Source: an uncultured Verrucomicrobiota bacterium (GTDB taxonomy: Bacteria; Verrucomicrobiota; Verrucomicrobiia; Opitutales; Intestinicryptomonadaceae). Taken from it: a stretch of 64,000 bases of DNA. Position 1 is the stretch's first letter, and each line of letters begins with the position of its first letter. A program made the translations under genes and the position numbers. Below the pieces are notes generated by a model. It was not told the origin of the DNA. It was given only the letters and a program-made list of their open reading frames with translations, and did no database searches. Location: positions 1 through 64,000 of the forward strand of contig CASFDK010000006.1 in the NCBI GenBank assembly GCA_949293415.1, written 5' to 3'. Positions 1 through 64,000 of this stretch are shown here, one piece after another.

Positions 1-141
1 AGCGGGAACCTGCGGGACTTGTTTGACGCACAACTGGGTCATACTCGAAAACTAAAAGGGAGCAGTACTTCAGTACAGCCCCCTTTTGTTTTCTCCGTGT
101 GCCTCAGTTGTGCGCCAAACCGTACCCCGCAGAACCCCGCT
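1..141. repeat. large imperfect hairpin at window edge
   Basis: The two halves are imperfect inverted copies. AGCGGG and CTGCGGG (1-6, 10-16) face CCCGCAG and CCCCGCT (126-132, 135-141). CGCACAACTG (27-36) faces CAGTTGTGCG (104-113), and AAAAGGG (54-60) faces CCCCCTTTT. The centre is GTAC-TTCA-GTAC at 65-76. The element may continue left of the window. Its size resembles the ~120-bp hairpins at 43.0, 56.1 and 57.6 kb, but its sequence differs. It could be a MITE-like element, a structured RNA or a strong terminator. No protein is supported here. Confidence 0.6.
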
Positions 142-180
142 GTGGTATTTGCGGATTGCCGAGAGTTTTTTTATTTTAGG

Positions 181-208
181 GCGCGATTTCATCGCGCTTT
201 GTGTTTTT
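181..208 (+). terminator. rho-independent terminator-like hairpin
   Basis: GCGCGAT (181-187) and ATCGCGC (191-197) form a perfect 7-bp stem with a TTC loop, followed by TTTGTGTTTTT. It would stop transcription entering from the left edge. Confidence 0.5.
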
Positions 209-330
209 GATTTTGCTTTTTTAGGTTGCCTTTCGGAGTGTGGGTGGTTTCGGGTAGTGATTTTGCTTTGTCTGCGGATTTTTACGGTAGGATAGTTATT
301 GCCGCAGGCAATACGAGCTTGTCGGGGAAA

Positions 331-350
331 GGCGCGGCTATAGCCGCGCC
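331..350. repeat. perfect 20-bp palindrome
   Basis: GGCGCGGCTATAGCCGCGCC is a perfect palindrome in non-coding DNA. It has no adjacent T-tract and no promoter is evident, so it could be a protein-binding site or a folded DNA/RNA element. Confidence 0.45.
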
Positions 351-552
351 GCAATATCGCAAGAAGGAACGAAGTTCCGACGACTGGCGCGGCTCTCGCC
401 CGAAGTTCCGTAGCCGTGCAGACTGCAGCCTGCCTTTTTCATTCTACAGTTCCTATCGTCGCGATAGTGACGTTCTTTCAACGCTTATGATAGACGTTGA
501 AATTCATTGTTCTTCCTGCGTCTATGGTAAACGCCAAAATTCATTATTCATT
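351..552. other. non-coding stretch, nothing recognised
   Basis: No convincing gene is seen. Short inverted repeats occur (for example TTCAACG and CGTTGAA around 476-502), but none has a family signature. The open frames crossing this stretch have no recognisable composition or start signal. Confidence 0.4.
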
Positions 553-920
<368 letters not shown>

Positions 921-1021
921 CTACGTCTAAATTTTCGCACCGATACTCCACCGAACGCGGCGAAAAGTCAAATTGAATCGGGCGGAATTGCCCGCGAAAA
1001 ATAAAAAAGTGAAAAAAAGTA

Positions 1022-1049
1022 TTGACGAACAAAACCGCTGAAGTAGGAT
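1022..1049 (+). promoter_or_regulatory. promoter of the rpmJ-rpmE pair
   Basis: TTGACG (1022-1027), a 16-bp spacer and TAGGAT (1044-1049) lie 35 bp before the L36 start. GAGGA at 1075-1079 is its ribosome binding site. Confidence 0.5.
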
Positions 1050-1083
1050 ACGCACTTTTCATTAAATTAGAAACGAGGAAGAG

Positions 1084-1209
1084 ATGAAAGTCGTATCATC
1101 AATCAAATCTTTGAAAAGCCGTCACCCCGACTGCAAAGTGGTTCGCAGAAAGGGGCGCGTTTACATCATCAACAAAACCAATCCCCGCTTCAAGGCGAAG
1201 CAGGGCTAA
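1084..1209 (+). CDS. rpmJ: 50S ribosomal protein L36, zinc-independent type
   Basis: This 41-residue protein is too short for most gene calls. It starts [17 protein letters not shown] and ends NPRFKAKQG. The HPDC...KRKGR-like core and NPRFKA tail match the YkgO paralogue of E. coli. The zinc-binding Cys-x2-Cys of classical L36 is absent, and only one Cys (residue 17) remains. GAGGA is placed 4 bases before the ATG. The next gene, 27 bp on, is the zinc-independent form of L31, so the two form the ykgM-ykgO type of pair. Such paralogues replace zinc-containing versions when zinc is scarce, but they could also be this genome's only copies. Confidence 0.92.
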
Positions 1210-1236
1210 CGAGCTTTTTTCGGAGCATATACCAAT

Positions 1237-1485
1237 ATGAAAGATAAAATCCATCCTGATGTCCATCCCGTTTGCTTTGTAGACGTTTCCTCGGGCGCAC
1301 GCTTTGTAACGCGTTCGACAATGAAGAGCAAGCAGGTTGAAACTATCGACGGCGTAGAATGCTTTATGATTTCCCGCGACGTTACGGCAGATTCGCACCC
1401 CGCCTATACCGGCGAAAAGCGTTTTGTCGACACGGCAGGTCGCGTGGAAAAGTTCCAGAAGAAATTTTCGCGCGTCAGAAAGTAG
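1237..1485 (+). CDS. rpmE2: 50S ribosomal protein L31 type B
   Basis: This 82-residue protein has the L31 type B pattern: KIHPDVHPVCFVDVSSGARF near the N-terminus and ADSHPAYTG...FVDTAGRVEKF near the C-terminus. The Cys-x2-Cys zinc knuckle of type A L31 is missing, and the type B insertion is present. It bridges the ribosomal subunits. It follows the matching zinc-free L36 by 27 bp and is closed by a strong terminator, so the two genes form a bicistronic unit. No Zur-type operator could be identified by eye. Confidence 0.94.
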   Translation: MKDKIHPDVHPVCFVDVSSGARFVTRSTMKSKQVETIDGVECFMISRDVTADSHPAYTGEKRFVDTAGRVEKFQKKFSRVRK

Positions 1486-1510
1486 GATTTCCCCCGCGAG
1501 TTTTCAGAGT

Positions 1511-1544
1511 GGCGTTCGTTCCCGAAAGGGGTGAACGCCTTTTT
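1511..1544 (+). terminator. terminator of rpmJ-rpmE2
   Basis: GGCGTTCGTTCCC and GGGGTGAACGCC form a long stem capped by a GAAA tetraloop and followed by TTTTT. Confidence 0.85.
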
Positions 1545-1671
1545 GTCGTTTTAGAGGTTTGTAAAAAGAAAGCGGGAAACCGTCCCGAATGCACCGAAAG
1601 CATTTGCGCCCCCCTCCACAAGCATAACTTGCGCATCTTTACGCACATTCAACATAATATCCCTGCCCCGA

Positions 1672-1899
1672 ATGGAAAAAATCATCTGGATATCCGCTCT
1701 CGTTCTCTTCGGCGTGTTCTCGCTTACACGCGTGTTTTACTGGTATCTTACGCCGCGCGACGAACTTTACTCGTACTACCGAAACGAAATAGACCGCGTC
1801 GGCAACGACTTTGCCCGCAGGCTCTGGATGAAGCGCGCATTCTGGATGACCGCAACAGTTGTTCTGCTCGGTTCGGGCGGTTTCCTTTTCTTTAGTTAG
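1672..1899 (+). CDS. small two-helix membrane protein, unknown
   Basis: I do not recognise this 75-residue protein. Two hydrophobic segments (about residues 4-24 and 56-74) flank a charged stretch rich in Arg, Asp and Tyr, so a small hairpin membrane protein is likely. No clear Shine-Dalgarno precedes the ATG, but codon use matches the neighbours. It converges with the TonB-like gene and overlaps its 3' end by 8 bases. Function is unknown. Confidence 0.55.
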   Translation: MEKIIWISALVLFGVFSLTRVFYWYLTPRDELYSYYRNEIDRVGNDFARRLWMKRAFWMTATVVLLGSGGFLFFS

Positions 1900-2722
1900 C
1901 CGTCGAGAAGGTTATCGTAACGGTGTGGGGATCGTTGTCGGGCGGCGGCGTAAGCGAAACAGAACGCATCGCCGACAGTATGGAATTGTCGAACTCGGGG
2001 TTGCCGCTGCTTTTTATTATCCGCAGACCGCTGATTGCTCCGTTTTGCGAAACCCTGAACTGAACTTCGGCGGTATAGTCTACCCCCTGTTCCATTGTGG
2101 GAATCGCCCAGTTCGAATGCGCCTTGCGGCGTATTTCGGTTATGTAGAGGTCGAGCAGACTGCGCATTGCCGCCCCAGTGCCGCCTTTTACGGAAATTTT
2201 CGCCGCCGCCAACTTGTCGAGGTTGCCCGTGCCCGCGCTGATTTTGCCGACTTTCACGGGAGCGGACGTGCGCGGGCGCGACGGCGCGGGATTGCGGTTC
2301 GCCTTGGGATTGTTTTTTACGAACTCGGAAAAGGAAACTTTCTTGGGTGGTGCGGGCTTTACAACCTTCTTCAGCTTCGGTTTTGGCGAAGGTTTGGGGG
2401 CGGGCTCGGGCTTGGATTCGGGAGGAGTCGGTTCGGGAGTAGGCTCCGGAGGAGTAGGCTCGGGCTCGGGAAGCTCCATAGGCTCTATTGCCGCAATTTC
2501 CTTTTGATGCTCTAGTTGCGGCATCGCATCGGTCGGTTGCGATTCCTGCGCGACGGGCATTTCGGGCGCGGGCTCGACCATTTCGAAGACCTGTTGGGGG
2601 TCTATCAGGTGGTCGTCGGTCTTGAAAATCGACTTCATCAAAACGGAAATTATCGCCGCGACGGTTACGGTGATATGCAATGCAAGCGAGCAATAATATC
2701 CGAATCTGGTGTGGTCTGTCAT
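1892..2722 (-). CDS. TonB/TolA family energy transducer
   Basis: This 276-residue protein has the TonB layout: a short cytoplasmic N-terminus, one membrane anchor (about 10-30), a periplasmic spacer rich in Pro, Glu and Lys (about 50-130, with repeated PEPTP-like units), and a C-terminal domain (about 185-276) with VDYTAEVQFRVSQNGAI and a NPEFDNSILSAM-like segment. It carries proton-motive energy from the ExbB/ExbD motor to outer-membrane receptors, or acts as TolA. Its ATG overlaps the ExbD stop (ATGA), so translation is coupled. TolB and Pal are not adjacent, so TonB versus TolA is undecided. Confidence 0.85.
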   Translation of the reverse strand: MTDHTRFGYYCSLALHITVTVAAIISVLMKSIFKTDDHLIDPQQVFEMVEPAPEMPVAQESQPTDAMPQLEHQKEIAAIEPMELPEPEPTPPEPTPEPTPPESKPEPAPKPSPKPKLKKVVKPAPPKKVSFSEFVKNNPKANRNPAPSRPRTSAPVKVGKISAGTGNLDKLAAAKISVKGGTGAAMRSLLDLYITEIRRKAHSNWAIPTMEQGVDYTAEVQFRVSQNGAISGLRIIKSSGNPEFDNSILSAMRSVSLTPPPDNDPHTVTITFSTAN

Positions 2723-3129
2723 TTGACTTCGGTGTCCAGATGGAGTTTTGTGAGGTTGTGCCGCTTGATTGCCGAAATTACGTCGACTATTTTCTGGTAG
2801 GGCAGGGTCAAGTCTCCGCGGAAACTGATTGCCGGCGGTTCGGGCTGCGCGGCAAGCGAAGCCAAAAGCGTCTCGAGCTGCACGGTATCGACGGGCTGCT
2901 TGCCCCAGAAAATCTGCCCGCGCTCGTCGATTGAAATCACCTGAAAGTCCACTTCAGGACGCTGGCTTGCGGCGTTTTTATCCTGCTTGGGCAGGTGCAC
3001 GGGGATTGTCTGCTCGAGCAGCGGCGTACTTATCATAAAGATGATGAGCAGCGAAAACGCCAAGTCCATAAGCGGCGTTACGTTCAGCTCGGTCATAGCC
3101 GCCTGCGTCTGTCTTCTTCGAATTTTCAT
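2719..3129 (-). CDS. ExbD/TolR family protein
   Basis: This 136-residue protein is a motor component of the ExbB-ExbD-TonB or TolQ-TolR-TolA complex. A basic N-terminus (MKIRRR) is followed by a single membrane helix (about 18-38), which contains the conserved proton-carrying Asp22 in PLMDLAF. A small periplasmic domain ends the protein. It lies 18 bp after the ExbB/TolQ gene and overlaps the start of the TonB-like gene by 4 bases. The length is normal for the family. Confidence 0.9.
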   Translation of the reverse strand: MKIRRRQTQAAMTELNVTPLMDLAFSLLIIFMISTPLLEQTIPVHLPKQDKNAASQRPEVDFQVISIDERGQIFWGKQPVDTVQLETLLASLAAQPEPPAISFRGDLTLPYQKIVDVISAIKRHNLTKLHLDTEVK

Positions 3130-3147
3130 TGCCGTCGGGTCGTTGGC

Positions 3148-4047
3148 TTATTCGTCGAATTGGCGCGGAGGAGTCGGGCTGGAGGCGTCGTCTTCGTCGT
3201 CGAGCGAGAAATTCATTATCTGTGGCGACACCTTGTTTTCGGACGCGGGCGCACTTTCGGCTGTTCGCGGAACGGAGCGGAACTGCGGAGAGGGCGAGCG
3301 GACGGGAACGGGCGCGGGCTGGACGGGCGCAACACTGCGTTCCGAAGCTTCGGCGTGCTCGCGGGCTTCTAACTCGACCCTGTCGGCGAGCAGAGTTGCA
3401 AAGTTTTCCGTTTCCGTCGTAAGTTTTCCCGAAAACGCCGTCAAAAAGTTGTAGCCGAAAACGGCCGGAATTGCCACCACAAGCCCCGCGACAGTCGTAA
3501 GCAATGCGCCCGCAACACCGGGGGCGAGCATCTGCAAGGTTACCGAAGCCTCCGAGCTCATCGATCCGAAGCAGTCCATAACGCCCCATGCCGTGCCCAG
3601 AAGCCCGAGGAACGGTGCGCCGCTGATTATCGTGCCGAGGAGCGTCATCTTGGAGTTGTAGAGCATAATCTGGCGCGAAAGCGTGCGCTCGAGCGTGTTT
3701 TCGACAAAGGCGATGCGCGAAGTTTTGTCTTCGGCGGAATTGCCCAATCCCACCGTCATCCAAGCATTTACGGCTTCCTTCAGCAACTTCGCATAGGGAC
3801 CCTCGATAGCGTTTGAAGCCGCCGCTTCGACGAGGTTTTTCGACTTCACTATGCGCGCGGTTTTCGCGTTCATTGCTTCAATCGCGGACAAGTCCGCTTT
3901 TTTGCAGAACATAACGCCCCACGCAAGTATGCTGAAAACCACCAAGACAACAACAATCACCTGTCCCGCAAAATTGGACTGGATGAAGTAGTCAGTCAAC
4001 GACGAGCCCAGTATCGCGGGCGAAGAGAAAGCCGAAAAAAGATCCAT
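3148..4047 (-). CDS. MotA/TolQ/ExbB family proton channel
   Basis: This 299-residue inner-membrane protein has three expected helices (about 27-49, 137-160, 172-198). The family block TLLGTIISGAPFLGLLGTAW covers the second helix. With ExbD it forms the ion-driven stator that powers the TonB-like protein encoded two genes on. The C-terminus is unusual, with about 80 extra residues rich in Pro, Ser and acidic residues (for example LDDEDDASS). It starts the three-gene unit and lies 50 bp after uvrA on the same strand, so read-through is possible. Confidence 0.9.
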   Translation of the reverse strand: MDLFSAFSSPAILGSSLTDYFIQSNFAGQVIVVVLVVFSILAWGVMFCKKADLSAIEAMNAKTARIVKSKNLVEAAASNAIEGPYAKLLKEAVNAWMTVGLGNSAEDKTSRIAFVENTLERTLSRQIMLYNSKMTLLGTIISGAPFLGLLGTAWGVMDCFGSMSSEASVTLQMLAPGVAGALLTTVAGLVVAIPAVFGYNFLTAFSGKLTTETENFATLLADRVELEAREHAEASERSVAPVQPAPVPVRSPSPQFRSVPRTAESAPASENKVSPQIMNFSLDDEDDASSPTPPRQFDE

Positions 4048-4097
4048 ACGCCGATAATAATTTACCCGACGAAGAAAAATCGAGTATATTTTTCATT

Positions 4098-6974
4098 TTA
4101 TCGTATAAATTTTGCCGTGGGCGTGTCCGCCTTCTTCAAATCGTCGAAAGTGCCCTCGAAGACTATCCGCCCGCCGTTCGCCCCGCCCGTCGGACCGAGT
4201 TCCACAAGCCAGTCGGCGAGCTTCACGAAGTCGGGATGGTGCTCGATTACCACAATGGTATTGCCCGCATCGCGCAACTCGAAAAGCAGCTTAAGGAGCT
4301 TGTCGATGTCGTCCCAGTGCAAACCCGTTGTCGGCTCGTCGAGAATGTATAGGGCGCGGCCGCGCGTACGGCGCGAAAGTTCGAGCGAAAGTTTTATGCG
4401 CTGCGCCTCGCCGCCCGAAAGCGTGTTCGACGGCTGTCCAAGCCTGATGTACCCAAGCCCGACATCGGCGAGAGTCTTGAGCTTTGCGACAATCCGCGGA
4501 TAGGCGGCAAACACGCCCAATGCCTCGTCTACCGTAAGATTGAGAGCCTCGGCAATGTTCAGCCCCTTGTAGCGCACTTCGAGCGTTTCGCGGTTATACC
4601 GCTTGCCGCCGCACGACGGGCATGTTATGTAAACGTCGCCCAAGAACTGCATATCGAGACATATCGAACCGTCGCCCTTGCAGTGCTCGCAACGCCCGCC
4701 TTTTACGTTGAAACTGAAACGCCCCGCCGTGTAGCCGCGCATTTTTGCGAGCGCGGTCTGCGCGTAAAGCTCGCGGAGCAAATCGAAAAGCTTCGTGTAC
4801 GTTGCGGGATTCGAGCGCGGACTCTTGCCTATCGGCGACTGGTCGACGCGCACGCAGGTGTCGAATTTGTCGAACCCGACAATTCCGCGGTGCGCCCCGC
4901 AAATTTCCTTTGCGCCGTTGAGCTTGGCTGCCGCCGCCTTCGCCAAAACGTCGTTTACGAGTGTGCTTTTGCCCGAGCCCGAAACCCCGCAAACCACGGT
5001 AAACAGCCCAACGGGGAACTTTGCGTCGATGTCCTTGAGGTTGTTTTCGCGCGCCCCCTTGACGGTCAGCCAGCCGTTTGCCGGTGAAAGGCGCGGAGAG
5101 GGTCTTTCGATTTTTGCGCGCCCAGAAAGATACATTCCCGTGCGCGATACCTTCGACTTCATACAGTCGGCAAGCGTTCCGTTGAAGACGAGTCTGCCGC
5201 CGTTTTCGCCGGCTTCGGGACCCAATTCGACAATCCATTCCGACGCCCGAAGCGCGGCTTCGTCGTGCTCGACAAGCAGTACGGAATTGCCCCTGTCGCG
5301 GAGTGTCTTCAACGCGCCGATAAGCATGGCGTCGTCGGACGGATGAAGCCCGATTGTAGGCTCGTCGAGAACGTACGTTACGCCCGTCAAATCCATTCCG
5401 AGCTGCGTCGCAAGCCTTGCGCGCTGCGCCTCGCCGCCCGAAAGCGTGGAGGCCTCGCGGTCGAGCCCGATGTACGAAAGCCCGACCGTGTCGAGAAACG
5501 ACAGCCTTTCGTAAAGCCCGTTCACGGCATCGCGCACACAGTCGTACTTTGAAATATTCCGTAGTGTGCCGACGAATTTCAGACATTCCAAAACACTCAT
5601 CGCGCAGAATCTGTCGTACGAAACGCCCTCTACAAACACGTTGCGCGTGCGCGCCGAAAACCTCGCCCCTTTGCATTCGGGGCAGACCGAAACCGTCTGG
5701 AAAACCGAAAGCCGCGCCCGCAGCCCGTCGCTTGAAGTCTCGGCGCAAAGCTTGTCCACTTCGGCGAGAACCCCGCAAAAATAGACATCGGCGGGCTTGC
5801 AGTTACCGCGCTTGAGCCGCAAATTGTATGTGCGCGAAGCGTCGCCGTAGAGAAGGATTTCCCGAGTGCGTTCGGGCAAATCGCGCCACGGGGTGTCGGG
5901 GTCGAAGGGAATCTGTTCGGCGAGCTGCCGCAGAATGCGGTTGTGGGCTATGATTATGTTTTTGCCGCCCACGCGCCACGCCTTGATTGCCCCGCCGCGC
6001 ACGCTTTTTGTGTCGTCCGGCACGGCGAGCTGCGGGCTGGTGCGCATCACGCGCCCTATCCCGCCGCAGTACGGACACGCGCCGTCGGGATGGTTGAACG
6101 AAAAGTTGCGCACGCTAAGCGGCCGGTAGACTTCTCCGCACTTTTCGCAAGCAAACGCCGTGCTCAACACAAGCTCGCCGCCGCCGTCTTTCGACGAATA
6201 AAACACGACCGACTTGTCGCCGCCCTCGCGCAACGCAAGCTCGAGCGAGTCCGCCACCCGCCCGCGCGACGCGCCAGAAAGCGGGAAACGGTCGATGACA
6301 AGTTCCACTTTCAAAAGCTTTTCGGCGCGGAATTTCTCGAAGACATCCCTTTCGGCGGACGGATCGTCGAGGTCGAAAATCTCGCCGTTTACGCGCACGC
6401 GCTGCCATGCCCGCTGGCGCAGGCTTTTGGTTTCGGCGCGCGCCGCGGCGGGTTTGAACGAACCGCGCGGAGAGAGAACATACACGCGCGAATCCCGAGG
6501 CAGCGCGAGCACCGCGTCGACGCACTCGTCGATACTGCGGCGCGAGATTTTTCCGCCGTCTTTCGGGCAGTGCTGCTGCCCCGCAAGCGACCAGACCAGA
6601 CGCGCATAGTCGGCGATTTCCGTAAGCGTGGCAAGCGTGCTGCGCGGATTCGAACCGAGCGACTTGACCTGCTCTATCGCAATCACGGGCGAAAGTCCAC
6701 GTATCGACTCGACCGCGGGTTTGTCTATCTGGCTGAGCAACCGCCGCGCGTCGGCGGATAGGCTTTCCATATACTTTCTGTAGCCCTCCGCATAGATTGT
6801 GTCGAACGCAAGCGACGACTTCCCCGATCCGCTTCTCCCCGTAAACGCCACGATTTTCCCGCGCGGAATGTCGAGGTCTACGTTCTTCAAGTTGTGTTCC
6901 TTTGCCCCGCGTATCCCGATTTTGTCTAATGTTTCGGGGCTCGGAAGATTGGCGTTGTCCGATTTTGTTTGCAT
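4098..6974 (-). CDS. uvrA: excinuclease ABC subunit A
   Basis: This 958-residue protein is the damage-recognition ATPase of nucleotide excision repair. It has two ABC modules: Walker A GRSGSGKSS near residue 48 and GVSGSGKST near 663, with signatures LSGGEAQRARLA near 511 and LSGGEAQRIKLS near 851. Zinc-type clusters are CEKC...CPYC and CEHC...CPSC. In the first insertion the usual Cys-x2-Cys reads HCPKDGGK, lacking the second Cys. The length is typical. It diverges from the permease at 7006 with a 31-bp gap. A second uvrA elsewhere cannot be excluded. Confidence 0.96.
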   Translation of the reverse strand: MQTKSDNANLPSPETLDKIGIRGAKEHNLKNVDLDIPRGKIVAFTGRSGSGKSSLAFDTIYAEGYRKYMESLSADARRLLSQIDKPAVESIRGLSPVIAIEQVKSLGSNPRSTLATLTEIADYARLVWSLAGQQHCPKDGGKISRRSIDECVDAVLALPRDSRVYVLSPRGSFKPAAARAETKSLRQRAWQRVRVNGEIFDLDDPSAERDVFEKFRAEKLLKVELVIDRFPLSGASRGRVADSLELALREGGDKSVVFYSSKDGGGELVLSTAFACEKCGEVYRPLSVRNFSFNHPDGACPYCGGIGRVMRTSPQLAVPDDTKSVRGGAIKAWRVGGKNIIIAHNRILRQLAEQIPFDPDTPWRDLPERTREILLYGDASRTYNLRLKRGNCKPADVYFCGVLAEVDKLCAETSSDGLRARLSVFQTVSVCPECKGARFSARTRNVFVEGVSYDRFCAMSVLECLKFVGTLRNISKYDCVRDAVNGLYERLSFLDTVGLSYIGLDREASTLSGGEAQRARLATQLGMDLTGVTYVLDEPTIGLHPSDDAMLIGALKTLRDRGNSVLLVEHDEAALRASEWIVELGPEAGENGGRLVFNGTLADCMKSKVSRTGMYLSGRAKIERPSPRLSPANGWLTVKGARENNLKDIDAKFPVGLFTVVCGVSGSGKSTLVNDVLAKAAAAKLNGAKEICGAHRGIVGFDKFDTCVRVDQSPIGKSPRSNPATYTKLFDLLRELYAQTALAKMRGYTAGRFSFNVKGGRCEHCKGDGSICLDMQFLGDVYITCPSCGGKRYNRETLEVRYKGLNIAEALNLTVDEALGVFAAYPRIVAKLKTLADVGLGYIRLGQPSNTLSGGEAQRIKLSLELSRRTRGRALYILDEPTTGLHWDDIDKLLKLLFELRDAGNTIVVIEHHPDFVKLADWLVELGPTGGANGGRIVFEGTFDDLKKADTPTAKFIR

Positions 6975-7005
6975 TGTCTCTTGTTGGACTGTTTATTTTT
7001 TACAA

Positions 7006-8118
7006 ATGTTTACCGCTTTCCAGAAAAAAGTTTTGACCGGTGCGCTGACCTGTGTCGGGCTGATTGCGATAGGCGTGTTTGCATATTTGCTGTTCCGCCT
7101 GCTCGCCGAATTTTTGTCGGTCTTCGCCGCGGCGATTTCGCCCGTGGTTGCCGCGCTGATTCTATCGTTCATACTATCACCGTGCGTGCGGTTCATCTCG
7201 CAAAAGTGCCGCATTTCGGCGGCGGCAACGTGCATCGCCGTCTGTTCGGCGTTCGCGGCGTTGGCGGCGGTGGCGGGCGCATTCGCGATACCGAAAGCCG
7301 TTTCCGACATTGCGGGACTGTCCGCCGAACTTCCGAATATCGCCGATACCGCGGCGCACGAAATCGCCGAAAAATATCCGCAGACGCGCGAGTTTCTGCG
7401 CGAGAACGTCGCGAAATTGAGGGAGTACGCGGCGGCAAACGTCTCGCCCAAGACGGTCCTTGCGGCTGGCAGGCGCGTACTCTCGACGGCGTTCGCGGCG
7501 ACGGGCGGACTGCTTTCGATATTCTCGTTCGTCGCGGCGTTGGCGGTCGTGCCGATTTACCTTTACTACATGCTCACCTCCAACTTCGACTTCTACGCGA
7601 AAGTCGAAAAAAATCTCTCGTTCCTCAAGCCGCAATTCCGCGAAGACATCCTTTTCCTGTTGCGCAGATTCGCCGAAATAATGGCGACCTTCTTTAGGGG
7701 ACAACTGCTGATTGCCGTGATTATGGGCGTTCTCTACGGTGCGGGGCTTGCGATTGCAGGCGTAAAATACGGCTTTCTGCTCGGCTTTACGGCGGGGCTT
7801 TTGAACCTCGTACCCTATCTGGGCACTATGCTCGGGCTCGGAAGCATTCTGCCCGTCGCGCTTTTCCAGTCTGGCGGCGGATGGTTTCTTGCGGCGGTAT
7901 CGCTTGCCGTTTTCTGCCTTGTGCAGTGTATCGAAGGCTACATCTTAACGCCGCGGATTATGGGAGACCGCACGGGGCTCCATCCGACGGTCATCATATT
8001 TTCGGTGTTCTTTTGGGGCACGGCGTTCAACGGAATACTGGGAATGGTTCTGGCAATCCCGCTGACGGCGTTCGCGGTCGCGGGATGGGACAGAATCAAA
8101 ATGCGAATCCCGCAATGA
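7006..8118 (+). CDS. AI-2E family transporter
   Basis: This 370-residue integral membrane protein belongs to the AI-2E/PerM/TqsA family. It has about eight hydrophobic segments and the C-terminal family motifs NLVPYLGTMLGLG and GDRTGLHPTVI. Members export autoinducer-2 or act as Na+/H+ antiporters, and the substrate is not predictable here. The start at 7006 (MFTAFQKK) was chosen because the longer frame back to 6799 would run inside uvrA on the other strand. It is followed by murQ after 121 bp, which contains a promoter. Confidence 0.88.
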   Translation: MFTAFQKKVLTGALTCVGLIAIGVFAYLLFRLLAEFLSVFAAAISPVVAALILSFILSPCVRFISQKCRISAAATCIAVCSAFAALAAVAGAFAIPKAVSDIAGLSAELPNIADTAAHEIAEKYPQTREFLRENVAKLREYAAANVSPKTVLAAGRRVLSTAFAATGGLLSIFSFVAALAVVPIYLYYMLTSNFDFYAKVEKNLSFLKPQFREDILFLLRRFAEIMATFFRGQLLIAVIMGVLYGAGLAIAGVKYGFLLGFTAGLLNLVPYLGTMLGLGSILPVALFQSGGGWFLAAVSLAVFCLVQCIEGYILTPRIMGDRTGLHPTVIIFSVFFWGTAFNGILGMVLAIPLTAFAVAGWDRIKMRIPQ

Positions 8119-8148
8119 CCGCGACGACCTCAAAAAATTTGCAGTATT

Positions 8149-8178
8149 TTGACTTTTCCCGAAGCCCGAAACTTTATG
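8149..8178 (+). promoter_or_regulatory. promoter of murQ
   Basis: TTGACT (8149-8154) and TTTATG (8173-8178) are separated by 18 bp in the gap before murQ. The C/G stem CCCGAAAAATCGGG follows in the leader. Confidence 0.45.
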
Positions 8179-8239
8179 TTTTGACTCCCGCGCGCGCCGC
8201 CCGAAAAATCGGGCGCAAACAACTTAAAAACTTTCGAAT

Positions 8240-9055
8240 ATGAGAATCACCGAACAACCTTCGCACTATTCCGACTTGGACAAAATGTCCACGCGCCAAC
8301 TGCTCTGCGGCATCAACGCCGAAGACAAAACCGTGCCGTTTGCTGTGGAAAAATGCATTCCGCAAATCGAAAAGCTCGTCGACGGTGCGGTCGAGAGGAT
8401 GAAGCGCGGCGGAAGGCTTTTCTACATCGGCGCGGGCACGAGCGGCAGGCTCGGAATCGTGGACGCGTCGGAAATTCCGCCCACATACGGAATCCCGCAC
8501 GGCGTGGTAATCGGCATAATAGCGGGCGGCGACGGCGCGATACGCAAGGCGGTCGAAAACGCCGAAGACGACGCGAATCGGGGCTGGCGCGACATCCTCG
8601 CATTCAACCCGACGGCGGACGACACGCTCGTGGGGATTGCCTCGTCGGGACGCACGCCCTATGTCATAGGCGCGCTCGAAAATGCCCGCAAGCTCGGAAT
8701 GCTCACGGCGGGGCTTGTCTGCAATCCCGATTCGGCGGTCGCCGCGGCGAGCGAAATTCCTATCGAAGCAGTCGTGGGGCCCGAGTTCGTAACGGGCAGT
8801 ACGCGGATGAAATCGGGCACGGCGCAAAAGCTTATTCTCAATATGATTTCCACTTCCGTCATGATAAAGATGGGACGCGTGCGCGGAAACAAAATGGTCG
8901 ACATGCACCTTTCGAACGCGAAGCTCGTCGACCGCGGAGCGCATATGGTAATGGACGAAACGGGAATAACCGACTACGAACAGGCGAAAGCACTGCTCCT
9001 AAAGCACGGCTCGGTGCGCGCCGCAGCCGACGCATACGCCGCCTCGAAAAGATAG
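8240..9055 (+). CDS. murQ: N-acetylmuramic acid 6-phosphate etherase
   Basis: MurQ cleaves the D-lactyl ether of MurNAc-6-phosphate to give GlcNAc-6-phosphate, in recycling of cell-wall sugars. The SIS fold shows YIGAGTSGRLGIVDASEIPPT (residues 62-82), where Glu78 matches the catalytic Glu of the family. GIASSGRTPYVIGAL and GSTRMKSGTAQK are the phosphosugar-binding blocks. At 271 residues it is slightly short (about 300 is usual) because the C-terminal helical tail is reduced. The next gene starts 6 bp downstream, so they are co-transcribed. No PTS permease or anhMurNAc kinase is adjacent. Confidence 0.95.
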   Translation: MRITEQPSHYSDLDKMSTRQLLCGINAEDKTVPFAVEKCIPQIEKLVDGAVERMKRGGRLFYIGAGTSGRLGIVDASEIPPTYGIPHGVVIGIIAGGDGAIRKAVENAEDDANRGWRDILAFNPTADDTLVGIASSGRTPYVIGALENARKLGMLTAGLVCNPDSAVAAASEIPIEAVVGPEFVTGSTRMKSGTAQKLILNMISTSVMIKMGRVRGNKMVDMHLSNAKLVDRGAHMVMDETGITDYEQAKALLLKHGSVRAAADAYAASKR

Positions 9056-9061
9056 AACGCC

Positions 9062-9568
9062 GTGGAGGAATTCGAAACCGTTCTCGATACCGCCGATTTC
9101 GCGGCTCGTTTTTGCGACGCGGAAAAGTCGGTGCGCCTTTGCGAGAAGTGCCCGAACTACGGAACCCGCTGGGCGTGCCCGCCGTTTGCCGAAAAATTCG
9201 ACGTTTCCGCGTTTTCGAAAGCGCGCGTAGTCGTGCGGCGGATAAAAGTTTCGGGCGGATTTTCCGAGACATACAAACGGGCAAGAGCCGACTTCGACGC
9301 CGAAATACTGCGCCGCGAACGCGAGGCGGGCGCGGGTGCGGTCGGAATGTTCGCGGGATCGTGCGCGAACTGCCCGCTCGGAGAATGCACGCGCAAAACC
9401 GGCGGGGAATGCATACGCGCCGACACTATGCGGACATCGCTCGAGGCGGTCGGCTTCGACGTGTCGAAAATCGCGCGCGAACTTTTCGGAATCGAAATAG
9501 AATGGGACGGCGCAAGCGGACGCGCCGCCGAAACCCTTACGCTTGTTTCCGCAGTCTTTTGCCCCTAG
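9062..9568 (+). CDS. DUF2284-type metal-binding protein
   Basis: This 168-residue protein starts with GTG, 6 bp after murQ. It has the Cys pattern of DUF2284 proteins: CEKCPNYGTRWACPP near residues 27-41 and CANCPLGECTRKTGGEC near 101-117. These are likely to bind iron-sulfur or another metal. The biochemical role is unknown. Its last 32 bases overlap the 3' end of the convergent TetR gene. Pairing with murQ does not predict a shared pathway. Confidence 0.8.
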   Translation: MEEFETVLDTADFAARFCDAEKSVRLCEKCPNYGTRWACPPFAEKFDVSAFSKARVVVRRIKVSGGFSETYKRARADFDAEILRREREAGAGAVGMFAGSCANCPLGECTRKTGGECIRADTMRTSLEAVGFDVSKIARELFGIEIEWDGASGRAAETLTLVSAVFCP

Positions 9569-10223
9569 CGGCGGACGGCTTTGCGGAAGCGCGCTTTTTT
9601 GCCGCGCTTTTTTGCCGCGGTGTTTCCGCCGAAGCTGCGGCATCGGCGCGGACGAGTTCGTAGAACTGCCAGAGGTCTTCGGCGATCCGCCTGCGCACGT
9701 AGTCGTCGCTCGGGGTCTCGGTGATGTACGTCGTGCGCCCGAGAATCGAAAGCATCGTCGCCCCCACGAAATTTGCGGGCAGGTTTTTTATTTCGCCGCG
9801 CCTTTTTGCGTTGTTTATTACCGCAACCGCCTTGGAAAATTCGGCGAGGGCGTATTGCTGGAAACGCGGCTCGCGCATTATGACGGTGGAATATAGCGTG
9901 TTGTAGCGCAGGATGTCGTAGCGCGTTTCGCCGCAGGTGGCGAGCGAAGAGTGCACGCAGATTACGTGCGCGATGAAATCCCTGAGCGAAATTTTGCCGA
10001 GATCTATCGAAGCCAAATATCCGTCGAAAAAGAAGCGTTTGCACGCCTCGAACACGAGGTCGGACTTGTTTTTGAAATAGCAGTAGAGCAATCCGCGCGA
10101 TATTCCGAGCCCGTTTTGTATGTCGCCGACGGAAACGGAATCGAAGCCTTTCCGTATCAGAAGCGAAAAGGTTGTCTGCAGGATTTTCTCGCGCGTTTGG
10201 TTCATCGCGGAATGAGAGTGCAT
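9537..10223 (-). CDS. TetR/AcrR family regulator
   Basis: This 228-residue regulator has the TetR helix-turn-helix at residues about 10-55 (TFSLLIRKGFDSVSVGDIQN...GLLYCYFKNKSDL). A helical ligand domain and a very basic C-terminal tail (KKRASAKPSAARGKR) follow. It points away from the FadL-like gene at 10336. The region between them holds two palindromes of the sort TetR dimers bind, one covering the spacer of a TTGACA promoter. It probably represses the porin gene and maybe itself, with a hydrophobic effector, which is an inference. A start at residue 7 (MNQTREK) is possible. Confidence 0.88.
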   Translation of the reverse strand: MHSHSAMNQTREKILQTTFSLLIRKGFDSVSVGDIQNGLGISRGLLYCYFKNKSDLVFEACKRFFFDGYLASIDLGKISLRDFIAHVICVHSSLATCGETRYDILRYNTLYSTVIMREPRFQQYALAEFSKAVAVINNAKRRGEIKNLPANFVGATMLSILGRTTYITETPSDDYVRRRIAEDLWQFYELVRADAAASAETPRQKSAAKKRASAKPSAARGKRLRKQA

Positions 10224-10254
10224 TTTTTCGCCCGCGAATCAAGCCCAATCGCCT

Positions 10255-10310
10255 CTGAATGAACGTTCATTCAGTTTTTTCTTGACACTGAACGTTCGTT
10301 CAGACGTAAT
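10255..10310 (+). promoter_or_regulatory. promoter with two TetR-type operators
   Basis: CTGAATGAACGTTCATTCAG (10255-10274) is a perfect 20-bp palindrome. CTGAACGTTCGTTCAG (10288-10303) is a close second copy. The -35 box TTGACA is at 10282-10287 and a -10-like CGTAAT is at 10305-10310 with 17 bp spacing. The second site fills the spacer, so binding would block polymerase. The sites lie between the TetR gene and the FadL-like gene. Confidence 0.8.
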
Positions 10311-10335
10311 GCGGCTTTAAACATTGAAATTGAAG

Positions 10336-11574
10336 ATGCAGTACACAAAAAAAATCATCGCCGCCGCAATGACGTTCGCGTCGGCATACGCATTCGGGGC
10401 GGGCTTTCAGATTCTGGAACAGGGCGCGTCGAATATGGGCACGGCAATGGCGGGCGCAACCGTCAACGCCAACAACGACGCGTCGGCGGCATACCTCAAC
10501 CCCGCGGCGGTTTCGTTTATCGACATGGAAGCGGGCAAGACAATGGTTTCGACGGGTCTTTCGGCGGTTCTTCCCACGCTCGGGATGTCCGCGCCCGACG
10601 GCAACAACTACGACTGCGCGCGAAATTCGTTCGTCCCCAACCTTTTTATTGTCCACAAATTCACCGAAGACCTATACGCGTCGGTTTCGGTAACCGCCCC
10701 CTACGGGCTGGAATCTAAGTACGAGCCCGACTGGCTCGGCAAAAACCACGGCGTGCACAGCTTCCTCTTCACGGTGGACATCAACCCGAGCATTGCGTAC
10801 AAAGTCAACGATTGGTTTACAATCGGCGGCGGCGTAAGCGCGCAATACGCCTACTGCAAACTCACAAACGCCTACGGCCTCCTCAACGGCGACGTGTTCG
10901 ACTTCAGGGCGCACGGCTGGGGCGTGGGCGGTAACATCGGCTTCACAGTTGAATATACGGAAGGCGGACGCTTCGGTTTCGAGTGGCGCAGTGCGGTTAC
11001 CCAAGATGTAGACGGCACGGGCAGAACACACGGGCTTCCCGCACCCATTCCCTCCGCAGGCGACATAGACGCTTCGGTGACGCTTCCGCACACATTCACG
11101 ATGGGCGTATATCAACGCCTTCCGGGGTATTTCGACAACTTCGCCGTTATGGCGGACTACTCGTACACGATGTGGTCGAGTTTCGACAGCCTCGACATCA
11201 ACTGGCAGGACTGGATGACCTTCAAAACGCAGGAAAACTGGAAAGACACTTCGCGCGTGTCGTTCGGCGTTCACTACTATCCCGAGGAAATCAAGGATTT
11301 GACCCTGCGCTTCGGCGTATGCTACGACGAAAGCCCCGTAAGAAACGCGCAATACCGCACCGTGCGCATCCCCTGCTCCGACCGCATTTGGTTCTCGACG
11401 GGCTTCGGCTACAAACTCGCCGAAAACATCAAGCTCGATATGGCGTACGCCTACATAATGACCGTAGGCAACAGCGAAATCGCGCCGAACCAGTACAACC
11501 CATCGGCGTCGCAAAACGCCGAATACTACGGACACATCCACGTAATTTCGGCGCAGATGACGTTCACTTTCTAG
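10336..11574 (+). CDS. FadL/OmpP1 family outer-membrane transport protein
   Basis: This 412-residue outer-membrane beta-barrel imports hydrophobic molecules such as long-chain fatty acids or aromatics. After a signal peptide (about 1-21) the mature N-terminus GAGFQILEQGASNMGTAMAG matches the FadL hatch region. The NPA-type motif (LNPAAVS) follows, then alternating aromatic strands ending in Phe (MTFTF). The ATG at 10336 was preferred over a TTG 12 bases earlier because it leaves a clean signal peptide. Regulation by the divergent TetR protein is suggested by the operators. A bidirectional terminator follows. Confidence 0.9.
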   Translation: MQYTKKIIAAAMTFASAYAFGAGFQILEQGASNMGTAMAGATVNANNDASAAYLNPAAVSFIDMEAGKTMVSTGLSAVLPTLGMSAPDGNNYDCARNSFVPNLFIVHKFTEDLYASVSVTAPYGLESKYEPDWLGKNHGVHSFLFTVDINPSIAYKVNDWFTIGGGVSAQYAYCKLTNAYGLLNGDVFDFRAHGWGVGGNIGFTVEYTEGGRFGFEWRSAVTQDVDGTGRTHGLPAPIPSAGDIDASVTLPHTFTMGVYQRLPGYFDNFAVMADYSYTMWSSFDSLDINWQDWMTFKTQENWKDTSRVSFGVHYYPEEIKDLTLRFGVCYDESPVRNAQYRTVRIPCSDRIWFSTGFGYKLAENIKLDMAYAYIMTVGNSEIAPNQYNPSASQNAEYYGHIHVISAQMTFTF

Positions 11575-11589
11575 GTCCTGAAATTCAAG

Positions 11590-11629
11590 AAAAAAAAAGG
11601 GAAAGACGGTTGCGCCTTTCCCTTTTTTT
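11590..11629. terminator. bidirectional terminator
   Basis: AAAAAAAGGGAAAG (11592-11605) and CTTTCCCTTTTTTT (11616-11629) form a 14-bp stem with A and T tracts. It serves the FadL-like gene and the convergent tlyA. Confidence 0.88.
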
Positions 11630-11647
11630 GCGTATCAAAAGAACGAA

Positions 11648-12397
11648 TCAAGGTTTCTTCTCGAAGACGAGCAGATACTCCAAATTGCCGTCGCCGCCGC
11701 GCACGACCGACTCCGTTTCGCCGACAAATTCGGCGTCCGCAAAATTCTCCGATACGTATTTTGCGATTTTTTCGAGCGCGGCGCGGCGCAGCGCAACGTC
11801 GCGCAGAACGCCCTTGTTGCGCCGCATTATCGACGGATCCGTTTCGAACTGCGGCTTTACAAGGCACACTATTTTGCCCGATTTTTTCAGCACGCTCCAC
11901 AAGTTCGAAAAGACCTTTTCGAGCGATATGAACGAAAGGTCGGCGCAGACGAAATCGAAAAGTTCGCCGTCGAAAAACTCGGGCGAAAGGTCGCGGACAT
12001 CGGTTTTTTCGAGGTTGCGCACGCGCGGGTCGCCCCTGAGTTTTTCGTGGAGCTGACCGAAGCCGACGTCGACGCAGCACGACGACTTCGCCCCGCGCGA
12101 CAATGCGCAGTCGGTAAATCCGCCCGTCGACGCGCCCGCGTCGAGAACCGAAAGCCCCGTCAAATCTATTCCGAATTTCTCGAGACACCCCTCGAGCTTC
12201 AGCCCCGCCCGCGACACGAAACGCAGCGCGGATGCGTCGGTGTCTATCGAAATCTCCGCGTCGTCGGGACATTTGCGCGACGGCTTGTCCACAACAACGC
12301 CGTTGCATCGCACCTTCCCCTCTTCGACGAGGGCGCGCGCCTTCGAACGGCTTTCGACCAGTCCGCGGGCATAAAGAAGCTCGTCGGCGCGCATCAC
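11648..12397 (-). CDS. tlyA: TlyA family rRNA 2'-O-methyltransferase
   Basis: This 249-residue protein combines an N-terminal S4 RNA-binding domain (about 1-60, RADELLYARGLVESRSKAR) with an FtsJ-like Rossmann methyltransferase domain. The SAM-binding motif DAGASTGGFTD is at 86-96 and KPQFE lies later. TlyA enzymes 2'-O-methylate cytidines of 16S and 23S rRNA, and the family is also annotated as hemolysin A. The start overlaps the stop of the preceding membrane protein by 4 bases, so the two are coupled. Length is near the usual 250-270. Confidence 0.92.
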   Translation of the reverse strand: MMRADELLYARGLVESRSKARALVEEGKVRCNGVVVDKPSRKCPDDAEISIDTDASALRFVSRAGLKLEGCLEKFGIDLTGLSVLDAGASTGGFTDCALSRGAKSSCCVDVGFGQLHEKLRGDPRVRNLEKTDVRDLSPEFFDGELFDFVCADLSFISLEKVFSNLWSVLKKSGKIVCLVKPQFETDPSIMRRNKGVLRDVALRRAALEKIAKYVSENFADAEFVGETESVVRGGDGNLEYLLVFEKKP

Positions 12398-12675
12398 TCG
12401 CCCCCCTGCTTGGGCTTGAATGTTATTTCGAGGTACTGCGCATTGGGCGGATTTTTCGAACTGAGGCGTTTGACCGCCGTTTCGCCCTCGGTCGCAAGGG
12501 AATAGACCAGAGCCGCAGTCCCGACGAGAAACGCCGCCACGACGGCGATTCCGATCGCAGCCAGAATTGCGTCCCGCGTTTTGTTGCCGCTCGGCTTGAA
12601 CGACGGCGCGATGCCCTTGAAACCGCGCGTGTAGGTCTTCGACTTGGCAATAACCCTGTTTTCGTCAATCATCAT
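12394..12675 (-). CDS. small single-helix membrane protein, unknown
   Basis: This 93-residue protein has a basic N-terminus, one strong hydrophobic helix (about 36-61, AAIGIAVVAAFLVGTAALVY) and a polar C-terminus. I recognise no family. Its last codon overlaps the tlyA start (ATGA), which supports a real, co-translated gene. A link to ribosome modification or the membrane is not demonstrated. Confidence 0.6.
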   Translation of the reverse strand: MMIDENRVIAKSKTYTRGFKGIAPSFKPSGNKTRDAILAAIGIAVVAAFLVGTAALVYSLATEGETAVKRLSSKNPPNAQYLEITFKPKQGGE

Positions 12676-12725
12676 TTCGTATAATTCTTCGGATTTTCCG
12701 CGCCGCTTTCAAGCCAAAAGAGTGT

Positions 12726-12755
12726 TTGACAACCCGCACGCAAACGTAGTATTCT
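12726..12755 (+). promoter_or_regulatory. promoter of the acetylesterase cluster
   Basis: TTGACA (12726-12731) and TATTCT (12750-12755) are separated by 18 bp, about 80 bp before the first acetylesterase. The leader has no evident structure. Confidence 0.55.
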
Positions 12756-12835
12756 CCGATGTTTACGGGGGATAACGGCGGCGTTGCGCGTCCGCATTTA
12801 CCGACCCGAAACGGATTTAAACTGTCCAGAACTTT

Positions 12836-14407
12836 ATGCGAACCGCAAAAAAAATATTATACACCCTTACAACCGCCGCAATATTTCTGTCGGCACAACT
12901 TTATGCCGACATCAAACTGCCGCGCATATTCTCCAACTCGATGGTTCTGCAATGCGGCGAACCCGTCAACGTGTGGGGCAAAGCCGCGCCGAACGCAAAA
13001 GTCGAAGTTGCGTTCGCAAACCAGAAGGTCTCGACAAAGGCGGGCGCGGACGGTTCGTGGAGCGTAAAACTTGCGGCGATGAAACCGTCGGCGCAGGGCG
13101 CAACGCTCACGGTCTACGAAAACGGCGCGCCGAAGCGGACAATCTCCGACGTGCTCGTGGGCGAAGTGTGGATTGCGGGCGGTCAGAGCAATATGGCGTT
13201 CGGGCTGAAGGGCGCGGACGGCTCTAAGGAGCTTATCGAAAACGCGAACAATTCGCTCATACGCTATTTCAATATGGGGGGAACGCCGCGCATGCGAAGC
13301 CTCGACGGAATCGGCAAAAACCCCGAGTGGGACTGCGTGAGGGGCGCAAGCTGGCTCGTTTGTTCGCCAAAAAACGCCGAATACAGCTTCAAAGCAGTCC
13401 CCTACATCTTCGCGCGCGACTTGGCAAAAAAGCTCAACATCCCCGTCGGCATAGTCTACACCGCAATTCCGGGGACGAATATGCGTTCGTGGATTCCCCG
13501 CGCCGACTTCGAAAACAACCCGAAATTCGCAAGGCAGAAGGAACTCTTCCAAAATAAAATCAAAAACTACGACGCAAAAAAAGCCCTCGAAAAATACGAG
13601 GAAAGCGTCCGCACCTACCCCGAACGCGTCGCAAAAGCGAAAAAGGAGGGATACCGCCCGCCCGAAGCGTGGACAATCTCGGAGGAAATGCGCCCGTGGA
13701 GGGATTCGCCCGACAGATGGGCCTCGCCGTGTATGCTCTACAACATCAGAATCGCACCGATAAGGAATTTCACGGCAAGGGGAATCGTCTGGTATCAGGG
13801 CGAAGCCGATTCGCACATCGACTATTTCGACACGCTCTTTACCGCCTTTATCGAAGTCTGGCGCAGGGAGTTCGGCAAGCCGAATATGCCGTTCGTGTTC
13901 GTACAGCTGCCGTCGTTCGAAAGCAAAAACTGGTGTAAAATCCGCCTGCAACAACAGAACGTTGCCGACAAAATCCCGAACGTGTATATGGCGACTACCG
14001 TCGATACGGGAACGAAAGACGACATCCACCCGCACGACAAACTTCCCGTGGGCGAACGTCTGGCTGCACTTGCACTCGCCAAAATCTACAAACTCGAAGA
14101 CGTGCGCGCATGCGGTCCGAAGGTGAAGTCGGTCCGCTACGAAAACAACGGCGCGCTTGTTGCATTCAACACATACGACAAACTCCAAACGCGCGGCGAA
14201 CTGCGCGGTTTCGAAGTTTTGGCGGACGGCAAATGGATCGCGGCAAAGGCGAATTTGCGCGGCAATTACATCTCGGTTTACACGCCCGACAAAAAGGCGA
14301 AAGTCTCGGGTGTGCGCTACCTCTATAAAAACTGGGCAAAACCCGACGTCTGCCTGTACGACGACAAAGGCTTCCCCGCCTATCCGTTCGAAGACGTAAA
14401 AAAGTAG
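12836..14407 (+). CDS. sialate O-acetylesterase paralogue 1
   Basis: This 523-residue secreted SGNH-type esterase has a signal peptide at about 1-24. The N-terminal beta-sandwich-like part has LPRIFSNSMVLQ and YENGAPKRTISDVLVGEVW. The catalytic block GGQSNM puts the nucleophile at Ser118. WYQGEAD near residue 325 and DDIHPHDK (Asp-His pair) near 399 complete the SASA/SiaE pattern. The enzyme removes O-acetyl groups from sialic acids or acetylated plant sugars. It is the first of four tandem paralogues and the most divergent of the set together with the fourth. A promoter lies about 80 bp upstream. Confidence 0.88.
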   Translation: MRTAKKILYTLTTAAIFLSAQLYADIKLPRIFSNSMVLQCGEPVNVWGKAAPNAKVEVAFANQKVSTKAGADGSWSVKLAAMKPSAQGATLTVYENGAPKRTISDVLVGEVWIAGGQSNMAFGLKGADGSKELIENANNSLIRYFNMGGTPRMRSLDGIGKNPEWDCVRGASWLVCSPKNAEYSFKAVPYIFARDLAKKLNIPVGIVYTAIPGTNMRSWIPRADFENNPKFARQKELFQNKIKNYDAKKALEKYEESVRTYPERVAKAKKEGYRPPEAWTISEEMRPWRDSPDRWASPCMLYNIRIAPIRNFTARGIVWYQGEADSHIDYFDTLFTAFIEVWRREFGKPNMPFVFVQLPSFESKNWCKIRLQQQNVADKIPNVYMATTVDTGTKDDIHPHDKLPVGERLAALALAKIYKLEDVRACGPKVKSVRYENNGALVAFNTYDKLQTRGELRGFEVLADGKWIAAKANLRGNYISVYTPDKKAKVSGVRYLYKNWAKPDVCLYDDKGFPAYPFEDVKK

Positions 14408-14448
14408 GACGACGGAGAATTTCAAAAAAACAACAAGCAACAGAAATT

Positions 14449-15993
14449 ATGAAAAAATACCTATATATGTTAGCGGCAATCGCCGCGACGCCGCTTTTCG
14501 GCAAAATCGAAATGCCGAAAGTTTTCTCGGACTATATGGTTCTGCAACGCAACGAAAACGTCAACATTTGGGGCACATCCGAACCGAACGCAACGGTCGA
14601 AGTGCAGTTTAAGGAGCAGAAAAAATCGACAAAAGCCGACGACAAGGGCAACTGGAACGTACGTCTCGACAAAATGCCCGCCGACAAAACCCCGCGCCAA
14701 ATGGCCGTCTTCGAAAACGGCAAACAGGAAAAACAGTTCGGCAACATCCTCGTGGGCGAAGTGTGGGTTCTGGGCGGTCAGAGCAATATGGCGTGGACGG
14801 TCTCGGGCTCGATGGGCGCAAAAGAGGCGTTGGAACGCGCGGCGGCAAACAAAAACATCCGCTACTTCTGGCAGCCTTCGTCGGCGATGGCGAAGAATCC
14901 GAGAAAGGATTCCCCGAATGACGCACATTGGGAAACGGGCAAAAACGCCGGACGCTGGAGCGGCGTGGGATATTTCTTCGCCGAAAAAATCAACGAAAAG
15001 CTCGGAGTTCCCGTGGGTCTTGTGTTTGCGGCGCAGGGCGCAACGGAGATGTCCTGTTGGGTCGAAAAATCGGCGGCACTCAAAAACCCCGCGATGAAGA
15101 AAATTTGGGAAGACTTCCAAAAGGAGGCGGCGAACTACGACGAAGCCGCATACCAGAAGGCGTGCGCCGACTATAAAAAATTCGTCGCCGACCTCGCCGC
15201 CGAAAACGCGCAGCGCAAGGCGAAAGGGCTCAAGGAAAAGAAAATGCCGTGGGACAAAAAAGAGCCCAACAAAATTTCGCCGCGTCCCGACTTCCGCTCG
15301 CCCGTGTACAAATACAACGCAATGGTATCGCCCCTGCACGGCTACACCGTCCGCGGCGCAATCTGGTATCAGGGCGAATCCGACACGAAAGAGCCGAACG
15401 TGACGCATTTCGAATCGCAAATGAAGCTTGTCGTCTCCGAATGGCGCAAATACTTCGACAACCCCGAAATGCCCTTCATTATGGCGCAACTTTCGTCGTA
15501 CTCGTACGGCAACGAGGGTTGGGTAAGGGCGCGCGCGGCGCAGCTAAAAACCGCAAACGATGTCGAAAACGTCTTCACAATCCCCACAATCGACAAGGGT
15601 ATGAAGCTCGACATCCACCCCAAGGACAAAACCACGGTCGGCGTGCGAATGGCAAATATGGCACTCTCGCAGGTCTACGGAAAAAAGAGCGTAAAGCCGT
15701 TCGCGCCGCAATTCAAATCGGCAAAATACGAGGGCGACACCGCAACCGTGCGTCTCGAAACGTACGGAGTTCCGCTTTCGCTAAAAGGCGGGGAACGCGG
15801 ATTCGAAGTGCGCGCAAACGGCAAGTGGAGCGAAGCTCAGGCGAAGCTTGCCAGCGGCAAACTCTTGGTAAAGTCGAAAGACGGCGCGAAAGTGGACGGC
15901 GTGCGCTATCTATGGAAGGCGTATCCGCAGGAGGAAATCTGCATCTACAACACCGAAGGGCTGCCGCTCTTCCCGTTCTCGAACGAAAAATAG
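14449..15993 (+). CDS. sialate O-acetylesterase paralogue 2
   Basis: This 514-residue exported paralogue has a signal peptide of about 18 residues, then IEMPKVFSDYMVLQR, the nucleophile motif GGQSNM (Ser112), WYQGESD and LDIHPKDK. It is closest to paralogue 3. They share long stretches such as KADDKGNW, RLDKMPADKTP and TTVGVRMANMALSQVYGKK with nearly the same codons. It starts 41 bp after paralogue 1. The gap is A-rich and lacks a Shine-Dalgarno. The substrate is probably O-acetylated sialic acid of mucin, inferred from the family and the cluster. Confidence 0.88.
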   Translation: MKKYLYMLAAIAATPLFGKIEMPKVFSDYMVLQRNENVNIWGTSEPNATVEVQFKEQKKSTKADDKGNWNVRLDKMPADKTPRQMAVFENGKQEKQFGNILVGEVWVLGGQSNMAWTVSGSMGAKEALERAAANKNIRYFWQPSSAMAKNPRKDSPNDAHWETGKNAGRWSGVGYFFAEKINEKLGVPVGLVFAAQGATEMSCWVEKSAALKNPAMKKIWEDFQKEAANYDEAAYQKACADYKKFVADLAAENAQRKAKGLKEKKMPWDKKEPNKISPRPDFRSPVYKYNAMVSPLHGYTVRGAIWYQGESDTKEPNVTHFESQMKLVVSEWRKYFDNPEMPFIMAQLSSYSYGNEGWVRARAAQLKTANDVENVFTIPTIDKGMKLDIHPKDKTTVGVRMANMALSQVYGKKSVKPFAPQFKSAKYEGDTATVRLETYGVPLSLKGGERGFEVRANGKWSEAQAKLASGKLLVKSKDGAKVDGVRYLWKAYPQEEICIYNTEGLPLFPFSNEK

Positions 15994-16038
15994 TGGCTTC
16001 GGAAACGTATTTTCCACACATATAAACACATAGTAAAT

Positions 16039-17592
16039 ATGAAAAAATATCTTTATGCAATAGCGGTGCTTTCCGCCGCAATTCCGCTTTTCGGCAAAAT
16101 CGAAATGCCGAAAGTTTTCTCCGACAATATGGTTTTGCAACGCAATGCCGACGCGAAAATCTGGGGCACATCCGAGCCGAACGCGACGGTCGAAGTGCAG
16201 TTTAAGGGACAGAAAAAATCCGCAAAAGCCGACGACAAAGGCAACTGGAGTCTGCGCCTCGACAAAATGCCCGCCGACAAAACCCCGAACAAAATGACCG
16301 TTTTCGAAAACGGGAAAGCCGACAAGACAATCGAAAACATCCTCGTGGGCGAAGTGTGGGTTCTGGGCGGTCAGAGCAATATGGAATGGTCTCTGCGCGC
16401 CACAACCGACGCAAAAGCCGCAATAAAACGCGCCGACTCAAACAAAAACATCCGCTACTTCAAACAGGACGGACAAGCGTATGCCAGAACGCCGCAGAAA
16501 GACTCGCCCGAAGGTTCGCAGTGGCAGTGCTGCAGCGGCAAAACGGTCGCGGGCTGGAGCGCGGTCGGCTACTACTTCGCCGAAAAAGTCGCCGAAAAGC
16601 TCGACGTTCCCGTGGGGCTTCTCTACACCGCGCTCGGCGCGACGCAAATGATTATGTGGGTCGAGGAAAGCGCAGTCGAAAAGAATCCCCAAATGAAAGC
16701 GCATTGGGAAAGATTCAAAAAGGAGCTCGCCGCCTACGACGAAGCAGCCTACCAAAAAGAGCTCGCAAAATGGAACGCCGAAAAGGCGGAATACGACAAA
16801 CAAAACGCAATCCTCAAAAAACAGGGCAAGCCCCTCAAGTGGTTCCCGTGGGACAGACGCAGACCGCCCTCGCGCGTCTCGCCGAAAGCCGCGTTCTTTA
16901 CGCCCGTGTTCAACTACAATGCAAAGGTCGCGCCGCTGCGCGGCTACACTGTCCGCGGAACGCTCTGGTATCAGGGCGAGGGCGACGCGGGCAGCGAGAG
17001 CGTCGAAAAGTTCGAGTCGCAAATGAAACTTGTCGTCTCCGAATGGCGCAAATATTTCGACAACCCCGAAATGCCGTTCATTATGGCGCAGCTCTCGTCG
17101 TTCGCCGACAAAAGCAACTGGGCGTACGCGCGCGAAGCGCAGCTTAAAACGGCAAACGATGTGCCGCACGTCTTCACAATCCCGACGCTCGACAGGGGAA
17201 TGGAAAAGGACATCCACCCCAAGGACAAAACCACGGTCGGCGTGCGTATGGCAAATATGGCACTCTCACAGGTCTACGGCAAAAAATGCGTAAAGCCGTT
17301 CGCGCCGCAATTCAAGTCGGCGGAATACGACGGCGACACCGCGACCGTGTGCATTGAAACGAACGGAGTTCCCGTTTCCATCAAGGGCGAAGCGAAGGGC
17401 TTCGAGGTGCGCTCGAACGGCAAATGGGGCAAAGCTTCGGCGGAACTCAAGGGCTGCAAACTTTCGGTAAAGTCCAAAGACGGCTCGAAAATCGACGGCG
17501 TACGCTACCTCTGGAAAAGCTGCCCGCTCGGCGAAATCTGCGTCTACAACGCAAACGGGCTGCCGCTCTTCCCGTTCTCGGACGGGAAATAA
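16039..17592 (+). CDS. sialate O-acetylesterase paralogue 3
   Basis: This 517-residue secreted paralogue has a signal peptide to about residue 19, GGQSNM with Ser113, WYQGEGD and KDIHPKDK. Its middle helical insertion (about 225-280, rich in Lys, Glu and Trp) differs from those of its neighbours and may form the substrate entrance. It starts 45 bp after paralogue 2 and ends 18 bp before paralogue 4, so the four are probably one transcript. Near-identical DNA tracts with paralogue 2 indicate recent duplication or gene conversion. Confidence 0.88.
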   Translation: MKKYLYAIAVLSAAIPLFGKIEMPKVFSDNMVLQRNADAKIWGTSEPNATVEVQFKGQKKSAKADDKGNWSLRLDKMPADKTPNKMTVFENGKADKTIENILVGEVWVLGGQSNMEWSLRATTDAKAAIKRADSNKNIRYFKQDGQAYARTPQKDSPEGSQWQCCSGKTVAGWSAVGYYFAEKVAEKLDVPVGLLYTALGATQMIMWVEESAVEKNPQMKAHWERFKKELAAYDEAAYQKELAKWNAEKAEYDKQNAILKKQGKPLKWFPWDRRRPPSRVSPKAAFFTPVFNYNAKVAPLRGYTVRGTLWYQGEGDAGSESVEKFESQMKLVVSEWRKYFDNPEMPFIMAQLSSFADKSNWAYAREAQLKTANDVPHVFTIPTLDRGMEKDIHPKDKTTVGVRMANMALSQVYGKKCVKPFAPQFKSAEYDGDTATVCIETNGVPVSIKGEAKGFEVRSNGKWGKASAELKGCKLSVKSKDGSKIDGVRYLWKSCPLGEICVYNANGLPLFPFSDGK

Positions 17593-17610
17593 CATACACA
17601 AACACACACA

Positions 17611-19158
17611 ATGGGAAAATATCAGAAAATAATACTAACCGCCGCCGCATTTTTTGCGGCGGCAACGGTATTCGGCGAGATAAAAATGTCGTCGATTTTC
17701 GCCGACAATATGGTGCTTCAGCGCGACTTCGCCGTAAAAGTCTGGGGCGATGCCGCGCCGAACTCGACTGTCGAAGTGCGATTCCGCGGGCAGAAAAAAT
17801 CCGCAACATCCGACGATAAAGGCGCGTGGAGCATCCGGCTCGACAAAATGCCCGCCGACAAAACCCCGCGCGAAATGACGGTTTCGGAAAACGGGAAAGT
17901 CGGCAAACGCATCAAAAACATCCTCGTGGGCGAAGTATGGATTCTGGGCGGTCAAAGCAATATGGCGTGGACGCTCGAAAAATCCGATGGCGGCGACGAA
18001 GCTGCGGCGCGCCTAAAATATCCCGACATCCGCTACTTCAACCAGAATTGCCGCGCGATGTCGAAAACCCCGCGCAAGACGATGTACGACGCGTCTTGGC
18101 TCGAACTGTCGCCCGAAAACGCCCCGAAACTCAGCGCGGTAGGCGTTCTCTTCGCCGAAAAGCTCCGCGCCGATTTGGACGTGCCTGTGGGGCTCGTTTT
18201 CACTGCGCTCGGAGCGGCGCAAATGGTCGTCTTCATTCCGGAGGAAAAATGCGCGACGCTCGAATACACGCGCGGCGTATCCGAAAACTTCGTCAAACGC
18301 AACGCTACCTATTCGTACGAAAACGCGATGAAATCGTACAAACGCAAACGCGCCCAATGGGAGGCGGAGCGCGAAAAGGCGAAGAGCGAAAACAGACCGC
18401 ACGCGGAAAAGTTTAACCATCCCGTGCCGAACAGGTACAGCTTTCTGCCGCCGTTCTGCACGCCGTTCTACGTCTACAACGCGGTTGTTGCGCCGCTTGC
18501 GGGCTTCGGCGCGCGGGGTGTGCTGTGGTATCAGGGCGAGTCCGATTCGGCGGACGGGCGGCTCGAAAATTTCGGCGAACAATTCGGTCTGCTCGTATCG
18601 AGTTGGCGCGAAAAATTCGACAATCCAGATCTTTATTTCCTGACAGTCCAGCTTGCGTCGTACGAAGTGGCAAAGCGCGACTGGGGCTTGACGCGCTGGA
18701 AGCAGTATATGGCGGCAAAGTCGCTGCCGAAATGTTTTGCTGTTAACAATGTCGATTGCGGCGAAGCCCGAGACATCCACCCGAAAGACAAGCTGACCGT
18801 TGCAACGCGCCTCGAAAAAACAGCCCTGCGCGAAGTCTACGGACGCGAAGACGTGCGCTCGCGCTTCCCGTCGCTGAAGGAAGTCCGATACGACGGCGGC
18901 TCGGCGGTCGCATCGTTTGCCGTCGACTCGGGGAAACTCGAAATGCGCGGCAAACCGCGCGGCTTCGAAGCGAAAGTCGGCGGGGAATGGACTGCCGCAA
19001 ACGCCGAACTCTGCGGGAATGCGGTCAAAATCTCCGTCGGAAACAGGTCTGCGAAAATCGACGGCGTGCGCTATCTCTGGAAAAACTGGGCGCGCCCCGA
19101 TGTCTGCCTTTACGACACAAATGGACTGCCCGCGTTTTCGTTCACGCACGAAAAATAG
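17611..19158 (+). CDS. sialate O-acetylesterase paralogue 4
   Basis: This 515-residue secreted paralogue has a signal peptide of about 22 residues, IFADNMVLQRDFAV, GGQSNM with Ser116, WYQGESDS and ARDIHPKDK. The catalytic set is complete, so it is probably active. It starts 18 bp after paralogue 3 with no visible Shine-Dalgarno. The gene for a beta-helix enzyme follows under its own promoter. Four copies of one esterase in a row suggest specialisation for different acetyl positions or dosage, which is inference. Confidence 0.87.
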   Translation: MGKYQKIILTAAAFFAAATVFGEIKMSSIFADNMVLQRDFAVKVWGDAAPNSTVEVRFRGQKKSATSDDKGAWSIRLDKMPADKTPREMTVSENGKVGKRIKNILVGEVWILGGQSNMAWTLEKSDGGDEAAARLKYPDIRYFNQNCRAMSKTPRKTMYDASWLELSPENAPKLSAVGVLFAEKLRADLDVPVGLVFTALGAAQMVVFIPEEKCATLEYTRGVSENFVKRNATYSYENAMKSYKRKRAQWEAEREKAKSENRPHAEKFNHPVPNRYSFLPPFCTPFYVYNAVVAPLAGFGARGVLWYQGESDSADGRLENFGEQFGLLVSSWREKFDNPDLYFLTVQLASYEVAKRDWGLTRWKQYMAAKSLPKCFAVNNVDCGEARDIHPKDKLTVATRLEKTALREVYGREDVRSRFPSLKEVRYDGGSAVASFAVDSGKLEMRGKPRGFEAKVGGEWTAANAELCGNAVKISVGNRSAKIDGVRYLWKNWARPDVCLYDTNGLPAFSFTHEK

Positions 19159-19249
19159 AAAACATTTTTACCGGCAGTGCGCCGAATATTGCTTAGGCGC
19201 ATTTTTTGAATAATGTCGTAAATTTAAAAGATGTCCATTTCTACATTCG

Positions 19250-19293
19250 TTGACAGCGGACGGATTTTTTGGCATAATGTTGCCATAGGAGGA
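19250..19293 (+). promoter_or_regulatory. near-consensus promoter and strong RBS
   Basis: TTGACA (19250-19255), a 17-bp spacer and CATAAT (19273-19278) are followed directly by AGGAGGA (19287-19293). The strong ribosome site is 6 bp before the ATG at 19300 and decides that start. The mRNA leader would be very short. Confidence 0.82.
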
Positions 19294-19299
19294 ATGAAT

Positions 19300-21312
19300 A
19301 TGAAAAAGCCCATTTTGTTTTTTTGCGCCGCCCTGCTCTCGGCTGCGGCATTCGCGGACATCCCGCGCGAGCTCAACGGATACGATTTCTACCCCGCGCA
19401 GCCCGACGCAAAGCCCTATAACGGCGATTTCGGCAAACTGCCCGCGGGCGCGGAGGAATTCGAAGTGCAGCTCCCGCGCGGCAGCGGCGCAACCGTGAAC
19501 GCCGCCGATTTCGGGCTGAACGAAAGCGTCGAAAACGCCGCCACAATCATCAACGCCGCACTCGCGCACTGCAAAAAAATCGGCGCGTCTAAGCTTGTCC
19601 TGCCGAAGGGGAAATACAAATGCTTCGACGCAACGTCAATCCGCCTCGAAGGCTTCGAGGATTTCACGCTCGACGGCAGCGGCTCGCTGCTCGTATATCA
19701 AAGCGACTCCGTAAAACAGATGAGGCCTCAGTGGGACAAAGGCCTAGAGTCGGGCGTTTCGAACATAAAAATCCGAAACTGCAGGCGCGTGAGGGTTACG
19801 AACCTCGACTTCGACTGGGATTGGGAGCGCGACCCCCTCGCGGGCTTCGCAAAAGTCGTCGGGCGCAACGCCGACCCGAAAAATCCGTATGTCGATTTCC
19901 AATTCTACCAGTACGAAAAATATCCCACCTACGGCAAAAAGACGCCGACCGTCGTCATCACTCCCTATCGCGCCGATTTGAGTTCGCTCGCCGAAGACGC
20001 GGCGGGAGTCTGGGGCGGAGACCCCGATCCGCTCGGCGCGGGCGAAGGCGTATCGGGATTTCCCAACGAGTGGATTTCGCCGAATACAATCCGCATATAT
20101 TTCAACTACTGGACAATCGGCGCGCCGAAAGTCGCCGCCGAAAGGGTCAAGCAGTTTAGGGAAGACCTGCCCTACCGCATCACGCACTACTACTACGGCA
20201 AGAACGCTTTCGATATGTTTTCGAACCGCCACTTGACGCTCGAAAACATCCGCATTTTCTCGTGCCGCGGACACGCATTCCAAGTCGACGGCGAGCAGCA
20301 ATACTGGCAATACATAAATGTGAAGATTATGCCGCCCGACGATCCGCGCCGCGCCCTGACCTGCTCCGCCGACCACCACCACATCGCGAACTCGCGCGGT
20401 TTTATGAAGATGATAGGCTGCGAATTTTCGATGGGAATGGACGATGCGGGAAACTTCCACGACCGCTCTTTCGTAATGAAAAAAGTCGGCGACAAAACGC
20501 TCGAATCGGCGAACACGCGCGGACTCGCGTTCTTCGACGCAAAAGTCGGCGACGAAATTTCCCTGCGCGACGGCGACTACACTCCCACGGGCTACGTCGG
20601 CAAAATCGCCGCAATCGACGGCGAACGCATAACATTCGACAAGCTCCTGCCCGAATCGCCGAACGGAATTTTCGTCTGCTTCAACACGCGCTTCGACACC
20701 CGCAACATCATCGTGCGCAACTGTAAATTCGTGCGCCACGGCTGCCGCGGGCTGCTCATTTTGGCGAAGGACGTAACAATAGAAAACTCGCTTTTCGAGC
20801 GCGAGCAACTGGGCGCGCTGAAGTTCGAAACGGGCTACACTTTCAACGTGTGGTGCGAGGGTACGGGCGTCGACAACGTCGTCGTGCGCAACTGTACGTT
20901 CAGACGCTCGAACCTGCGCGGAATAAAGTCGCACGGTTTCGCGCGCGATATCCAGATTTCCGGATACGTCGAAAAAGATCCCTCCGAAAAGCAGCCGAAA
21001 ACGCCCGTAATTACAAACGCGCTTTTCGAGAACAACAAGTTCTACGAAACGGCGGGAACGGTCGCCGTCGCCGCCGCGTGCGAAAACGTAATTTTCAGAA
21101 ATAACAGAATCGAAAACGCCGCCGACACCCCGTCGGTCGCCGAAAGAGACAAGTGGTACAGGGGCGGATTCTACGTGCGCGGCGGCAAAAACATAAAGAT
21201 TGTGAACAACACCTATGTAAAGTCGCCGTACATGCCCAATGCGGGCGTTTACGCAAAGCGCGGCGCGTATGAAAACTGCGAATTTTCGGGCAACAAAATA
21301 GTCGAAAAATAG
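19300..21312 (+). CDS. secreted beta-helix glycosidase, GH110-like
   Basis: This 670-residue protein has a signal peptide (MKKPILFFCAALLSAAAFA) and a right-handed parallel beta-helix built of repeated 'NIxIRNC' and 'VVRNCxF' coils. A pectate-lyase-like start (VNAADFGLNESVENAATIINAAL) precedes the helix. Near residues 355-385, ADHHHIANSRG and GMDDAGNFHDRS resemble the acidic DDA-N-H motif region of GH110 alpha-1,3-galactosidases, which act on blood-group B and linear alpha-Gal epitopes. Assignment to GH110 rather than another beta-helix family is tentative. It lies behind four acetylesterases but has its own promoter, so the block looks like a host-glycan degradation locus. Confidence 0.72.
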   Translation: MKKPILFFCAALLSAAAFADIPRELNGYDFYPAQPDAKPYNGDFGKLPAGAEEFEVQLPRGSGATVNAADFGLNESVENAATIINAALAHCKKIGASKLVLPKGKYKCFDATSIRLEGFEDFTLDGSGSLLVYQSDSVKQMRPQWDKGLESGVSNIKIRNCRRVRVTNLDFDWDWERDPLAGFAKVVGRNADPKNPYVDFQFYQYEKYPTYGKKTPTVVITPYRADLSSLAEDAAGVWGGDPDPLGAGEGVSGFPNEWISPNTIRIYFNYWTIGAPKVAAERVKQFREDLPYRITHYYYGKNAFDMFSNRHLTLENIRIFSCRGHAFQVDGEQQYWQYINVKIMPPDDPRRALTCSADHHHIANSRGFMKMIGCEFSMGMDDAGNFHDRSFVMKKVGDKTLESANTRGLAFFDAKVGDEISLRDGDYTPTGYVGKIAAIDGERITFDKLLPESPNGIFVCFNTRFDTRNIIVRNCKFVRHGCRGLLILAKDVTIENSLFEREQLGALKFETGYTFNVWCEGTGVDNVVVRNCTFRRSNLRGIKSHGFARDIQISGYVEKDPSEKQPKTPVITNALFENNKFYETAGTVAVAAACENVIFRNNRIENAADTPSVAERDKWYRGGFYVRGGKNIKIVNNTYVKSPYMPNAGVYAKRGAYENCEFSGNKIVEK

Positions 21313-21334
21313 TCCGCCCAAACGGCGCAAACGG

Positions 21335-21374
21335 AAAGACCCGAACGCATAGGGAATCGTTCGGGTCTTTTGGT
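21335..21374. terminator. bidirectional terminator
   Basis: AAAGACCCGAACG (21335-21347) pairs with CGTTCGGGTCTTT (21358-21370) and T-rich sequence follows. It separates the beta-helix gene from the convergent nadA. Confidence 0.85.
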
Positions 21375-21392
21375 TTTCCGCTGCGGGAAAAA

Positions 21393-22361
21393 CTATTTCG
21401 ACATCTCGAGCATCCGCTCAATCGGCTTGCGCGCGCGCTCCATTACGTCGGGCGAAAGCTCGATTCTCGGCTCGAGATTTTCGAGACACGCCAGAAGTTT
21501 TTCGGGCGTGTTCATAAGCATATTTTTGCAGTGCTGGCTGAGCCTGCCCGAAGCGGTCGCGGCGATGAACGTCTTGTTCGGAATCTCGCGGCGCAGGCGG
21601 TGTATCATTTCGACGACTGTTGCGATTATGAACCTGTCGCTTTTGTGTTCGCGGCAGAACGAAATCATTTTCTCGGTGCTGCAAATGCAGTCGGCAGTGA
21701 CGCGCACGGCTTTCGGGCACTCGGGATGGCAGACCAGCGGCGTGTTCGGAAATGCGCGTTTGAGCGCAAGCAATTCCTCCGCCTTGTACTGCGTGTGCGC
21801 CCAGCAATAGCCGTTCCAGAGAATCATATCGCGCCCCGTCTGCTCGACTATCCACGAGCCCAAATTTTGGTCGGGGCAGAAAATTATCTCCTGATCTGCG
21901 GGAATCTGCTTTACGATATCGAGGGCGTTGCCGCTCGTGCAAATGATGTCGCTTTGCTCCTTCACGCCCGCACTGCAGTTGATGTAGGAAACGACAATAG
22001 CATCGGGATGTTCGCGCTTGAACACCTTCAGCTCGACGGGATGGCAAAGCTCTTCGAGCGTGCAACCCGCGGCGTGGTCGGGCAACACAACCGTCTTGTC
22101 GGGGTTGAGAATCTTCGCGGTCTCCGCCATAAAATCGACACCCGCAAACGCGATTACGTCGGCGGAAGTTTTCTTTGCCTCGCGCGAAAGCCCGAGAGAA
22201 TCGCCGACATAATCGGCAACCGCCTGAATTTCCTCGCAGACATAGTTGTGCGCAAGAATCACGGCATTGCGCTTCTGCTTCAGCTCGAGAATCTTTTTTT
22301 GCGTGTCCGAGAGCGGTTTTTTTTCGCAGTTTTCGTAGGGCGGGAAGACGATTGCTTGCAT
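21393..22361 (-). CDS. nadA: quinolinate synthase
   Basis: This 322-residue NadA condenses iminoaspartate with dihydroxyacetone phosphate to quinolinate, the first committed step toward NAD. Motifs are AVILAHNYVCEEIQ, GVDFMAETAKIL, LPDHAAGCTLEE and TASGRLSQHCKNMLMNTPEKL. Conserved Cys residues (in SYINCSAG, CHPECP and QHCKNM) are available for the 4Fe-4S cluster. The start at 22361 (MQAIVFPPYE) fits the usual length and a TTGACA promoter 30 bp upstream. nadB and nadC are not adjacent. Confidence 0.95.
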   Translation of the reverse strand: MQAIVFPPYENCEKKPLSDTQKKILELKQKRNAVILAHNYVCEEIQAVADYVGDSLGLSREAKKTSADVIAFAGVDFMAETAKILNPDKTVVLPDHAAGCTLEELCHPVELKVFKREHPDAIVVSYINCSAGVKEQSDIICTSGNALDIVKQIPADQEIIFCPDQNLGSWIVEQTGRDMILWNGYCWAHTQYKAEELLALKRAFPNTPLVCHPECPKAVRVTADCICSTEKMISFCREHKSDRFIIATVVEMIHRLRREIPNKTFIAATASGRLSQHCKNMLMNTPEKLLACLENLEPRIELSPDVMERARKPIERMLEMSK

Positions 22362-22388
22362 TGTCTGATAAAAAATTGAACGGCGTCG

Positions 22389-22418
22389 ATTGTATCTTTT
22401 CGCGTACGCGCTTGTCAA
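22389..22418 (-). promoter_or_regulatory. promoter of nadA
   Basis: On the minus strand TTGACA (22418-22413), 18 bp and TACAAT (22394-22389) lie 27 bp before the nadA ATG. Confidence 0.7.
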
Positions 22419-22443
22419 GGCAACTCCCGCGAGCCCAAAAAAC

Positions 22444-22472
22444 TTGACCGCAATGCAATCCGCCCCTACTTT
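22444..22472 (+). promoter_or_regulatory. promoter of the CE7 esterase gene
   Basis: TTGACC (22444-22449), 17 bp and TACTTT (22467-22472) lie 25 bp before the ATG at 22498, back to back with the nadA promoter. Confidence 0.5.
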
Positions 22473-22497
22473 CAACGCCATAACCGCAATCACATAT

Positions 22498-23859
22498 ATG
22501 ATAGGCAAACTCAAACTGTTATTCATTATAACCGCATCGCTCGCGCTCTTCGGACTGGCGAACGCCGAAGTCAAGACCGAAGCGGGCTACACGCTGAAAC
22601 TCAAAGCCTCGCGCGACGGCTCGGAATACAAGAAGGGCGAAACCGCAAACTTCGTCCTGTCGGTCGAAAAGGACGGCAAACCCGCCGACGGCGTGAAAGT
22701 CCACGCCGAAATTACGAAAGACTCGGTGGTAGTCGGCAGAAAGACATCCGACGGGTTCACGAAAGACGGCAGGTTCGAAATGTCGGGCACGCTCGACGAA
22801 GCGGGCTTTCTGAAGTGCAAGATGTTCGCGAAAGTTCCGCTCGACGGCGGCAAGTTCAAGATTGTGGAACTGCTCGCGGGCGCGGCGTTCGACCCGCTTG
22901 AAATTAAGCCCAGCCTGCCCGCCCCCGCCGACTTCGACGAATTTTGGGCACAGCAGAAAAAACTGCTCGCGGCGATTCCGATGAACCTCAAACTCACGCC
23001 CGTCAAGACAATCAAGGGCTACAAGGCGTTCGACGTGCAGGCGGACACTTTCGGCGGAAAGCTGAGCGCATATTTGGTGTATCCCGAAAACGCAACGCCA
23101 AAGAGTCTGCCCGCAGTCGTTACGGCGCACGGCGCGGGCGTAAGAAGCTCGAGCCTCGGCGCGGCACTCGCTTGGGCGGGGCGCGGCTTCATCGCCCTCG
23201 ACTTCAATGCCCACGGGCTGCCCAATGCCCAACCGAACGAATACTACGACAAACTTTCGAAAGGCGAACTCAAAATGTACGCCACAAAAAACTGCCATAG
23301 CCGCGAAACAATCTTCTTCCGCACGCTCTTCCTGCGCGTCCAACGCGCCATCGACGTAATCACCGCCCAACCGCAGTGGGACGGTAAAAGCCTGCTCGTT
23401 TCGGGCGGCAGCCAAGGCGGCGGACAGGCGCTTGCAGCGGGCGGGCTCGACAGCCGCGTAAGCGTTGTCCTTGCCGCATTCCCCGCAATATGCGACCACA
23501 GCGGCGCGGCAGCCGGCAGAACTACGGGCTGGCCGCACTTCACACGCCTCGATGCAAACGGAAATTACGACAGACAGGCAACCGAAGCCGCACGCTACGT
23601 CGACGCCGTCAACTTCGCCGCGCGAATCAAAGGCAGGGTAGTCTATATGATAAACTACGCCGACAACGTATGCGAGCCGACATCGTGCTACGCCGCCTAC
23701 AACAACATAAAAACGCCGAAACGGCTGATGATAAACGAACAGTCTCGCCACAACCCCGCAATCGGCACATACCAACTTTTGATGTCTTGGGCGGTGGAAG
23801 AGGTGAAGAAAACCTCTCCGAATGTCCATATGGTGCCGAATTTGAAATCGGCTTGGTAG
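22498..23859 (+). CDS. secreted acetyl xylan esterase family protein (CE7-like)
   Basis: This 453-residue exported alpha/beta hydrolase has a signal peptide (MIGKLKLLFIITASLALFGLANA), an N-terminal Ig-like domain of about 130 residues (KKGETANFVLSVEKDGKP) and a CE7-type hydrolase domain from about 150. SGGSQGGGQAL near residue 302 contains the nucleophile Ser. The C-terminal SRHNPA supplies a candidate His. CE7 enzymes remove acetyl groups from xylo-oligosaccharides and related sugars. The family match is good, but the substrate is not proved. Together with the acetylesterases it adds to a deacetylation theme. Confidence 0.85.
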   Translation: MIGKLKLLFIITASLALFGLANAEVKTEAGYTLKLKASRDGSEYKKGETANFVLSVEKDGKPADGVKVHAEITKDSVVVGRKTSDGFTKDGRFEMSGTLDEAGFLKCKMFAKVPLDGGKFKIVELLAGAAFDPLEIKPSLPAPADFDEFWAQQKKLLAAIPMNLKLTPVKTIKGYKAFDVQADTFGGKLSAYLVYPENATPKSLPAVVTAHGAGVRSSSLGAALAWAGRGFIALDFNAHGLPNAQPNEYYDKLSKGELKMYATKNCHSRETIFFRTLFLRVQRAIDVITAQPQWDGKSLLVSGGSQGGGQALAAGGLDSRVSVVLAAFPAICDHSGAAAGRTTGWPHFTRLDANGNYDRQATEAARYVDAVNFAARIKGRVVYMINYADNVCEPTSCYAAYNNIKTPKRLMINEQSRHNPAIGTYQLLMSWAVEEVKKTSPNVHMVPNLKSAW

Positions 23860-23892
23860 GCAAATTCAGAAACCGCAAAAGGCGCATCGGCA

Positions 23893-24056
23893 TGAACTGT
23901 ACCACAAAAACTGTACAATAAAAGAGCGCGGTTAAGAGATTCCCGATTTAGACAAGAGACGACATCGATATTCTTTCGGTGTCGTCTTTTTTAATGTCCA
24001 CTGCGGTCTATCGTTATTGTAGTATTCGATAAACTTCGACACCTGCTGTGTGCCCC
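23893..24056 (-). mobile_element. IS3-family remnant (right end and transposase C-terminus)
   Basis: On the minus strand a frame ending at 23932 encodes KFIEYYNNDRPQWTLKK and then TTPKEYRCRLLS. This is the C-terminal signature of IS3/IS150-type OrfB integrases. Outside its stop, TGAACTG...CAAAAACTGTACA (23893-23917) resembles the IS3-family terminal repeat. The catalytic DDE part is missing, so it is a dead fragment. It lies between the CE7 gene and a truncated-looking exported reading frame. Confidence 0.78.
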
Positions 24057-24246
24057 CGCACAAACCATCCGCAACGGTGGCTTTCCGCAAGGCGGAAAAT
24101 CAATCGATTTCCTCAAACGCTCGATTTTTTTTCATCAAACTGTCCGCGCGGATACAACATCCGCTGAAAAACAAAAAATGCAATCGTATTTAAAATACTA
24201 CAGTTCTTTTTGTTTCAATTGAATAACGGCAACAAAAGGTAACCTT

Positions 24247-24408
24247 ATGAAAAAAATAATTATGGCAATGCTGGCTCTCGCTCTGGCGGGGTCGGCTTTT
24301 GCAGCCACAAAAACGGAATCCATCCGCCTCGGAGACGCGAAGAGCATCTTCCAGAACCCGCCCCGACGAAGAGTAAATCAAAAACCGCTTAAAGCTTTTT
24401 GTTTCTGA
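24247..24408 (+). pseudogene. short exported peptide, probably a truncated gene
   Basis: A 53-residue frame starts MKKIIMAMLALALAGSAFA, a clean signal peptide, followed by ATKTESIRLGDAKSIF and a basic tail. AAAGGT lies 5 bp before the ATG. The frame runs into the 3' end of the convergent glucokinase gene and ends without any domain. The beginning of an exported protein seems to have lost its body, perhaps when the nearby IS3 element decayed. A genuine small secreted peptide is the alternative. Confidence 0.45.
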
Positions 24409-25171
24409 GCATTTTCGACGCCATATAAGCCGCGCCGATTATCCCCGCTCGGTTCTGCAACTCCGCGGGAATGATATCGCAATTTACATCGATATACTTC
24501 ATGAACTTGTCGCTCTTTGCCGCCGCGCCGCCGCCGATGATGATGAGATCGGGCCAGCACAATGCGTGTACATATTGAAGGTATCTATTGAAGCGTTCCG
24601 CCCAAATGCGCCAGTTGTAGTTGCACTTCTTGCGAACCGCGTCGGAATAGAGCCTTTCGGCGTCGGTATTTTTACCCGTCGCCTTGTTGCGCATCTTCAA
24701 ATGCCCCAACTCGAGGTTCGGCACGAGATGCCCGCCCGAGAACATCGCAGTTCCGATACCCGTTCCGACAGTAAGCATAAGCGCAACACCTTGGCAGTCT
24801 TTGCCGGCTCCGTACTTTACCTCCGCCATTCCCGCGGCGTCGGCATCGTTGATAATCCACGCTTCGCAACCGCAGGTTTCGCCGATAAGCTCGGCGAGAT
24901 TTGTGCCTATAAATTTTTTACCGCCCAAATTCGCGGCGGTCTCCACAACCTGCGAACGGATGACCCCCGGAAAGCCGCATCCGATTATGCCGTTCCACTT
25001 GAACGTATGCGCTATCTGCGCGATTGCCTCGACAACCGCCTTTGGCTCGTGCGATTTCGGGGTCGGAATGCGCACGCGTTCGCCGACAAGTTCGCCTTTT
25101 TTGATATCGACGATTCCGCCTTTGACGCCCGAACCGCCGATATCGATACCCAGAACGTAAGATTTCTGCAT
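24389..25171 (-). CDS. ppgK: polyphosphate glucokinase, ROK family
   Basis: This 260-residue kinase phosphorylates glucose with polyphosphate (and often ATP). The phosphate-binding loop GIDIGGSGVKGGIVD is at residues 8-22. NDADAAGMAEVKYGAGKD contains the catalytic Asp, and LTVGTGIGTAMF and IIIGGGAAAKSDKF follow. These match PpgK better than general ROK kinases. The start at 25171 (MQKSYVLGID) is preferred over an upstream TTG extension. It provides glucose-6-phosphate from sugars released by the secreted enzymes. Confidence 0.9.
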   Translation of the reverse strand: MQKSYVLGIDIGGSGVKGGIVDIKKGELVGERVRIPTPKSHEPKAVVEAIAQIAHTFKWNGIIGCGFPGVIRSQVVETAANLGGKKFIGTNLAELIGETCGCEAWIINDADAAGMAEVKYGAGKDCQGVALMLTVGTGIGTAMFSGGHLVPNLELGHLKMRNKATGKNTDAERLYSDAVRKKCNYNWRIWAERFNRYLQYVHALCWPDLIIIGGGAAAKSDKFMKYIDVNCDIIPAELQNRAGIIGAAYMASKMLRNKKL

Positions 25172-25241
25172 AGTCGCAATTTTATGCTGAAACCCCGCCG
25201 ACAATTCAAGCATTTTGTGAGTCCGCCGAAACCGCCGCCCG

Positions 25242-25853
25242 CTATTTCATCACGAATTTAACGAGAACAAACCCGAGTACCAACAGCACGAAAAACGCGC
25301 TCGCAAGGATGTTGAAATATTTGTCGATAAAATCCTTCGCCTTCGGACCCACAAAATAAATGATGAGCGCAACCGCAAAGAAACGCCCGCCGCGCCCCAA
25401 GAGGGAGGCAGTTATGAGCGTCGCCATCGACACGTCGCAAACCCCTGCGGCGATTGTGAAAATTTTGTACGGAATTGGCGTCAACGCCGCGCCGAAAATC
25501 GCAAAAAACGCGTTGCTCTGATAGCTCTGCCGCACGAAGTCGAAATTCTCGTGAGTGAACCCCGGAACGTAGTTGAAAAAGAACGACTGCGTTGCATCCC
25601 AAGCCGCGTGCCCGACGTACCAGCCGAACACGCCGCCGGCAGTGGAGGCAAGCGTACAAATCAAGGCAATCCGCCACCATTTTTTTGGCGCGCCGAAAAC
25701 GAGCGGAATCAGCAATACGTCGGGCGGAATCGGAAAAAACGACGACTCCGCAAACGAGAGAACCGCCAAAGCCCACAATCCCTGCGGCTTTTCGGCCCAC
25801 GAGATTGTCCAGTTGTAAAGTCTTTTGAGAATATTGGGGTTTGATTCCTGCAT
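25242..25853 (-). CDS. DedA/YqaA-like membrane protein (VTT domain)
   Basis: This 203-residue inner-membrane protein is of the VTT (SNARE-associated/DedA) superfamily. The N-terminal SFAESSFFPIPPDVLLIPLVFG is the typical re-entrant entry of YqaA-type proteins. GGVFGWYVGHAAWD and GAALTPIPYKIFTIAAGV follow, then a final transmembrane segment. DedA-type proteins take part in lipid-carrier recycling and membrane homeostasis, but the exact substrate is unknown. The start at 25853 (MQESNPN) was chosen because the extension upstream reaches toward the tRNA-Gln and lacks homology-like features. Confidence 0.83.
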   Translation of the reverse strand: MQESNPNILKRLYNWTISWAEKPQGLWALAVLSFAESSFFPIPPDVLLIPLVFGAPKKWWRIALICTLASTAGGVFGWYVGHAAWDATQSFFFNYVPGFTHENFDFVRQSYQSNAFFAIFGAALTPIPYKIFTIAAGVCDVSMATLITASLLGRGGRFFAVALIIYFVGPKAKDFIDKYFNILASAFFVLLVLGFVLVKFVMK

Positions 25854-25994
25854 TTCGTAAAGAAGGTGCTGACACAACGCAAGCTTGTCAACAATAATGA
25901 AGGAAGCCGCCGCATCCCGAAGCGATTTCGTCGACAAATGAAAAAACGCCTTGACAATGCACGCGAAAGCCTCAAGATGAGTGCTTTCAAATAT

Positions 25995-26068
25995 TGACCG
26001 ATGGTGTAATGGTAGCACAAAGGTTTCTGGCACCTTTTGTTGGGGTTCGAGTCCCTATCGGTCAACCA
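25995..26068 (+). tRNA. tRNA-Gln (anticodon CTG)
   Basis: A full cloverleaf is present. The acceptor TGACCGA pairs with TCGGTCA, the D arm is the Gln-type GGTGTAATGGTAGCAC, the anticodon loop is TTCTGGC, and the T loop is TTCGAGT. CCA is encoded at 26066-26068. It forms the left shoulder of the catalase island. Confidence 0.93.
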
Positions 26069-26145
26069 TTTGAAAGAGTATGTAGATTTCAGGCGCGGCA
26101 CAACCCGTGCTTTTTTTGTGCCCGCAAGCAAGAGCCGTTTTTCGG

Positions 26146-26213
26146 GTCAACACCAAAGAGAGTGGATTTTAATGAAAGACACCGCATAGAACCAAGACCC
26201 TCAATCTGTAATT
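26146..26213 (-). repeat. ISL3-type element end, left copy
   Basis: This 68-bp segment includes the last codons of an ISL3-like transposase and its terminal sequence (GTCAACACCAAAGAGAGTGG at the outer edge). An inverted copy with only two differences lies at 28958-29025. The two outward-facing ends bracket the catalase gene. Confidence 0.82.
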
Positions 26214-26609
26214 TTCAAAGTTTTTATAACCGTAAGCCATTCGTTGTATCAGTTTCATTTTCCTGTGGAAGCCTTCGGTTATTGAGTTGTTTTTTGTAAA
26301 TCTCCACATTCGGATTATCGGCGCAAACCAGTCGCTTATTGTCTTTGCGAGCCGCTCAAACTCTTGTGTCGCTTCGTATTTCATCTGTTTCATCATTGCT
26401 TTCAGTTCTCTTATATTTCTCTTACATTCCTTTGGCGTTTGATGTTTCCTATTCAGCAACTCGCATAACCTTTCCTTAAACTCGTATGCCAGCTTTATCG
26501 CGGGATTGTTCTCAAAAAAACTTTTTCAATCGCTCTCGCTCTTCAGCTTTCAACCTATCTCCACGTTTTCGCAATGGGTATGTCAACTTTCTATTCCATT
26601 TTACTTCTT
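26169..26609 (-). pseudogene. ISL3-family transposase remnant, frameshifted
   Basis: The minus strand encodes the C-terminal third of an ISL3-family transposase: IIRMWRFTKNNSITEGFHRK and then AYGYKNFENYRLRVLVLCG. Upstream, a second frame gives KLTYPLRKRGDRLKAEERERLKKFF and then a stop. Removing one base of the seven-A run at 26514-26520 joins the two frames (...LKKFF-ENNPAIKLAYEF). The N-terminal part is missing. This is a decayed gene. A programmed slip at the homopolymer is less likely because the rest of the element is gone. Confidence 0.8.
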
Positions 26610-26689
26610 CTTGGGCTTGTTTGCAATTCAAGCGAAGCGCGAATGAGATTTTGCCGCAGGCAAAAGACCCGAAGGGCGAGACGGTTTGC

Positions 26690-27170
26690 ACATTTTCTAA
26701 TTTTTGCAAATCAACCGATACGCTTAAAAGACTTGATGATTACCTTCCGAATGTGAAATTATCCGAAGAAGAGAAAACACGATTTGCATTTTTAGCATTG
26801 AATAGACTACTAGATAATCCCCAATGGTCTGATTTAACCTGTGGGTAGAAACTATCCCGATTAGAGGGCGTTATTGCGAATCTTGATTCTGATAGACGTG
26901 CTATTCAGCAGAACTTCAATGTTTGACGCGGATATAGTTTTTATAGACGCCCTTGAAAGAGTAATAGGCAACAATCCGAGATATACAATACAGTATGTAG
27001 AAAACGAAAATTTGGATAAATAAGAGAGATTAGATTTGATAGCAAAGTGGGAAAATCTGTTTATGCAGAACAAGGAAGATATAGTTAAAAAACGGCAATA
27101 TAAAAACAAATACTATGGGAAAAGAGTTGCTAAACAATGTAAAGATATAACTTGGTTTGATTTATATTAA
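26690..27170 (+). pseudogene. decayed AT-rich gene, unknown family
   Basis: The plus strand holds protein-like sequence broken by stops and shifts. LKRLDDYLPNVKLSEEEKTR is followed by a stop near 26846, then KLSRLEGVIANLDSDRRAIQ, then in another frame DALERVIGNNPRYTIQYVEN, an in-frame TAA near 27020, and ERLDLIAKWENLFMQNKEDI up to a stop at 27170. The composition is far more AT-rich than the surroundings, suggesting foreign origin. No family is recognised. Confidence 0.5.
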
Positions 27171-27288
27171 ATAACATATTGTACCAGCTAAAATTATTGT
27201 CTATATATAATTTTATCTGCAATTTGTAGAATTACTGCAGGATTTGTGTATTAGGATTAAAATACAACCGTAGACTATCTCGAATAAC

Positions 27289-27336
27289 AAGCAATGCGCC
27301 CGCGCACAAAGGCGGAGCGCATTGCTTTGTTTTTTT
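27289..27336 (+). terminator. terminator at the end of the decayed region
   Basis: AAGCAATGCGC (27289-27299) pairs with GCGCATTGCTT (27317-27327), followed by TGTTTTTTT. It is oriented for plus-strand transcription converging on the catalase gene. Confidence 0.82.
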
Positions 27337-27364
27337 GCAAAAGTTTTATACGGTTAGATTTACT

Positions 27365-28810
27365 TTAAAACCCCATTGCTTTTGCAACTCCTTTGCCGTA
27401 GGCGGGGTCGGCTTTAAAGCAGTTTTCTATATGGCGTTTTTTTATAAATTCGGGAGCATCACCCATTGCCCTTGCTGTGTTTGCAAAAAGCCGCGACTGC
27501 TGTTCAGGCGTCATCGAGCGAAAACGCCTTCCGGGCTGTGAATAGTAGTCGTCGTCATCTTCGCGGAAATTCCAAGAGTCGCCATCGCCGTCTACAGGGG
27601 TACGCGGGCCGCGATATTCTGGCTGTTCTTGCCAAGCTCCATACGAATTTGGCTCGTAGCCCGTTTTGCCGCCGTAGTTGCCGTCTACACGCATTTTGCC
27701 GTCGCGCGAATAGCCGGTTACGGGGCAACGCGCCTTGTTTACGGGAATTTGATAGTGGTTTACACCAAGCCTATATCGCTGGGCGTCTCCGTATCCGAAC
27801 AGCCTAGCCTGCAACATTTTATCGGGCGAAAAGCCAATGCCGGGCACTACGTTTGCGGGGTTAAACGCCGCCTGTTCAACGTCCTGAAAATAGTTTTCCG
27901 GGTTTTTGTTTAGCTCCATTATGCCGACTTCCTCTAGCGGAAATTCATCGGTATACCACTCTTTTGTTAGATCGAAAGGATTATACGGCATTTTCTTTGC
28001 CTGCTCTATTGTCATTGTTTGTATGCAAAGCTTCCACTTTGGGAAGTCTCCCTTTTCGATGTGCTCAAAAAGATCGCGCTGGTGGCTGTCTCTGTCTTTT
28101 GCTATCACGCGCTCGGCTTCTTCGTCGGTTAAGAACTTTATCGGTTGCTGACACACCCAATGAAACTTCACCCAAATAAGCTCGTTTTTAATATTGTACA
28201 TACTGAATGTATGGCTGCCGAAACCGTGCATATTGCGGTACGAGGCGGGTATCCCGTCGTCGCTCATAGTTATTGTAATTTGGTGCAATGCCTCGGGCAG
28301 ACTTGTCCAAAAATCCCAATTATTTTTTGCGGAACGTAAATTTGTTTTAGGGTCGCGCTTAACGGCGTGGTTTAGGTCGGGGAAATGGTGCCCGTCGCGG
28401 ATAAAAAACACGGGAGTGTTGTTGCCGACCAAATCCCAGTTGCCCTCTTGGGTGTAAAACTTTACGGCAAAGCCGCGAATGTCGCGCTCCGCATCGGCTG
28501 CCCCGCGCTCGCCGGCCACCGTTGAAAAGCGAACAAAAACATCGGTTTTTTTTCCTATTTCGGAAAACAGATTTGCCCTGGTATATTTTGTTATGTCGTG
28601 CGTTACGGTAAAAGTTCCAAACGCACCCGAGCCTTTTGCGTGCATACGGCGTTCGGGAATAACCTCGCGGTTAAAGTTTGCCATTTTCTCCTGAAACCAA
28701 ACATCTTCCATCAACATTGGACCGCGCGGCCCTGCTGTGCGCGAGTTTTGGTTGTCTGCAATAGGACGGCCGAAATTGTTTGTCAATTTATCCTTTTTTA
28801 CTTCGCTCAT
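27365..28810 (-). CDS. katA: catalase, small-subunit clade 3 type
   Basis: This 481-residue monofunctional haem catalase disproportionates hydrogen peroxide. The distal His57 is in [12 protein letters not shown], Asn130 in [11 protein letters not shown], and the proximal haem-ligand Tyr in [12 protein letters not shown] (about residue 340). Length fits clade 3. A strong GAGGAGG precedes the ATG. Codon use is less GC-rich than in the neighbours. The gene is bracketed by inverted ISL3 ends and tRNA genes, so it was probably acquired laterally. It protects a mainly anaerobic lifestyle, complementing the flavodiiron system at 41.4 kb. Confidence 0.96.
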
Positions 28811-28913
28811 AGGTATCCTCCTCGAAATTAACTCGGCTTACACCTTTATATGCTTATCGAACACGAGTCAAGCACAAAAGTTGTCGAACAAGGTTTTTCT
28901 TGTAATTGGTTTT

Positions 28914-29025
28914 TCATAGTTTTAGTACCCTCAATCTGTAATTTTGGAAGTTTCGATAATTACAGATTGAGGGTCTTGGTTCTATGCGGCGTCTTTCATT
29001 AAAATCCACTCTCTTTGGGGTTGAC
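28914..29025 (+). repeat. ISL3-type element end, right copy, plus a second small end
   Basis: 28958-29025 is the inverted partner of 26146-26213. On the plus strand it encodes NYRLRVLVLCGVFH and a stop, the transposase C-terminus, then the element tip. Directly left of it, the minus strand at 28914-28943 encodes NYRLRVLKL and a stop, a further tiny copy facing the other way. The two share a 16-bp inverted repeat (28928-28943, 28958-28973). At least two element ends were joined here. Confidence 0.78.
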
Positions 29026-29214
29026 ACCAAAACCGACAGAAAAGAAAAACAAGTACAGATAAGAACAAAAGCCTTTCGAATCGCATAGAAAAACAAAATC
29101 ATTCTTCCGGATATTTTTCAAGCAAAAATCATACATACAACACATATCGACACATAAAATAACCCTTTATATCAACATAAAACCGCCGCCGAGACCGTCG
29201 AAAGTTGTCGATAA

Positions 29215-29247
29215 ACAAAAAAGCCCGCAAGCGGCAAACTTGCGGGC
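29215..29247 (-). terminator. terminator of tRNA-Arg
   Basis: On the minus strand GCCCGCAAG, a 7-nt loop and CTTGCGGGC form a perfect 9-bp stem followed by T6, 10 bp after the tRNA. Confidence 0.9.
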
Positions 29248-29256
29248 ATTTCCGAA

Positions 29257-29332
29257 TGGCAGGGGCAGGGGGACTCGAACCCTCGACCAACGGTTTAGAA
29301 AACCGCTGCTCTATCCACTGAGCTACGCCCCC
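29257..29332 (-). tRNA. tRNA-Arg (anticodon TCT)
   Basis: The minus-strand cloverleaf has a GGGGGCG acceptor start, GTAGCTCAGTGGATAGAGC D arm, anticodon loop TTTCTAA, GGTTCGAGTCC T arm and encoded CCA (29257-29259 as TGG). It forms the right shoulder of the catalase island. Confidence 0.93.
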
Positions 29333-29537
29333 TTCGGATTCGCTCGGGATGCGCGCGCATAAAAAACACGCGAAACCGCCCGATTTTTGAAGTAGTTCAT
29401 TCTGCAAATCCCCCGCCCGCTTGCAAGAAAAAATTTAATCAACATTTTTGTGGACACCCCCGCACTTTTCGAATAGGGTCGCCCCAGGATTTATTTTTAC
29501 GGCACTGTGCCGTCTGCATTCAATTTATTCGATACAT

Positions 29538-30599
29538 ATGGCAAAACAAAAACTACCAACAACCATCATAAACAAAGACGACAAAGCCCTCGAGACGGCC
29601 CTCGGAATGGTCAACAAACAGTTCGGCGAAGGCTCGCTCATCAGGCTCGGCGAAGCTTTCAAAATGAACGTCGAGACCATCAGCACGGGCTCGGTTGCGA
29701 TAGACTTGGCTCTCGGTGTGGGCGGGTTGCCCCGCGGCAGAATCGTCGAAATTTACGGTCCCGAATCTTCGGGCAAAACAACGCTCTGTCTTTCGCTCAT
29801 CGCGGAAGCCCAGCGCAAGGGCGGCAACGCGGTCTTTATCGACGTCGAACACGCGCTCGACCCCAAGTACGCAAAGGTCGTGGGTGTAAACCTCGAAAAC
29901 CTGATGGTGTCGCAGCCCGAATGCGGCGAAGACGCGCTCAACATCGCCGAGACGCTCATCCGTTCGGGCGCAATCGACGTTGTCGTAATCGACTCCGTTG
30001 CCGCGCTCGTTTCGCGTCAGGAACTCGACGGGCAGATGGGCGACACAACGGTGGGTCTCCAAGCGCGTATGATGAGTCAGGCTATGCGCCGCCTCACCGC
30101 GGCAATCAGCAAGACAAAATGCATCTGCGTTTTCACAAACCAAATCCGCGAAAAAATCGGCGTGATGTTCGGCAATCCCGAAACGACCCCCGGCGGACGC
30201 GCACTCAAGTTCTTCGCCTCGGTGCGCATAGACATCCGCAGAATCGGGCAGATTAAAGACCCCTCGGGCAAGGTTATCGGCAACCGCACGAAGATAAAGG
30301 TCGTCAAGAACAAGGTTGCACCGCCGTTTACCGAATGCGAATTCGACATTATGTACAACGAGGGCATTTCGATGACGGGCAGCCTTATCGACCTCGGCAT
30401 AGAGCAGAAAATTCTCGAAAAGAAGGGCGCGTGGATTTCCTACGACGGCGAACTTATCGGGCAGGGTCGCGAAGCCGCGAAAGCGTATCTTATGCAGCAC
30501 CCCGAAGTTTGCGACAAAATCCGCGCGGCAATCGAAGGCAATACCACGGTTGTCGGCGGAATGGCACTCGGCGAGGAATCGCCCGAAGCGCAGGCGTAG
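29538..30599 (+). CDS. recA: recombinase RecA
   Basis: This 353-residue RecA drives strand exchange and SOS activation. Walker [10 protein letters not shown] is at 74-82. [11 protein letters not shown], the loop regions ([11 protein letters not shown] and [18 protein letters not shown]) and a shortened C-terminal tail are present. The start at 29538 ([11 protein letters not shown]) was chosen because it matches the family N-terminus. No obvious LexA-type palindrome was seen upstream. A terminator hairpin follows the stop. Confidence 0.97.
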
Positions 30600-30633
30600 G
30601 GCACCGGCTCAACCCCAACAAAAAACGAAAACA

Positions 30634-30672
30634 AAAAAGCGTCGCGGTTTTGCATTGCCGCGACGCTTTATG
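30634..30672. terminator. terminator between recA and the convergent lipoprotein gene
   Basis: AAAGCGTCGCGG pairs with CCGCGACGCTTT, with A-rich and T-rich shoulders. Confidence 0.8.
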
Positions 30673-30721
30673 TTCTTCGGAAATTCCGCGCCGGACACAA
30701 CCGCCCGACGCGTTTCCGAAA

Positions 30722-32389
30722 CTACCACTTGAACTTTTTGCCGCTGTCGTCGTAGTCCATCGTCGAAAGCGGAGCGTTCTCGGGAGTCTTGATTTCGACG
30801 CCCGCAACTTTCGGCTCTTTTACGGTTATCGCGCCGATTTTATAACGCTTGTGTCCGTCGGTCGGCAGGTCGAGCGGCAGGTTGATTTGCGGAGTGCCGT
30901 CGCGCAGCCCCACCGAAACGTAGACATCGTAAGTGCCCGCCTTTGTCGCGGGGACAACGGGCGCGCCGTAAAATTCCGCGCCGTCGCGCTTTTCCATATT
31001 GAGCGTAAACTCGTTGAAGAATTTTTTCGGATTGAGGAAACCCACGTTGAAATTCTTGACATGCGAAACGAACTTCGGCTGCCCCTTCGGCGCGACGGGA
31101 AGCGTTGCCATATCGAGACCGTCGTCCACCAGAACCGCCACAATGCCGCCCTTGCCGTCCTTGAGCGTGATTGCCGCAAAACCGCCGTTGTAGCACGGCG
31201 CAACGCCGACATTCGCCCAAGTAAACTGAACGGGGAAACATTCGCCGATCTCCGCCGAGCGCGGCATATTCAGCTCGACAAGATTAAGCCTGTAGCCGAG
31301 GCGCAGGTTGATGCGCTCTATGCTCTCCCTATTTTCGTCGAGGAACTGGCGCGGCCACCAGTGGATTGAAAGATACGAGCAGTGATACGCTTCGACCGCA
31401 TTCTCAAGCCATTCACCCTTCCACGCGCCGCGTGCCTTCGAAAGCCCGTAGTGCTCGTGCTCTACGATAACGGGCATAGTCTGCCAATAGCGTCCCGCAA
31501 GTTCCGCGTGATACCACGAAGCCTTTTTGTGCCCCTTTTTCTTCGGATTCGGAGGCTCGGGAATGTCCACCAAAATGGAGTCGTCGCGCAGCGAAACGCC
31601 CTTCGAACGCGCGTAGTCGAGCACGGGGAAATTCTTCTGTTCTTTCCAACCGTCAACGTCGTCGCTGATGCAAAGCTGCGTCTTCTTGAAATACTTCGTG
31701 TATATGTCTATCTGAAGCTTTACCGCCTTAATCTGGACATCGCGGGGAAGCTTGCTGCTCGCGCCCGTGTGTCCTTCTCCCCAAAGCCCGAACGTGCCGA
31801 TGTCTATGAACGCCACATTCGGATTGCCGTCGTAACGTTCGGCGAGCGCCTTTATGAGGCGTTCGAGATGTTCGAGGTAAATCGGATCGAGATAGTCTGG
31901 CTCCCAACACGCGCCGTTGGGGTCGGGTCCGCGGCGGACGGTGAACTGCACGCCCTTGCAGCCCTTGTCCTTAAGCCATTTGGGAGTCGCCCACGGAATC
32001 CAGTGCTCGCAACAGTTTATGCGGATTGCGAATTTCTTGCCTTTTTCGATGTAGCGTTGCGCGGGCGTGTCGAAAACTGACCAGTTGAATTTGCCGTCCT
32101 CTGGCTCTACGAACGCCCACGGAATGCGCATATACTGAACATTCGCCCCCGGAAACCAGTCGAGCGAGTCGGACGGCTCCAGATAGTAGCCATAGTTGCC
32201 CGTACGCCCCGAATAGTAGTGGTGAACCCACCCCATCCCCGCATTTACAAGCGGCTTTTTGTTGTCGGTAAATTTATACGAAACCCTGTTGCCGTCGGTC
32301 TTTTCGACGACTCCGTTTTCCCCCGAAACGCACGCGGCAGCCAAAATGGCAAGCGACGCGCATGCGATTGTGTTTATCAATTTGTGCAT
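30722..32389 (-). CDS. lipoprotein with glycosidase-like barrel (DUF4832-like)
   Basis: This 555-residue protein starts MHKLINTIACASLAILAAAC, a lipoprotein signal with Cys20. The body looks like a TIM-barrel glycoside-hydrolase relative. NAGMGWVHHYY is followed by YMRIPWAFVEPEDGKFNW (a beta-galactosidase-like strand with Glu), VAFIDIGTFGLWGEGHTG (the G-x-WGE-x-H motif of DUF4832 proteins) and a C-terminal beta-sandwich from about 400. It is likely anchored in the outer membrane and acts on a polysaccharide that cannot be named. The start at 32389 is set by the lipobox. It converges with recA. Confidence 0.75.
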   Translation of the reverse strand: MHKLINTIACASLAILAAACVSGENGVVEKTDGNRVSYKFTDNKKPLVNAGMGWVHHYYSGRTGNYGYYLEPSDSLDWFPGANVQYMRIPWAFVEPEDGKFNWSVFDTPAQRYIEKGKKFAIRINCCEHWIPWATPKWLKDKGCKGVQFTVRRGPDPNGACWEPDYLDPIYLEHLERLIKALAERYDGNPNVAFIDIGTFGLWGEGHTGASSKLPRDVQIKAVKLQIDIYTKYFKKTQLCISDDVDGWKEQKNFPVLDYARSKGVSLRDDSILVDIPEPPNPKKKGHKKASWYHAELAGRYWQTMPVIVEHEHYGLSKARGAWKGEWLENAVEAYHCSYLSIHWWPRQFLDENRESIERINLRLGYRLNLVELNMPRSAEIGECFPVQFTWANVGVAPCYNGGFAAITLKDGKGGIVAVLVDDGLDMATLPVAPKGQPKFVSHVKNFNVGFLNPKKFFNEFTLNMEKRDGAEFYGAPVVPATKAGTYDVYVSVGLRDGTPQINLPLDLPTDGHKRYKIGAITVKEPKVAGVEIKTPENAPLSTMDYDDSGKKFKW

Positions 32390-32498
32390 AGTGTAGTGTG
32401 TAGTTGTTTGTGGAATGCGAGGCGCCAGCAAAAAAGCGGCATAGTTGCCACAAAAAACGGCGGACATTTTCGTTTGTCCGCCGCCGTCGCGGAAAATT

Positions 32499-33092
32499 TT
32501 ATATCGAACCTTTTGTCGACGGAATCATACCGCCCCTGCGCGGGTCGATTGCAACCGACATCGAGAGGGCTTTTGCGAAACACTTGAACGCGCCCTCTGC
32601 AATGTGGTGCGGCTCGTCGCCGTACTCCAGATTGACGTGCAGATTCGCGCCGGACTCGTTGGCGAACGCCTGAAAGAACTCGCGGCAGAGCGACACGTTG
32701 AAGTCGCGCACGCGCGCCTCGAGCGAACCAAGATTGTAGACCAAAATCGGGCGATTCGAAAGATCGATTACAACGCGAACGAGAACCTCGTCCATCGGCA
32801 GGATGAAGAAGCCGTACCTGTTCATGCCGGCCTTGTCGCCGACCGCCATTTTGACCGCCTGACCGAGCACGATTCCCACATCCTCGACAGTGTGGTGGTA
32901 GTCGATGTCGATATCGCCCCTTGCCCTTATTTTGAGGTCGAACAGACCATGGCGGGCGAAAAGCTCGAGCATATGGTTGAAGAACGGAATGCCCGTTTCG
33001 ACCTCGTAGTTGCCCGAGCCGTCGAGATTTATCTCGAGCTCTATCTGGGTTTCCTTTGTATTGCGTACGATTTTTGCGGTGCGGTTGTCCAT
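32499..33092 (-). CDS. hisB: imidazoleglycerol-phosphate dehydratase
   Basis: This 197-residue monofunctional HisB dehydrates IGP to imidazole-acetol phosphate in histidine synthesis. The metal-binding motifs are [29 protein letters not shown] and [17 protein letters not shown]. The ATG at 33092 comes two bases after the hisC stop, which fits a tightly coupled operon. A longer start would overlap hisC by about 25 bases. The product is used by HisC after the order aroC - unknown - hisC - hisB. Confidence 0.95.
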
Positions 33093-33094
33093 AA

Positions 33095-34201
33095 TTATCC
33101 CTGCCTTTGCTTCAGCCATTTTTTTGCGGTTTTTCTGAATTTTTCCATCTGCGCGGGCGTGCCGATTGACAGCCTTATGCCGTCGGAGATTTTTTTCTGC
33201 GACGCAAAATAGCGCAGCAGAATTTTGTTTTCGCGCATAAATTCGAAGAGGTCGGCGGCGATTTTCGCGCACGTCTTTCCGTTCAGAACGGGCTTGAAGA
33301 ACACGAAGTTCGCCGAGCTTTTAAAATATTTCCAGCCGACGGAATCGAAGAATTTTTCGGTCGCCTCGCGTTCGGCGATTACCGCGCCGCACTTCTGGGC
33401 GTAGTACGAAACGTCGGCGAGCGCGGCGATGCCCGCAGCCTGCGCGAGCCTGTCGAGATTGTAGCTGTCGCGAACCCTGTCGAGAACTTCGACAATCGCG
33501 GGGTTGGCGACCGCCCAGCCAATGCGCATTCCCGCAAGCCCCCACCCCTTCGAAGACGTTCCGCAAACGATCAGGTTGTCGTACTTCATCACGAGCGGCG
33601 CGCACGAATATTCCGCAAACGGCGCGTACGCCTCGTCCACAAGCACGATTCCGTCGAAGTTCGAAACGATTTTCTCGACCGTTTCGCAATCGAACCCTAT
33701 GCCGGTCGGCGCGTTCGGATTGGTCAAAAAGAAAAGCCCCGCGCCGCACGAGAATATGCGGTCGAAAGCGATTTGCATATTTTTGCCGAACGGAATCTGC
33801 ACGAGCTGGGAGCTCTGCAATTTCGCCAGAACGGGATAGAGCGAATAGCTCGGGTCGATTGTCGCCGCGCACTTTTCGGAGTCGGTAAAGGCGCGGACTG
33901 CGATGTTCAGAATGTCGTCGGAGCCGTTGCCCGCAAAGGCGTATTCGGCGGGAACACCGTAGTACCTGCCCACCGCTTCGCGCAGTTTGGAACTTTCGGG
34001 ATTGGGATACAGACGCAGCAACGCGCCGTCCGCGCCAACTTCCGCCGCTATCGCCTCGACGACTTTAGGGCTGGGCGGATACGGAAATTCGTTTGTGTTG
34101 AGCTTCACCCAACCGCCGCCGTTCGGCTGCTCGCCGGGGACATAGCCGCTCATCTTCGCCACGTTCGAAGCCGTGTATTTCTTCAAATTAAATTTTTTCA
34201 T
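33095..34201 (-). CDS. hisC: histidinol-phosphate aminotransferase
   Basis: This 368-residue class I/II aminotransferase uses PLP. The catalytic Lys lies in [17 protein letters not shown] near residue 216. NAPTG and [11 protein letters not shown] are the conserved PLP-contact blocks, and the N-terminus has [12 protein letters not shown]. It converts imidazole-acetol phosphate to histidinol phosphate with glutamate. Its ATG overlaps the stop of the upstream P-loop-like gene by 4 bases (ATGA). A broader aromatic aminotransferase role is possible since aroC is in the same operon. Confidence 0.93.
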
Positions 34202-34983
34202 ATTCGGATATTTTCAAGTTTCCTCGTCTCGCGCACGATTTCCGAGACGTCGGGAACGGGCTTTAGGCGCATTCCGTTGGCGGCGCGCTGTAAATACGGA
34301 TCGGGCTTGCGCTGCAAGTCGAAAGGTTCGTCGGGAATGTTGTCGCCGTCGATGTCGAGCTCGTCTATCGGGTCGATGTCGTCGAAGAGCATCGAAATTC
34401 TGCGCGCCTCTTCAATCAGCAACTCTATGGGACGGGCAACCTCGAACTTTTTGTCGACAAGCTCGACCGACATCGGATAGCACTGGCGTTCGTAGCGCGC
34501 CCTGATGTTCTCGATTTCCCTGTTGGAGACGTTCGAACGGCGCGAGAGCAAAAAGCAGTCGGCAAAGTGCGCGAGCGCATCGGCATAGGGCGCGAACTCG
34601 TTCGGGCAACGCGCAAAAGAGGCGCAGTCGAGAACGCTCCAAATGCGGGCAAGCCTGATGTCGCCGCAATCGACCGTCTTCTTGAACTGCTCCACTTCGT
34701 CGGCGATGTTCTTGGCGGAGTCGGCAATGTAGAATACGTGCGTGAAGCGCGACTTGTCGAGCTCGGCAATCTTCGTCCGCGCATCGTCGGCGTCGGAATA
34801 ATAGACAAGCCCCGCGTTTTGCGCCGACGAAATACTTTCGTCGAACGCAGTCGGAGTCTCGTTCTGCGATACGAACACGCCGCAAAAATCGTCGTCGTTC
34901 AACGCCTTGTAGATTACGTCGGCGCAGATTCCGCAACGCCCCGATGTCGGCGTGCCCAAAATAAAATATGCCGGAATACTCAT
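34198..34983 (-). CDS. degenerate P-loop-like protein of unknown function
   Basis: I do not recognise this 261-residue protein with certainty. The N-terminus YFILGTPTSGRCGICADVIY looks like a P-loop in which the GK[ST] end is changed to GRCGIC. The following alternating strands and helices resemble a G3E/CobW-like NTPase fold. The C-terminal third is acidic (FDDIDPIDELDIDGDNIPDE). It sits between aroC (3-bp gap) and hisC (4-bp overlap), so it is co-translated with amino-acid biosynthesis genes. A regulatory or chaperone role is conceivable but unproved. Confidence 0.55.
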   Translation of the reverse strand: MSIPAYFILGTPTSGRCGICADVIYKALNDDDFCGVFVSQNETPTAFDESISSAQNAGLVYYSDADDARTKIAELDKSRFTHVFYIADSAKNIADEVEQFKKTVDCGDIRLARIWSVLDCASFARCPNEFAPYADALAHFADCFLLSRRSNVSNREIENIRARYERQCYPMSVELVDKKFEVARPIELLIEEARRISMLFDDIDPIDELDIDGDNIPDEPFDLQRKPDPYLQRAANGMRLKPVPDVSEIVRETRKLENIRI

Positions 34984-34986
34984 TTT

Positions 34987-36063
34987 CTACTTTCTAACCG
35001 TCCGCTGGACGAGCACCGCATCGGCGCAGACGAGAGCCGCCATCGCCTCGACAATCGGGACGGCACGGGGCAACACACAGGGGTCGTGCCTGCCCCTGCC
35101 AATGACCGTCGTCGGTTCGAGTTCGCGGGTGAGGGTTTTTTGTTCTTTTGCAATAGTCGCAGTCGGCTTGAACGCCACGCGAAAATCCACGGGGCGCGAA
35201 GTGGTCATGCCGCCGAGAACGCCGCCGGCATTGTTCGTAAGGGTGGTAACCGCGCCGTTTTCGTCGAGCGCGAATACGTCGTTGTTTTGGGAACCGAACA
35301 TACGCGCCGAAGCGAAACCGCCGCCGACTTCAAAGCCCTTCGACGCGGGAATTGAAAGCATAGCCTTTGCCAAGTCCGCCTCGAATCTGTCGAAGACGGG
35401 GTCTCCAAGACCCGCGGGAAGCCCCTCGATGCGGCAGCGGATTACCCCGCCGACACTGTCGCACTCGGCGCGAGCCTTTTTAATGAATTCCTCCATACGC
35501 GCCGAAGCCTGCGGATTGGGGCAGCGCACGGGACTTGCCTCGATTTCCTCCGCAGTGGGAGTCTGGCGTTGCATGGGCATCGCGATTGCGTGCACGCTTT
35601 CGACCCAAGCGGTGATTTTCACGCCGCCGCCGAGAAATTTTTTCGCAACCGCACCCGCCGCCACGCGCCCGATTGTCTCGCGGGCGGAACTTCTGCCGCC
35701 GCCGCGCGGGTCGCGCAAACCGTATTTCATATCGTAGGTAAAGTCGGCGTGGGAGGGTCTCCAAAGCTTTGCGATTTCGGAATAGTCCTGCGAGCGCTGG
35801 TCTTTGTTGCGCACGAGAATGCAAATGGGCGTGCCCAAAGTTTTGCCCTCGTAAACGCCCGAAATTATCTCGCACGCGTCGGCTTCGTTGCGCTGCGTAC
35901 CGAGCAGATTGCCCCCCGGACGCCGCCTGTCAAGCTCGCGCTGAATATCGTCCGCGGACAGGTCGAGCAGCGACGGACACCCGTCGATTACGCAACCTAT
36001 CCCCGCACCGTGGCTTTCGCCGAAAGTAGAGACTCTGAAAATTTTACCGAATACGCTTCCCAT
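34987..36063 (-). CDS. aroC: chorismate synthase
   Basis: This 358-residue FMN-dependent enzyme makes chorismate from EPSP, the last step of the shikimate pathway. Signatures are GESHGAGIGCVIDGCP, RRRPGGN, YGLRDPRGGGRSSARET and GRHDPCVLPRAVP. Length is typical. It is the first gene of the operon aroC - P-loop-like - hisC - hisB. No promoter is obvious in the 77-bp gap to the DUF475 gene on the same strand. Confidence 0.96.
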   Translation of the reverse strand: MGSVFGKIFRVSTFGESHGAGIGCVIDGCPSLLDLSADDIQRELDRRRPGGNLLGTQRNEADACEIISGVYEGKTLGTPICILVRNKDQRSQDYSEIAKLWRPSHADFTYDMKYGLRDPRGGGRSSARETIGRVAAGAVAKKFLGGGVKITAWVESVHAIAMPMQRQTPTAEEIEASPVRCPNPQASARMEEFIKKARAECDSVGGVIRCRIEGLPAGLGDPVFDRFEADLAKAMLSIPASKGFEVGGGFASARMFGSQNNDVFALDENGAVTTLTNNAGGVLGGMTTSRPVDFRVAFKPTATIAKEQKTLTRELEPTTVIGRGRHDPCVLPRAVPIVEAMAALVCADAVLVQRTVRK

Positions 36064-36140
36064 TTGCCCTCCATAACATAGAATCGGCGGACAATTTCAA
36101 GCCTAAACGGGGCGGCGGAACTTTGCGGATTTCGAAAAGG

Positions 36141-37166
36141 CTACGCCCCCCGCTTCGCGGGTTTTAGCGAGCACACGAGCGACGAGACTATCAGCGCGAT
36201 TCCCGTCAATCCCGTTACGATTTCGGGCACTTCGCGGATTGTCGAAACGAACATCAGCGCGGCGAGCGTGCCTATCGCCCAATATGCGCCGTGTGTAAGA
36301 TAGCAAAGTTTGTCGAGCGTCTTTTTCTCCACGAGCGCCACCGTAAGCGACCTCACGAAAAACGCGCCCACAGCCAAGCCGAGCGCGATAATCATAACGT
36401 CTTTCGTGATTGCAAACGCCCCCAAAACGCCGTCGAGCGAGAACGACGCGTCGATGAGTTCGAGATACACAAACGCCATCAGACCCGCGTGTTTGAGCGC
36501 GAATGCGTGTTGCGCCGCCGCCATTTTCTCGAGCTTCGCGCTCGCGCCGTGTATCGCCAAGTGTATCGCTACCCCCGCAACCCCCGCGACAAGCGACATC
36601 GCGATTTCATCGCGGGGAAGCAGCGTCTGCACAACGCCGAGCATTGCCAATGTCAACAGTGTCGGAGCGGCTTTGAAACGCCCCAGTTTGTGAAGCGGTT
36701 TTTCGAGCGCGGAAATCCAATGGACGCTCTTTTCGCGGTCGAACATAAACTCGAAAAACAGCATAAAAAGGAACGCGCCGCCGAACGACGAAATGCCGAC
36801 GTGCGCGTGCGAAAGCAGCCGCGCATACTCGTCGGGATTGTGCAACGCCAAGTCGAGCACCGCCCTGCACGATATGCCCGAGAACACCGCAACAATCACA
36901 ATGGGGAAGACAAATCGCATACCGAAAACCGCTATCGCAATACCCCAAGTCAGAAAACGCCGCCGCCAGATTTCCGACATTTTTTCGAGCTTTGCGGCGT
37001 TGATTACGGCGTTGTCGAACGAAAGGCTGATTTCGAGCGCACTGATAATCAGAGCCGCCACCACGTCCTTGAATCCCAAGCCCGCCTGCATCGACTCCCC
37101 GCGCCAGAACGCGAAGACAATCCCGCCGATTAACACGCCGAACGACCATTTGAAATATTTCATCAT
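36141..37166 (-). CDS. DUF475/TerC-superfamily membrane protein
   Basis: This 341-residue protein has about eight transmembrane segments. The family motif ALEISLSFDNAVINAAKL is near residue 45 and LIDASFSLDGVLGAFAIT near 235, both with membrane-buried acidic residues. LLPRDEIAMSL lies between them. DUF475 proteins belong to the TerC-like group linked to metal-ion or tellurite handling. It lies between the diadenylate-cyclase gene (70 bp) and aroC (77 bp) on the same strand. A role in metal export is an inference. Confidence 0.82.
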   Translation of the reverse strand: MMKYFKWSFGVLIGGIVFAFWRGESMQAGLGFKDVVAALIISALEISLSFDNAVINAAKLEKMSEIWRRRFLTWGIAIAVFGMRFVFPIVIVAVFSGISCRAVLDLALHNPDEYARLLSHAHVGISSFGGAFLFMLFFEFMFDREKSVHWISALEKPLHKLGRFKAAPTLLTLAMLGVVQTLLPRDEIAMSLVAGVAGVAIHLAIHGASAKLEKMAAAQHAFALKHAGLMAFVYLELIDASFSLDGVLGAFAITKDVMIIALGLAVGAFFVRSLTVALVEKKTLDKLCYLTHGAYWAIGTLAALMFVSTIREVPEIVTGLTGIALIVSSLVCSLKPAKRGA

Positions 37167-37235
37167 AATAAGAAAATTTGCCGACTTTGTCGAAGTCGGC
37201 AGATATATATTGTTGTCTATGTTATTTGGTAAAAA

Positions 37236-38639
37236 TCACTCGCGCTTTTTTTCCGTAATCGGCAGCATTTGCCCGCGTCGGAAAAGAGTTATCTGCCCCG
37301 TGCTCGACGAAACAACAAGCGATATGCAGTTTGCCATCAGCGAAATCGAATACGCCGCCGCGTGGCGCGCGCCGAGCCCCCCCGGGAGCTGCAACTTGAA
37401 GTCGGGCGTATGGATTAGCGACCCCGCCGACTCCAAAATTCCGCCGCCGTCGATTATGAACGCCCCGTCGATTAGCGAATACTCCTTCACGGTTTCGTCC
37501 ATAAACGGATTGAGAATGTTTCTGTCTTCGGGCTTGTAGCCGTAGAACGGATTGAGAATGAGCTGCTTGATGTGCGAGCGCAGTTCGTTGACATCGCCGA
37601 TTACGAAAATACAGCCCACGGGTTTGCCCTCGCGCCCCTCCACCGAAAGCTCGGTTGCGATGTCGATTACGCGCTCGATTACCTCGGGCTTTACGCCTTC
37701 GGGCAGAAAATTTTTGCGCCCGATAAACACGTCGGCGTATTCCTTTTCGATGTCGAGCGAGACAATCGTGTCTATTTTGTTGCTCTCGAGCACGCCGCCT
37801 ATGCAGCAGAGTTTGTCCTTAAGGCTGAAAACGCCGCGCGTAAGCCCTATCATCATCGCGCTCCGAAGCTGCGAAAATCTCGATTTCGAGAACGCCCTGA
37901 CGTTGATGACCTGCCAGGACGACGGCACGGGAAACGTGGGTTTCTCGGTTATCACCACGACGCGCATACCCTCGAGCCGCTTGGTGAGGTCGGGGAATTT
38001 TTCGAAAGTATCGCCCTGTATGAGAATAATCGAACATTTCGAAATCTTGGCGATTTTCACCGCCGAACGCATAATGAGGTCGTTTGTCTTCGCCTGTTCG
38101 GCGAGTTTGCGGCGCGTAGCGCGGTCTATTTTCTGGGCTTTTCCGCCGGCGGCGGGCTTTGCGGCGGCAGGCTTTCCCGCCGAAAAAATCTCAGCCACGG
38201 CGTTTTTAAACGCAGCCAAATCGGCGGACTGCTTGATTTTCCGCACGACATCCGAATCTCCCGAAAATATTTTCGCGAGAACCGAAAGCGTGTCCATATA
38301 CGACTCGACGTGGTCGTCCGAGAGCAACAGAAAGACCGTGCAAATGTTTTTCGGCTCTTCGTTGTCCCTGATTTTTACGGGGTGCGTGCAACGCCCAACG
38401 GCAAGAACGTATTTTTCCCTCAGCCCCTCGATTCGCATATGCGGCATACAGACACCGCTTTCGAGGTATGTGGAAATCGCGTTTTCGCGCTCCACAAGCC
38501 CCTGCATAATCGCGTTTCTGTCCGCCGCGCCGAGCGCGGCATCGGGTATTGTGCCGAGCAGTTCCGCCAAAACGCCCTTGAAATCGGCACTTTCAATGTC
38601 GATTATGCGCGACTTTTTGAAGAATCTTCCCAGCTGCAT
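37236..38639 (-). CDS. PTS EIIA - diadenylate cyclase (DAC) fusion
   Basis: This 467-residue protein joins two known modules. Residues about 1-150 form an EIIA (fructose/nitrogen type) domain with the phosphorylatable His67 in CMPHMRIEGL. An Ala/Lys-rich linker (about 155-180) leads to an alpha/beta region (about 185-270) resembling the pyruvate-kinase-C-like domain of DacZ-type cyclases. The C-terminus is a DAC domain with DGAFIIDGGG near 390 and GARHAAAYSIS near 425. The usual RHR motif reads RHA, so activity may be altered. If active it would make c-di-AMP under control of PTS phosphorylation, which is inference. It follows nuoA by 5 bp. Confidence 0.78.
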   Translation of the reverse strand: MQLGRFFKKSRIIDIESADFKGVLAELLGTIPDAALGAADRNAIMQGLVERENAISTYLESGVCMPHMRIEGLREKYVLAVGRCTHPVKIRDNEEPKNICTVFLLLSDDHVESYMDTLSVLAKIFSGDSDVVRKIKQSADLAAFKNAVAEIFSAGKPAAAKPAAGGKAQKIDRATRRKLAEQAKTNDLIMRSAVKIAKISKCSIILIQGDTFEKFPDLTKRLEGMRVVVITEKPTFPVPSSWQVINVRAFSKSRFSQLRSAMMIGLTRGVFSLKDKLCCIGGVLESNKIDTIVSLDIEKEYADVFIGRKNFLPEGVKPEVIERVIDIATELSVEGREGKPVGCIFVIGDVNELRSHIKQLILNPFYGYKPEDRNILNPFMDETVKEYSLIDGAFIIDGGGILESAGSLIHTPDFKLQLPGGLGARHAAAYSISLMANCISLVVSSSTGQITLFRRGQMLPITEKKRE

Positions 38640-38644
38640 TTTTC

Positions 38645-39031
38645 TTAGTTAGACTTCGGAATGTTCCAGTTGAGCGCGTCCTTTTTGATTTCGTACACCA
38701 GACCAACCGCCATCAGCGCGATGAAAAACAGCACGGGCAGGACGACGGGCAGCTTCTCGGAGACCAAGTCGGGATACGCCATTGCAAGGGGAATCATAAA
38801 CACCACTTCGATGTCGAAGACCACGAAAAGCATTGCCGTCAGATAGAAGCGCGCGCCGAAGCGCGGGTGCGGAATGCCCTCGGGTTCGTTGCCGCATTCG
38901 TAGGCGGAGTCTTTGAGTGTGTTGGTCTTTGCCCTCTGCCCGAAAATATGGCTTGCCGCAACTATCGCCGCGCCGATTCCGACGGCTACGACAATCTGCA
39001 CCAGAACTGGAATGTATGAAACGGGTTCCAT
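38645..39031 (-). CDS. nuoA: NADH-quinone oxidoreductase subunit A (orphan)
   Basis: This 128-residue membrane subunit of complex I has three helices (about 5-28, 60-82, 95-115). The family block DSAYECGNEPEGIPHPRF puts the conserved Cys between helices 1 and 2, and FDIEVVFMIP is in helix 2. ATG at 39031 (MEPVSYIP) was chosen over an upstream GTG at 39049. nuoB-N do not follow. Instead the EIIA-DAC gene starts 5 bp after the stop. The rest of complex I must be elsewhere. Confidence 0.92.
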   Translation of the reverse strand: MEPVSYIPVLVQIVVAVGIGAAIVAASHIFGQRAKTNTLKDSAYECGNEPEGIPHPRFGARFYLTAMLFVVFDIEVVFMIPLAMAYPDLVSEKLPVVLPVLFFIALMAVGLVYEIKKDALNWNIPKSN

Positions 39032-39135
39032 ATAAACGGAAGTCTCCACAATGCTTTGTTTTTGTCAATTATTTTGCTTCAAAAAAGGTTGAAGCCGCGC
39101 GGGCGGGACGCTTTATTGTTCGTCAAAAATCCGCA

Positions 39136-41355
39136 ATGGTTGACGCAAAACTCACAGAAGCCCTCAGAAAATACTTTTCGCACGACTCCTTCAGAAGTCC
39201 GCAGGACGAAATAATCGCGTCGATTTTGTCGGGGCGCGACACCCTCGCGATTATGCCCACCGGCGGAGGCAAAAGCCTCTGCTACCAGCTGCCCGCAATG
39301 CTTTCCGACGGAATAACGCTCGTGATTTCGCCGCTCATCGCGCTGATGAAAGACCAAGTTGACGCGCTCGGGGCAAGGGGAATCCCCGCGGCGATGATAA
39401 ACAGCTCGCAGACTTGGGAAGCACAGCAGGAGGTTCTCGACCGCCTTGCGCGCGGCGGGCTGAAGCTTGCATACGTCGCGCCCGAACGCTTCAGGGCGCA
39501 ATCGTTTATGCGCGCGCTGCAGGGCGTGAAAATCGGGCTTTTCGCGGTCGACGAAGCGCACTGCATCAGCCAGTGGGGGCACGACTTCCGCCCCGACTAT
39601 ATGCGGCTCGGCGAAACGCTCAAAAGGCTCGGCAACCCCGTCTGCGCCGCATTCACCGCGACGGCGACGCCCGAAGTCAAGGCGGACATAATCTCGCAGC
39701 TTCAACTGCGCGACCCCGCCGTTTTCGTCTCGGGGTTCGCCCGCCCCAACCTGTCGTTCAACGTGCGCGAAGTTTCGAGCAAGGCGGAAAAATACTCGCG
39801 TATCTGCGAACTTGTCGACAAATACAAAACGGGCATAGTCTACTGCGCAACCCGCAAGAGCGTAGAGACGTTGTCGGAAAAACTTTGGAAAGACGGCGTG
39901 CGCCACATTGTCTACCACGGGGCAATGACACCTTCGGAGCGCGACGCTGCGCAGGAATCGTTCATAGGCAAAACCGCAAACATTGCGGTTGCCACAAACG
40001 CCTTCGGGATGGGTATCGACCGCCCCGACATCCGCTTCGTCTGCCACTACGAACTCACGGGCAGTGTGGAAGCCCTTTATCAGGAGGCGGGGCGCGCGGG
40101 GCGCGACGGCGGGGAGTCGTACTGCGAAATGCTTTTGATGTACGCCGACAAGCGCGTTCAGGAATTTTTCATAGAGGGAGCAAACCCCGACGCCGACTTC
40201 ATCCGCGCCGTCTACAGGGTACTGCGCGAAAACGCCGACAACTCGTACGAATGCTTTATGCCCATAGACTCCGTGGCGGAGGAAGTCGCCGACTATATGC
40301 GCTTTTCGGGCGGACGGCGAACTCCCAAACGCGGCAAATTCGGCGGAAACGGCGCAAATTCGATGGCGGTATCAAGCTCTATTTCGATTCTGCGAAGGCT
40401 CGGATTTATCGAACGCTTCGACGTTCCCGCTTCGCGGACGCGCGGCACGCGCTTTCCGCGCCCCGACATCGACGCAAGCCAGATCGTTTTCCCCGACGGG
40501 CAGCTCGAGGAAAAGCGGCGGCGCGACGAAGCAAAGCTCAAAGACGTTCTGCGCTACGCCTATTCGAAGGAGTGCCGCCAACGCTGGATTCTCAAATACT
40601 TCGGCGAACACGCGCCCGAACCGTGCGGGAAATGCGACATCTGCCGCGAATCGCCAGCCCCGCAGATTTTCGAAGCCCTGCCGCCCGACGAACTCGCCGA
40701 GGTGCGCAAAGCCCTAAGCGGCGTTGCGCGGATGTCGGTTAGAGTCGCCCCGCGCCGATGGCAGCCGCGTTTCGGGCGCGAGAAAATCGTAAAGTGCTTG
40801 CTGGGCAGCAAAGACGAAAAGCTGCTGTCGGCGGGGGTCGACCGCCTTTCGACATACGGAATTTTGAAGGAACACGGCGCGAAGTTCGTGTCGGAACTTT
40901 TCACGTCGCTTGTAGACACGGGGCTTGTGGAAATCGAAGACGGGCAGTACCCGCTCGCGGGGCTTACCGACTTCGGCGTATCGGTTATGCTCGGCGAAGT
41001 TGCCGAACTGAAAATGAGATACCCTCGCTACGTTTCGAAAATCGGACGCGCAAAGCTCGAAGGCGAAAAGAAGCTTGCGGGCGGCAAAAAAGCGGCGAAA
41101 AAAGCGGGCGCGGACGGCATTTCCGAAGCCGACAAACCGCTTTACGACGAGCTTGTAAAAGTCCGCAACAAAGTCCGCACCGACGCGGGCGGAGTGTTCG
41201 CGTTCAAAATTTTCACAAACGCAGTCCTGCGCGGCTTGGCGGCGGAACGCCCCAAAACACGCGAAGAAGCCCTCAGAGTAAAGGGAATCGGAGAGGTAAA
41301 CTCGCGGAAATATCTCGAACCTTTCCTTGAAGCCGTCAGGAATTTCTCCGATTAA
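39136..41355 (+). CDS. recQ: ATP-dependent DNA helicase RecQ
   Basis: This 739-residue superfamily 2 helicase unwinds 3'-5' in recombination and replication repair. MPTGGGKS (40-47), [17 protein letters not shown] near 139-155, TATATPEV and [10 protein letters not shown] are the helicase motifs. The RQC zinc cluster (CRQRW...CGKCDIC) lies near 478-501, and an HRDC domain with [12 protein letters not shown] closes the protein. A basic insertion (about 640-665, [14 protein letters not shown]) precedes HRDC. The start at 39136 ([10 protein letters not shown]) avoids overlap with nuoA. Confidence 0.95.
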
Positions 41356-41398
41356 AATGTTGCATATGCGCCGATTCGCAGTTGAATCGACCCGAACA

Positions 41399-41756
41399 AT
41401 GAAAGGATACACTGTTATGAAAAAATACAAATGCCAAGTCTGTGGATACGTCTACGAACCCGAAAACGGAGACCCCGACAACAACATTCCCGCGGGAACG
41501 CCGTTCGAAAAACTGCCCGAAGACTGGGTGTGTCCGCTCTGCGGCGTGGGCAAAGACCAATTCGAGGAAGAGGAACAATGAAAGGATACACTGTTATGAA
41601 AAAATACAAATGCCAAGTCTGTGGATACGTCTACGAACCCGAAAACGGAGACCCCGACAATAACATTCCCGCGGGAACGCCGTTCGAAAAACTGCCCGAA
41701 GACTGGGTATGTCCGCTCTGCGGCGTGGGCAAAGACCAATTCGAGGAAGAGGAAGA
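41399..41756 (+). repeat. 179-bp tandem duplication of a rubredoxin gene
   Basis: Units 41399-41577 and 41578-41756 are almost identical and differ at only a few positions (for example AAC/AAT and GTG/ATG codon changes). Each carries AAAGGA and a complete rubredoxin frame. The unit length is not a multiple of three, so each copy uses its own start, and the first stop (TGA) overlaps the ATG of the second unit. Confidence 0.93.
41417..41581 (+). CDS. rubredoxin, copy 1
   Basis: This 54-residue rubredoxin carries one Fe(Cys)4 site, CQVCGY near the N-terminus and CPLCG near residue 40. [18 protein letters not shown] is the classical family stretch. It is an electron carrier to the flavodiiron protein two genes on. 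AAAGGA 10 bases upstream favours the ATG at 41417; an in-frame ATG at 41399 would add MKGYTV. It ends in a poly-Glu tail (EEEEQ). It differs from copy 2 only at the last residue. Confidence 0.93.
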
Positions 41757-41760
41757 ATAA
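41596..41760 (+). CDS. rubredoxin, copy 2
   Basis: This 54-residue rubredoxin is identical to copy 1 except that the final Gln is Glu. Both CxxC motifs are intact. It arose from the 179-bp tandem duplication and uses the duplicated AAAGGA site. Its stop codon abuts the ATG of the flavodiiron gene, and its Glu codons (GAGGAAGAGG) also act as that gene's ribosome binding site. Doubling the donor gene probably raises the electron supply; divergence is too small to suggest a new role. Confidence 0.93.
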
Positions 41761-42924
41761 ATGAAGAAAATCGCGGACGGCGTTTTTTATTGCGGAATCC
41801 ACGACCGGCAGCGTAAGGTTTTCGACCAGCTCGTGCCGCTTCCGCAGGGCACAACGTACAATTCCTACTTGGTCAAGGGCGCGGACAAAACCGCGCTCGT
41901 CGACACAATGTACGAAAAATTCGGCGGTCAATATATGGATGCGATTGCCTCTTCGGGCGAAAAAATCGACTACATCATATCGAACCACGCCGAACCCGAC
42001 CACAGCGGAATGATTCCCAAACTTCTCGAAACATTCCCCGAAGCGCGGGTCTGCTGCTCGTCCAAATGCGCCGAAAACCTGCAAAATATGCTCGGCGTAA
42101 ATCCCGAGCGAATCGACACGGTCACCGACGGGCAGGAGCTGCCGCTCGGCGGCAAAACCCTCAAGTTTATACCGACCCCGTGGGTGCATTGGCCCGACAC
42201 AATGTGCACGTTTCTCGTCGAAGACGCGTTCCTGTTCTCGTGCGACTTTTTCGGTGCGCACTACACAAAGCACGAACTTTTCGCCGACTGCTCGCCCGAT
42301 TTGGCTCTGGCGGCAAAACGCTATTACGCCGAAATAATGATGCCGTTTGCAAATTTCTGCGCAAAATACCTTGCCAAAACGCGAGCCCTTGCGCCGAAAA
42401 TGATTCTGCCGAGCCACGGTCCCGTCTACAGGGGCGGGGATGTGGAATTTATCCAAAACCTGTACGCGCAGTGGACATCTCCCGCCGCGTCGAAGAAAGT
42501 GATTATCGCGTACGTTTCGATGTACGAAAACACAACGCTGATGGTGGACTACCTCGAAAACGCGCTCAAAAAACGCGGAATCGAAACGGCGAAAGCCGAC
42601 CTGATGGAAATAGACGAAGGCGAACTTGCAATGGAACTTGTAGACGCGTCGGGCTTGGTATTCGGCACGTCGATGCTCTTGACGGGACCGCACCCGAAAT
42701 CGATATACGCGGCATACTTGGCGAACATTCTGCGTCCCAAGCTGAAAGTTTCGGCGGTAATCGGCTCGTTCGGATGGGCGGGCAATATGACTGCGCCGAT
42801 AGAGGCGATGTTCACACAGACAAAGCCCGAAAAACTTCCGCCCGTACTGGCAAAAGGCAGACCCGACAAAAAAACGTTCGAAGAACTCGAAACCTTGGCG
42901 GAAACAATGGCGGCAAAGCTATAA
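41761..42924 (+). CDS. flavodiiron protein (rubredoxin:oxygen/NO oxidoreductase)
   Basis: This 387-residue class A flavodiiron protein reduces O2 to water or NO to N2O, protecting an anaerobe. The beta-lactamase-like domain carries the diiron ligands in HAEPDHSG (His76, Glu78, Asp80, His81), with later ligands in SCDFFGAH and LPSHGPVYRG. A flavodoxin domain follows (about 245-387, IIAYVSMYENTT for FMN). It starts immediately after the second rubredoxin stop, so donor and acceptor are one operon. Confidence 0.95.
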   Translation: MKKIADGVFYCGIHDRQRKVFDQLVPLPQGTTYNSYLVKGADKTALVDTMYEKFGGQYMDAIASSGEKIDYIISNHAEPDHSGMIPKLLETFPEARVCCSSKCAENLQNMLGVNPERIDTVTDGQELPLGGKTLKFIPTPWVHWPDTMCTFLVEDAFLFSCDFFGAHYTKHELFADCSPDLALAAKRYYAEIMMPFANFCAKYLAKTRALAPKMILPSHGPVYRGGDVEFIQNLYAQWTSPAASKKVIIAYVSMYENTTLMVDYLENALKKRGIETAKADLMEIDEGELAMELVDASGLVFGTSMLLTGPHPKSIYAAYLANILRPKLKVSAVIGSFGWAGNMTAPIEAMFTQTKPEKLPPVLAKGRPDKKTFEELETLAETMAAKL

Positions 42925-42930
42925 CAAAAA

Positions 42931-42985
42931 CAAGCGGAGCGAGTTTTGGGTAGAATCAAATTCGGCTATCCGAAAACAAAAATCT
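42931..42985. repeat. hairpin downstream of the flavodiiron gene
   Basis: GTTTTGGGTAG and CTATCCGAAAAC can pair around a 12-nt loop (about 42940-42980), within a larger pairing of GCGGAG and CTCCGC. No clear T-tract follows. It may close the operon or belong to the repeat element next to it. Confidence 0.4.
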
Positions 42986-42997
42986 AAAAAACTCCGC

Positions 42998-43142
42998 GCT
43001 TGGCGTAGCCAAGCTGATTGGGCTTGTCAAAACAGCTTTCAGGCGGCGGCTTTACATTTCGGCGGCGGTGCGAGCATATTCACATATGCGACCAGTGCCG
43101 CCGAAATGTGAAACGCCGCATCAAGCCTATTTTCACAAGCCC
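42998..43142. repeat. bipartite hairpin element, copy A
   Basis: A small stem-loop, GCTTGGC-GTA-GCCAAGC (42998-43014), is followed 5 bp later by a 123-bp imperfect hairpin (43020-43142). Its ends are GGGCTTGTCAAAA and TTTTCACAAGCCC, and the inner arms are ACATTTCGGCGGC and GCCGCCGAAATGT. The core is AGCATATTCACATATGCG. Related copies lie at 51.0, 56.1 and 57.4-57.7 kb. This copy is directly upstream of the nusA promoter, where rimP would usually be found. Confidence 0.82.
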
Positions 43143-43177
43143 AAAGAAAACCCTCGGCAATCCGCAACCAAAAACAC

Positions 43178-43246
43178 TTGACAAGGGGAAATCCCTTGTA
43201 GAGTATAAGGAACAAGACTCGGAGTGGGCTATGCCCGCTCTTTTTT
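43178..43246 (+). promoter_or_regulatory. nusA promoter and attenuator-like terminator
   Basis: TTGACA (43178-43183) and AGTATA (43202-43207) are 18 bp apart. The spacer holds a palindrome, ACAAGGG-GAAAT-CCCTTGT. Just downstream, GAGTGGGC-TAT-GCCCGCTC (43222-43240) followed by T6 is a strong intrinsic terminator 39 bp before the nusA ATG. Transcripts would have to read through it, so it is probably an attenuator like the premature terminator known before rimP-nusA in other bacteria. Confidence 0.72.
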
Positions 43247-43284
43247 GTCTACAAACAATTACTTAATACCGAAAATAAATCAAT

Positions 43285-44538
43285 ATGAGCAACAGCAGCG
43301 AAATCTTGGCAATTCTCGAATACATGGAGAAGGAAAAGCAAATCAGCCGGCAGGATATGATTGAATCCATATCCGCGGCCATCAAAAATGCTGCCGCAAA
43401 AAGTATGCACGCAAGCTACGACCTGAAGATTGAAATCAATCCCAAGTCGGGCGCGCTGAAATCGTGGGCGTTGCTGACGGTAACAGACAGCGTTGCCGAC
43501 CCCGCAACGCAAATCCACATCGACAAGGCGAAAATCCTCAAGCCCGACGCGCAAATCGGCGACGTCATCGAAAGGGAAATCGACCTTTCCAATCTGGGCA
43601 GAATCGCGGCGAAGAACGTCTACCAGAGCATCATCCAGAAAGTCCGCCAGTTCGAAAAGGAACGTATTTTCGACGACTACAAAGACGTTGTGGGCGACAT
43701 CGTATCGGGCACAGTGCGCCGCCGCGAAAAGGGCGCGTTCGTTGTCGACCTCGGCAAGGCGGAGGCGATTATGCCCAAGCGCGAATGCGTAATCGGCGAA
43801 GACTACGCCCCCGGAGAACGCATCCGTTGCCTGCTGCTCGAAATCGACAACTCGCCGCGCGGCCCCGAAATCATCCTCAGCCGCGCGAGCTACAAGTTCG
43901 TCCGCAGACTTTTCGACTTGGAAGTTTCCGAAATCGCCGACGGCTCGGTCAGAATCGACGCGATGGCGCGCGAACCCGGCTACCGCACGAAAATTGCAGT
44001 CAGCTCCGACGACCCCCGCATCGACCCCGTGGGCGCGTGCGTAGGCGCGGGCGGCTCGCGCGTTAAAAGCATAGTGCGCGAACTCAACGGCGAAAAAATC
44101 GACGTAATCAAATATTCGCCCGACCCCAAAACGCTACTCGAAGAGTGCATTAAACCCGCGGTCGCAAAGAACGTAAAAATCGACAACTACAACAAGGTCA
44201 TTTCGTTCGAAGTTTCCGAGGAAGACCTGTCGGTTGTAATCGGCAAACGCGGCTCGAACGCGAAACTCACCTCGCGCCTCCTCGGTTGGAAGCTCGATAT
44301 CGCCAAGGAATCGACGGGCGAAGCGGGTATGGACGAAAAACTCGCGCAGGCGGCTGAAAACCTCGCCAAAATCCTGCCGTTCCTCCCCTACGAAAAGGTC
44401 GTAATTCTGGCGAGAAGCGGTTTCTCGAGCGTCGAAGTCTTCGACGGCGCGGAACCCCACGAACTCGCGGAAATCGGTTTCGACCAAGCCGAAGCCGAAA
44501 GGATAATCAACGCGGTAAAAGAATATCAGGCGCAGTAA
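43285..44538 (+). CDS. nusA: transcription factor NusA
   Basis: This 417-residue transcription elongation and termination factor has an N-terminal RNA polymerase-binding domain (about 1-125), an S1 domain (about 135-200, GDIVSGTVRRREKGAFVVDL), two KH domains (GACVGAGGSRVKSIVREL and VVIGKRGSNAKLTSRLLGW) and a short C-terminal helical part. It lacks Shine-Dalgarno but has an A-rich leader. rimP is not upstream. infB follows after 26 bp. A terminator in the leader suggests that NusA level feeds back on its own transcription. Confidence 0.96.
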   Translation: MSNSSEILAILEYMEKEKQISRQDMIESISAAIKNAAAKSMHASYDLKIEINPKSGALKSWALLTVTDSVADPATQIHIDKAKILKPDAQIGDVIEREIDLSNLGRIAAKNVYQSIIQKVRQFEKERIFDDYKDVVGDIVSGTVRRREKGAFVVDLGKAEAIMPKRECVIGEDYAPGERIRCLLLEIDNSPRGPEIILSRASYKFVRRLFDLEVSEIADGSVRIDAMAREPGYRTKIAVSSDDPRIDPVGACVGAGGSRVKSIVRELNGEKIDVIKYSPDPKTLLEECIKPAVAKNVKIDNYNKVISFEVSEEDLSVVIGKRGSNAKLTSRLLGWKLDIAKESTGEAGMDEKLAQAAENLAKILPFLPYEKVVILARSGFSSVEVFDGAEPHELAEIGFDQAEAERIINAVKEYQAQ

Positions 44539-44564
44539 TAGGCGGCAAAAAAACAAGGCTTTAA

Positions 44565-47189
44565 ATGAGCATCAGAATACACGCATTGGCAAAACAACTG
44601 AACGTTCCGAGCAAGGAGCTGATTGAGTTCATCAACCAGCGCAAAGACAAATACGGCTTGGAAATTAAAACATCATCCAACGCAATCGCGCCTCTGTATG
44701 CCGAAGAAATCGCAAACGATTTCAAAGCCTCTGCAACGGTATCCAACGAAGCCCAGCCGCAGCAGGCGGTGCAGCCCGCTGCGGAAGAACCGAAAGCGGG
44801 AAAAGCTCCCGAAAAGCCCAAGTATGTAAAAACGGCGCAGGACGTTGAAGACGAAAAACGCCAAAAGCTCGAAGCCGAAGCGAAAGCCGCCGAAGCCGAA
44901 AAACCCGCCGAACCCGCGGCGGAAACGAAGCCCGCGCCCGAAGCGGCAAAACCCGCTCCGCAGCCTGCGGTATCGAGTCCGACGGCGGTTACGCCGCCGC
45001 CCGTGCCCGTGCGCAAACCCGCGCCCGTTGTGCCGCCGACAATTTCGCGCAGCCCCGCTCCCGCCGTCCCGCCGACAATTTCGCGTCCGAAAATCTCGAT
45101 GCCTTCGGTTCCCCCGACCGCGCCGAAATCGGACAAAATCAAACAGCCCGAAGTCGTAGTCAGAATGGAGCCGAAACAACCTCCGCGTATGCCGATGCCG
45201 ACCGTTTCGCGTCCGTCGTCGCCCGCGCCCGTTGTGCCGCCGACAATTTCGCGCAGCCCCGCTCCCGCCGTTCCCCCGATTCCCACGCGCAGTCCTGCGC
45301 CGATGGTGCCGCCCATGATGCGCAAAGCACCCGCCGCAGTTCCGCCAAGCGTTTCGAAAACGCAGGAACAACCCGCGGCAAATACCGAAGGCGGCAAGCG
45401 CAAAGTCATCACCACGAAGCCGCCGATTATTGTGCGCGACTTCGCGAAGTCGATGGACATCAAACCGTTCCGCCTTATATCCGAACTTATGGATATGGGC
45501 ATTTTCGCCTCGATGAATCAGGCGATTGAAGAACCCGTTGCAATCAGAATAGCACTCAACCACGGCTTCAACCTCGACATCAAGCACAGGGGCGAACAGC
45601 AGCAGCAGCAGCTCGCGGCGCAGGCGGCAAAGCGCGAAATGGCAAAGCGCATAGAAGACGACATCAAAAACTACGTCCCGCGCCCGCCCATCGTCTGCAT
45701 TCTCGGACACGTCGACCACGGCAAAACCACGCTGCTGGACACAATCAGAAATTCGAACGTCGTTGCGGGCGAAGCGGGCGGAATCACGCAGCACACGGCG
45801 GCGTACCAAGTTGAATGCAACGGCAAAAAGATAACCTTCCTCGACACTCCCGGACACGCGGCGTTCTCGAAAATGCGCGAGCGCGGCGCGAACGTAACCG
45901 ACATTGCGATTTTGGTTGTCGCAGCCGACGACGGCTTTATGCCGCAGACCGACGAAGCGTTGAATTTTGCGCAAAAGGCGGGCGTACCGATTGTGGTGGC
46001 AATCAACAAGATGGACGCAAAGGGCGCGAACATCGACCGCGTAAAACAGCAAATGCAGAAACGCGGAATCACCTCGGAAGACTGGGGCGGCGAAGTGCTT
46101 TGTACGCCGATTTCGGCACTCAAAAATACGAACATCGACAAGCTGCTCGAGCTCGTGCTCCTGCAAGCCGAAATGATGGAACTCAAGGCGAACCCGAAGG
46201 CGACCGTTGAAGGCGTAGTGATAGAAAGCCAGCTCGAAGCGGGTCGCGGCGCAACCTCCACGGTCATCGTACGCGCGGGCACAATGAAGCCCGGCGACGT
46301 TCTGGTCTGCGGCGAAAACTGGTGCAAAGTCCGCGCTTTGCTCGACGACAAGGGTAAAAAGATGGACAAAGCCCTGCCCGCAACACCAGCAGTCGTTATG
46401 GGTTGGACGGGCGCACCCGAAGCGGGCGAATCTTTCAGACGCGTTGAAAACGACAGAGCCGCCCGCAAGATGACCGAAGAGGCAATCCTCGAGCGCAAGA
46501 AGCAGGAGGCGGCACAGGTCGCCCCCAAACCCTCGAGCCTCGAAGAGTTGATGGCGGCAATCGAAAACAAAGACCAAAAAGTTTTCAGATGCGTGGTAAA
46601 GAGCGACGTTTCGGGTACGGTTGAAGCGCTCGTAGCGTGTCTGGAAGACATAAAGAGCGACAAAGTAAAGCTGGAGGTAATCTCGAGCGGCGTAGGTCAG
46701 ATTTCGAAGACCGACGTGGACTTTGCCTCAACCGCCGAAGCCTCGATTGTAGCGTTCAACGTAAAGCAGGAAAACGGCGTCGCGGGCTACGCAAAACACA
46801 AGGGCGTGGAATTTATCACCCACAACATCATTTACGAGCTCATCAATCAGGTGCGCGACGCAATGAAGAACCTGCTCGAACCCGAACTGCGCGAGAACAA
46901 ACTCGGCGCGGCGGAGGTGCGCGCGCTCTTCAATGTCTCGAAAGGCGGAAAAGTCGCAGGATGCATGGTCACCGAAGGCATCGTCAAGCGCGACAAATTC
47001 GCGCGGGTATTCCGCAAGGGCAAGGAACTTTCGAAGGGCAAAATCTCCGACATCAAACGCTTCAAGGACGACGTTTCGGAAGTCCGCGCGGGCTACGAGT
47101 GCGGTATTTCGCTCAACAACTTCGAAGACTTCGAAGCGGGCGACATCATCGAGTGCTTCGAAATTCTCGAAATCCGCCCCGACCTCTAA
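44565..47189 (+). CDS. infB: translation initiation factor IF-2
   Basis: This 874-residue GTPase brings fMet-tRNA to the ribosome. A short IF2-N domain (1-50) precedes a long Pro/Ala-rich spacer (about 55-285) with repeated [11 protein letters not shown] units. The G domain starts near 382 with GHVDHGKTT, then DTPGH near 428 and NKMD near 482. Domains II, III and C2 complete it. The spacer repeats share DNA (for example around 45025 and 45230), which makes the spacer a likely site of length variation. It belongs to the nusA-infB-rbfA-nrnA-truB-ribF operon. Confidence 0.97.
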
Positions 47190-47195
47190 ACCGAC

Positions 47196-47600
47196 ATGGG
47201 ACAGCGAAAAATCAGAGTCGGCGAACTTGTGCTGCACGAACTAAGCGGGCTGCTCCACAGCCGCTGGCGTTCGGAATCGGTCGCAATTACGCTTACGGAA
47301 GCGGATATTTCGCCCGATTTAAAGAATGCGCGCGTGTACTACTCGGTTCTCGGCGACCGCGAAAACGTCGCCAAAGCGGGCAGACTGCTTGCATCGATAA
47401 AAAAGGAGCTTCGTCAGATGCTCGGCAAAAAGGTGATTCTAAAATACACGCCCGAACTGCACTTCATTTTCGACTCCTCCGCCGAGCGCGCAATGCGCCT
47501 GCTCGCCACGATGGACGAACTCGAAGCCAAGGAACGCCAAGCCGACTGCGACGGCGCACAACACGCCGAAGACGAAGACTCCGACGGCAAAACCGACTAA
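47196..47600 (+). CDS. rbfA: ribosome-binding factor A
   Basis: This 134-residue RbfA binds 30S precursors and helps mature the 16S 5' end. The KH-like core has RVGELVLHELSGLLHSRW, ADISPDLKNARVYYSVLG and LKYTPELHFIFDSSAERAMRL. An acidic tail (EDEDSDGKTD) extends it slightly. It starts 6 bp after infB and is followed by nrnA after 13 bp, the usual order in this operon. Confidence 0.93.
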   Translation: MGQRKIRVGELVLHELSGLLHSRWRSESVAITLTEADISPDLKNARVYYSVLGDRENVAKAGRLLASIKKELRQMLGKKVILKYTPELHFIFDSSAERAMRLLATMDELEAKERQADCDGAQHAEDEDSDGKTD

Positions 47601-47613
47601 CCCTCCAAGCAAA

Positions 47614-48627
47614 ATGAGCCAATACTTCCCCGCCCATTACGACGATTTCAACGACCTGCTGAAGGCTGTGCGCGGGAGGAAAATAGCCGTGGTGGGGCAT
47701 ATGCGTCCCGACGGCGACTGCATATCGTCGCAGTTTGCCGTTGCGGAATTTTTGCGGCAGTCGGGTGCGGCGGAAGTCGTGTGCGTCAACCAGAATCCCG
47801 TTCCGCAGCTCTACGAAAACTTTGTCGGAAACGAAAAAATGCTCGAGGCAGAAACCTTCGACGATTCGTCGTTTGAAATCGTCACCGTAGACTGCGCCGA
47901 CTACCGCCGCTCGAACGAAAAGCTTTGCGAACGCTTCCCGCTTCCGCTTGCATGCATAGACCACCACGCATCGAACCGCCCCTACGCGAAAATCAATATC
48001 ATCGACCCGAAGGCGAGCGCGACGGCGGAAATCGTCGCGGGACTGGCGTTCGACGCAAAGCTGAAAATTTCGCCCCAAAACGCCGACAGGCTCTATATGG
48101 GAATCGTGATGGATACGCGCCAATTCACGACAACTTCGACGCGCGCAAAGACTTTCGAAATCGCGACCGAACTCGTAAAGGCGGGCGCGGATGCGCCGAA
48201 AGTAGCCATTGAGCTCTACCAACGCGAAAAACTCGCCAAGCTCAAGCTGCTGGCAACCTACCTGCAATCGCTGACAATGCACTGCAACGGACGCGTGTGC
48301 ATAGGCTTGCTGCCCGCAGGCGTATACGAGCGCACGGGCGCGGAAAAGGCGGACAGCGACGGACTCGTTGACTATGCAAGAAGCATAGACGGCGTGGACA
48401 TCGCAGTGCTGCTCGAAGACCTCAAAAACGGGGTCAAGGGAAGCCTGCGCGCAAAGACCCCCGAATACCGTGTCAACGAAATCGCCGAGCACTTCGGCGG
48501 CGGCGGACACCTCGCGGCGGCGGGCTTTACAGCGGTCGGTGAGACTGTAAACTCTTTCTACCCGAAGCTGCTCGAACACATCGAGATGTCGCTTCGGAAC
48601 ACAGACAAACTCAACGCAAAAATTTAA
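47614..48627 (+). CDS. nrnA: DHH-family nanoRNase/pAp phosphatase
   Basis: This 337-residue DHH/DHHA1 phosphoesterase degrades short RNAs and dephosphorylates pAp. Metal-binding motifs are VGHMRPDGDCISSQ (about 27-40), VDCAD, CIDHHASNRPYAKINIIDP, and MDTRQFTTTSTRA. The substrate motif GGGGHLAAAGF is near 294. It lies between rbfA and truB as in many bacteria. Its stop shares one base with the truB start. Confidence 0.93.
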   Translation: MSQYFPAHYDDFNDLLKAVRGRKIAVVGHMRPDGDCISSQFAVAEFLRQSGAAEVVCVNQNPVPQLYENFVGNEKMLEAETFDDSSFEIVTVDCADYRRSNEKLCERFPLPLACIDHHASNRPYAKINIIDPKASATAEIVAGLAFDAKLKISPQNADRLYMGIVMDTRQFTTTSTRAKTFEIATELVKAGADAPKVAIELYQREKLAKLKLLATYLQSLTMHCNGRVCIGLLPAGVYERTGAEKADSDGLVDYARSIDGVDIAVLLEDLKNGVKGSLRAKTPEYRVNEIAEHFGGGGHLAAAGFTAVGETVNSFYPKLLEHIEMSLRNTDKLNAKI

Positions 48628-49355
48628 TGGACAAATCCGTTCCCGAATACGAGGGGATTCTCCTCATCGACAAAGACGCAGGCTGCACGTCGCACGACGT
48701 AGTGGACAAGGTCAGACGCATTCTGAAAATCAAGGGCGTCGGACACGCTGGGACGCTCGACCCGCTCGCGACGGGACTTTTGGTAATCCTCGTCGGCAGA
48801 GCGACGAAAGTCTCCCAATACCTGATGAGCCTCGACAAGGTTTACGAAGGAGAAATGAAGCTCGGCGTGGAGACAAACTCGCAGGACTCCGACGGCGAAA
48901 CCGTCTCGGAACTGCCCGTACCCGAAGCCGTAAACGCCGACTACCTGCGCGAACAAATGAAAGTCTTCATCGGCGACCAGTACCAGACCCCGCCGATGTT
49001 CTCGGCTAAAAAAATCAACGGCATACCGCTCTACAAACTCGCCCGACAGGGGCAGGAGGTCAAACGCGAGCCGCGCTTTATCAATATCTCGAACTTCGAA
49101 CTGCTCGACTGGAACAAGCCGACGGCAAAATTCAGACTGGCGTGCAGCAAAGGCACATATGTAAGAACCGTCTGCCACGACCTCGGCAAAAAAATCGGTT
49201 GCGGCGCGCATATGACAGCCCTGCGCAGAATCTCGAGCGACAAGTTCAACGTCGCCGACGCAACGACAATCGAAAAACTTTCGCAGATGAATCCGTCTGC
49301 AATCAAAAAGATTCTCATTCCCGTGGCATCGGCAGTGCCGAGCTTCGCGCTCTAA
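48627..49355 (+). CDS. truB: tRNA pseudouridine-55 synthase
   Basis: This 242-residue TruB makes pseudouridine 55 in the T loop of tRNAs. The catalytic Asp45 lies in GHAGTLDPLATGLL. The Lys-Ala block of the thumb region (YQTPPMFSAKKINGIPLYKLAR) and CSKGTYVRTVCHDLG are conserved. It lacks the long C-terminal PUA domain of E. coli TruB. It starts on the last base of nrnA and is followed by ribF with a 1-bp gap. Confidence 0.95.
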   Translation: MDKSVPEYEGILLIDKDAGCTSHDVVDKVRRILKIKGVGHAGTLDPLATGLLVILVGRATKVSQYLMSLDKVYEGEMKLGVETNSQDSDGETVSELPVPEAVNADYLREQMKVFIGDQYQTPPMFSAKKINGIPLYKLARQGQEVKREPRFINISNFELLDWNKPTAKFRLACSKGTYVRTVCHDLGKKIGCGAHMTALRRISSDKFNVADATTIEKLSQMNPSAIKKILIPVASAVPSFAL

Positions 49356-49356
49356 A

Positions 49357-50295
49357 ATGTCAGGAAACATAATATCGCTCGACGAAATCGAAAACTACGC
49401 ATATCCGTGCGTCCTTGCGATAGGTATGTTCGACGGTCTCCACAAGGGGCACGCGCAGGTTGTCGCAAAAGCCCGCGAAATTGCCGCCCGCCGCAACGCC
49501 CGCCCGTGCGTGCTCACGTTCTCGCCGCACCCGTCGAAAGTGGTCGATATGGGAAGACCGCCCGTGAAAATGCTATTTCCCCGTAAAATCCGCGCAAAAA
49601 TGTTTGCCGAAGCGGGAGTGGACGCAGTGTTTATCAAAAAATTCGACCTGCCGTTCGCGGGGAAAACAAGCAAGTCTTTCGAGGAATTTCTGAAGGAAAA
49701 ATTTCCGCATCTAGTCGGAATCGTCACGGGCGAAAACTTCGTCTACGGCAGGGGCGCGGAGGGCAACGCAAAAACGCTCGCCGAAACCGCCGCCCGCAAC
49801 GGATGGGAGTATGCGGCAATTAGGGGAGTGTATCTGCCAGATGCGCGGCGGATGAGCTCTTCGCTTATGCGCAAAGCCATTTCCGCGGGAGACCTGCAAC
49901 TGTTTAAAGACATCGCGGGGCGCAACTACACGGCGCGCGGAACCGTATCGGGCGGCAAAAAACTGGGGCGGACAATCGGCTTTCCCACACTCAATCTGAA
50001 ATGGAATCCGGACTGCAAGCCGCCGTTCGGCGTGTACGCAGTGCGCCTTACCCGCGACGGCAGACCATACGACGGCGTTGCAAATTTCGGGACAAACCCG
50101 ACGGTGGACGACTCGACGGAAACCGTGCTCGAAACGAATCTTTTCGAAGACGTGGAGTTCGGCGAGGGGGAGGAAATCGCGGTGGAATTTTTGAAGTTCA
50201 TCCGCCCCGAAAAAAAGTTCGATTCCCTCGACGCGCTTAAAGCGCAAATCGCGCAGGACAAGCAGGCGGCAGGGGAATATTTCGATTCAAAATAG
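49357..50295 (+). CDS. ribF: bifunctional riboflavin kinase/FAD synthetase
   Basis: This 312-residue enzyme converts riboflavin to FMN and then FAD. The N-terminal nucleotidyltransferase domain has IGMFDGLHKGHAQVV (22-36) and VTGENFVYGRGAEGN. DARRMSSSLMRKAI is the adenylyltransferase loop. The C-terminal kinase domain has GKKLGRTIGFPTLNL and GVANFGTNPTVDD. It ends the nusA operon and is followed by a bidirectional terminator. Confidence 0.95.
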   Translation: MSGNIISLDEIENYAYPCVLAIGMFDGLHKGHAQVVAKAREIAARRNARPCVLTFSPHPSKVVDMGRPPVKMLFPRKIRAKMFAEAGVDAVFIKKFDLPFAGKTSKSFEEFLKEKFPHLVGIVTGENFVYGRGAEGNAKTLAETAARNGWEYAAIRGVYLPDARRMSSSLMRKAISAGDLQLFKDIAGRNYTARGTVSGGKKLGRTIGFPTLNLKWNPDCKPPFGVYAVRLTRDGRPYDGVANFGTNPTVDDSTETVLETNLFEDVEFGEGEEIAVEFLKFIRPEKKFDSLDALKAQIAQDKQAAGEYFDSK

Positions 50296-50301
50296 CACCG
50301 C

Positions 50302-50338
50302 AAAAAAACGGTTCGGAAACTGCATCCGAACCGTTTTT
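50302..50338. terminator. bidirectional terminator after ribF
   Basis: CGGTTCGGA (50309-50317) and TCCGAACCG (50325-50333) form a stem with A7 before and T5 after. It serves ribF and the convergent thioredoxin-like gene. Confidence 0.88.
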
Positions 50339-50354
50339 GCAAAGCCGCAAGCCG

Positions 50355-50888
50355 CTACTTTCCGGTTTTGGAGACCTTCTCCACAACCTCTATCAACGCC
50401 TCGGGTGTCTGCGTCTGGAAGCCCACAAGCTTCGAGACCGCACCCGTCTGCGGATTTATCAAAACAATCGTGGGAAAGCCCGTCAAGCCGTAGGTCTCGG
50501 CAAGCTTTTCGTACTGCGCGGCATTCTCGGCATCGCGCGGCTTTCCCCTGCGGTCGAAATCGGCTACGACAACCTTGAGCTTGTCCTTGGCATGCTTCAA
50601 AAACTTCTCCGTGTTGAGCACATAACTGTGAAGCATTTTGCACGGCGGGCACCACTGCGAACCCGTAAATTCGAGCATCAAGACCTTGCCCTCCTTTTTA
50701 GCGTCGGCAAGAGCCTTGTCGAAATTCTTTTCGGCGATGTCCTCCAACTTCTTCGCGTCGGACTTCGCGGAAACCGCCGGCGCATTCAGGGCGGCGGGCT
50801 TGTCGCCCTCGCCCGAATAGGCGGCAACACCCATCAAAGTTGAAATTGCGGCCAAGAGGAAATACGTTTTTTTGGATAATTTTTTCAT
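50355..50888 (-). CDS. exported thioredoxin-fold protein
   Basis: This 177-residue protein has a signal peptide (about 1-24) and a thioredoxin domain with the active site WCPPC (Cys80, Cys83) and cis-Pro in TGFPTIVLINPQTG. It is probably a periplasmic disulfide reductase or isomerase of the thioredoxin_7/DsbD-gamma kind. The CPPC dipeptide suggests a reducing or isomerase role. It is monocistronic: a repeat-element copy lies upstream and a shared terminator downstream. Confidence 0.85.
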   Translation of the reverse strand: MKKLSKKTYFLLAAISTLMGVAAYSGEGDKPAALNAPAVSAKSDAKKLEDIAEKNFDKALADAKKEGKVLMLEFTGSQWCPPCKMLHSYVLNTEKFLKHAKDKLKVVVADFDRRGKPRDAENAAQYEKLAETYGLTGFPTIVLINPQTGAVSKLVGFQTQTPEALIEVVEKVSKTGK

Positions 50889-50997
50889 AATTGGAATTCT
50901 TTCAAATCCTAATCGGAAGAAACGAAACGGAACTTAACAAGGTTTCCGAAAAACGGGCAAAAACCCGCCCGCAATGCCTAAAAAACTTCACGCAAAG

Positions 50998-51080
50998 ACG
51001 GCGGTGGAAGAGCGTTAGACATACGCAAACACTGCCGTCGAAAACCGAAACGCCCTTGATTGACCGATTTCACAAGCCCG
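50998..51080. repeat. bipartite hairpin element, partial copy B
   Basis: The right half of the repeat family is recognised. The core is GCGTTAGACATACGC (51012-51026), followed by TGCCGTCGAAAACCGAAACG and GATTTCACAAGCCC, then ACCCTCGGATATCCG as in copy A. The left arm is lost or has diverged. It lies between the thioredoxin-like gene and the GH43 gene. Confidence 0.68.
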
Positions 51081-51108
51081 CGCAAGACCCTCGGATATCC
51101 GTATCCGC

Positions 51109-52377
51109 CTACTTGTCAAAGAACGACAAATCCCACGAATCGCGCCAACGTATAACAGGCAGACCGTTCTCCCACTCGACAGGAAGGAAAATATAACGTC
51201 CGTCTATGGCGTCCTCGGGCAGCCATCTGTCGCCCACATAAATGAACGCGTCCTTTTTGCCCTGAACGGGGATGACATACGTGCTCTGCGAGCGGAAAGT
51301 CGTGTCGGCTTTCGCCTCGGGATAGGTTCTGTCCGCCTTTTGCCCAGTCCCCCTGCACGGGTTGCCAAGCTCCTTCCATTCGCCCAACATCGAATCGGCA
51401 ACATTCAGCCTGCCGGGGTTCGGACGCCAACCCGTGCAATACGAGGAGAACATAAAATACTTGCCGTCCTTTTTGAAGACCGCAGGAGCTTCGTTGAGCT
51501 TGCCGATTCGCGTACGGATAAACCTGCCCGTGAAGTCGAGGTAGTCGTCCGTAAGCTCGTGGATGTGGAGCGTGCCGTTTTCTTCGGAGGCGGTTATCAG
51601 ATACGCTTTTTCGTCGTCGTCGACAAACACGGTCATATCGCGCGACATCTGCCCGTTGGGGAAGTCGCGCAAAAAGATATGCCCGTCCATAATTTCCGAG
51701 CCGTTCATAACGCTCAGTATCTTGTCGGGGTTGTCCCAATTCGGATGTTTTGCGTCGAGCTGGTTGCGGATTGCCTTAAGCTTACCCTCCCAACCGAGCG
51801 GATATTTGCCCGCGTTCGGACGAACCGCCTTGAGGAATTTGTAGTCTCCGGCAACGCTGTCGGAAACGGCGATTGCAACCTTTGCGCTGCGGTAGTCGGG
51901 ACGCTCCCTGTAGATATCGTCGATATCCGTCGATTTTGCCGTCGCGCCCTTCCGCGATTCGAGGTGTACAAACATCACAAACTTGCCCGTCTTTTTGTTG
52001 AAGACAACCTTCGGGCGTTCGAGTATCGTGCCCACGATTATCGGCGATTCGGGGTCTTTCGACATCTTCAGCACGATTCCCTCGTCGCGCCAGTTGTAGA
52101 GATCGTCCGAGGAGTAGCAGTGGATGCCCACAACCGACTTGTTGCCGAGCGTGCCGCCCAGCTTGTGCTCGCCGAACATATAGTATCTGCCGCCGTGGAA
52201 CAGGAAGCCCGCGCCGTGCGCGTTGACCACCCTGCCGTTTGTGTCGAGCAGAACTTTGCCCGACTCGAAGCTCCTGTTTTTTACATAGTCGGCGGAATTT
52301 ACGCCGCCGAAATTTCCGCCCGCGCATCCGCAAAGCAGACACGCCGCAGCCCCCCAGCACACAAGATATTTTTTCAT
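51109..52377 (-). CDS. GH43 family lipoprotein (exo-galactanase-like)
   Basis: This 422-residue protein has a lipoprotein signal (LLCGC, Cys18) and a five-bladed beta-propeller typical of GH43. VLLDTNGRVVNAHGAGFLFH has the catalytic-base Asp45 and the NAHG-G block found in the exo-beta-1,3-galactanase subfamily, and YYMFGEHK follows. ILERPKVVFN and LNEAPAVFKKDGKYFMF are later blade motifs with the acid Glu. It probably trims beta-galactan side chains at the cell surface. It begins on the last base of pssA (TAATG), an odd pairing for a glycosidase. Confidence 0.83.
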   Translation of the reverse strand: MKKYLVCWGAAACLLCGCAGGNFGGVNSADYVKNRSFESGKVLLDTNGRVVNAHGAGFLFHGGRYYMFGEHKLGGTLGNKSVVGIHCYSSDDLYNWRDEGIVLKMSKDPESPIIVGTILERPKVVFNKKTGKFVMFVHLESRKGATAKSTDIDDIYRERPDYRSAKVAIAVSDSVAGDYKFLKAVRPNAGKYPLGWEGKLKAIRNQLDAKHPNWDNPDKILSVMNGSEIMDGHIFLRDFPNGQMSRDMTVFVDDDEKAYLITASEENGTLHIHELTDDYLDFTGRFIRTRIGKLNEAPAVFKKDGKYFMFSSYCTGWRPNPGRLNVADSMLGEWKELGNPCRGTGQKADRTYPEAKADTTFRSQSTYVIPVQGKKDAFIYVGDRWLPEDAIDGRYIFLPVEWENGLPVIRWRDSWDLSFFDK

Positions 52378-53285
52378 TATTTTTTACGCAGTTTTTTGAA
52401 TTTGTACGAAATTATTTTCAGACCGCGCGGCAGATATTTTAGCGGCGCGTAGAAAACATAGGTCAAAAAGAGAATCGCGAAACTGTATTCGCGCAACAGT
52501 ATGATGAGCACAATCGATATAATCAACGCCACGAACGAGCGGAAGCGCATACTCGCAGTCCAACTGACGTGCTTGAACGACGGATACGGAATGTTGCTTA
52601 TCATAAGCCACGCGATAAGAAGCATCAGCGGTATCAGGAGAATCGGAATGATTCCCTGCAGGTCGAGGCTGAGCATCGTAAGGGCAATCGACGCGACCGT
52701 GCCCGCCGCGGCGGGTGCGGGCAATCCCGAAAAGTAGTCGCCGTTCTCGTACTTTTCGTGTCCCAAAATGTACGGATTCGTCAAAACGTTGAAACGCCCC
52801 AAGCGTATCGCCGCGCAAAGCATATAGATAAATCCGATAAGCCAACCCGTATTTTTCAGAAGGTTCGAATACGAATCCTTCATCCCCTCAATCGGCTGGA
52901 GGACGAGGAAGAACATCAGCAGGCACGGAGCCATCCCGAACGAAACGCTGTCGGCGAGCGAGTCGAACTCCTTGCCGAAAAGCGATGTCTTGCCGCTAAG
53001 ACGCGCCACGCGCCCGTCGAGAGCGTCGCAAAAGCACGATGCCAGTATGCAGAGAATCGCAAGCAGATAGTAGCCCGTTGCGGTCGAGGTTATGTTGCTG
53101 TTCTGCGTTATCAGCGCGGCTACCTGATTGACCGACTCTCCCGCCGACTGCGCGTTGAACTTTCCCTGTATGCAAAGGATGATGGAAAGAAAACCGAAAA
53201 ACAGATTTCCCGCCGTAAACGTGTTCGGCAGAATGTAGATTTTGCTCTCCTGATGGACGTTTTTCTTGATGTTTGGGGTGTTCAT
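52377..53285 (-). CDS. pssA: CDP-diacylglycerol-serine O-phosphatidyltransferase
   Basis: This 302-residue membrane enzyme makes phosphatidylserine from CDP-diacylglycerol and serine. The CDP-alcohol phosphotransferase motif D-G-x2-A-R-x8-G-x3-D-x3-D is complete in DALDGRVARLSG and GKEFDSLADSVSFG (about 88-118). There are about eight hydrophobic segments. psd is not adjacent. The gene overlaps the RelE-like gene upstream by 4 bases and the GH43 gene downstream by 1 base. Confidence 0.92.
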   Translation of the reverse strand: MNTPNIKKNVHQESKIYILPNTFTAGNLFFGFLSIILCIQGKFNAQSAGESVNQVAALITQNSNITSTATGYYLLAILCILASCFCDALDGRVARLSGKTSLFGKEFDSLADSVSFGMAPCLLMFFLVLQPIEGMKDSYSNLLKNTGWLIGFIYMLCAAIRLGRFNVLTNPYILGHEKYENGDYFSGLPAPAAAGTVASIALTMLSLDLQGIIPILLIPLMLLIAWLMISNIPYPSFKHVSWTASMRFRSFVALIISIVLIILLREYSFAILFLTYVFYAPLKYLPRGLKIISYKFKKLRKK

Positions 53286-53638
53286 TTTTTTAACGATTCC
53301 AAATAACGCCAGAAATTGTCCTCCTGCTCGAACATCGTTTCCTCCTTGAAGGGAAGCTTGAAGCGGAAGACGAAATCGGCAAGCGTGTGCTGGTGCAAAA
53401 TATAGTGGGCGTGGAGCGTCTGCGTGTCTTCGAGCAGTTCGAAGTATATGCGGTAGTCTCCCGTTCTGAGCCTGTAGTAGACCTTCGAGCCCCTGTGGAT
53501 TTTGCCGATTTCGGGCAACCCGCCCTCGAGTTGCTCGGATGTCAATGCCCCGAACGATTCGATGATTTCGAGTTGCGAGAGCTTGTCGAGCTTGTTTAGC
53601 TCCGACATACTCTGGTCGCTGAACGTAACCTGATACAT
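53282..53638 (-). CDS. RelE/ParE-like toxin-family protein without antitoxin
   Basis: This 118-residue protein resembles RelE/ParE superfamily toxins. MYQVTFSDQSMSELNKLDKLSQLEIIESF is the N-terminal strand and helices. GKIHRGSKVYYRLRTGDYRIYFEL is the central sheet with the usual Arg residues. A C-terminal extension (about 85-118, FKLPFKEETMFEQEDNFWRYL) is not typical. No antitoxin gene lies on either side. The stop overlaps the pssA start (ATGA), so it may be a domesticated RNA-binding or regulatory protein coupled to phospholipid synthesis rather than a true toxin. Confidence 0.7.
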   Translation of the reverse strand: MYQVTFSDQSMSELNKLDKLSQLEIIESFGALTSEQLEGGLPEIGKIHRGSKVYYRLRTGDYRIYFELLEDTQTLHAHYILHQHTLADFVFRFKLPFKEETMFEQEDNFWRYLESLKK

Positions 53639-53754
53639 AATTTTTAAGTTAGACCCCGAGTTTTACGCGCGTTGCCGTTTTTTTTCAAACAAAATATATC
53701 GTCCGAAACTTTTGAAGACGGCACGCGTTTTAATTCGATGAAAGGCAAATGACA

Positions 53755-54399
53755 ATGAAGAAATTTTTGATACTCCCAATAATCGCCCTCTTCGCGGCGA
53801 ATTTTGCAATCGCGCAAGACGCCCCCAAAACGCCGAAGGGCGGCAAAGAGATCGGCGCGTTTTCAAAGCTCGACCCCGAAACGCGCATCCAGCTGATGAA
53901 GCGTTTCGACAAAAACGGCGACGGTAGGCTCGATGCCGAAGAGCGAAAGACAGCAATCGAGGCGATGAAAGACAAAGTCGCCGACTTGGAGGACCTGCGC
54001 CGCAAACACGTCGACGACGTAATGAAACGCTTCGACAAAGACGGCGACAGCAAACTCGACAAAACCGAAATGGCGGAATTTCTCGAAGAGCAGCGCAAGA
54101 TGTTCAACGAACAACGCCGCCGAATTGGTCCGCGCAAAAACTTCAAACTCCCCAAGGAGGTGCTCGCAAAATTCGACAAAGACGGCGACGGAAAACTCAA
54201 CGCCGAAGAGCGCAGGTCAATGTTCGAAGACGCACGCCAACGCCGCGCCAACCTCATAAAGAAATACGACAAGGACGGCGACGGAGTGCTCAACGATGCC
54301 GAACGCGAAGAGCTAATCAAAGACCCCGAAGTCAAGGATATGATGAAAAGAATGCTCTCGCGCCCCTTCCCGCCGCCGCCCCCGCAAAACAGGGATTAA
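53755..54399 (+). CDS. secreted EF-hand protein
   Basis: This 214-residue exported protein has a signal peptide (about 1-20) and four canonical EF-hand loops: DKNGDGRLDAEE, DKDGDSKLDKTE, DKDGDGKLNAEE and DKDGDGVLNDAE. Between loops are Arg/Lys-rich helices. It is expected to bind four calcium ions in the periplasm or outside. The start at the second ATG (53755) is favoured by the AAAGG spacing. The role is unknown; similar EF-hand proteins are common in Planctomycetes and Verrucomicrobia. Confidence 0.82.
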   Translation: MKKFLILPIIALFAANFAIAQDAPKTPKGGKEIGAFSKLDPETRIQLMKRFDKNGDGRLDAEERKTAIEAMKDKVADLEDLRRKHVDDVMKRFDKDGDSKLDKTEMAEFLEEQRKMFNEQRRRIGPRKNFKLPKEVLAKFDKDGDGKLNAEERRSMFEDARQRRANLIKKYDKDGDGVLNDAEREELIKDPEVKDMMKRMLSRPFPPPPPQNRD

Positions 54400-54421
54400 T
54401 CAAGTCGACAACGAAAATTTC

Positions 54422-54455
54422 GGGTTTGTTCCGTTTTGCGGGCAAACCCTTTTCT
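54422..54455 (+). terminator. terminator of the EF-hand gene
   Basis: GGGTTTG (54422-54428) and CAAACCC (54443-54449) are followed by TTTTCTTTT. Confidence 0.75.
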
Positions 54456-54562
54456 TTTGTCGATATACCGCCGTTTTGAAGACAAAAAAAACGCGACACT
54501 CTCTCCGTCGCGAAATAGCCCTATCTGTCGTATGAAAAATACAAGACGGCAGAGCGTAAAAA

Positions 54563-54823
54563 TTACTCGTAGTGAGTCCACATCCTGAGGACTTTCACAA
54601 CTTTTTCTTCGGCGTAAACCTGATAGACAAGGCGGTGTTGGATATTTATCCGTCGGGAATACGCGCCAGTCAAATCGCCCACCAACGCTTCGAACGGGGG
54701 CGGATTTTGGAACGGGTTAACCTCCAAAATCGCAAGCAGATTTTGCGCTTTTTCTTTCAACCCGCTCGAGGCAATCTTTTTTGCGTCCTTTCGGGCTTGC
54801 GCGGTGTAAACCAACTCGAACAT
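54563..54823 (-). CDS. yoeB: YoeB/Txe-type mRNA interferase toxin
   Basis: This 86-residue toxin belongs to the Txe/YoeB family, which cleaves mRNA in the ribosomal A site. YTAQARKDAKKIA starts it, and LTGAYSRRINIQHRLVYQV holds the catalytic Arg and central sheet. The C-terminal MWTHYE carries the active His-Tyr pair. The ATG at 54823 follows the yefM stop by 2 bases; a TTG 9 bases earlier would overlap. Both catalytic residues are present, so it is probably active. Confidence 0.92.
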   Translation of the reverse strand: MFELVYTAQARKDAKKIASSGLKEKAQNLLAILEVNPFQNPPPFEALVGDLTGAYSRRINIQHRLVYQVYAEEKVVKVLRMWTHYE

Positions 54824-54825
54824 TG

Positions 54826-55068
54826 CTACCAACTAAGCTTTTTGGAGCATTTGGAAATCGGCGTTTTCATACCCTTTTTGATGGATTCGCCCATCCCCTT
54901 TATCGAGTTAAGATACAGCGTCTCCTGTATGGCGTTCCAGTCGGATTCGGACACCATAACGGCGTTTGCGCGCTTGCCCGTAATTACGACGGGCGTGGAG
55001 GTTTCGGCAACCTCGTCGATAAGCGAGTAGAGCCTTTTCCTTGCAAAGGTAGAAGATATTGCGGTCAT
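54826..55068 (-). CDS. yefM: YefM/Phd-type antitoxin
   Basis: This 80-residue antitoxin neutralises YoeB and represses the operon. ISSTFARKRLYSLIDEVAET is the DNA-binding N-terminus. TPVVITGKRANAVMVSESDWNAIQET is the Phd/YefM core and the C-terminal helix binds the toxin. It is placed first, as usual. A CGTACGC-N4-GCGTACG inverted repeat lies 26 bp upstream and is the likely operator. It is a type II module on a core-gene background, with no IS nearby. Confidence 0.92.
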   Translation of the reverse strand: MTAISSTFARKRLYSLIDEVAETSTPVVITGKRANAVMVSESDWNAIQETLYLNSIKGMGESIKKGMKTPISKCSKKLSW

Positions 55069-55093
55069 AGTAATCCTTTCTTTCGATTATCAC

Positions 55094-55111
55094 CGTACGC
55101 GATTGCGTACG
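55094..55111 (-). promoter_or_regulatory. yefM-yoeB operator
   Basis: CGTACGC-GATT-GCGTACG is an inverted repeat with 7-bp arms just upstream of yefM. TGTCAA (TTGACA on the minus strand) lies a few bases further out. It fits binding by a YefM dimer. Confidence 0.62.
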
Positions 55112-55171
55112 TTTTTGTCAAGAATATTATCGGAACAATTCCCGATTGCCGAAATGCCCCCTTAAAACAGA

Positions 55172-55201
55172 GACATCCCGAACCGTTCGGTTCGGGATGT
55201 C
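55172..55201. terminator. perfect 13-bp hairpin
   Basis: GACATCCCGAACC-GTTC-GGTTCGGGATGTC has 13 fully paired bases. It lies between yefM and the Bax-inhibitor gene. The T-tract is weak on both sides (CTGTTTT on the minus strand), so it could be a terminator of the Bax-inhibitor gene or an mRNA-stabilising hairpin. Confidence 0.55.
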
Positions 55202-55288
55202 GCCTACTATCACTACTGTCGGCCTGCGCCGTGGGGAAATTTTCCGCTACAGACTTTTCATCGACCCGTTGCGGAAAAACTTAAATTT

Positions 55289-55993
55289 CTACCGTCTGCT
55301 GTTCAACAGAATCTGCAAAATATACCAAAACAGCATCGCTATCGAGGCAAACAACCCCAACGCCGCCGCAACATACTGGTTTTCGCCATAACGGTAGATT
55401 GTCGCACCGGTCTGGTATAGCACCGCAACCGTCGCAAAGCCCGCCATCGCAAGAGAGAACCACAATCCCAACTGCCATCCGAAAATCAGGGCGCAAACTA
55501 TCACACCGAGCGACACGAAAAAGCCCATCGACAAAAACGCCCCCAAGAACGAGAAGTCTTTGCCCGTCAGGAAAACGACCGCCGTCAGACCGCCGACAAG
55601 GGAAAGCGTGAGAATCGCCGCCTGTCCGATTGTGTCGGGCGCGATTGCATTCGCCAAGAGCAGAAGCGGCAGAAACACGACAGCCTCCGCCGCCACGTAA
55701 AGATACAATCCCGCATACTGTTTGCCTATCGAAGAGGGCTGCAACGCCCAAGTGTTCGCAAGCCACGAAATCCCCATAAAGGCGAAAAGCACGACAAGCC
55801 AGTTGCGCCCCGAAACCATCGTCTGCGCAAGCTCTATCGCGGGCTGCCATTGCATCAGAAGCCCCTCGATTCCGATAAAGACGAGAATCGCCAACGCCAA
55901 ATTGAAATATGTTTTTTTGAGAAAAACCGCGCGCGATGCCGACCGCTCGGCATTGCCCAAAAACGAAGCTCCGCAAGCATCCCTGTTTTCCAT
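55289..55993 (-). CDS. Bax inhibitor-1 family membrane protein
   Basis: This 234-residue inner-membrane protein has seven hydrophobic segments and the pattern of the YccA/YbhL/TMBIM group. TLSLVGGLTAVVFLTGKDFS, LGAFLSMGFFVSLG and TGATIYRYGENQYVAAALGLF are diagnostic, with the acidic pair region near the C-terminus. Bacterial members modulate FtsH proteolysis or act as calcium leak channels. The start at 55993 (MENRDACGASF) has GAAAGGAAT upstream. It is divergent from rph. Confidence 0.87.
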   Translation of the reverse strand: MENRDACGASFLGNAERSASRAVFLKKTYFNLALAILVFIGIEGLLMQWQPAIELAQTMVSGRNWLVVLFAFMGISWLANTWALQPSSIGKQYAGLYLYVAAEAVVFLPLLLLANAIAPDTIGQAAILTLSLVGGLTAVVFLTGKDFSFLGAFLSMGFFVSLGVIVCALIFGWQLGLWFSLAMAGFATVAVLYQTGATIYRYGENQYVAAALGLFASIAMLFWYILQILLNSRR

Positions 55994-56053
55994 AAAAAGT
56001 ATTCCTTTCAATAATATTCTTGTGAAATAAAAACGCCGTAATATTAACGGAAA

Positions 56054-56308
56054 AACAATGGAAAATGAAAGAGAAAAATTGGAATTCGAATTTTCCGCGC
56101 GCGGCGACGCCGCGCTGCTTAGGCTTGTCAAATCGGGCTTCAGAGGGTGGCTTTGGGGTTCGACGGCGATGTAAGCGTATTCGACATACGTGTCATTGCC
56201 GACGAAAACCGAAACGCCCTATCAAGCCGGATTTCACAAGCCCAAATACAAACTCGAGATATGCCTTATTTGCAACAATGGAAAATGAAAGAGAAAAATT
56301 GGAATTCG
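56054..56308. repeat. 35-bp direct repeat of the rph start flanking element C
   Basis: A perfect 35-bp sequence occurs at 56054-56088 and again at 56274-56308. Both copies carry the first ten codons of rph (AACAATGGAAAATG onward). Between them lies 185 bp with repeat element C. The first copy opens a 38-codon frame (MENEREKLEFEFSARGD...) that ends inside the element at 56174; the second copy starts the real rph. This looks like an insertion that duplicated its target or a repair event. Confidence 0.9.
56099..56242. repeat. bipartite hairpin element, copy C
   Basis: The small stem-loop is GCGCGGC-GAC-GCCGCGC (56099-56115). Compared with copy A (GCTTGGC-GTA-GCCAAGC) both sides of the stem have changed together. 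The 121-bp hairpin at 56122-56242 has ends GGCTTGTCAAATCGGGCTT and AAGCCGGATTTCACAAGCC (17 of 19 pair). Its core is GTAAGCGTATTCGACATACG. It lies between the Bax-inhibitor gene and rph and is flanked by the 35-bp duplication. Confidence 0.85.
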
Positions 56309-57033
56309 CCCGCTCCGACGGAAGAGCCTGCGATCAAACCCGCCCCATAAAATTCGAAACGTCAGTAGCCCCCAACGCCACGGGTTCGGTACTCGTTTCG
56401 TTCGGCAACACAAAAGTCATCTGCGCGGCGACGGCAGAAAAGCGTCTCCCCGCTTGGATGAACACCCTCACCCCGCCCAAAGGCTGGATTAGCGCGGAAT
56501 ACTCAATGCTGCCCTACTCCACACTCTCGCGCAAACAACGCGCATCGTCGGCGGGCAAGGTAGACGGACGCTCGGTCGAAATCCAGCGGCTCATTGGACG
56601 CTCAATCCGCGCAGTCGCCGACCTCGAAAAAATCGCGGGAATCACAATCTGGCTCGACTGCGACGTTCTGCAGGCAGACGGCGGCACGCGTACCGCGTCG
56701 ATTAGCGGCGCATACGTTGCCGCAAAACTCGCCGTAAAAAAACTGCTCGCTTCGGGCGACATCGCCGAAGACCCGTTCCGCGACTCGGTGGCGGCAATAA
56801 GCGTAGGTGTGTGCGACGGCAAAACCGTCCTTGACCTTCCGTACGAAGAAGACAAAGACGCGGAAGTAGACGCGAACATCGTTATGACGGGGTCGGGGAA
56901 ATTCGTCGAAATTCAGGCAAGCGGCGAAGAAGCCGTCTTCGACGACTCCCAACTTGCGCAATTCCTTTCTCTGGCGAGAATCGGCACGCAAAAAATCGCG
57001 AAACTTCAGGAGGAGACAATTAAAAATGGATAA
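56278..57033 (+). CDS. rph: ribonuclease PH
   Basis: This 251-residue phosphorolytic 3'-5' exoribonuclease trims tRNA precursors. Motifs are RPIKFETSVAPNATGSVLVSFG, GWISAEYSMLP, GRSVEIQRLIGRSIRA, CDVLQADGGTRTASISG and LPYEEDKDAEVDANIVMTG. The start (MENEREKLEFARSDGR) is the downstream copy of the 35-bp repeat; the upstream copy is out of context. Its stop overlaps the next gene by 8 bases. Confidence 0.95.
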   Translation: MENEREKLEFARSDGRACDQTRPIKFETSVAPNATGSVLVSFGNTKVICAATAEKRLPAWMNTLTPPKGWISAEYSMLPYSTLSRKQRASSAGKVDGRSVEIQRLIGRSIRAVADLEKIAGITIWLDCDVLQADGGTRTASISGAYVAAKLAVKKLLASGDIAEDPFRDSVAAISVGVCDGKTVLDLPYEEDKDAEVDANIVMTGSGKFVEIQASGEEAVFDDSQLAQFLSLARIGTQKIAKLQEETIKNG

Positions 57034-57337
57034 AATGCGTCAGGCGTTGGAAAGGTTCCGCAATCCGTACTCTTGCGCCCAAACAATCTGGGCGGCATAC
57101 GGCGGCGGGGACGACAGACTCGACGAAATGAAAGCCAACAGCGGCGGGCGAGCCCCCGACAATATGTGCGGGGCACTCTACGCCGCGCTGCAAATCCTGC
57201 CCGAAGGGAAACGGCGGGAAACCGAAGAAAAATTCGCAAAACTGGCGGGATCGACAAAATGCCTTGAAATAAAGACGAAATTCAAGACCCCCTGCCAAGA
57301 CTGCGTAAAATTTGCGGCAACTTTACTCGAGAAATAA
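57026..57337 (+). CDS. C_GCAxxG_C_C family probable redox protein
   Basis: This 103-residue protein has the spaced Cys pattern of this small family: SCAQTIWAAYG near residue 17, NMCGALYAAL near 47, then single Cys at about 77, 88 and 91 (CQDC). The Cys residues probably hold a metal or form redox disulfides. It starts inside the last codons of rph (ATGGATAA), so translation is coupled. A terminator follows. The function is unknown. Confidence 0.75.
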   Translation: MDKMRQALERFRNPYSCAQTIWAAYGGGDDRLDEMKANSGGRAPDNMCGALYAALQILPEGKRRETEEKFAKLAGSTKCLEIKTKFKTPCQDCVKFAATLLEK

Positions 57338-57355
57338 CGCAACGAAACAGCATTC

Positions 57356-57384
57356 GGCGGCGACATTTCGTTGCCGCCTTTTTT
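57356..57384 (+). terminator. terminator of rph operon
   Basis: GGCGGCGAC (57356-57364), ATTTC loop and GTTGCCGCC (57370-57378) are followed by T6. Confidence 0.85.
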
Positions 57385-57415
57385 GTGCATTGAAATAACG
57401 ATAACGCAAATACAC

Positions 57416-57719
57416 AAAAAAGCGAAACGCAAATATCGCCTGCGGCTTCTCCGCCAACCCTTTAGGCTTGCAAGGTTGGGATGAGATGGGCGGCTTTGCT
57501 TTTGAGCGATGATGTAAGCGTATTTAACATACGTGTCATCGTCGTTCAAAAAAGCGAAACGCACATATCGCCCGCGGCTTCTCCGCCAACCCTTTAGGCT
57601 TGCGAGGTTGGGATGAGATGGGCGGCTTTGCTTTTGAACGATGATGTAAGCGTATTTTACATACGTGTCATCGTCGTTCAAAAAAGCGAAACGCACATAT
57701 CGCCCAACCTCGCAAGCCT
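57416..57719. repeat. bipartite hairpin element, tandem copies D
   Basis: Two 132-bp direct copies (57416-57547, 57548-57679) and a partial third share GCGG-CTTCT-CCGC, GGCTTGC, the core GTAAGCGTATTT-ACATACG and AAAGCGAAACGCACATATCG. The last copy forms a complete 124-bp hairpin (57596-57719) with perfect 17-bp ends (AGGCTTGCGAGGTTGGG and its complement). Because 132 is a multiple of three, a false repetitive protein can be read across it. Confidence 0.85.
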
Positions 57720-58223
57720 AAAAAAAGAACGTCCTCTTTCGAGGACGCCTTTATTAACCTACTCTACTACTCTTTCCCGAAAAGACATTTTTCAACGCCT
57801 TTTCGAAAATTCTTCCGAGAAAAACACAAATCCCCTTCGGATTGACATCGGGGCGGTTTTTCGGATTGCGGGAACGATTGTAGCATCTTAATACGCAATT
57901 TCCAAACTTTTAAATCGGGTATGTTTGCAAATTTAGGTATCAAACGCCGCCCATACAAAACGAAACGGGATTTGTTGTCAACAATTTTATCAGCAAATAA
58001 ATACAAAACTTGAAACCGCGCGGCTGAAACCGCAAAAAAGCGCAGTGCGTAAAAAAAATCGCGATAAGACGGACAAAAATTTTATAAAAATTCCGCAATC
58101 GGGGAATGAAATTTGCGCAAATACGGACTCGTCGCCGCAAAAGAAAAAAATACGAAGAATTTGCTTGCACGACGGTTAGTTATGATATTCCATGGAACGC
58201 TTTCTGACAATCGCACGGTGTGG
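57720..58223. other. non-coding region before rpsB
   Basis: No gene is supported in these 500 bp. The sequence is AT-richer than average with many A runs. Part of it lies in the distant leader of rpsB. No riboswitch or RNA family is recognised. Confidence 0.45.
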
Positions 58224-58252
58224 TTGTCGATAAAATCAACCTCAAATATGAT
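58224..58252 (+). promoter_or_regulatory. promoter of rpsB-tsf
   Basis: TTGTCG (58224-58229), 17 bp and TATGAT (58247-58252) lie 43 bp before the rpsB ATG. A small TTTGC-TAAA-GCAAA hairpin and GGAG follow in the leader. Confidence 0.5.
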
Positions 58253-58294
58253 AATATCCCAGGTTTGCTAAAGCAAATACGGAGCAATAAAACT

Positions 58295-59053
58295 ATGAAT
58301 ATCACACTCAAAGACCTCCTCGACGCAGGCGTACACTTTGGACACCAAACACGCCGCTGGAACCCGAAATCAAAGCCCTATGTTTACGATCACCGCTCGG
58401 GGGTTTCGATTATCGACCTCGAAAAAACCTACGCCCAAATCGAAAAGGCGATAGCTTTCCTCGAAGAAATCGTAGCTTCGAACAAGGACGTTATGTTCAT
58501 CGGCACGAAACGCCAAGCGCAGGAAATCCTCCGCGAAGCCGCAACGATGTGCAATATGCCTTTCTGCGTAAACCGCTGGCTCGGCGGCACACTGACAAAC
58601 TTCGAAACAATCCAGTCGAGCCTCAAGAAATACAAGAAGTTCCTCGATATGGAAGCTTCGGGCGCGCTCGACAAGCTCTACGCCAAGGAAGCCGCGGCAA
58701 TCCGTCGCGAAATGGACAGAATGAACCGCAATTTCGAAGGTATCAAGGAAATCAAGAAGCTCCCCGGCGCGGCCTTCATCGTCGACATCAAGAACGAAGA
58801 AATCGCGGTTGCGGAATGCCGAAAGCTCGGAATCCCCGTCGTCGCAATCGTCGACACGAACTCCGACCCGACGCTCGTAGACTACCCGATTCCCGCTAAC
58901 GACGACGCTGTAAAGAGCATCCGCCTCATCACGGAAGTCATCGTCGAAGCAATCCAGAACGGACTCAGCCGCCGCACGGTTCAGGTAAAGAACCCGCAGA
59001 TCGTCTCCAAGAAGGAAGAAGCTCTCGCGACAGCCGAAGAGCCCAAAGCATAA
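58295..59053 (+). CDS. rpsB: 30S ribosomal protein S2
   Basis: This 252-residue S2 has the signatures LLDAGVHFGHQTRRWNPKSK, NRWLGGTLTNFETI and PVVAIVDTNSDPTLVDYPIPANDDAVKSI. The start at 58295 (MNITLKDLLDAG) is set by GGAG 11 bases upstream and by homology. It is followed by tsf after 21 bp, the conserved pair. A short Lys/Glu tail (SKKEEALATAEEPKA) is lineage-specific. Confidence 0.97.
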   Translation: MNITLKDLLDAGVHFGHQTRRWNPKSKPYVYDHRSGVSIIDLEKTYAQIEKAIAFLEEIVASNKDVMFIGTKRQAQEILREAATMCNMPFCVNRWLGGTLTNFETIQSSLKKYKKFLDMEASGALDKLYAKEAAAIRREMDRMNRNFEGIKEIKKLPGAAFIVDIKNEEIAVAECRKLGIPVVAIVDTNSDPTLVDYPIPANDDAVKSIRLITEVIVEAIQNGLSRRTVQVKNPQIVSKKEEALATAEEPKA

Positions 59054-59074
59054 CCCAAACAAAATTTAATCGCT

Positions 59075-59665
59075 ATGCAAATTACTGCAAAAATGGTAAG
59101 CGACCTCCGCGCGACAACGGGCGCAGGTCTGATGGACTGCAAAAAAGCCCTCGCGGAAGCCGAAGGCAACGAAGAAAAGGCAATCGAAATTCTCCGCAAG
59201 AAGGGCGTTGCAACCGCAGCAAAGAAGGCGGGAAGAACGGCTTCGCAGGGCTTGGTTGCCGCATACATCCACTCGAACAACAAGGTGGGCGTTCTCATCG
59301 AAGTTGCCTGTGAATCCGACTTCGTTGCAAAGAACGAAGACTTCAAGGCTTTCGTGCGCGACCTGTGTATGCACATCGCGGCTGCCGCCCCCATCTGCAT
59401 TTCGCGCGAAGAAGTTCCCGCGGATCTGGTTGCCAAGGAACGCGAAATCGCCCTTGCACAGCTGGCAGAAGACAAGAAACCCGACGCAATCAAGCAAAAG
59501 ATTGTGGACGGCAAAATCGACAAATTCATCTCGGGAATTTGCCTGCTCGAACAGCCCTTTGTCAAGGACGACAAGATGACAATCGGCGATTTGATTACCC
59601 ACAAGGTTGCCACAATCGGCGAAAAAATCGAAGTAAAGCGTTTCACACGCTACCAGATCGGCTAA
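59075..59665 (+). CDS. tsf: elongation factor Ts, short form
   Basis: This 196-residue EF-Ts recharges EF-Tu with GTP. The N-terminal UBA-like part KMVSDLRATTGAGLMDCKKAL and ALAEAEGNEEKAIEILRKKG are typical. The core is shorter than in E. coli (283 residues), resembling the compact form found in several phyla. CLLEQPFVKDDKMTIGDL is the C-terminal coiled-coil/core block. A terminator follows. Confidence 0.96.
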   Translation: MQITAKMVSDLRATTGAGLMDCKKALAEAEGNEEKAIEILRKKGVATAAKKAGRTASQGLVAAYIHSNNKVGVLIEVACESDFVAKNEDFKAFVRDLCMHIAAAAPICISREEVPADLVAKEREIALAQLAEDKKPDAIKQKIVDGKIDKFISGICLLEQPFVKDDKMTIGDLITHKVATIGEKIEVKRFTRYQIG

Positions 59666-59689
59666 CCGATATTTCGAAAGAAACAAAAA

Positions 59690-59720
59690 ACGGTTTCGGG
59701 ATTCCCGAGACCGTTTTTTT
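59690..59720 (+). terminator. terminator of rpsB-tsf
   Basis: ACGGTTTCGGG, ATT loop and CCCGAGACCGT are followed by T7. Confidence 0.88.
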
Positions 59721-59760
59721 GTGCCCGCAAAAATCCGCGGAATGCCGAGTTTGCACAATA

Positions 59761-60309
59761 TCAATCGTCGCCGTAGTAGAAAACCGCAATTATGTATATG
59801 GCTACGCCTATCGTTATGCCGCAGTCGGCAACATTGAACGCCGGCCAGCGGTAGTTTATAATCGGCAAATGCACGTCGATGAAATCGATAACGTGCCCGA
59901 AACGCATACGGTCAATCAGATTTCCGATGACCCCGCCCGCAAAAATGCCGAGCGCAACGCGCCCCCAAAAGTGGGCAAACCCCAAGCTGCGGCGGAAAAG
60001 CCAGACCGCAAAAAGCGCGATTATCGCAATCGACGCGAGCAGATAGGTCTGCCCCGACAAAATCCCCCACGCCGCGCCCTCGTTTGTGATGTGCACAATG
60101 TAAAGGAAGTTGTCGACAACCGCTATCGGCTTGTTTTCGCCGTTGAAATGATAGGTCGGGCTACCGTACGACCACGCGATACTTTTGATTATCGCGTACT
60201 TTGTGATTTGGTCTGCGACAATCGTAAGAAACGCCGCCACGAAAAAGGCTCGCGACGGCACTTGTGCGACATCGCCCTTGCGTACGACATTTGAGCGGGA
60301 ACGAGCCAT
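59761..60309 (-). CDS. lspA: lipoprotein signal peptidase II
   Basis: This 182-residue aspartic membrane protease cleaves prolipoprotein signal peptides. Four hydrophobic helices are present, and the catalytic Asp residues are in GNLIDRMRFGHVIDFIDVH and FNVADCGITIG. TNEGAAWGI is the third conserved box. It has a longer basic N-terminus (MARSRSNVVRKGDV) than E. coli. It follows the DksA/TraR gene by 6 bp and that gene follows ileS by 3 bp. The window encodes several lipoproteins that need it. Confidence 0.95.
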   Translation of the reverse strand: MARSRSNVVRKGDVAQVPSRAFFVAAFLTIVADQITKYAIIKSIAWSYGSPTYHFNGENKPIAVVDNFLYIVHITNEGAAWGILSGQTYLLASIAIIALFAVWLFRRSLGFAHFWGRVALGIFAGGVIGNLIDRMRFGHVIDFIDVHLPIINYRWPAFNVADCGITIGVAIYIIAVFYYGDD

Positions 60310-60315
60310 ATCCGA

Positions 60316-61836
60316 CTACGAACCAGCCTCCTCTTCGGAGTCCGACTGCGGGGCCTCGCCCATATCGTAAATCGACGCCCTGCGGCTGTCCTTTACGCGC
60401 TTTGCCTCGCGTTCCTTGATTTCCTGCCCCTCCTTCGTACAACGCGTGTAGGGAATTGACATCAGACGCGATTCGGGAATGGGCTTGCCCGTTATTTCGC
60501 AAATTCCGTAAGTGCCGTTTTTGATGCGCTTGATTGCCTCTTCGATTTCGGAAAGAACTTCCTTTTGATTCGAGATGAGATTGTAGGCCATATCTCGCTC
60601 GAAACTTTCGCTGCCCGCGTCGGCAAGGTGCTGACCGTACGACGACAGGTCGCCCGCGTCGTCCTTGGCGGAACGCCTGAGCACTTCTGCGGAACGTTCC
60701 TTTACGCCGCTCGAATGGTGCTTTCTGAGATCCACGAGCATTTTGTAGTATTTTTTCCACTTGCGCGGAACGTCCTGTTCTTCGAGCTTTTCGTGCGACT
60801 GCGCGACAACGGGGTTTAGCCCGAGAATGTCGAAGACCGTTGCGACTGCAAGCGGCTTGCGGGGCACGACCTGTTGGGAGACGGGCTTCGCCGCGGCGGG
60901 CTGAACCGTCTTCGATTTGACCGCAGATTTTTCGGTTTTCTGCTGCGCCGACATCGAATCGCGTTTTTCGAAGTACGCGTCGAGGTCTTCAATCGAAAAA
61001 TAAATGTTGTGGGAGGGGCGCAGATGCCCCTTCGAACCGCCCGTAGATTCGGGAATGCGCTGCGGCTGGACAGCCTTCTTTGCTTGCGACGTTTCCGCCT
61101 CTTTGGAAACCGCCGCCGCAGATTTCTCCGCTTTTGCGGCGGGCTTTGCGGCGGATTTTTTTGCGCCCTTTTCGGGCTTCGGCGCGGTAGTTTTCTTTGC
61201 TGCCGCCTGTTTGGGCGCGGGTTGTTTTTTCTCGGGCTTTTTGAGCTTGTTGACGGGGGTTTTTACCGCCGCGGACTTTTTCGGAGCGGCGGATTTGGTT
61301 TTTGAAGTTTCGTTTTTTTTCACGTTTTTTGCCGTCGCGGTTGCGACTTTGCCTGTCGCCTTTTTGGGCGTTGCAATTTTTTTCGGCGCGGCCTTTGCAT
61401 TCACCGCCGCGCGCAGTTTTTTGATGTCGGGCTTTGCCGACTTCGTTTTTTGTTGCGCCTTTGCGGGCGCGGATTTCTTCGGGGTAGCGGGCATTTTCGC
61501 CTTTTTTGCGTTTTTCGAATTTGAAACCGTCCGCGGTTTCGGCTTCGCGCCTTTCGGCCGAACCGATTTTGCCTTTTTGTCGGTAGAGCCGCGCCGCCGA
61601 ACTTTCGTCGGCGCGGATTTACCCGCCTGCTTTTTCGGCGCGGAATGTTTCTTCGGCGGTTTTTTCGCGGATGTTTTGCCCGCAACCGCCTTGACGGTTT
61701 TTTTTGACACGGTTTTGACCGCTCCGCCGCCGTTGCCCTTCGGTTTCGACGCGGACTTTGAAGCCGCCGCCGTTTTCTTCGGCAACGGTTTGGAGGTTTT
61801 CTTTACTGTCTTTTGGGGAGCGGTCTTTTTTGCCAT
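60316..61836 (-). CDS. DksA/TraR-family protein with histone-H1-like N-terminus
   Basis: In this 506-residue protein the first ~265 residues are a low-complexity Lys/Ala/Pro tract (KKTA, PKKSA, AAKK units) like histone H1 or AlgP, expected to bind DNA or RNA. The C-terminal ~130 residues are a DksA/TraR domain, with a coiled-coil (VLSEIEEAIKRIKNGTYG) and a zinc-finger-like end, ICEITGKPIPESRLMSIPYTRC. Only one Cys of each CxxC pair remains (CEIT, CTKE), so zinc binding is doubtful. A linker segment IYFSIEDLDAYFEKRD lies between. It sits between ileS and lspA in one tight operon. Confidence 0.85.
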   Translation of the reverse strand: MAKKTAPQKTVKKTSKPLPKKTAAASKSASKPKGNGGGAVKTVSKKTVKAVAGKTSAKKPPKKHSAPKKQAGKSAPTKVRRRGSTDKKAKSVRPKGAKPKPRTVSNSKNAKKAKMPATPKKSAPAKAQQKTKSAKPDIKKLRAAVNAKAAPKKIATPKKATGKVATATAKNVKKNETSKTKSAAPKKSAAVKTPVNKLKKPEKKQPAPKQAAAKKTTAPKPEKGAKKSAAKPAAKAEKSAAAVSKEAETSQAKKAVQPQRIPESTGGSKGHLRPSHNIYFSIEDLDAYFEKRDSMSAQQKTEKSAVKSKTVQPAAAKPVSQQVVPRKPLAVATVFDILGLNPVVAQSHEKLEEQDVPRKWKKYYKMLVDLRKHHSSGVKERSAEVLRRSAKDDAGDLSSYGQHLADAGSESFERDMAYNLISNQKEVLSEIEEAIKRIKNGTYGICEITGKPIPESRLMSIPYTRCTKEGQEIKEREAKRVKDSRRASIYDMGEAPQSDSEEEAGS

Positions 61837-61839
61837 AAT

Positions 61840-64000
61840 TTACTTACCTGTTGCGGCAATCGCCTCGTTGCACCGCGGGCACACGCCGTGTTCGTCGAGA
61901 TTCCCGAGAATCCTCCAACAACGCACGCATCTTTCGCCCTCGGCCTTACGAGCCTGAACTGCCATATTTTCGAAATTGCCTTCGAGCACTTTCACCGAGG
62001 AGACGATGAAAATTTCGGGAAGTTTGTCGGCAAATTCCGCAAGGATTGCCGCATCCGCGCTCTTGCCGTCGATTGCGATTTCAACCTCCGCCTCGAGACT
62101 CTTGCCGATTGTCTTGTCTTTGCGGAGCTTTTCGAGCTCTTCGTTGACGAGGTCGCGGATTTCGAGAATGCGGTCGATTTTTTCGGCGACCGCCCTGTCG
62201 TCGTACTGCGCACCGTAGTTCGGCCAGTCCTGCAGGTGGATTGAGTTATCGGAAAATTCCGCGCCTGTTTTAAAGTCGAACGCCTCGTCCGCCGTGAACG
62301 TGAGGATGGGCGAAGCCACTTTCAGCAGGATATCGTTTACGATGTCGATTGCCGTCTGCGACGACCTGCGTTCGAACGAATCCGCCGCACAGGTGTAGAG
62401 TCTGTCCTTGAGGATGTCGTGGTAGATGCGCGAGAGCGTTACGCCGCAGAAGTTGTCGATGAGTTTGTAAACCTTGTGGAATTCGTACGCTTCGTACGCC
62501 TTGTCTGCCTCCCGCGCGAATGCGATTGCCTTCGAAACCGCCCACTTGTCGATTGCGTCGAGCTTTTCGGGCGCAACGGCGTTCTTTGCGCGGTCGAAGT
62601 CGTAGAGGTTGCCGAGCTGGTACATAACCGTGTTTCTGAAGCCGCGGTATGCGTTTGCGACGTGCGCGAGAATGTCGTCGGAAATCGGGATGTCGTTCTG
62701 GTAGTCTACCGAGCTAATCCACATTCTGATGATGTCCGCGCCCCATTTTCCGACATACATATCGGCGGTGTGGGGTTTGCCGTCGCTCTTTGAAATTTTC
62801 TTCCTGTTCTGGTCGACAATGAAGCCGTGCGTGATGACCTTTTTGTACGGGGCTTTCCCGCGCGTTGCAACCGCCGTCCAGAGCGAGCTTTGGAACCAGC
62901 CTCTGTGCTGGTCGGAGCCTTCGAAATAGAGGTCGGCGGGCCAAGCCAAATCGGGATTGCGCGCAAGAACCGCCGCGTGGCTCGAGCCGGAGTCAATCCA
63001 GACATCGAGCGTATCCATACCCTTGCGGAGCTTGGAGACATCCCAGCCCGCGGGCAGTGAAATTCCGTCGAGAATTTCCGTCTCGCTTGCGTTGTACCAG
63101 AAATTCGTGCCGAGCTTTTCGACCTTGTCGGCGATTGCGCGGATTACGCCCGCGTCGATGTACGCCGCGCCGCGTTCGTCGTAGAACGCGGGAATCGGCA
63201 CGCCCCACGAGCGTTGGCGCGAAATGCACCAGTCGGGACGAGATTCCACCGCGCCGCGGATTCTGTTTTCGCCGCGCTCGGGAACCCATTTTACGTTCGA
63301 AATTTCGTCGAGAACGCGCCGGCGCAAACCGTCCTTGTCGAGCGCGACAAACCACTGGTCCATTGCGCGGAATATGACGGGAGTCTTCGAACGCCAGCAG
63401 TGCGGATATTGGTGCGAAATCTTCGCGATTTTCAGCAACGCGCCGCAACGGTCGAGAATTTCGAGAACCTTGCCGTTCGCCGCGCTTCTGCCGCTTTCGT
63501 TTTCGAGAACGCTCAAGCCCACGAGTTCGGCGGGAATCTGCCCGTCGTCTACGTAGCAACCGTTGTCGTCGAGCGGCGAGTAGATGTCGAGCTTGTAGTC
63601 AAGCCCCACCTGATAGTCTTCGAGACCGTGTCCGGGAGCGATGTGGACAATGCCCGTGCCCGAGTCCGTAGTTACATAGCGCGCACAGACGATGGGGCTT
63701 TTGCGGTTCATAAACGGATGGCAGCCCTTTGCCCCCTCGAGTTCCGAACCCTTGCAAAGCTTTTTGATTTCGGCGTTTTCCAGCCCCAGCGACGAGACGA
63801 AATTTTCGGCGAGAGCCTCGCACACGATGAACGTTCTGCCGTTTGCCGAAACGGTGACATATTCGATGTCGGGGTTTACCGCCATTGCTAGGTTCGATGG
63901 AATAGTCCACGGAGTCGTCGTCCAGATGACAGCTTCGGCGTTTTCCAGACCGAGCTTTTTGTTCGATTCGCAGTCGAGCTTGAAGGCTACCCAAATCGAG
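61840..64000 (-). CDS. ileS: isoleucine-tRNA ligase, C-terminal part (cut by the window edge)
   Basis: This class I aminoacyl-tRNA synthetase loads tRNA-Ile. The frame runs open to the right edge, so the N-terminal HIGH region is outside. VIWTTTPWTIPSNLAMAVNP is near the visible start and is followed by the CP1 editing domain. DQHRGWFQSSLW, KISKSDGKP (KMSKS loop), the anticodon-binding domain and a C-terminal zinc cluster (CVRCW...CPRC) are present. The 719 visible codons are intact. It is followed by the DksA/TraR gene after 3 bp. Confidence 0.96.
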   Translation of the reverse strand, partial: SIWVAFKLDCESNKKLGLENAEAVIWTTTPWTIPSNLAMAVNPDIEYVTVSANGRTFIVCEALAENFVSSLGLENAEIKKLCKGSELEGAKGCHPFMNRKSPIVCARYVTTDSGTGIVHIAPGHGLEDYQVGLDYKLDIYSPLDDNGCYVDDGQIPAELVGLSVLENESGRSAANGKVLEILDRCGALLKIAKISHQYPHCWRSKTPVIFRAMDQWFVALDKDGLRRRVLDEISNVKWVPERGENRIRGAVESRPDWCISRQRSWGVPIPAFYDERGAAYIDAGVIRAIADKVEKLGTNFWYNASETEILDGISLPAGWDVSKLRKGMDTLDVWIDSGSSHAAVLARNPDLAWPADLYFEGSDQHRGWFQSSLWTAVATRGKAPYKKVITHGFIVDQNRKKISKSDGKPHTADMYVGKWGADIIRMWISSVDYQNDIPISDDILAHVANAYRGFRNTVMYQLGNLYDFDRAKNAVAPEKLDAIDKWAVSKAIAFAREADKAYEAYEFHKVYKLIDNFCGVTLSRIYHDILKDRLYTCAADSFERRSSQTAIDIVNDILLKVASPILTFTADEAFDFKTGAEFSDNSIHLQDWPNYGAQYDDRAVAEKIDRILEIRDLVNEELEKLRKDKTIGKSLEAEVEIAIDGKSADAAILAEFADKLPEIFIVSSVKVLEGNFENMAVQARKAEGERCVRCWRILGNLDEHGVCPRCNEAIAATGK

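Follow-up and report, generated by a model that had tools for sequence, protein, structure and literature searches.

The window, the whole stretch of 64,000 nucleotides of Opitutales DNA that was analysed, contains a dacD-like gene whose 467 amino acid open reading frame starts with ATG and occupies exactly 37236..38639 on the minus strand. The protein has an N-terminal EIIA domain, a middle alpha/beta domain and a C-terminal diadenylate cyclase (DAC) domain, as the sequence-only reading had proposed; Pfam domains, an AlphaFold2 model and Foldseek matches all agree, NCBIfam also bears on the assignment, and the middle domain can now be named DacZ_P (PF21755). All parts of the gene given below lie on the same strand.

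The EIIA-2 domain covers residues ~1-153 (38181..38639), with a Pfam PTS_EIIA_2 match (PF00359) at residues 39-147 (E 6.5e-15), an IIA-Ntr fold match, sequence conservation and a phmmer alignment to PtsN. It contains Arg51 (codon 38487-38489), His67 within the motif CMPHMR (codon 38439-38441), which is intact as had been claimed, and Tyr114 (codon 38298-38300), which the PtsN alignment places at the site of the usual second EIIA His. The linker that follows (residues ~154-176; 38112..38180) varies in length and is gapped in most relatives. DacZ_P, probably the sensor domain of archaeal DacZ cyclases, spans residues 188-300 (37740..38078; E 2.1e-7), and its Pfam match, like that of PTS_EIIA_2, is above the gathering cut-off. 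The DAC domain (PF02457; 37269..37646) is found at residues 332-457 with E 2.2e-17 and 63.2 bits against a cut-off of 27. A CdaA_N transmembrane domain had no Pfam match in the 467 amino acid protein.

The AlphaFold2 model, made with 44 family members as input, has a mean pLDDT of 86, falling below 50 in a flexible linker at 156-168. Its pTM is 0.58, low enough that the model does not fix the relative placement of the domains. When the model was used as the Foldseek query against the PDB, the DAC part matched Listeria monocytogenes CdaA (6hvm, E 1.1e-8, TMt 0.70, prob 1.00), with DisA structures also among the fold matches, and the EIIA part matched the IIA-Ntr structures 2a0j (TMt 0.83) and 1a6j (TMt 0.80). 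Pfam and Foldseek thus both find the C-terminal DAC fold on which the earlier proposal had staked its case. The full-length architecture is kept across ~25 family-level groups of Opitutales and so is not a chance fusion.

The gene nuoA, for complex I subunit A (PF00507; 38645..39049, minus strand), lies 5 bp upstream of dacD. It is the immediate 5′ neighbour of dacD, in the same orientation, in 52 of 60 large genomes vs 0 of 16 small genomes tested, and nuoA-dacD is a conserved gene pair. A hairpin resembling an intrinsic terminator just 3′ of dacD (37179..37201, minus strand; from a consensus scan only) suggests a nuoA-dacD transcript. We speculate that joint expression of dacD and complex I would suit an input from the energy state.

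Other genes of the window were noted as well. In some members of the genus dacD is followed by the gene for a DUF475/TerC-family membrane protein (36141-37166 in the window), which may be a metal connection for a cyclase that depends on Mn2+. A tandem 179-bp duplication, 98% identical (41394-41758), has given two near-identical rubredoxin genes, which precede a rubredoxin-oxygen oxidoreductase-like flavoprotein (41761..42924). At 12836-19158, four consecutive genes encode ~515 amino acid proteins that each carry a SASA domain (sialic acid acetylesterase), and a beta-helix protein comes next.

Active-site motifs and the predicted product

The DAC domain has DGA at 391-393 and RHA in place of RHR at 425-427, both as the sequence-only reading had described. 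The third motif (G-A-R-H-A at 423-427) reads GARHAAA and departs from the full GxRHRxA pattern, and the SEE motif is also altered, to S-S-S at 444-446. We aligned the orthologues from 124 genomes. Asp391, Gly392, Arg425, His426 and Ser444 are each present in 124/124; position 427 is Ala in 100, Ser in 13, Met in 4, Thr in 4, Val in 2, Gly in 1 and Arg in 0 of the 124. At position 446, the site of the metal-ligand Glu of SEE, 122 genomes have Ser and two have Thr. Two haloarchaeal DacZ sequences, both above the NCBI DacZ equivalog cut-off and neither of them that of Haloferax volcanii, read GTRHHAA and SES. By this comparison the missing second Arg is a trait of the branch, normal for the clade and no private mutation, and an Arg at the third RHR position is not diagnostic for DacZ-like proteins.

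As an alternative, the changed third motif had earlier been suggested to mark a protein that binds c-di-AMP but does not make it. Such a catalytically dead sensor of c-di-AMP or ATP would bind nucleotide in its DAC domain and give its output through EIIA. The change of RHR to RHA and of SEE to SSS would fit, as would the inactivity of RHR-to-AAA mutants of DisA, CdaS and CdaM (PMC3328451, PMC4568413, PMC13022847), but in those mutants the His and the first Arg were removed as well, and both are invariant in the Opitutales proteins. For CdaA, the list of ATP contacts comprises the SEE residues and, from GTRHR, the Thr, the His and the first Arg; the second Arg is absent from it (PMC7288161). 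The loss of that Arg gives no ground to call the enzyme dead, since it is clade-wide, is shared by haloarchaeal DacZ, falls outside those contacts, and the published mutants are triple. The haloarchaeal proteins have both departures, the search of the genome gave no second DAC, a PgpH-type phosphodiesterase is present, and in genomes without a phosphotransferase system (PTS) it is the DAC and not the EIIA domain that survives. We reject the dead-sensor reading of RHA on the clade comparison and consider a protein of this kind very unlikely.

DacZ of H. volcanii, an essential protein, synthesizes c-di-AMP and accepts Mn2+ as its only metal (PMC6741144). By analogy with such relatives, we predict with good confidence that the window protein catalyses c-di-AMP synthesis. 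It would do so from ATP, probably with Mn2+, at a DacZ-type site that has DGA, an RH lacking the second Arg, and SxS for SEE. A different cyclic or linear dinucleotide as the product is highly improbable: the active site departs from CdaA and DisA at two motifs, but DacZ relatives with the same motifs make c-di-AMP and the PgpH-type phosphodiesterase is co-distributed with the cyclase. The clade-wide loss of the RHR Arg and of the SEE metal Glu is a caution against calling DAC proteins dead by motif.

The genome encodes a PgpH with 7TMR-HDED, 7TM and HD domains, which would degrade the signal. PgpH occurs in 39/42 genomes with a DAC vs 2/7 without (Fisher 5e-4), or 39/42 vs 1/4 (p 0.005) once three poor or blank assemblies are removed, so assembly gaps partly inflate the association. 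The c-di-AMP riboswitch RF00379 was not found in this genome, and one of 54 relatives has a match.

Distribution in the Opitutales

A DAC match was found in 47 of 54 relatives and in 119 of 132 Opitutales members, nearly always as a single protein of ~450-470 amino acids. In a sample of the phylum, genomes of other Verrucomicrobiota orders have high-scoring DAC proteins of ~290 amino acids, and those that were read have GTRHRAA and are of the CdaA kind. By these surveys the EIIA-DAC fusion is the Opitutales' own form of the enzyme, in place of CdaA, usual in the order and mostly the only copy. No other DAC, canonical or otherwise, was found in the window's genome (94.8% complete). A phage search gave weak matches and nothing stronger. 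One genome of the same genus (G010) had no match with any family and was treated as uninformative.

Several near-complete Opitutales genomes encode EI, with DAC undetected: G036, G351, G389, G399 (f19 g21), G370, G345 and G393. G036 is also without PgpH. These genomes have apparently lost c-di-AMP signalling. Genomes of family f8 have a second DAC protein of ~400-440 amino acids (L002 1123-2328, also L094, L095 and L096), with CdaA_N and DAC and then, by eye, a CdaR/YbbR-like stretch; it has RHA or RHS and keeps SEE. Some large-genome Opitutales have EIIA-less DacZ-like paralogues of ~300 amino acids with DGG, RHV or RHL, and SES (L175, L176, L177 and L178), and the same three-gene set precedes three of these four.

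The phosphotransferase system and the fate of EIIA

The genome encodes one HPr and one EI (TIGR01417, E 1.7e-167), with intact active-site motifs GIHARP and GSQTSHTAI, respectively. Its sole EIIA-2 domain is the one fused to the cyclase; several genomes of the same family additionally have stand-alone EIIA in open frames of 140-174 amino acids. EIIC of the PF02378 type was found neither in this genome nor in the 22 relatives' genomes searched, and the PTS is transport-less as far as that type of EIIC is concerned. The domain has the EIIA fold and a phosphorylatable His, which is kept in 88 of 98 genomes with EI. From the sequences, HPr probably phosphorylates the EIIA domain in this organism.

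The Arg51/His67 pair is complete in 85/98 genomes with EI vs 0/23 small genomes (0.8-1.1 Mb) in which EI was not found. The Fisher value of 7e-16 ignores kinship and overstates the evidence, because the small genomes represent only one or two PTS losses on the tree; a test corrected for relatedness has 1-2 independent pairs and is not significant. In the small genomes R51 is replaced by H, K, S, Q, L, G or C and H67 by Y, C, N or L, and f25 and two of the f26 genomes have lost the whole EIIA domain. The fraction of conserved sites retained there is 0.59 for EIIA, 0.81 for the middle domain and 0.87 for DAC. These varied routes of decay beside a preserved DAC are suggestive of EIIA decay following PTS loss. 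One genome in which EI was not found (G001) keeps both residues. Thirteen genomes with EI have an altered R51 or H67, including f4 (H67Y), f19 (H67S/C) and G012 (H67Y); phosphorylation is therefore not needed everywhere, as some lineages with EI have lost His67.

The Tyr, Ser or Cys at His67 in several EI-containing lineages would also be expected if EIIA were a docking or structural domain (for HPr, a transporter or another protein) of an active c-di-AMP synthase, with no control by phosphorylation. The Tyr found throughout at the second catalytic His and the lack of a PF02378 EIIC partner in 22 genomes point the same way. Against this stand the intact EI and HPr of this genome, and the retention of R51 and H67 where EI is present but degradation or deletion of the domain in the small genomes without a PTS. 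We regard docking alone as unlikely.

On balance, the best explanation overall is an active DacZ-type cyclase whose output is controlled by a PTS-phosphorylated EIIA. The sole detected diadenylate cyclase, a DacZ-type DAC with DacZ_P, would receive phosphate from EI and HPr on its N-terminal EIIA domain. PEP-driven phosphorylation of His67 may change how the EIIA/DacZ_P part packs and so the DAC:DAC pairing, and the c-di-AMP level would thereby be tied to the PEP/pyruvate (energy) state. Both the modification of His67 and its effect on cyclase rate are putative; we infer that regulation of the DAC by phosphorylation is fairly likely. The link from PTS to c-di-AMP that had been proposed from this gene alone gains genomic support from EI, HPr, the sole EIIA-2, the sole DAC, PgpH and the EIIA decay in PTS-less relatives. 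Only tentatively do we extend it to the order, where the PTS, without PF02378-type sugar transport, might mainly feed the EIIA of the sole c-di-AMP synthase, with PEP/pyruvate setting c-di-AMP and with PTS loss followed by EIIA decay and a cyclase that runs without input.

As an input to c-di-AMP synthesis, whose metabolic control is little understood, a PTS phospho-acceptor fused directly to the cyclase is unusually easy to read. The H67Y proteins, the R51 changes and the EIIA-less forms are ready-made natural controls.

Comparison with known cyclases and PTS proteins

DacD is already a named class of the Corrigan and Gruendling 2013 scheme, with members in Lacunisphaera, Coraliomargarita, Puniceicoccaceae and Opitutae (PMC6741144). 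The window gene occurs in the same taxa, and DacD is a DAC class of its own. Placed by the taxa it shares with the listed members, it probably belongs to DacD and would add to a class that is known but functionally unstudied. Literature searches found no functional study of DacD or of an EIIA-diadenylate cyclase fusion, and no description of DacD motif statistics, EIIA/PTS co-decay or the nuoA pairing. The 2013 review may draw a PTS EIIA domain for DacD.

A tree of DAC sequences places archaeal DacZ, the Opitutales fusion proteins and the EIIA-less Opitutales paralogues together on one side of a 100/100 branch that separates them from CdaA. The window protein has DacZ_P beside DAC and clusters with DacZ over CdaA. 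Its best NCBIfam match is the DacZ equivalog NF041371 (E 1.6e-28), with 99.8 bits vs a cut-off of 430 bits. Judged by tree and score, it represents a branch homologous to haloarchaeal DacZ and is not an orthologue.

DacZ/CdaZ of Euryarchaeota (H. volcanii DacZ, Methanocaldococcus jannaschii CdaZ) has the same DacZ_P-DAC core but lacks EIIA. The haloarchaeal DacZ sequences read here share RH without the second Arg and the altered SEE motif, which is SES in them and SSS in the window protein. Halobacterial dacZ is operonic with mscS, whereas the window gene is found with nuoA. CdaA/DacA, the membrane cyclase of most other Verrucomicrobiota and of Firmicutes, shares the DAC fold and the DGA/RH core, but has CdaA_N, RHR and SEE; the window protein has RHA and SSS, lacks CdaA_N and falls on the separate 100/100 branch. 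PtsN (EIIA-Ntr) has the same EIIA-2 fold, Arg51 and His67, whereas the window EIIA is fused to DAC and has Tyr at the second His. PtsP carries an N-terminal extension, whereas the EI of this genome begins directly at the EI N-terminal domain.
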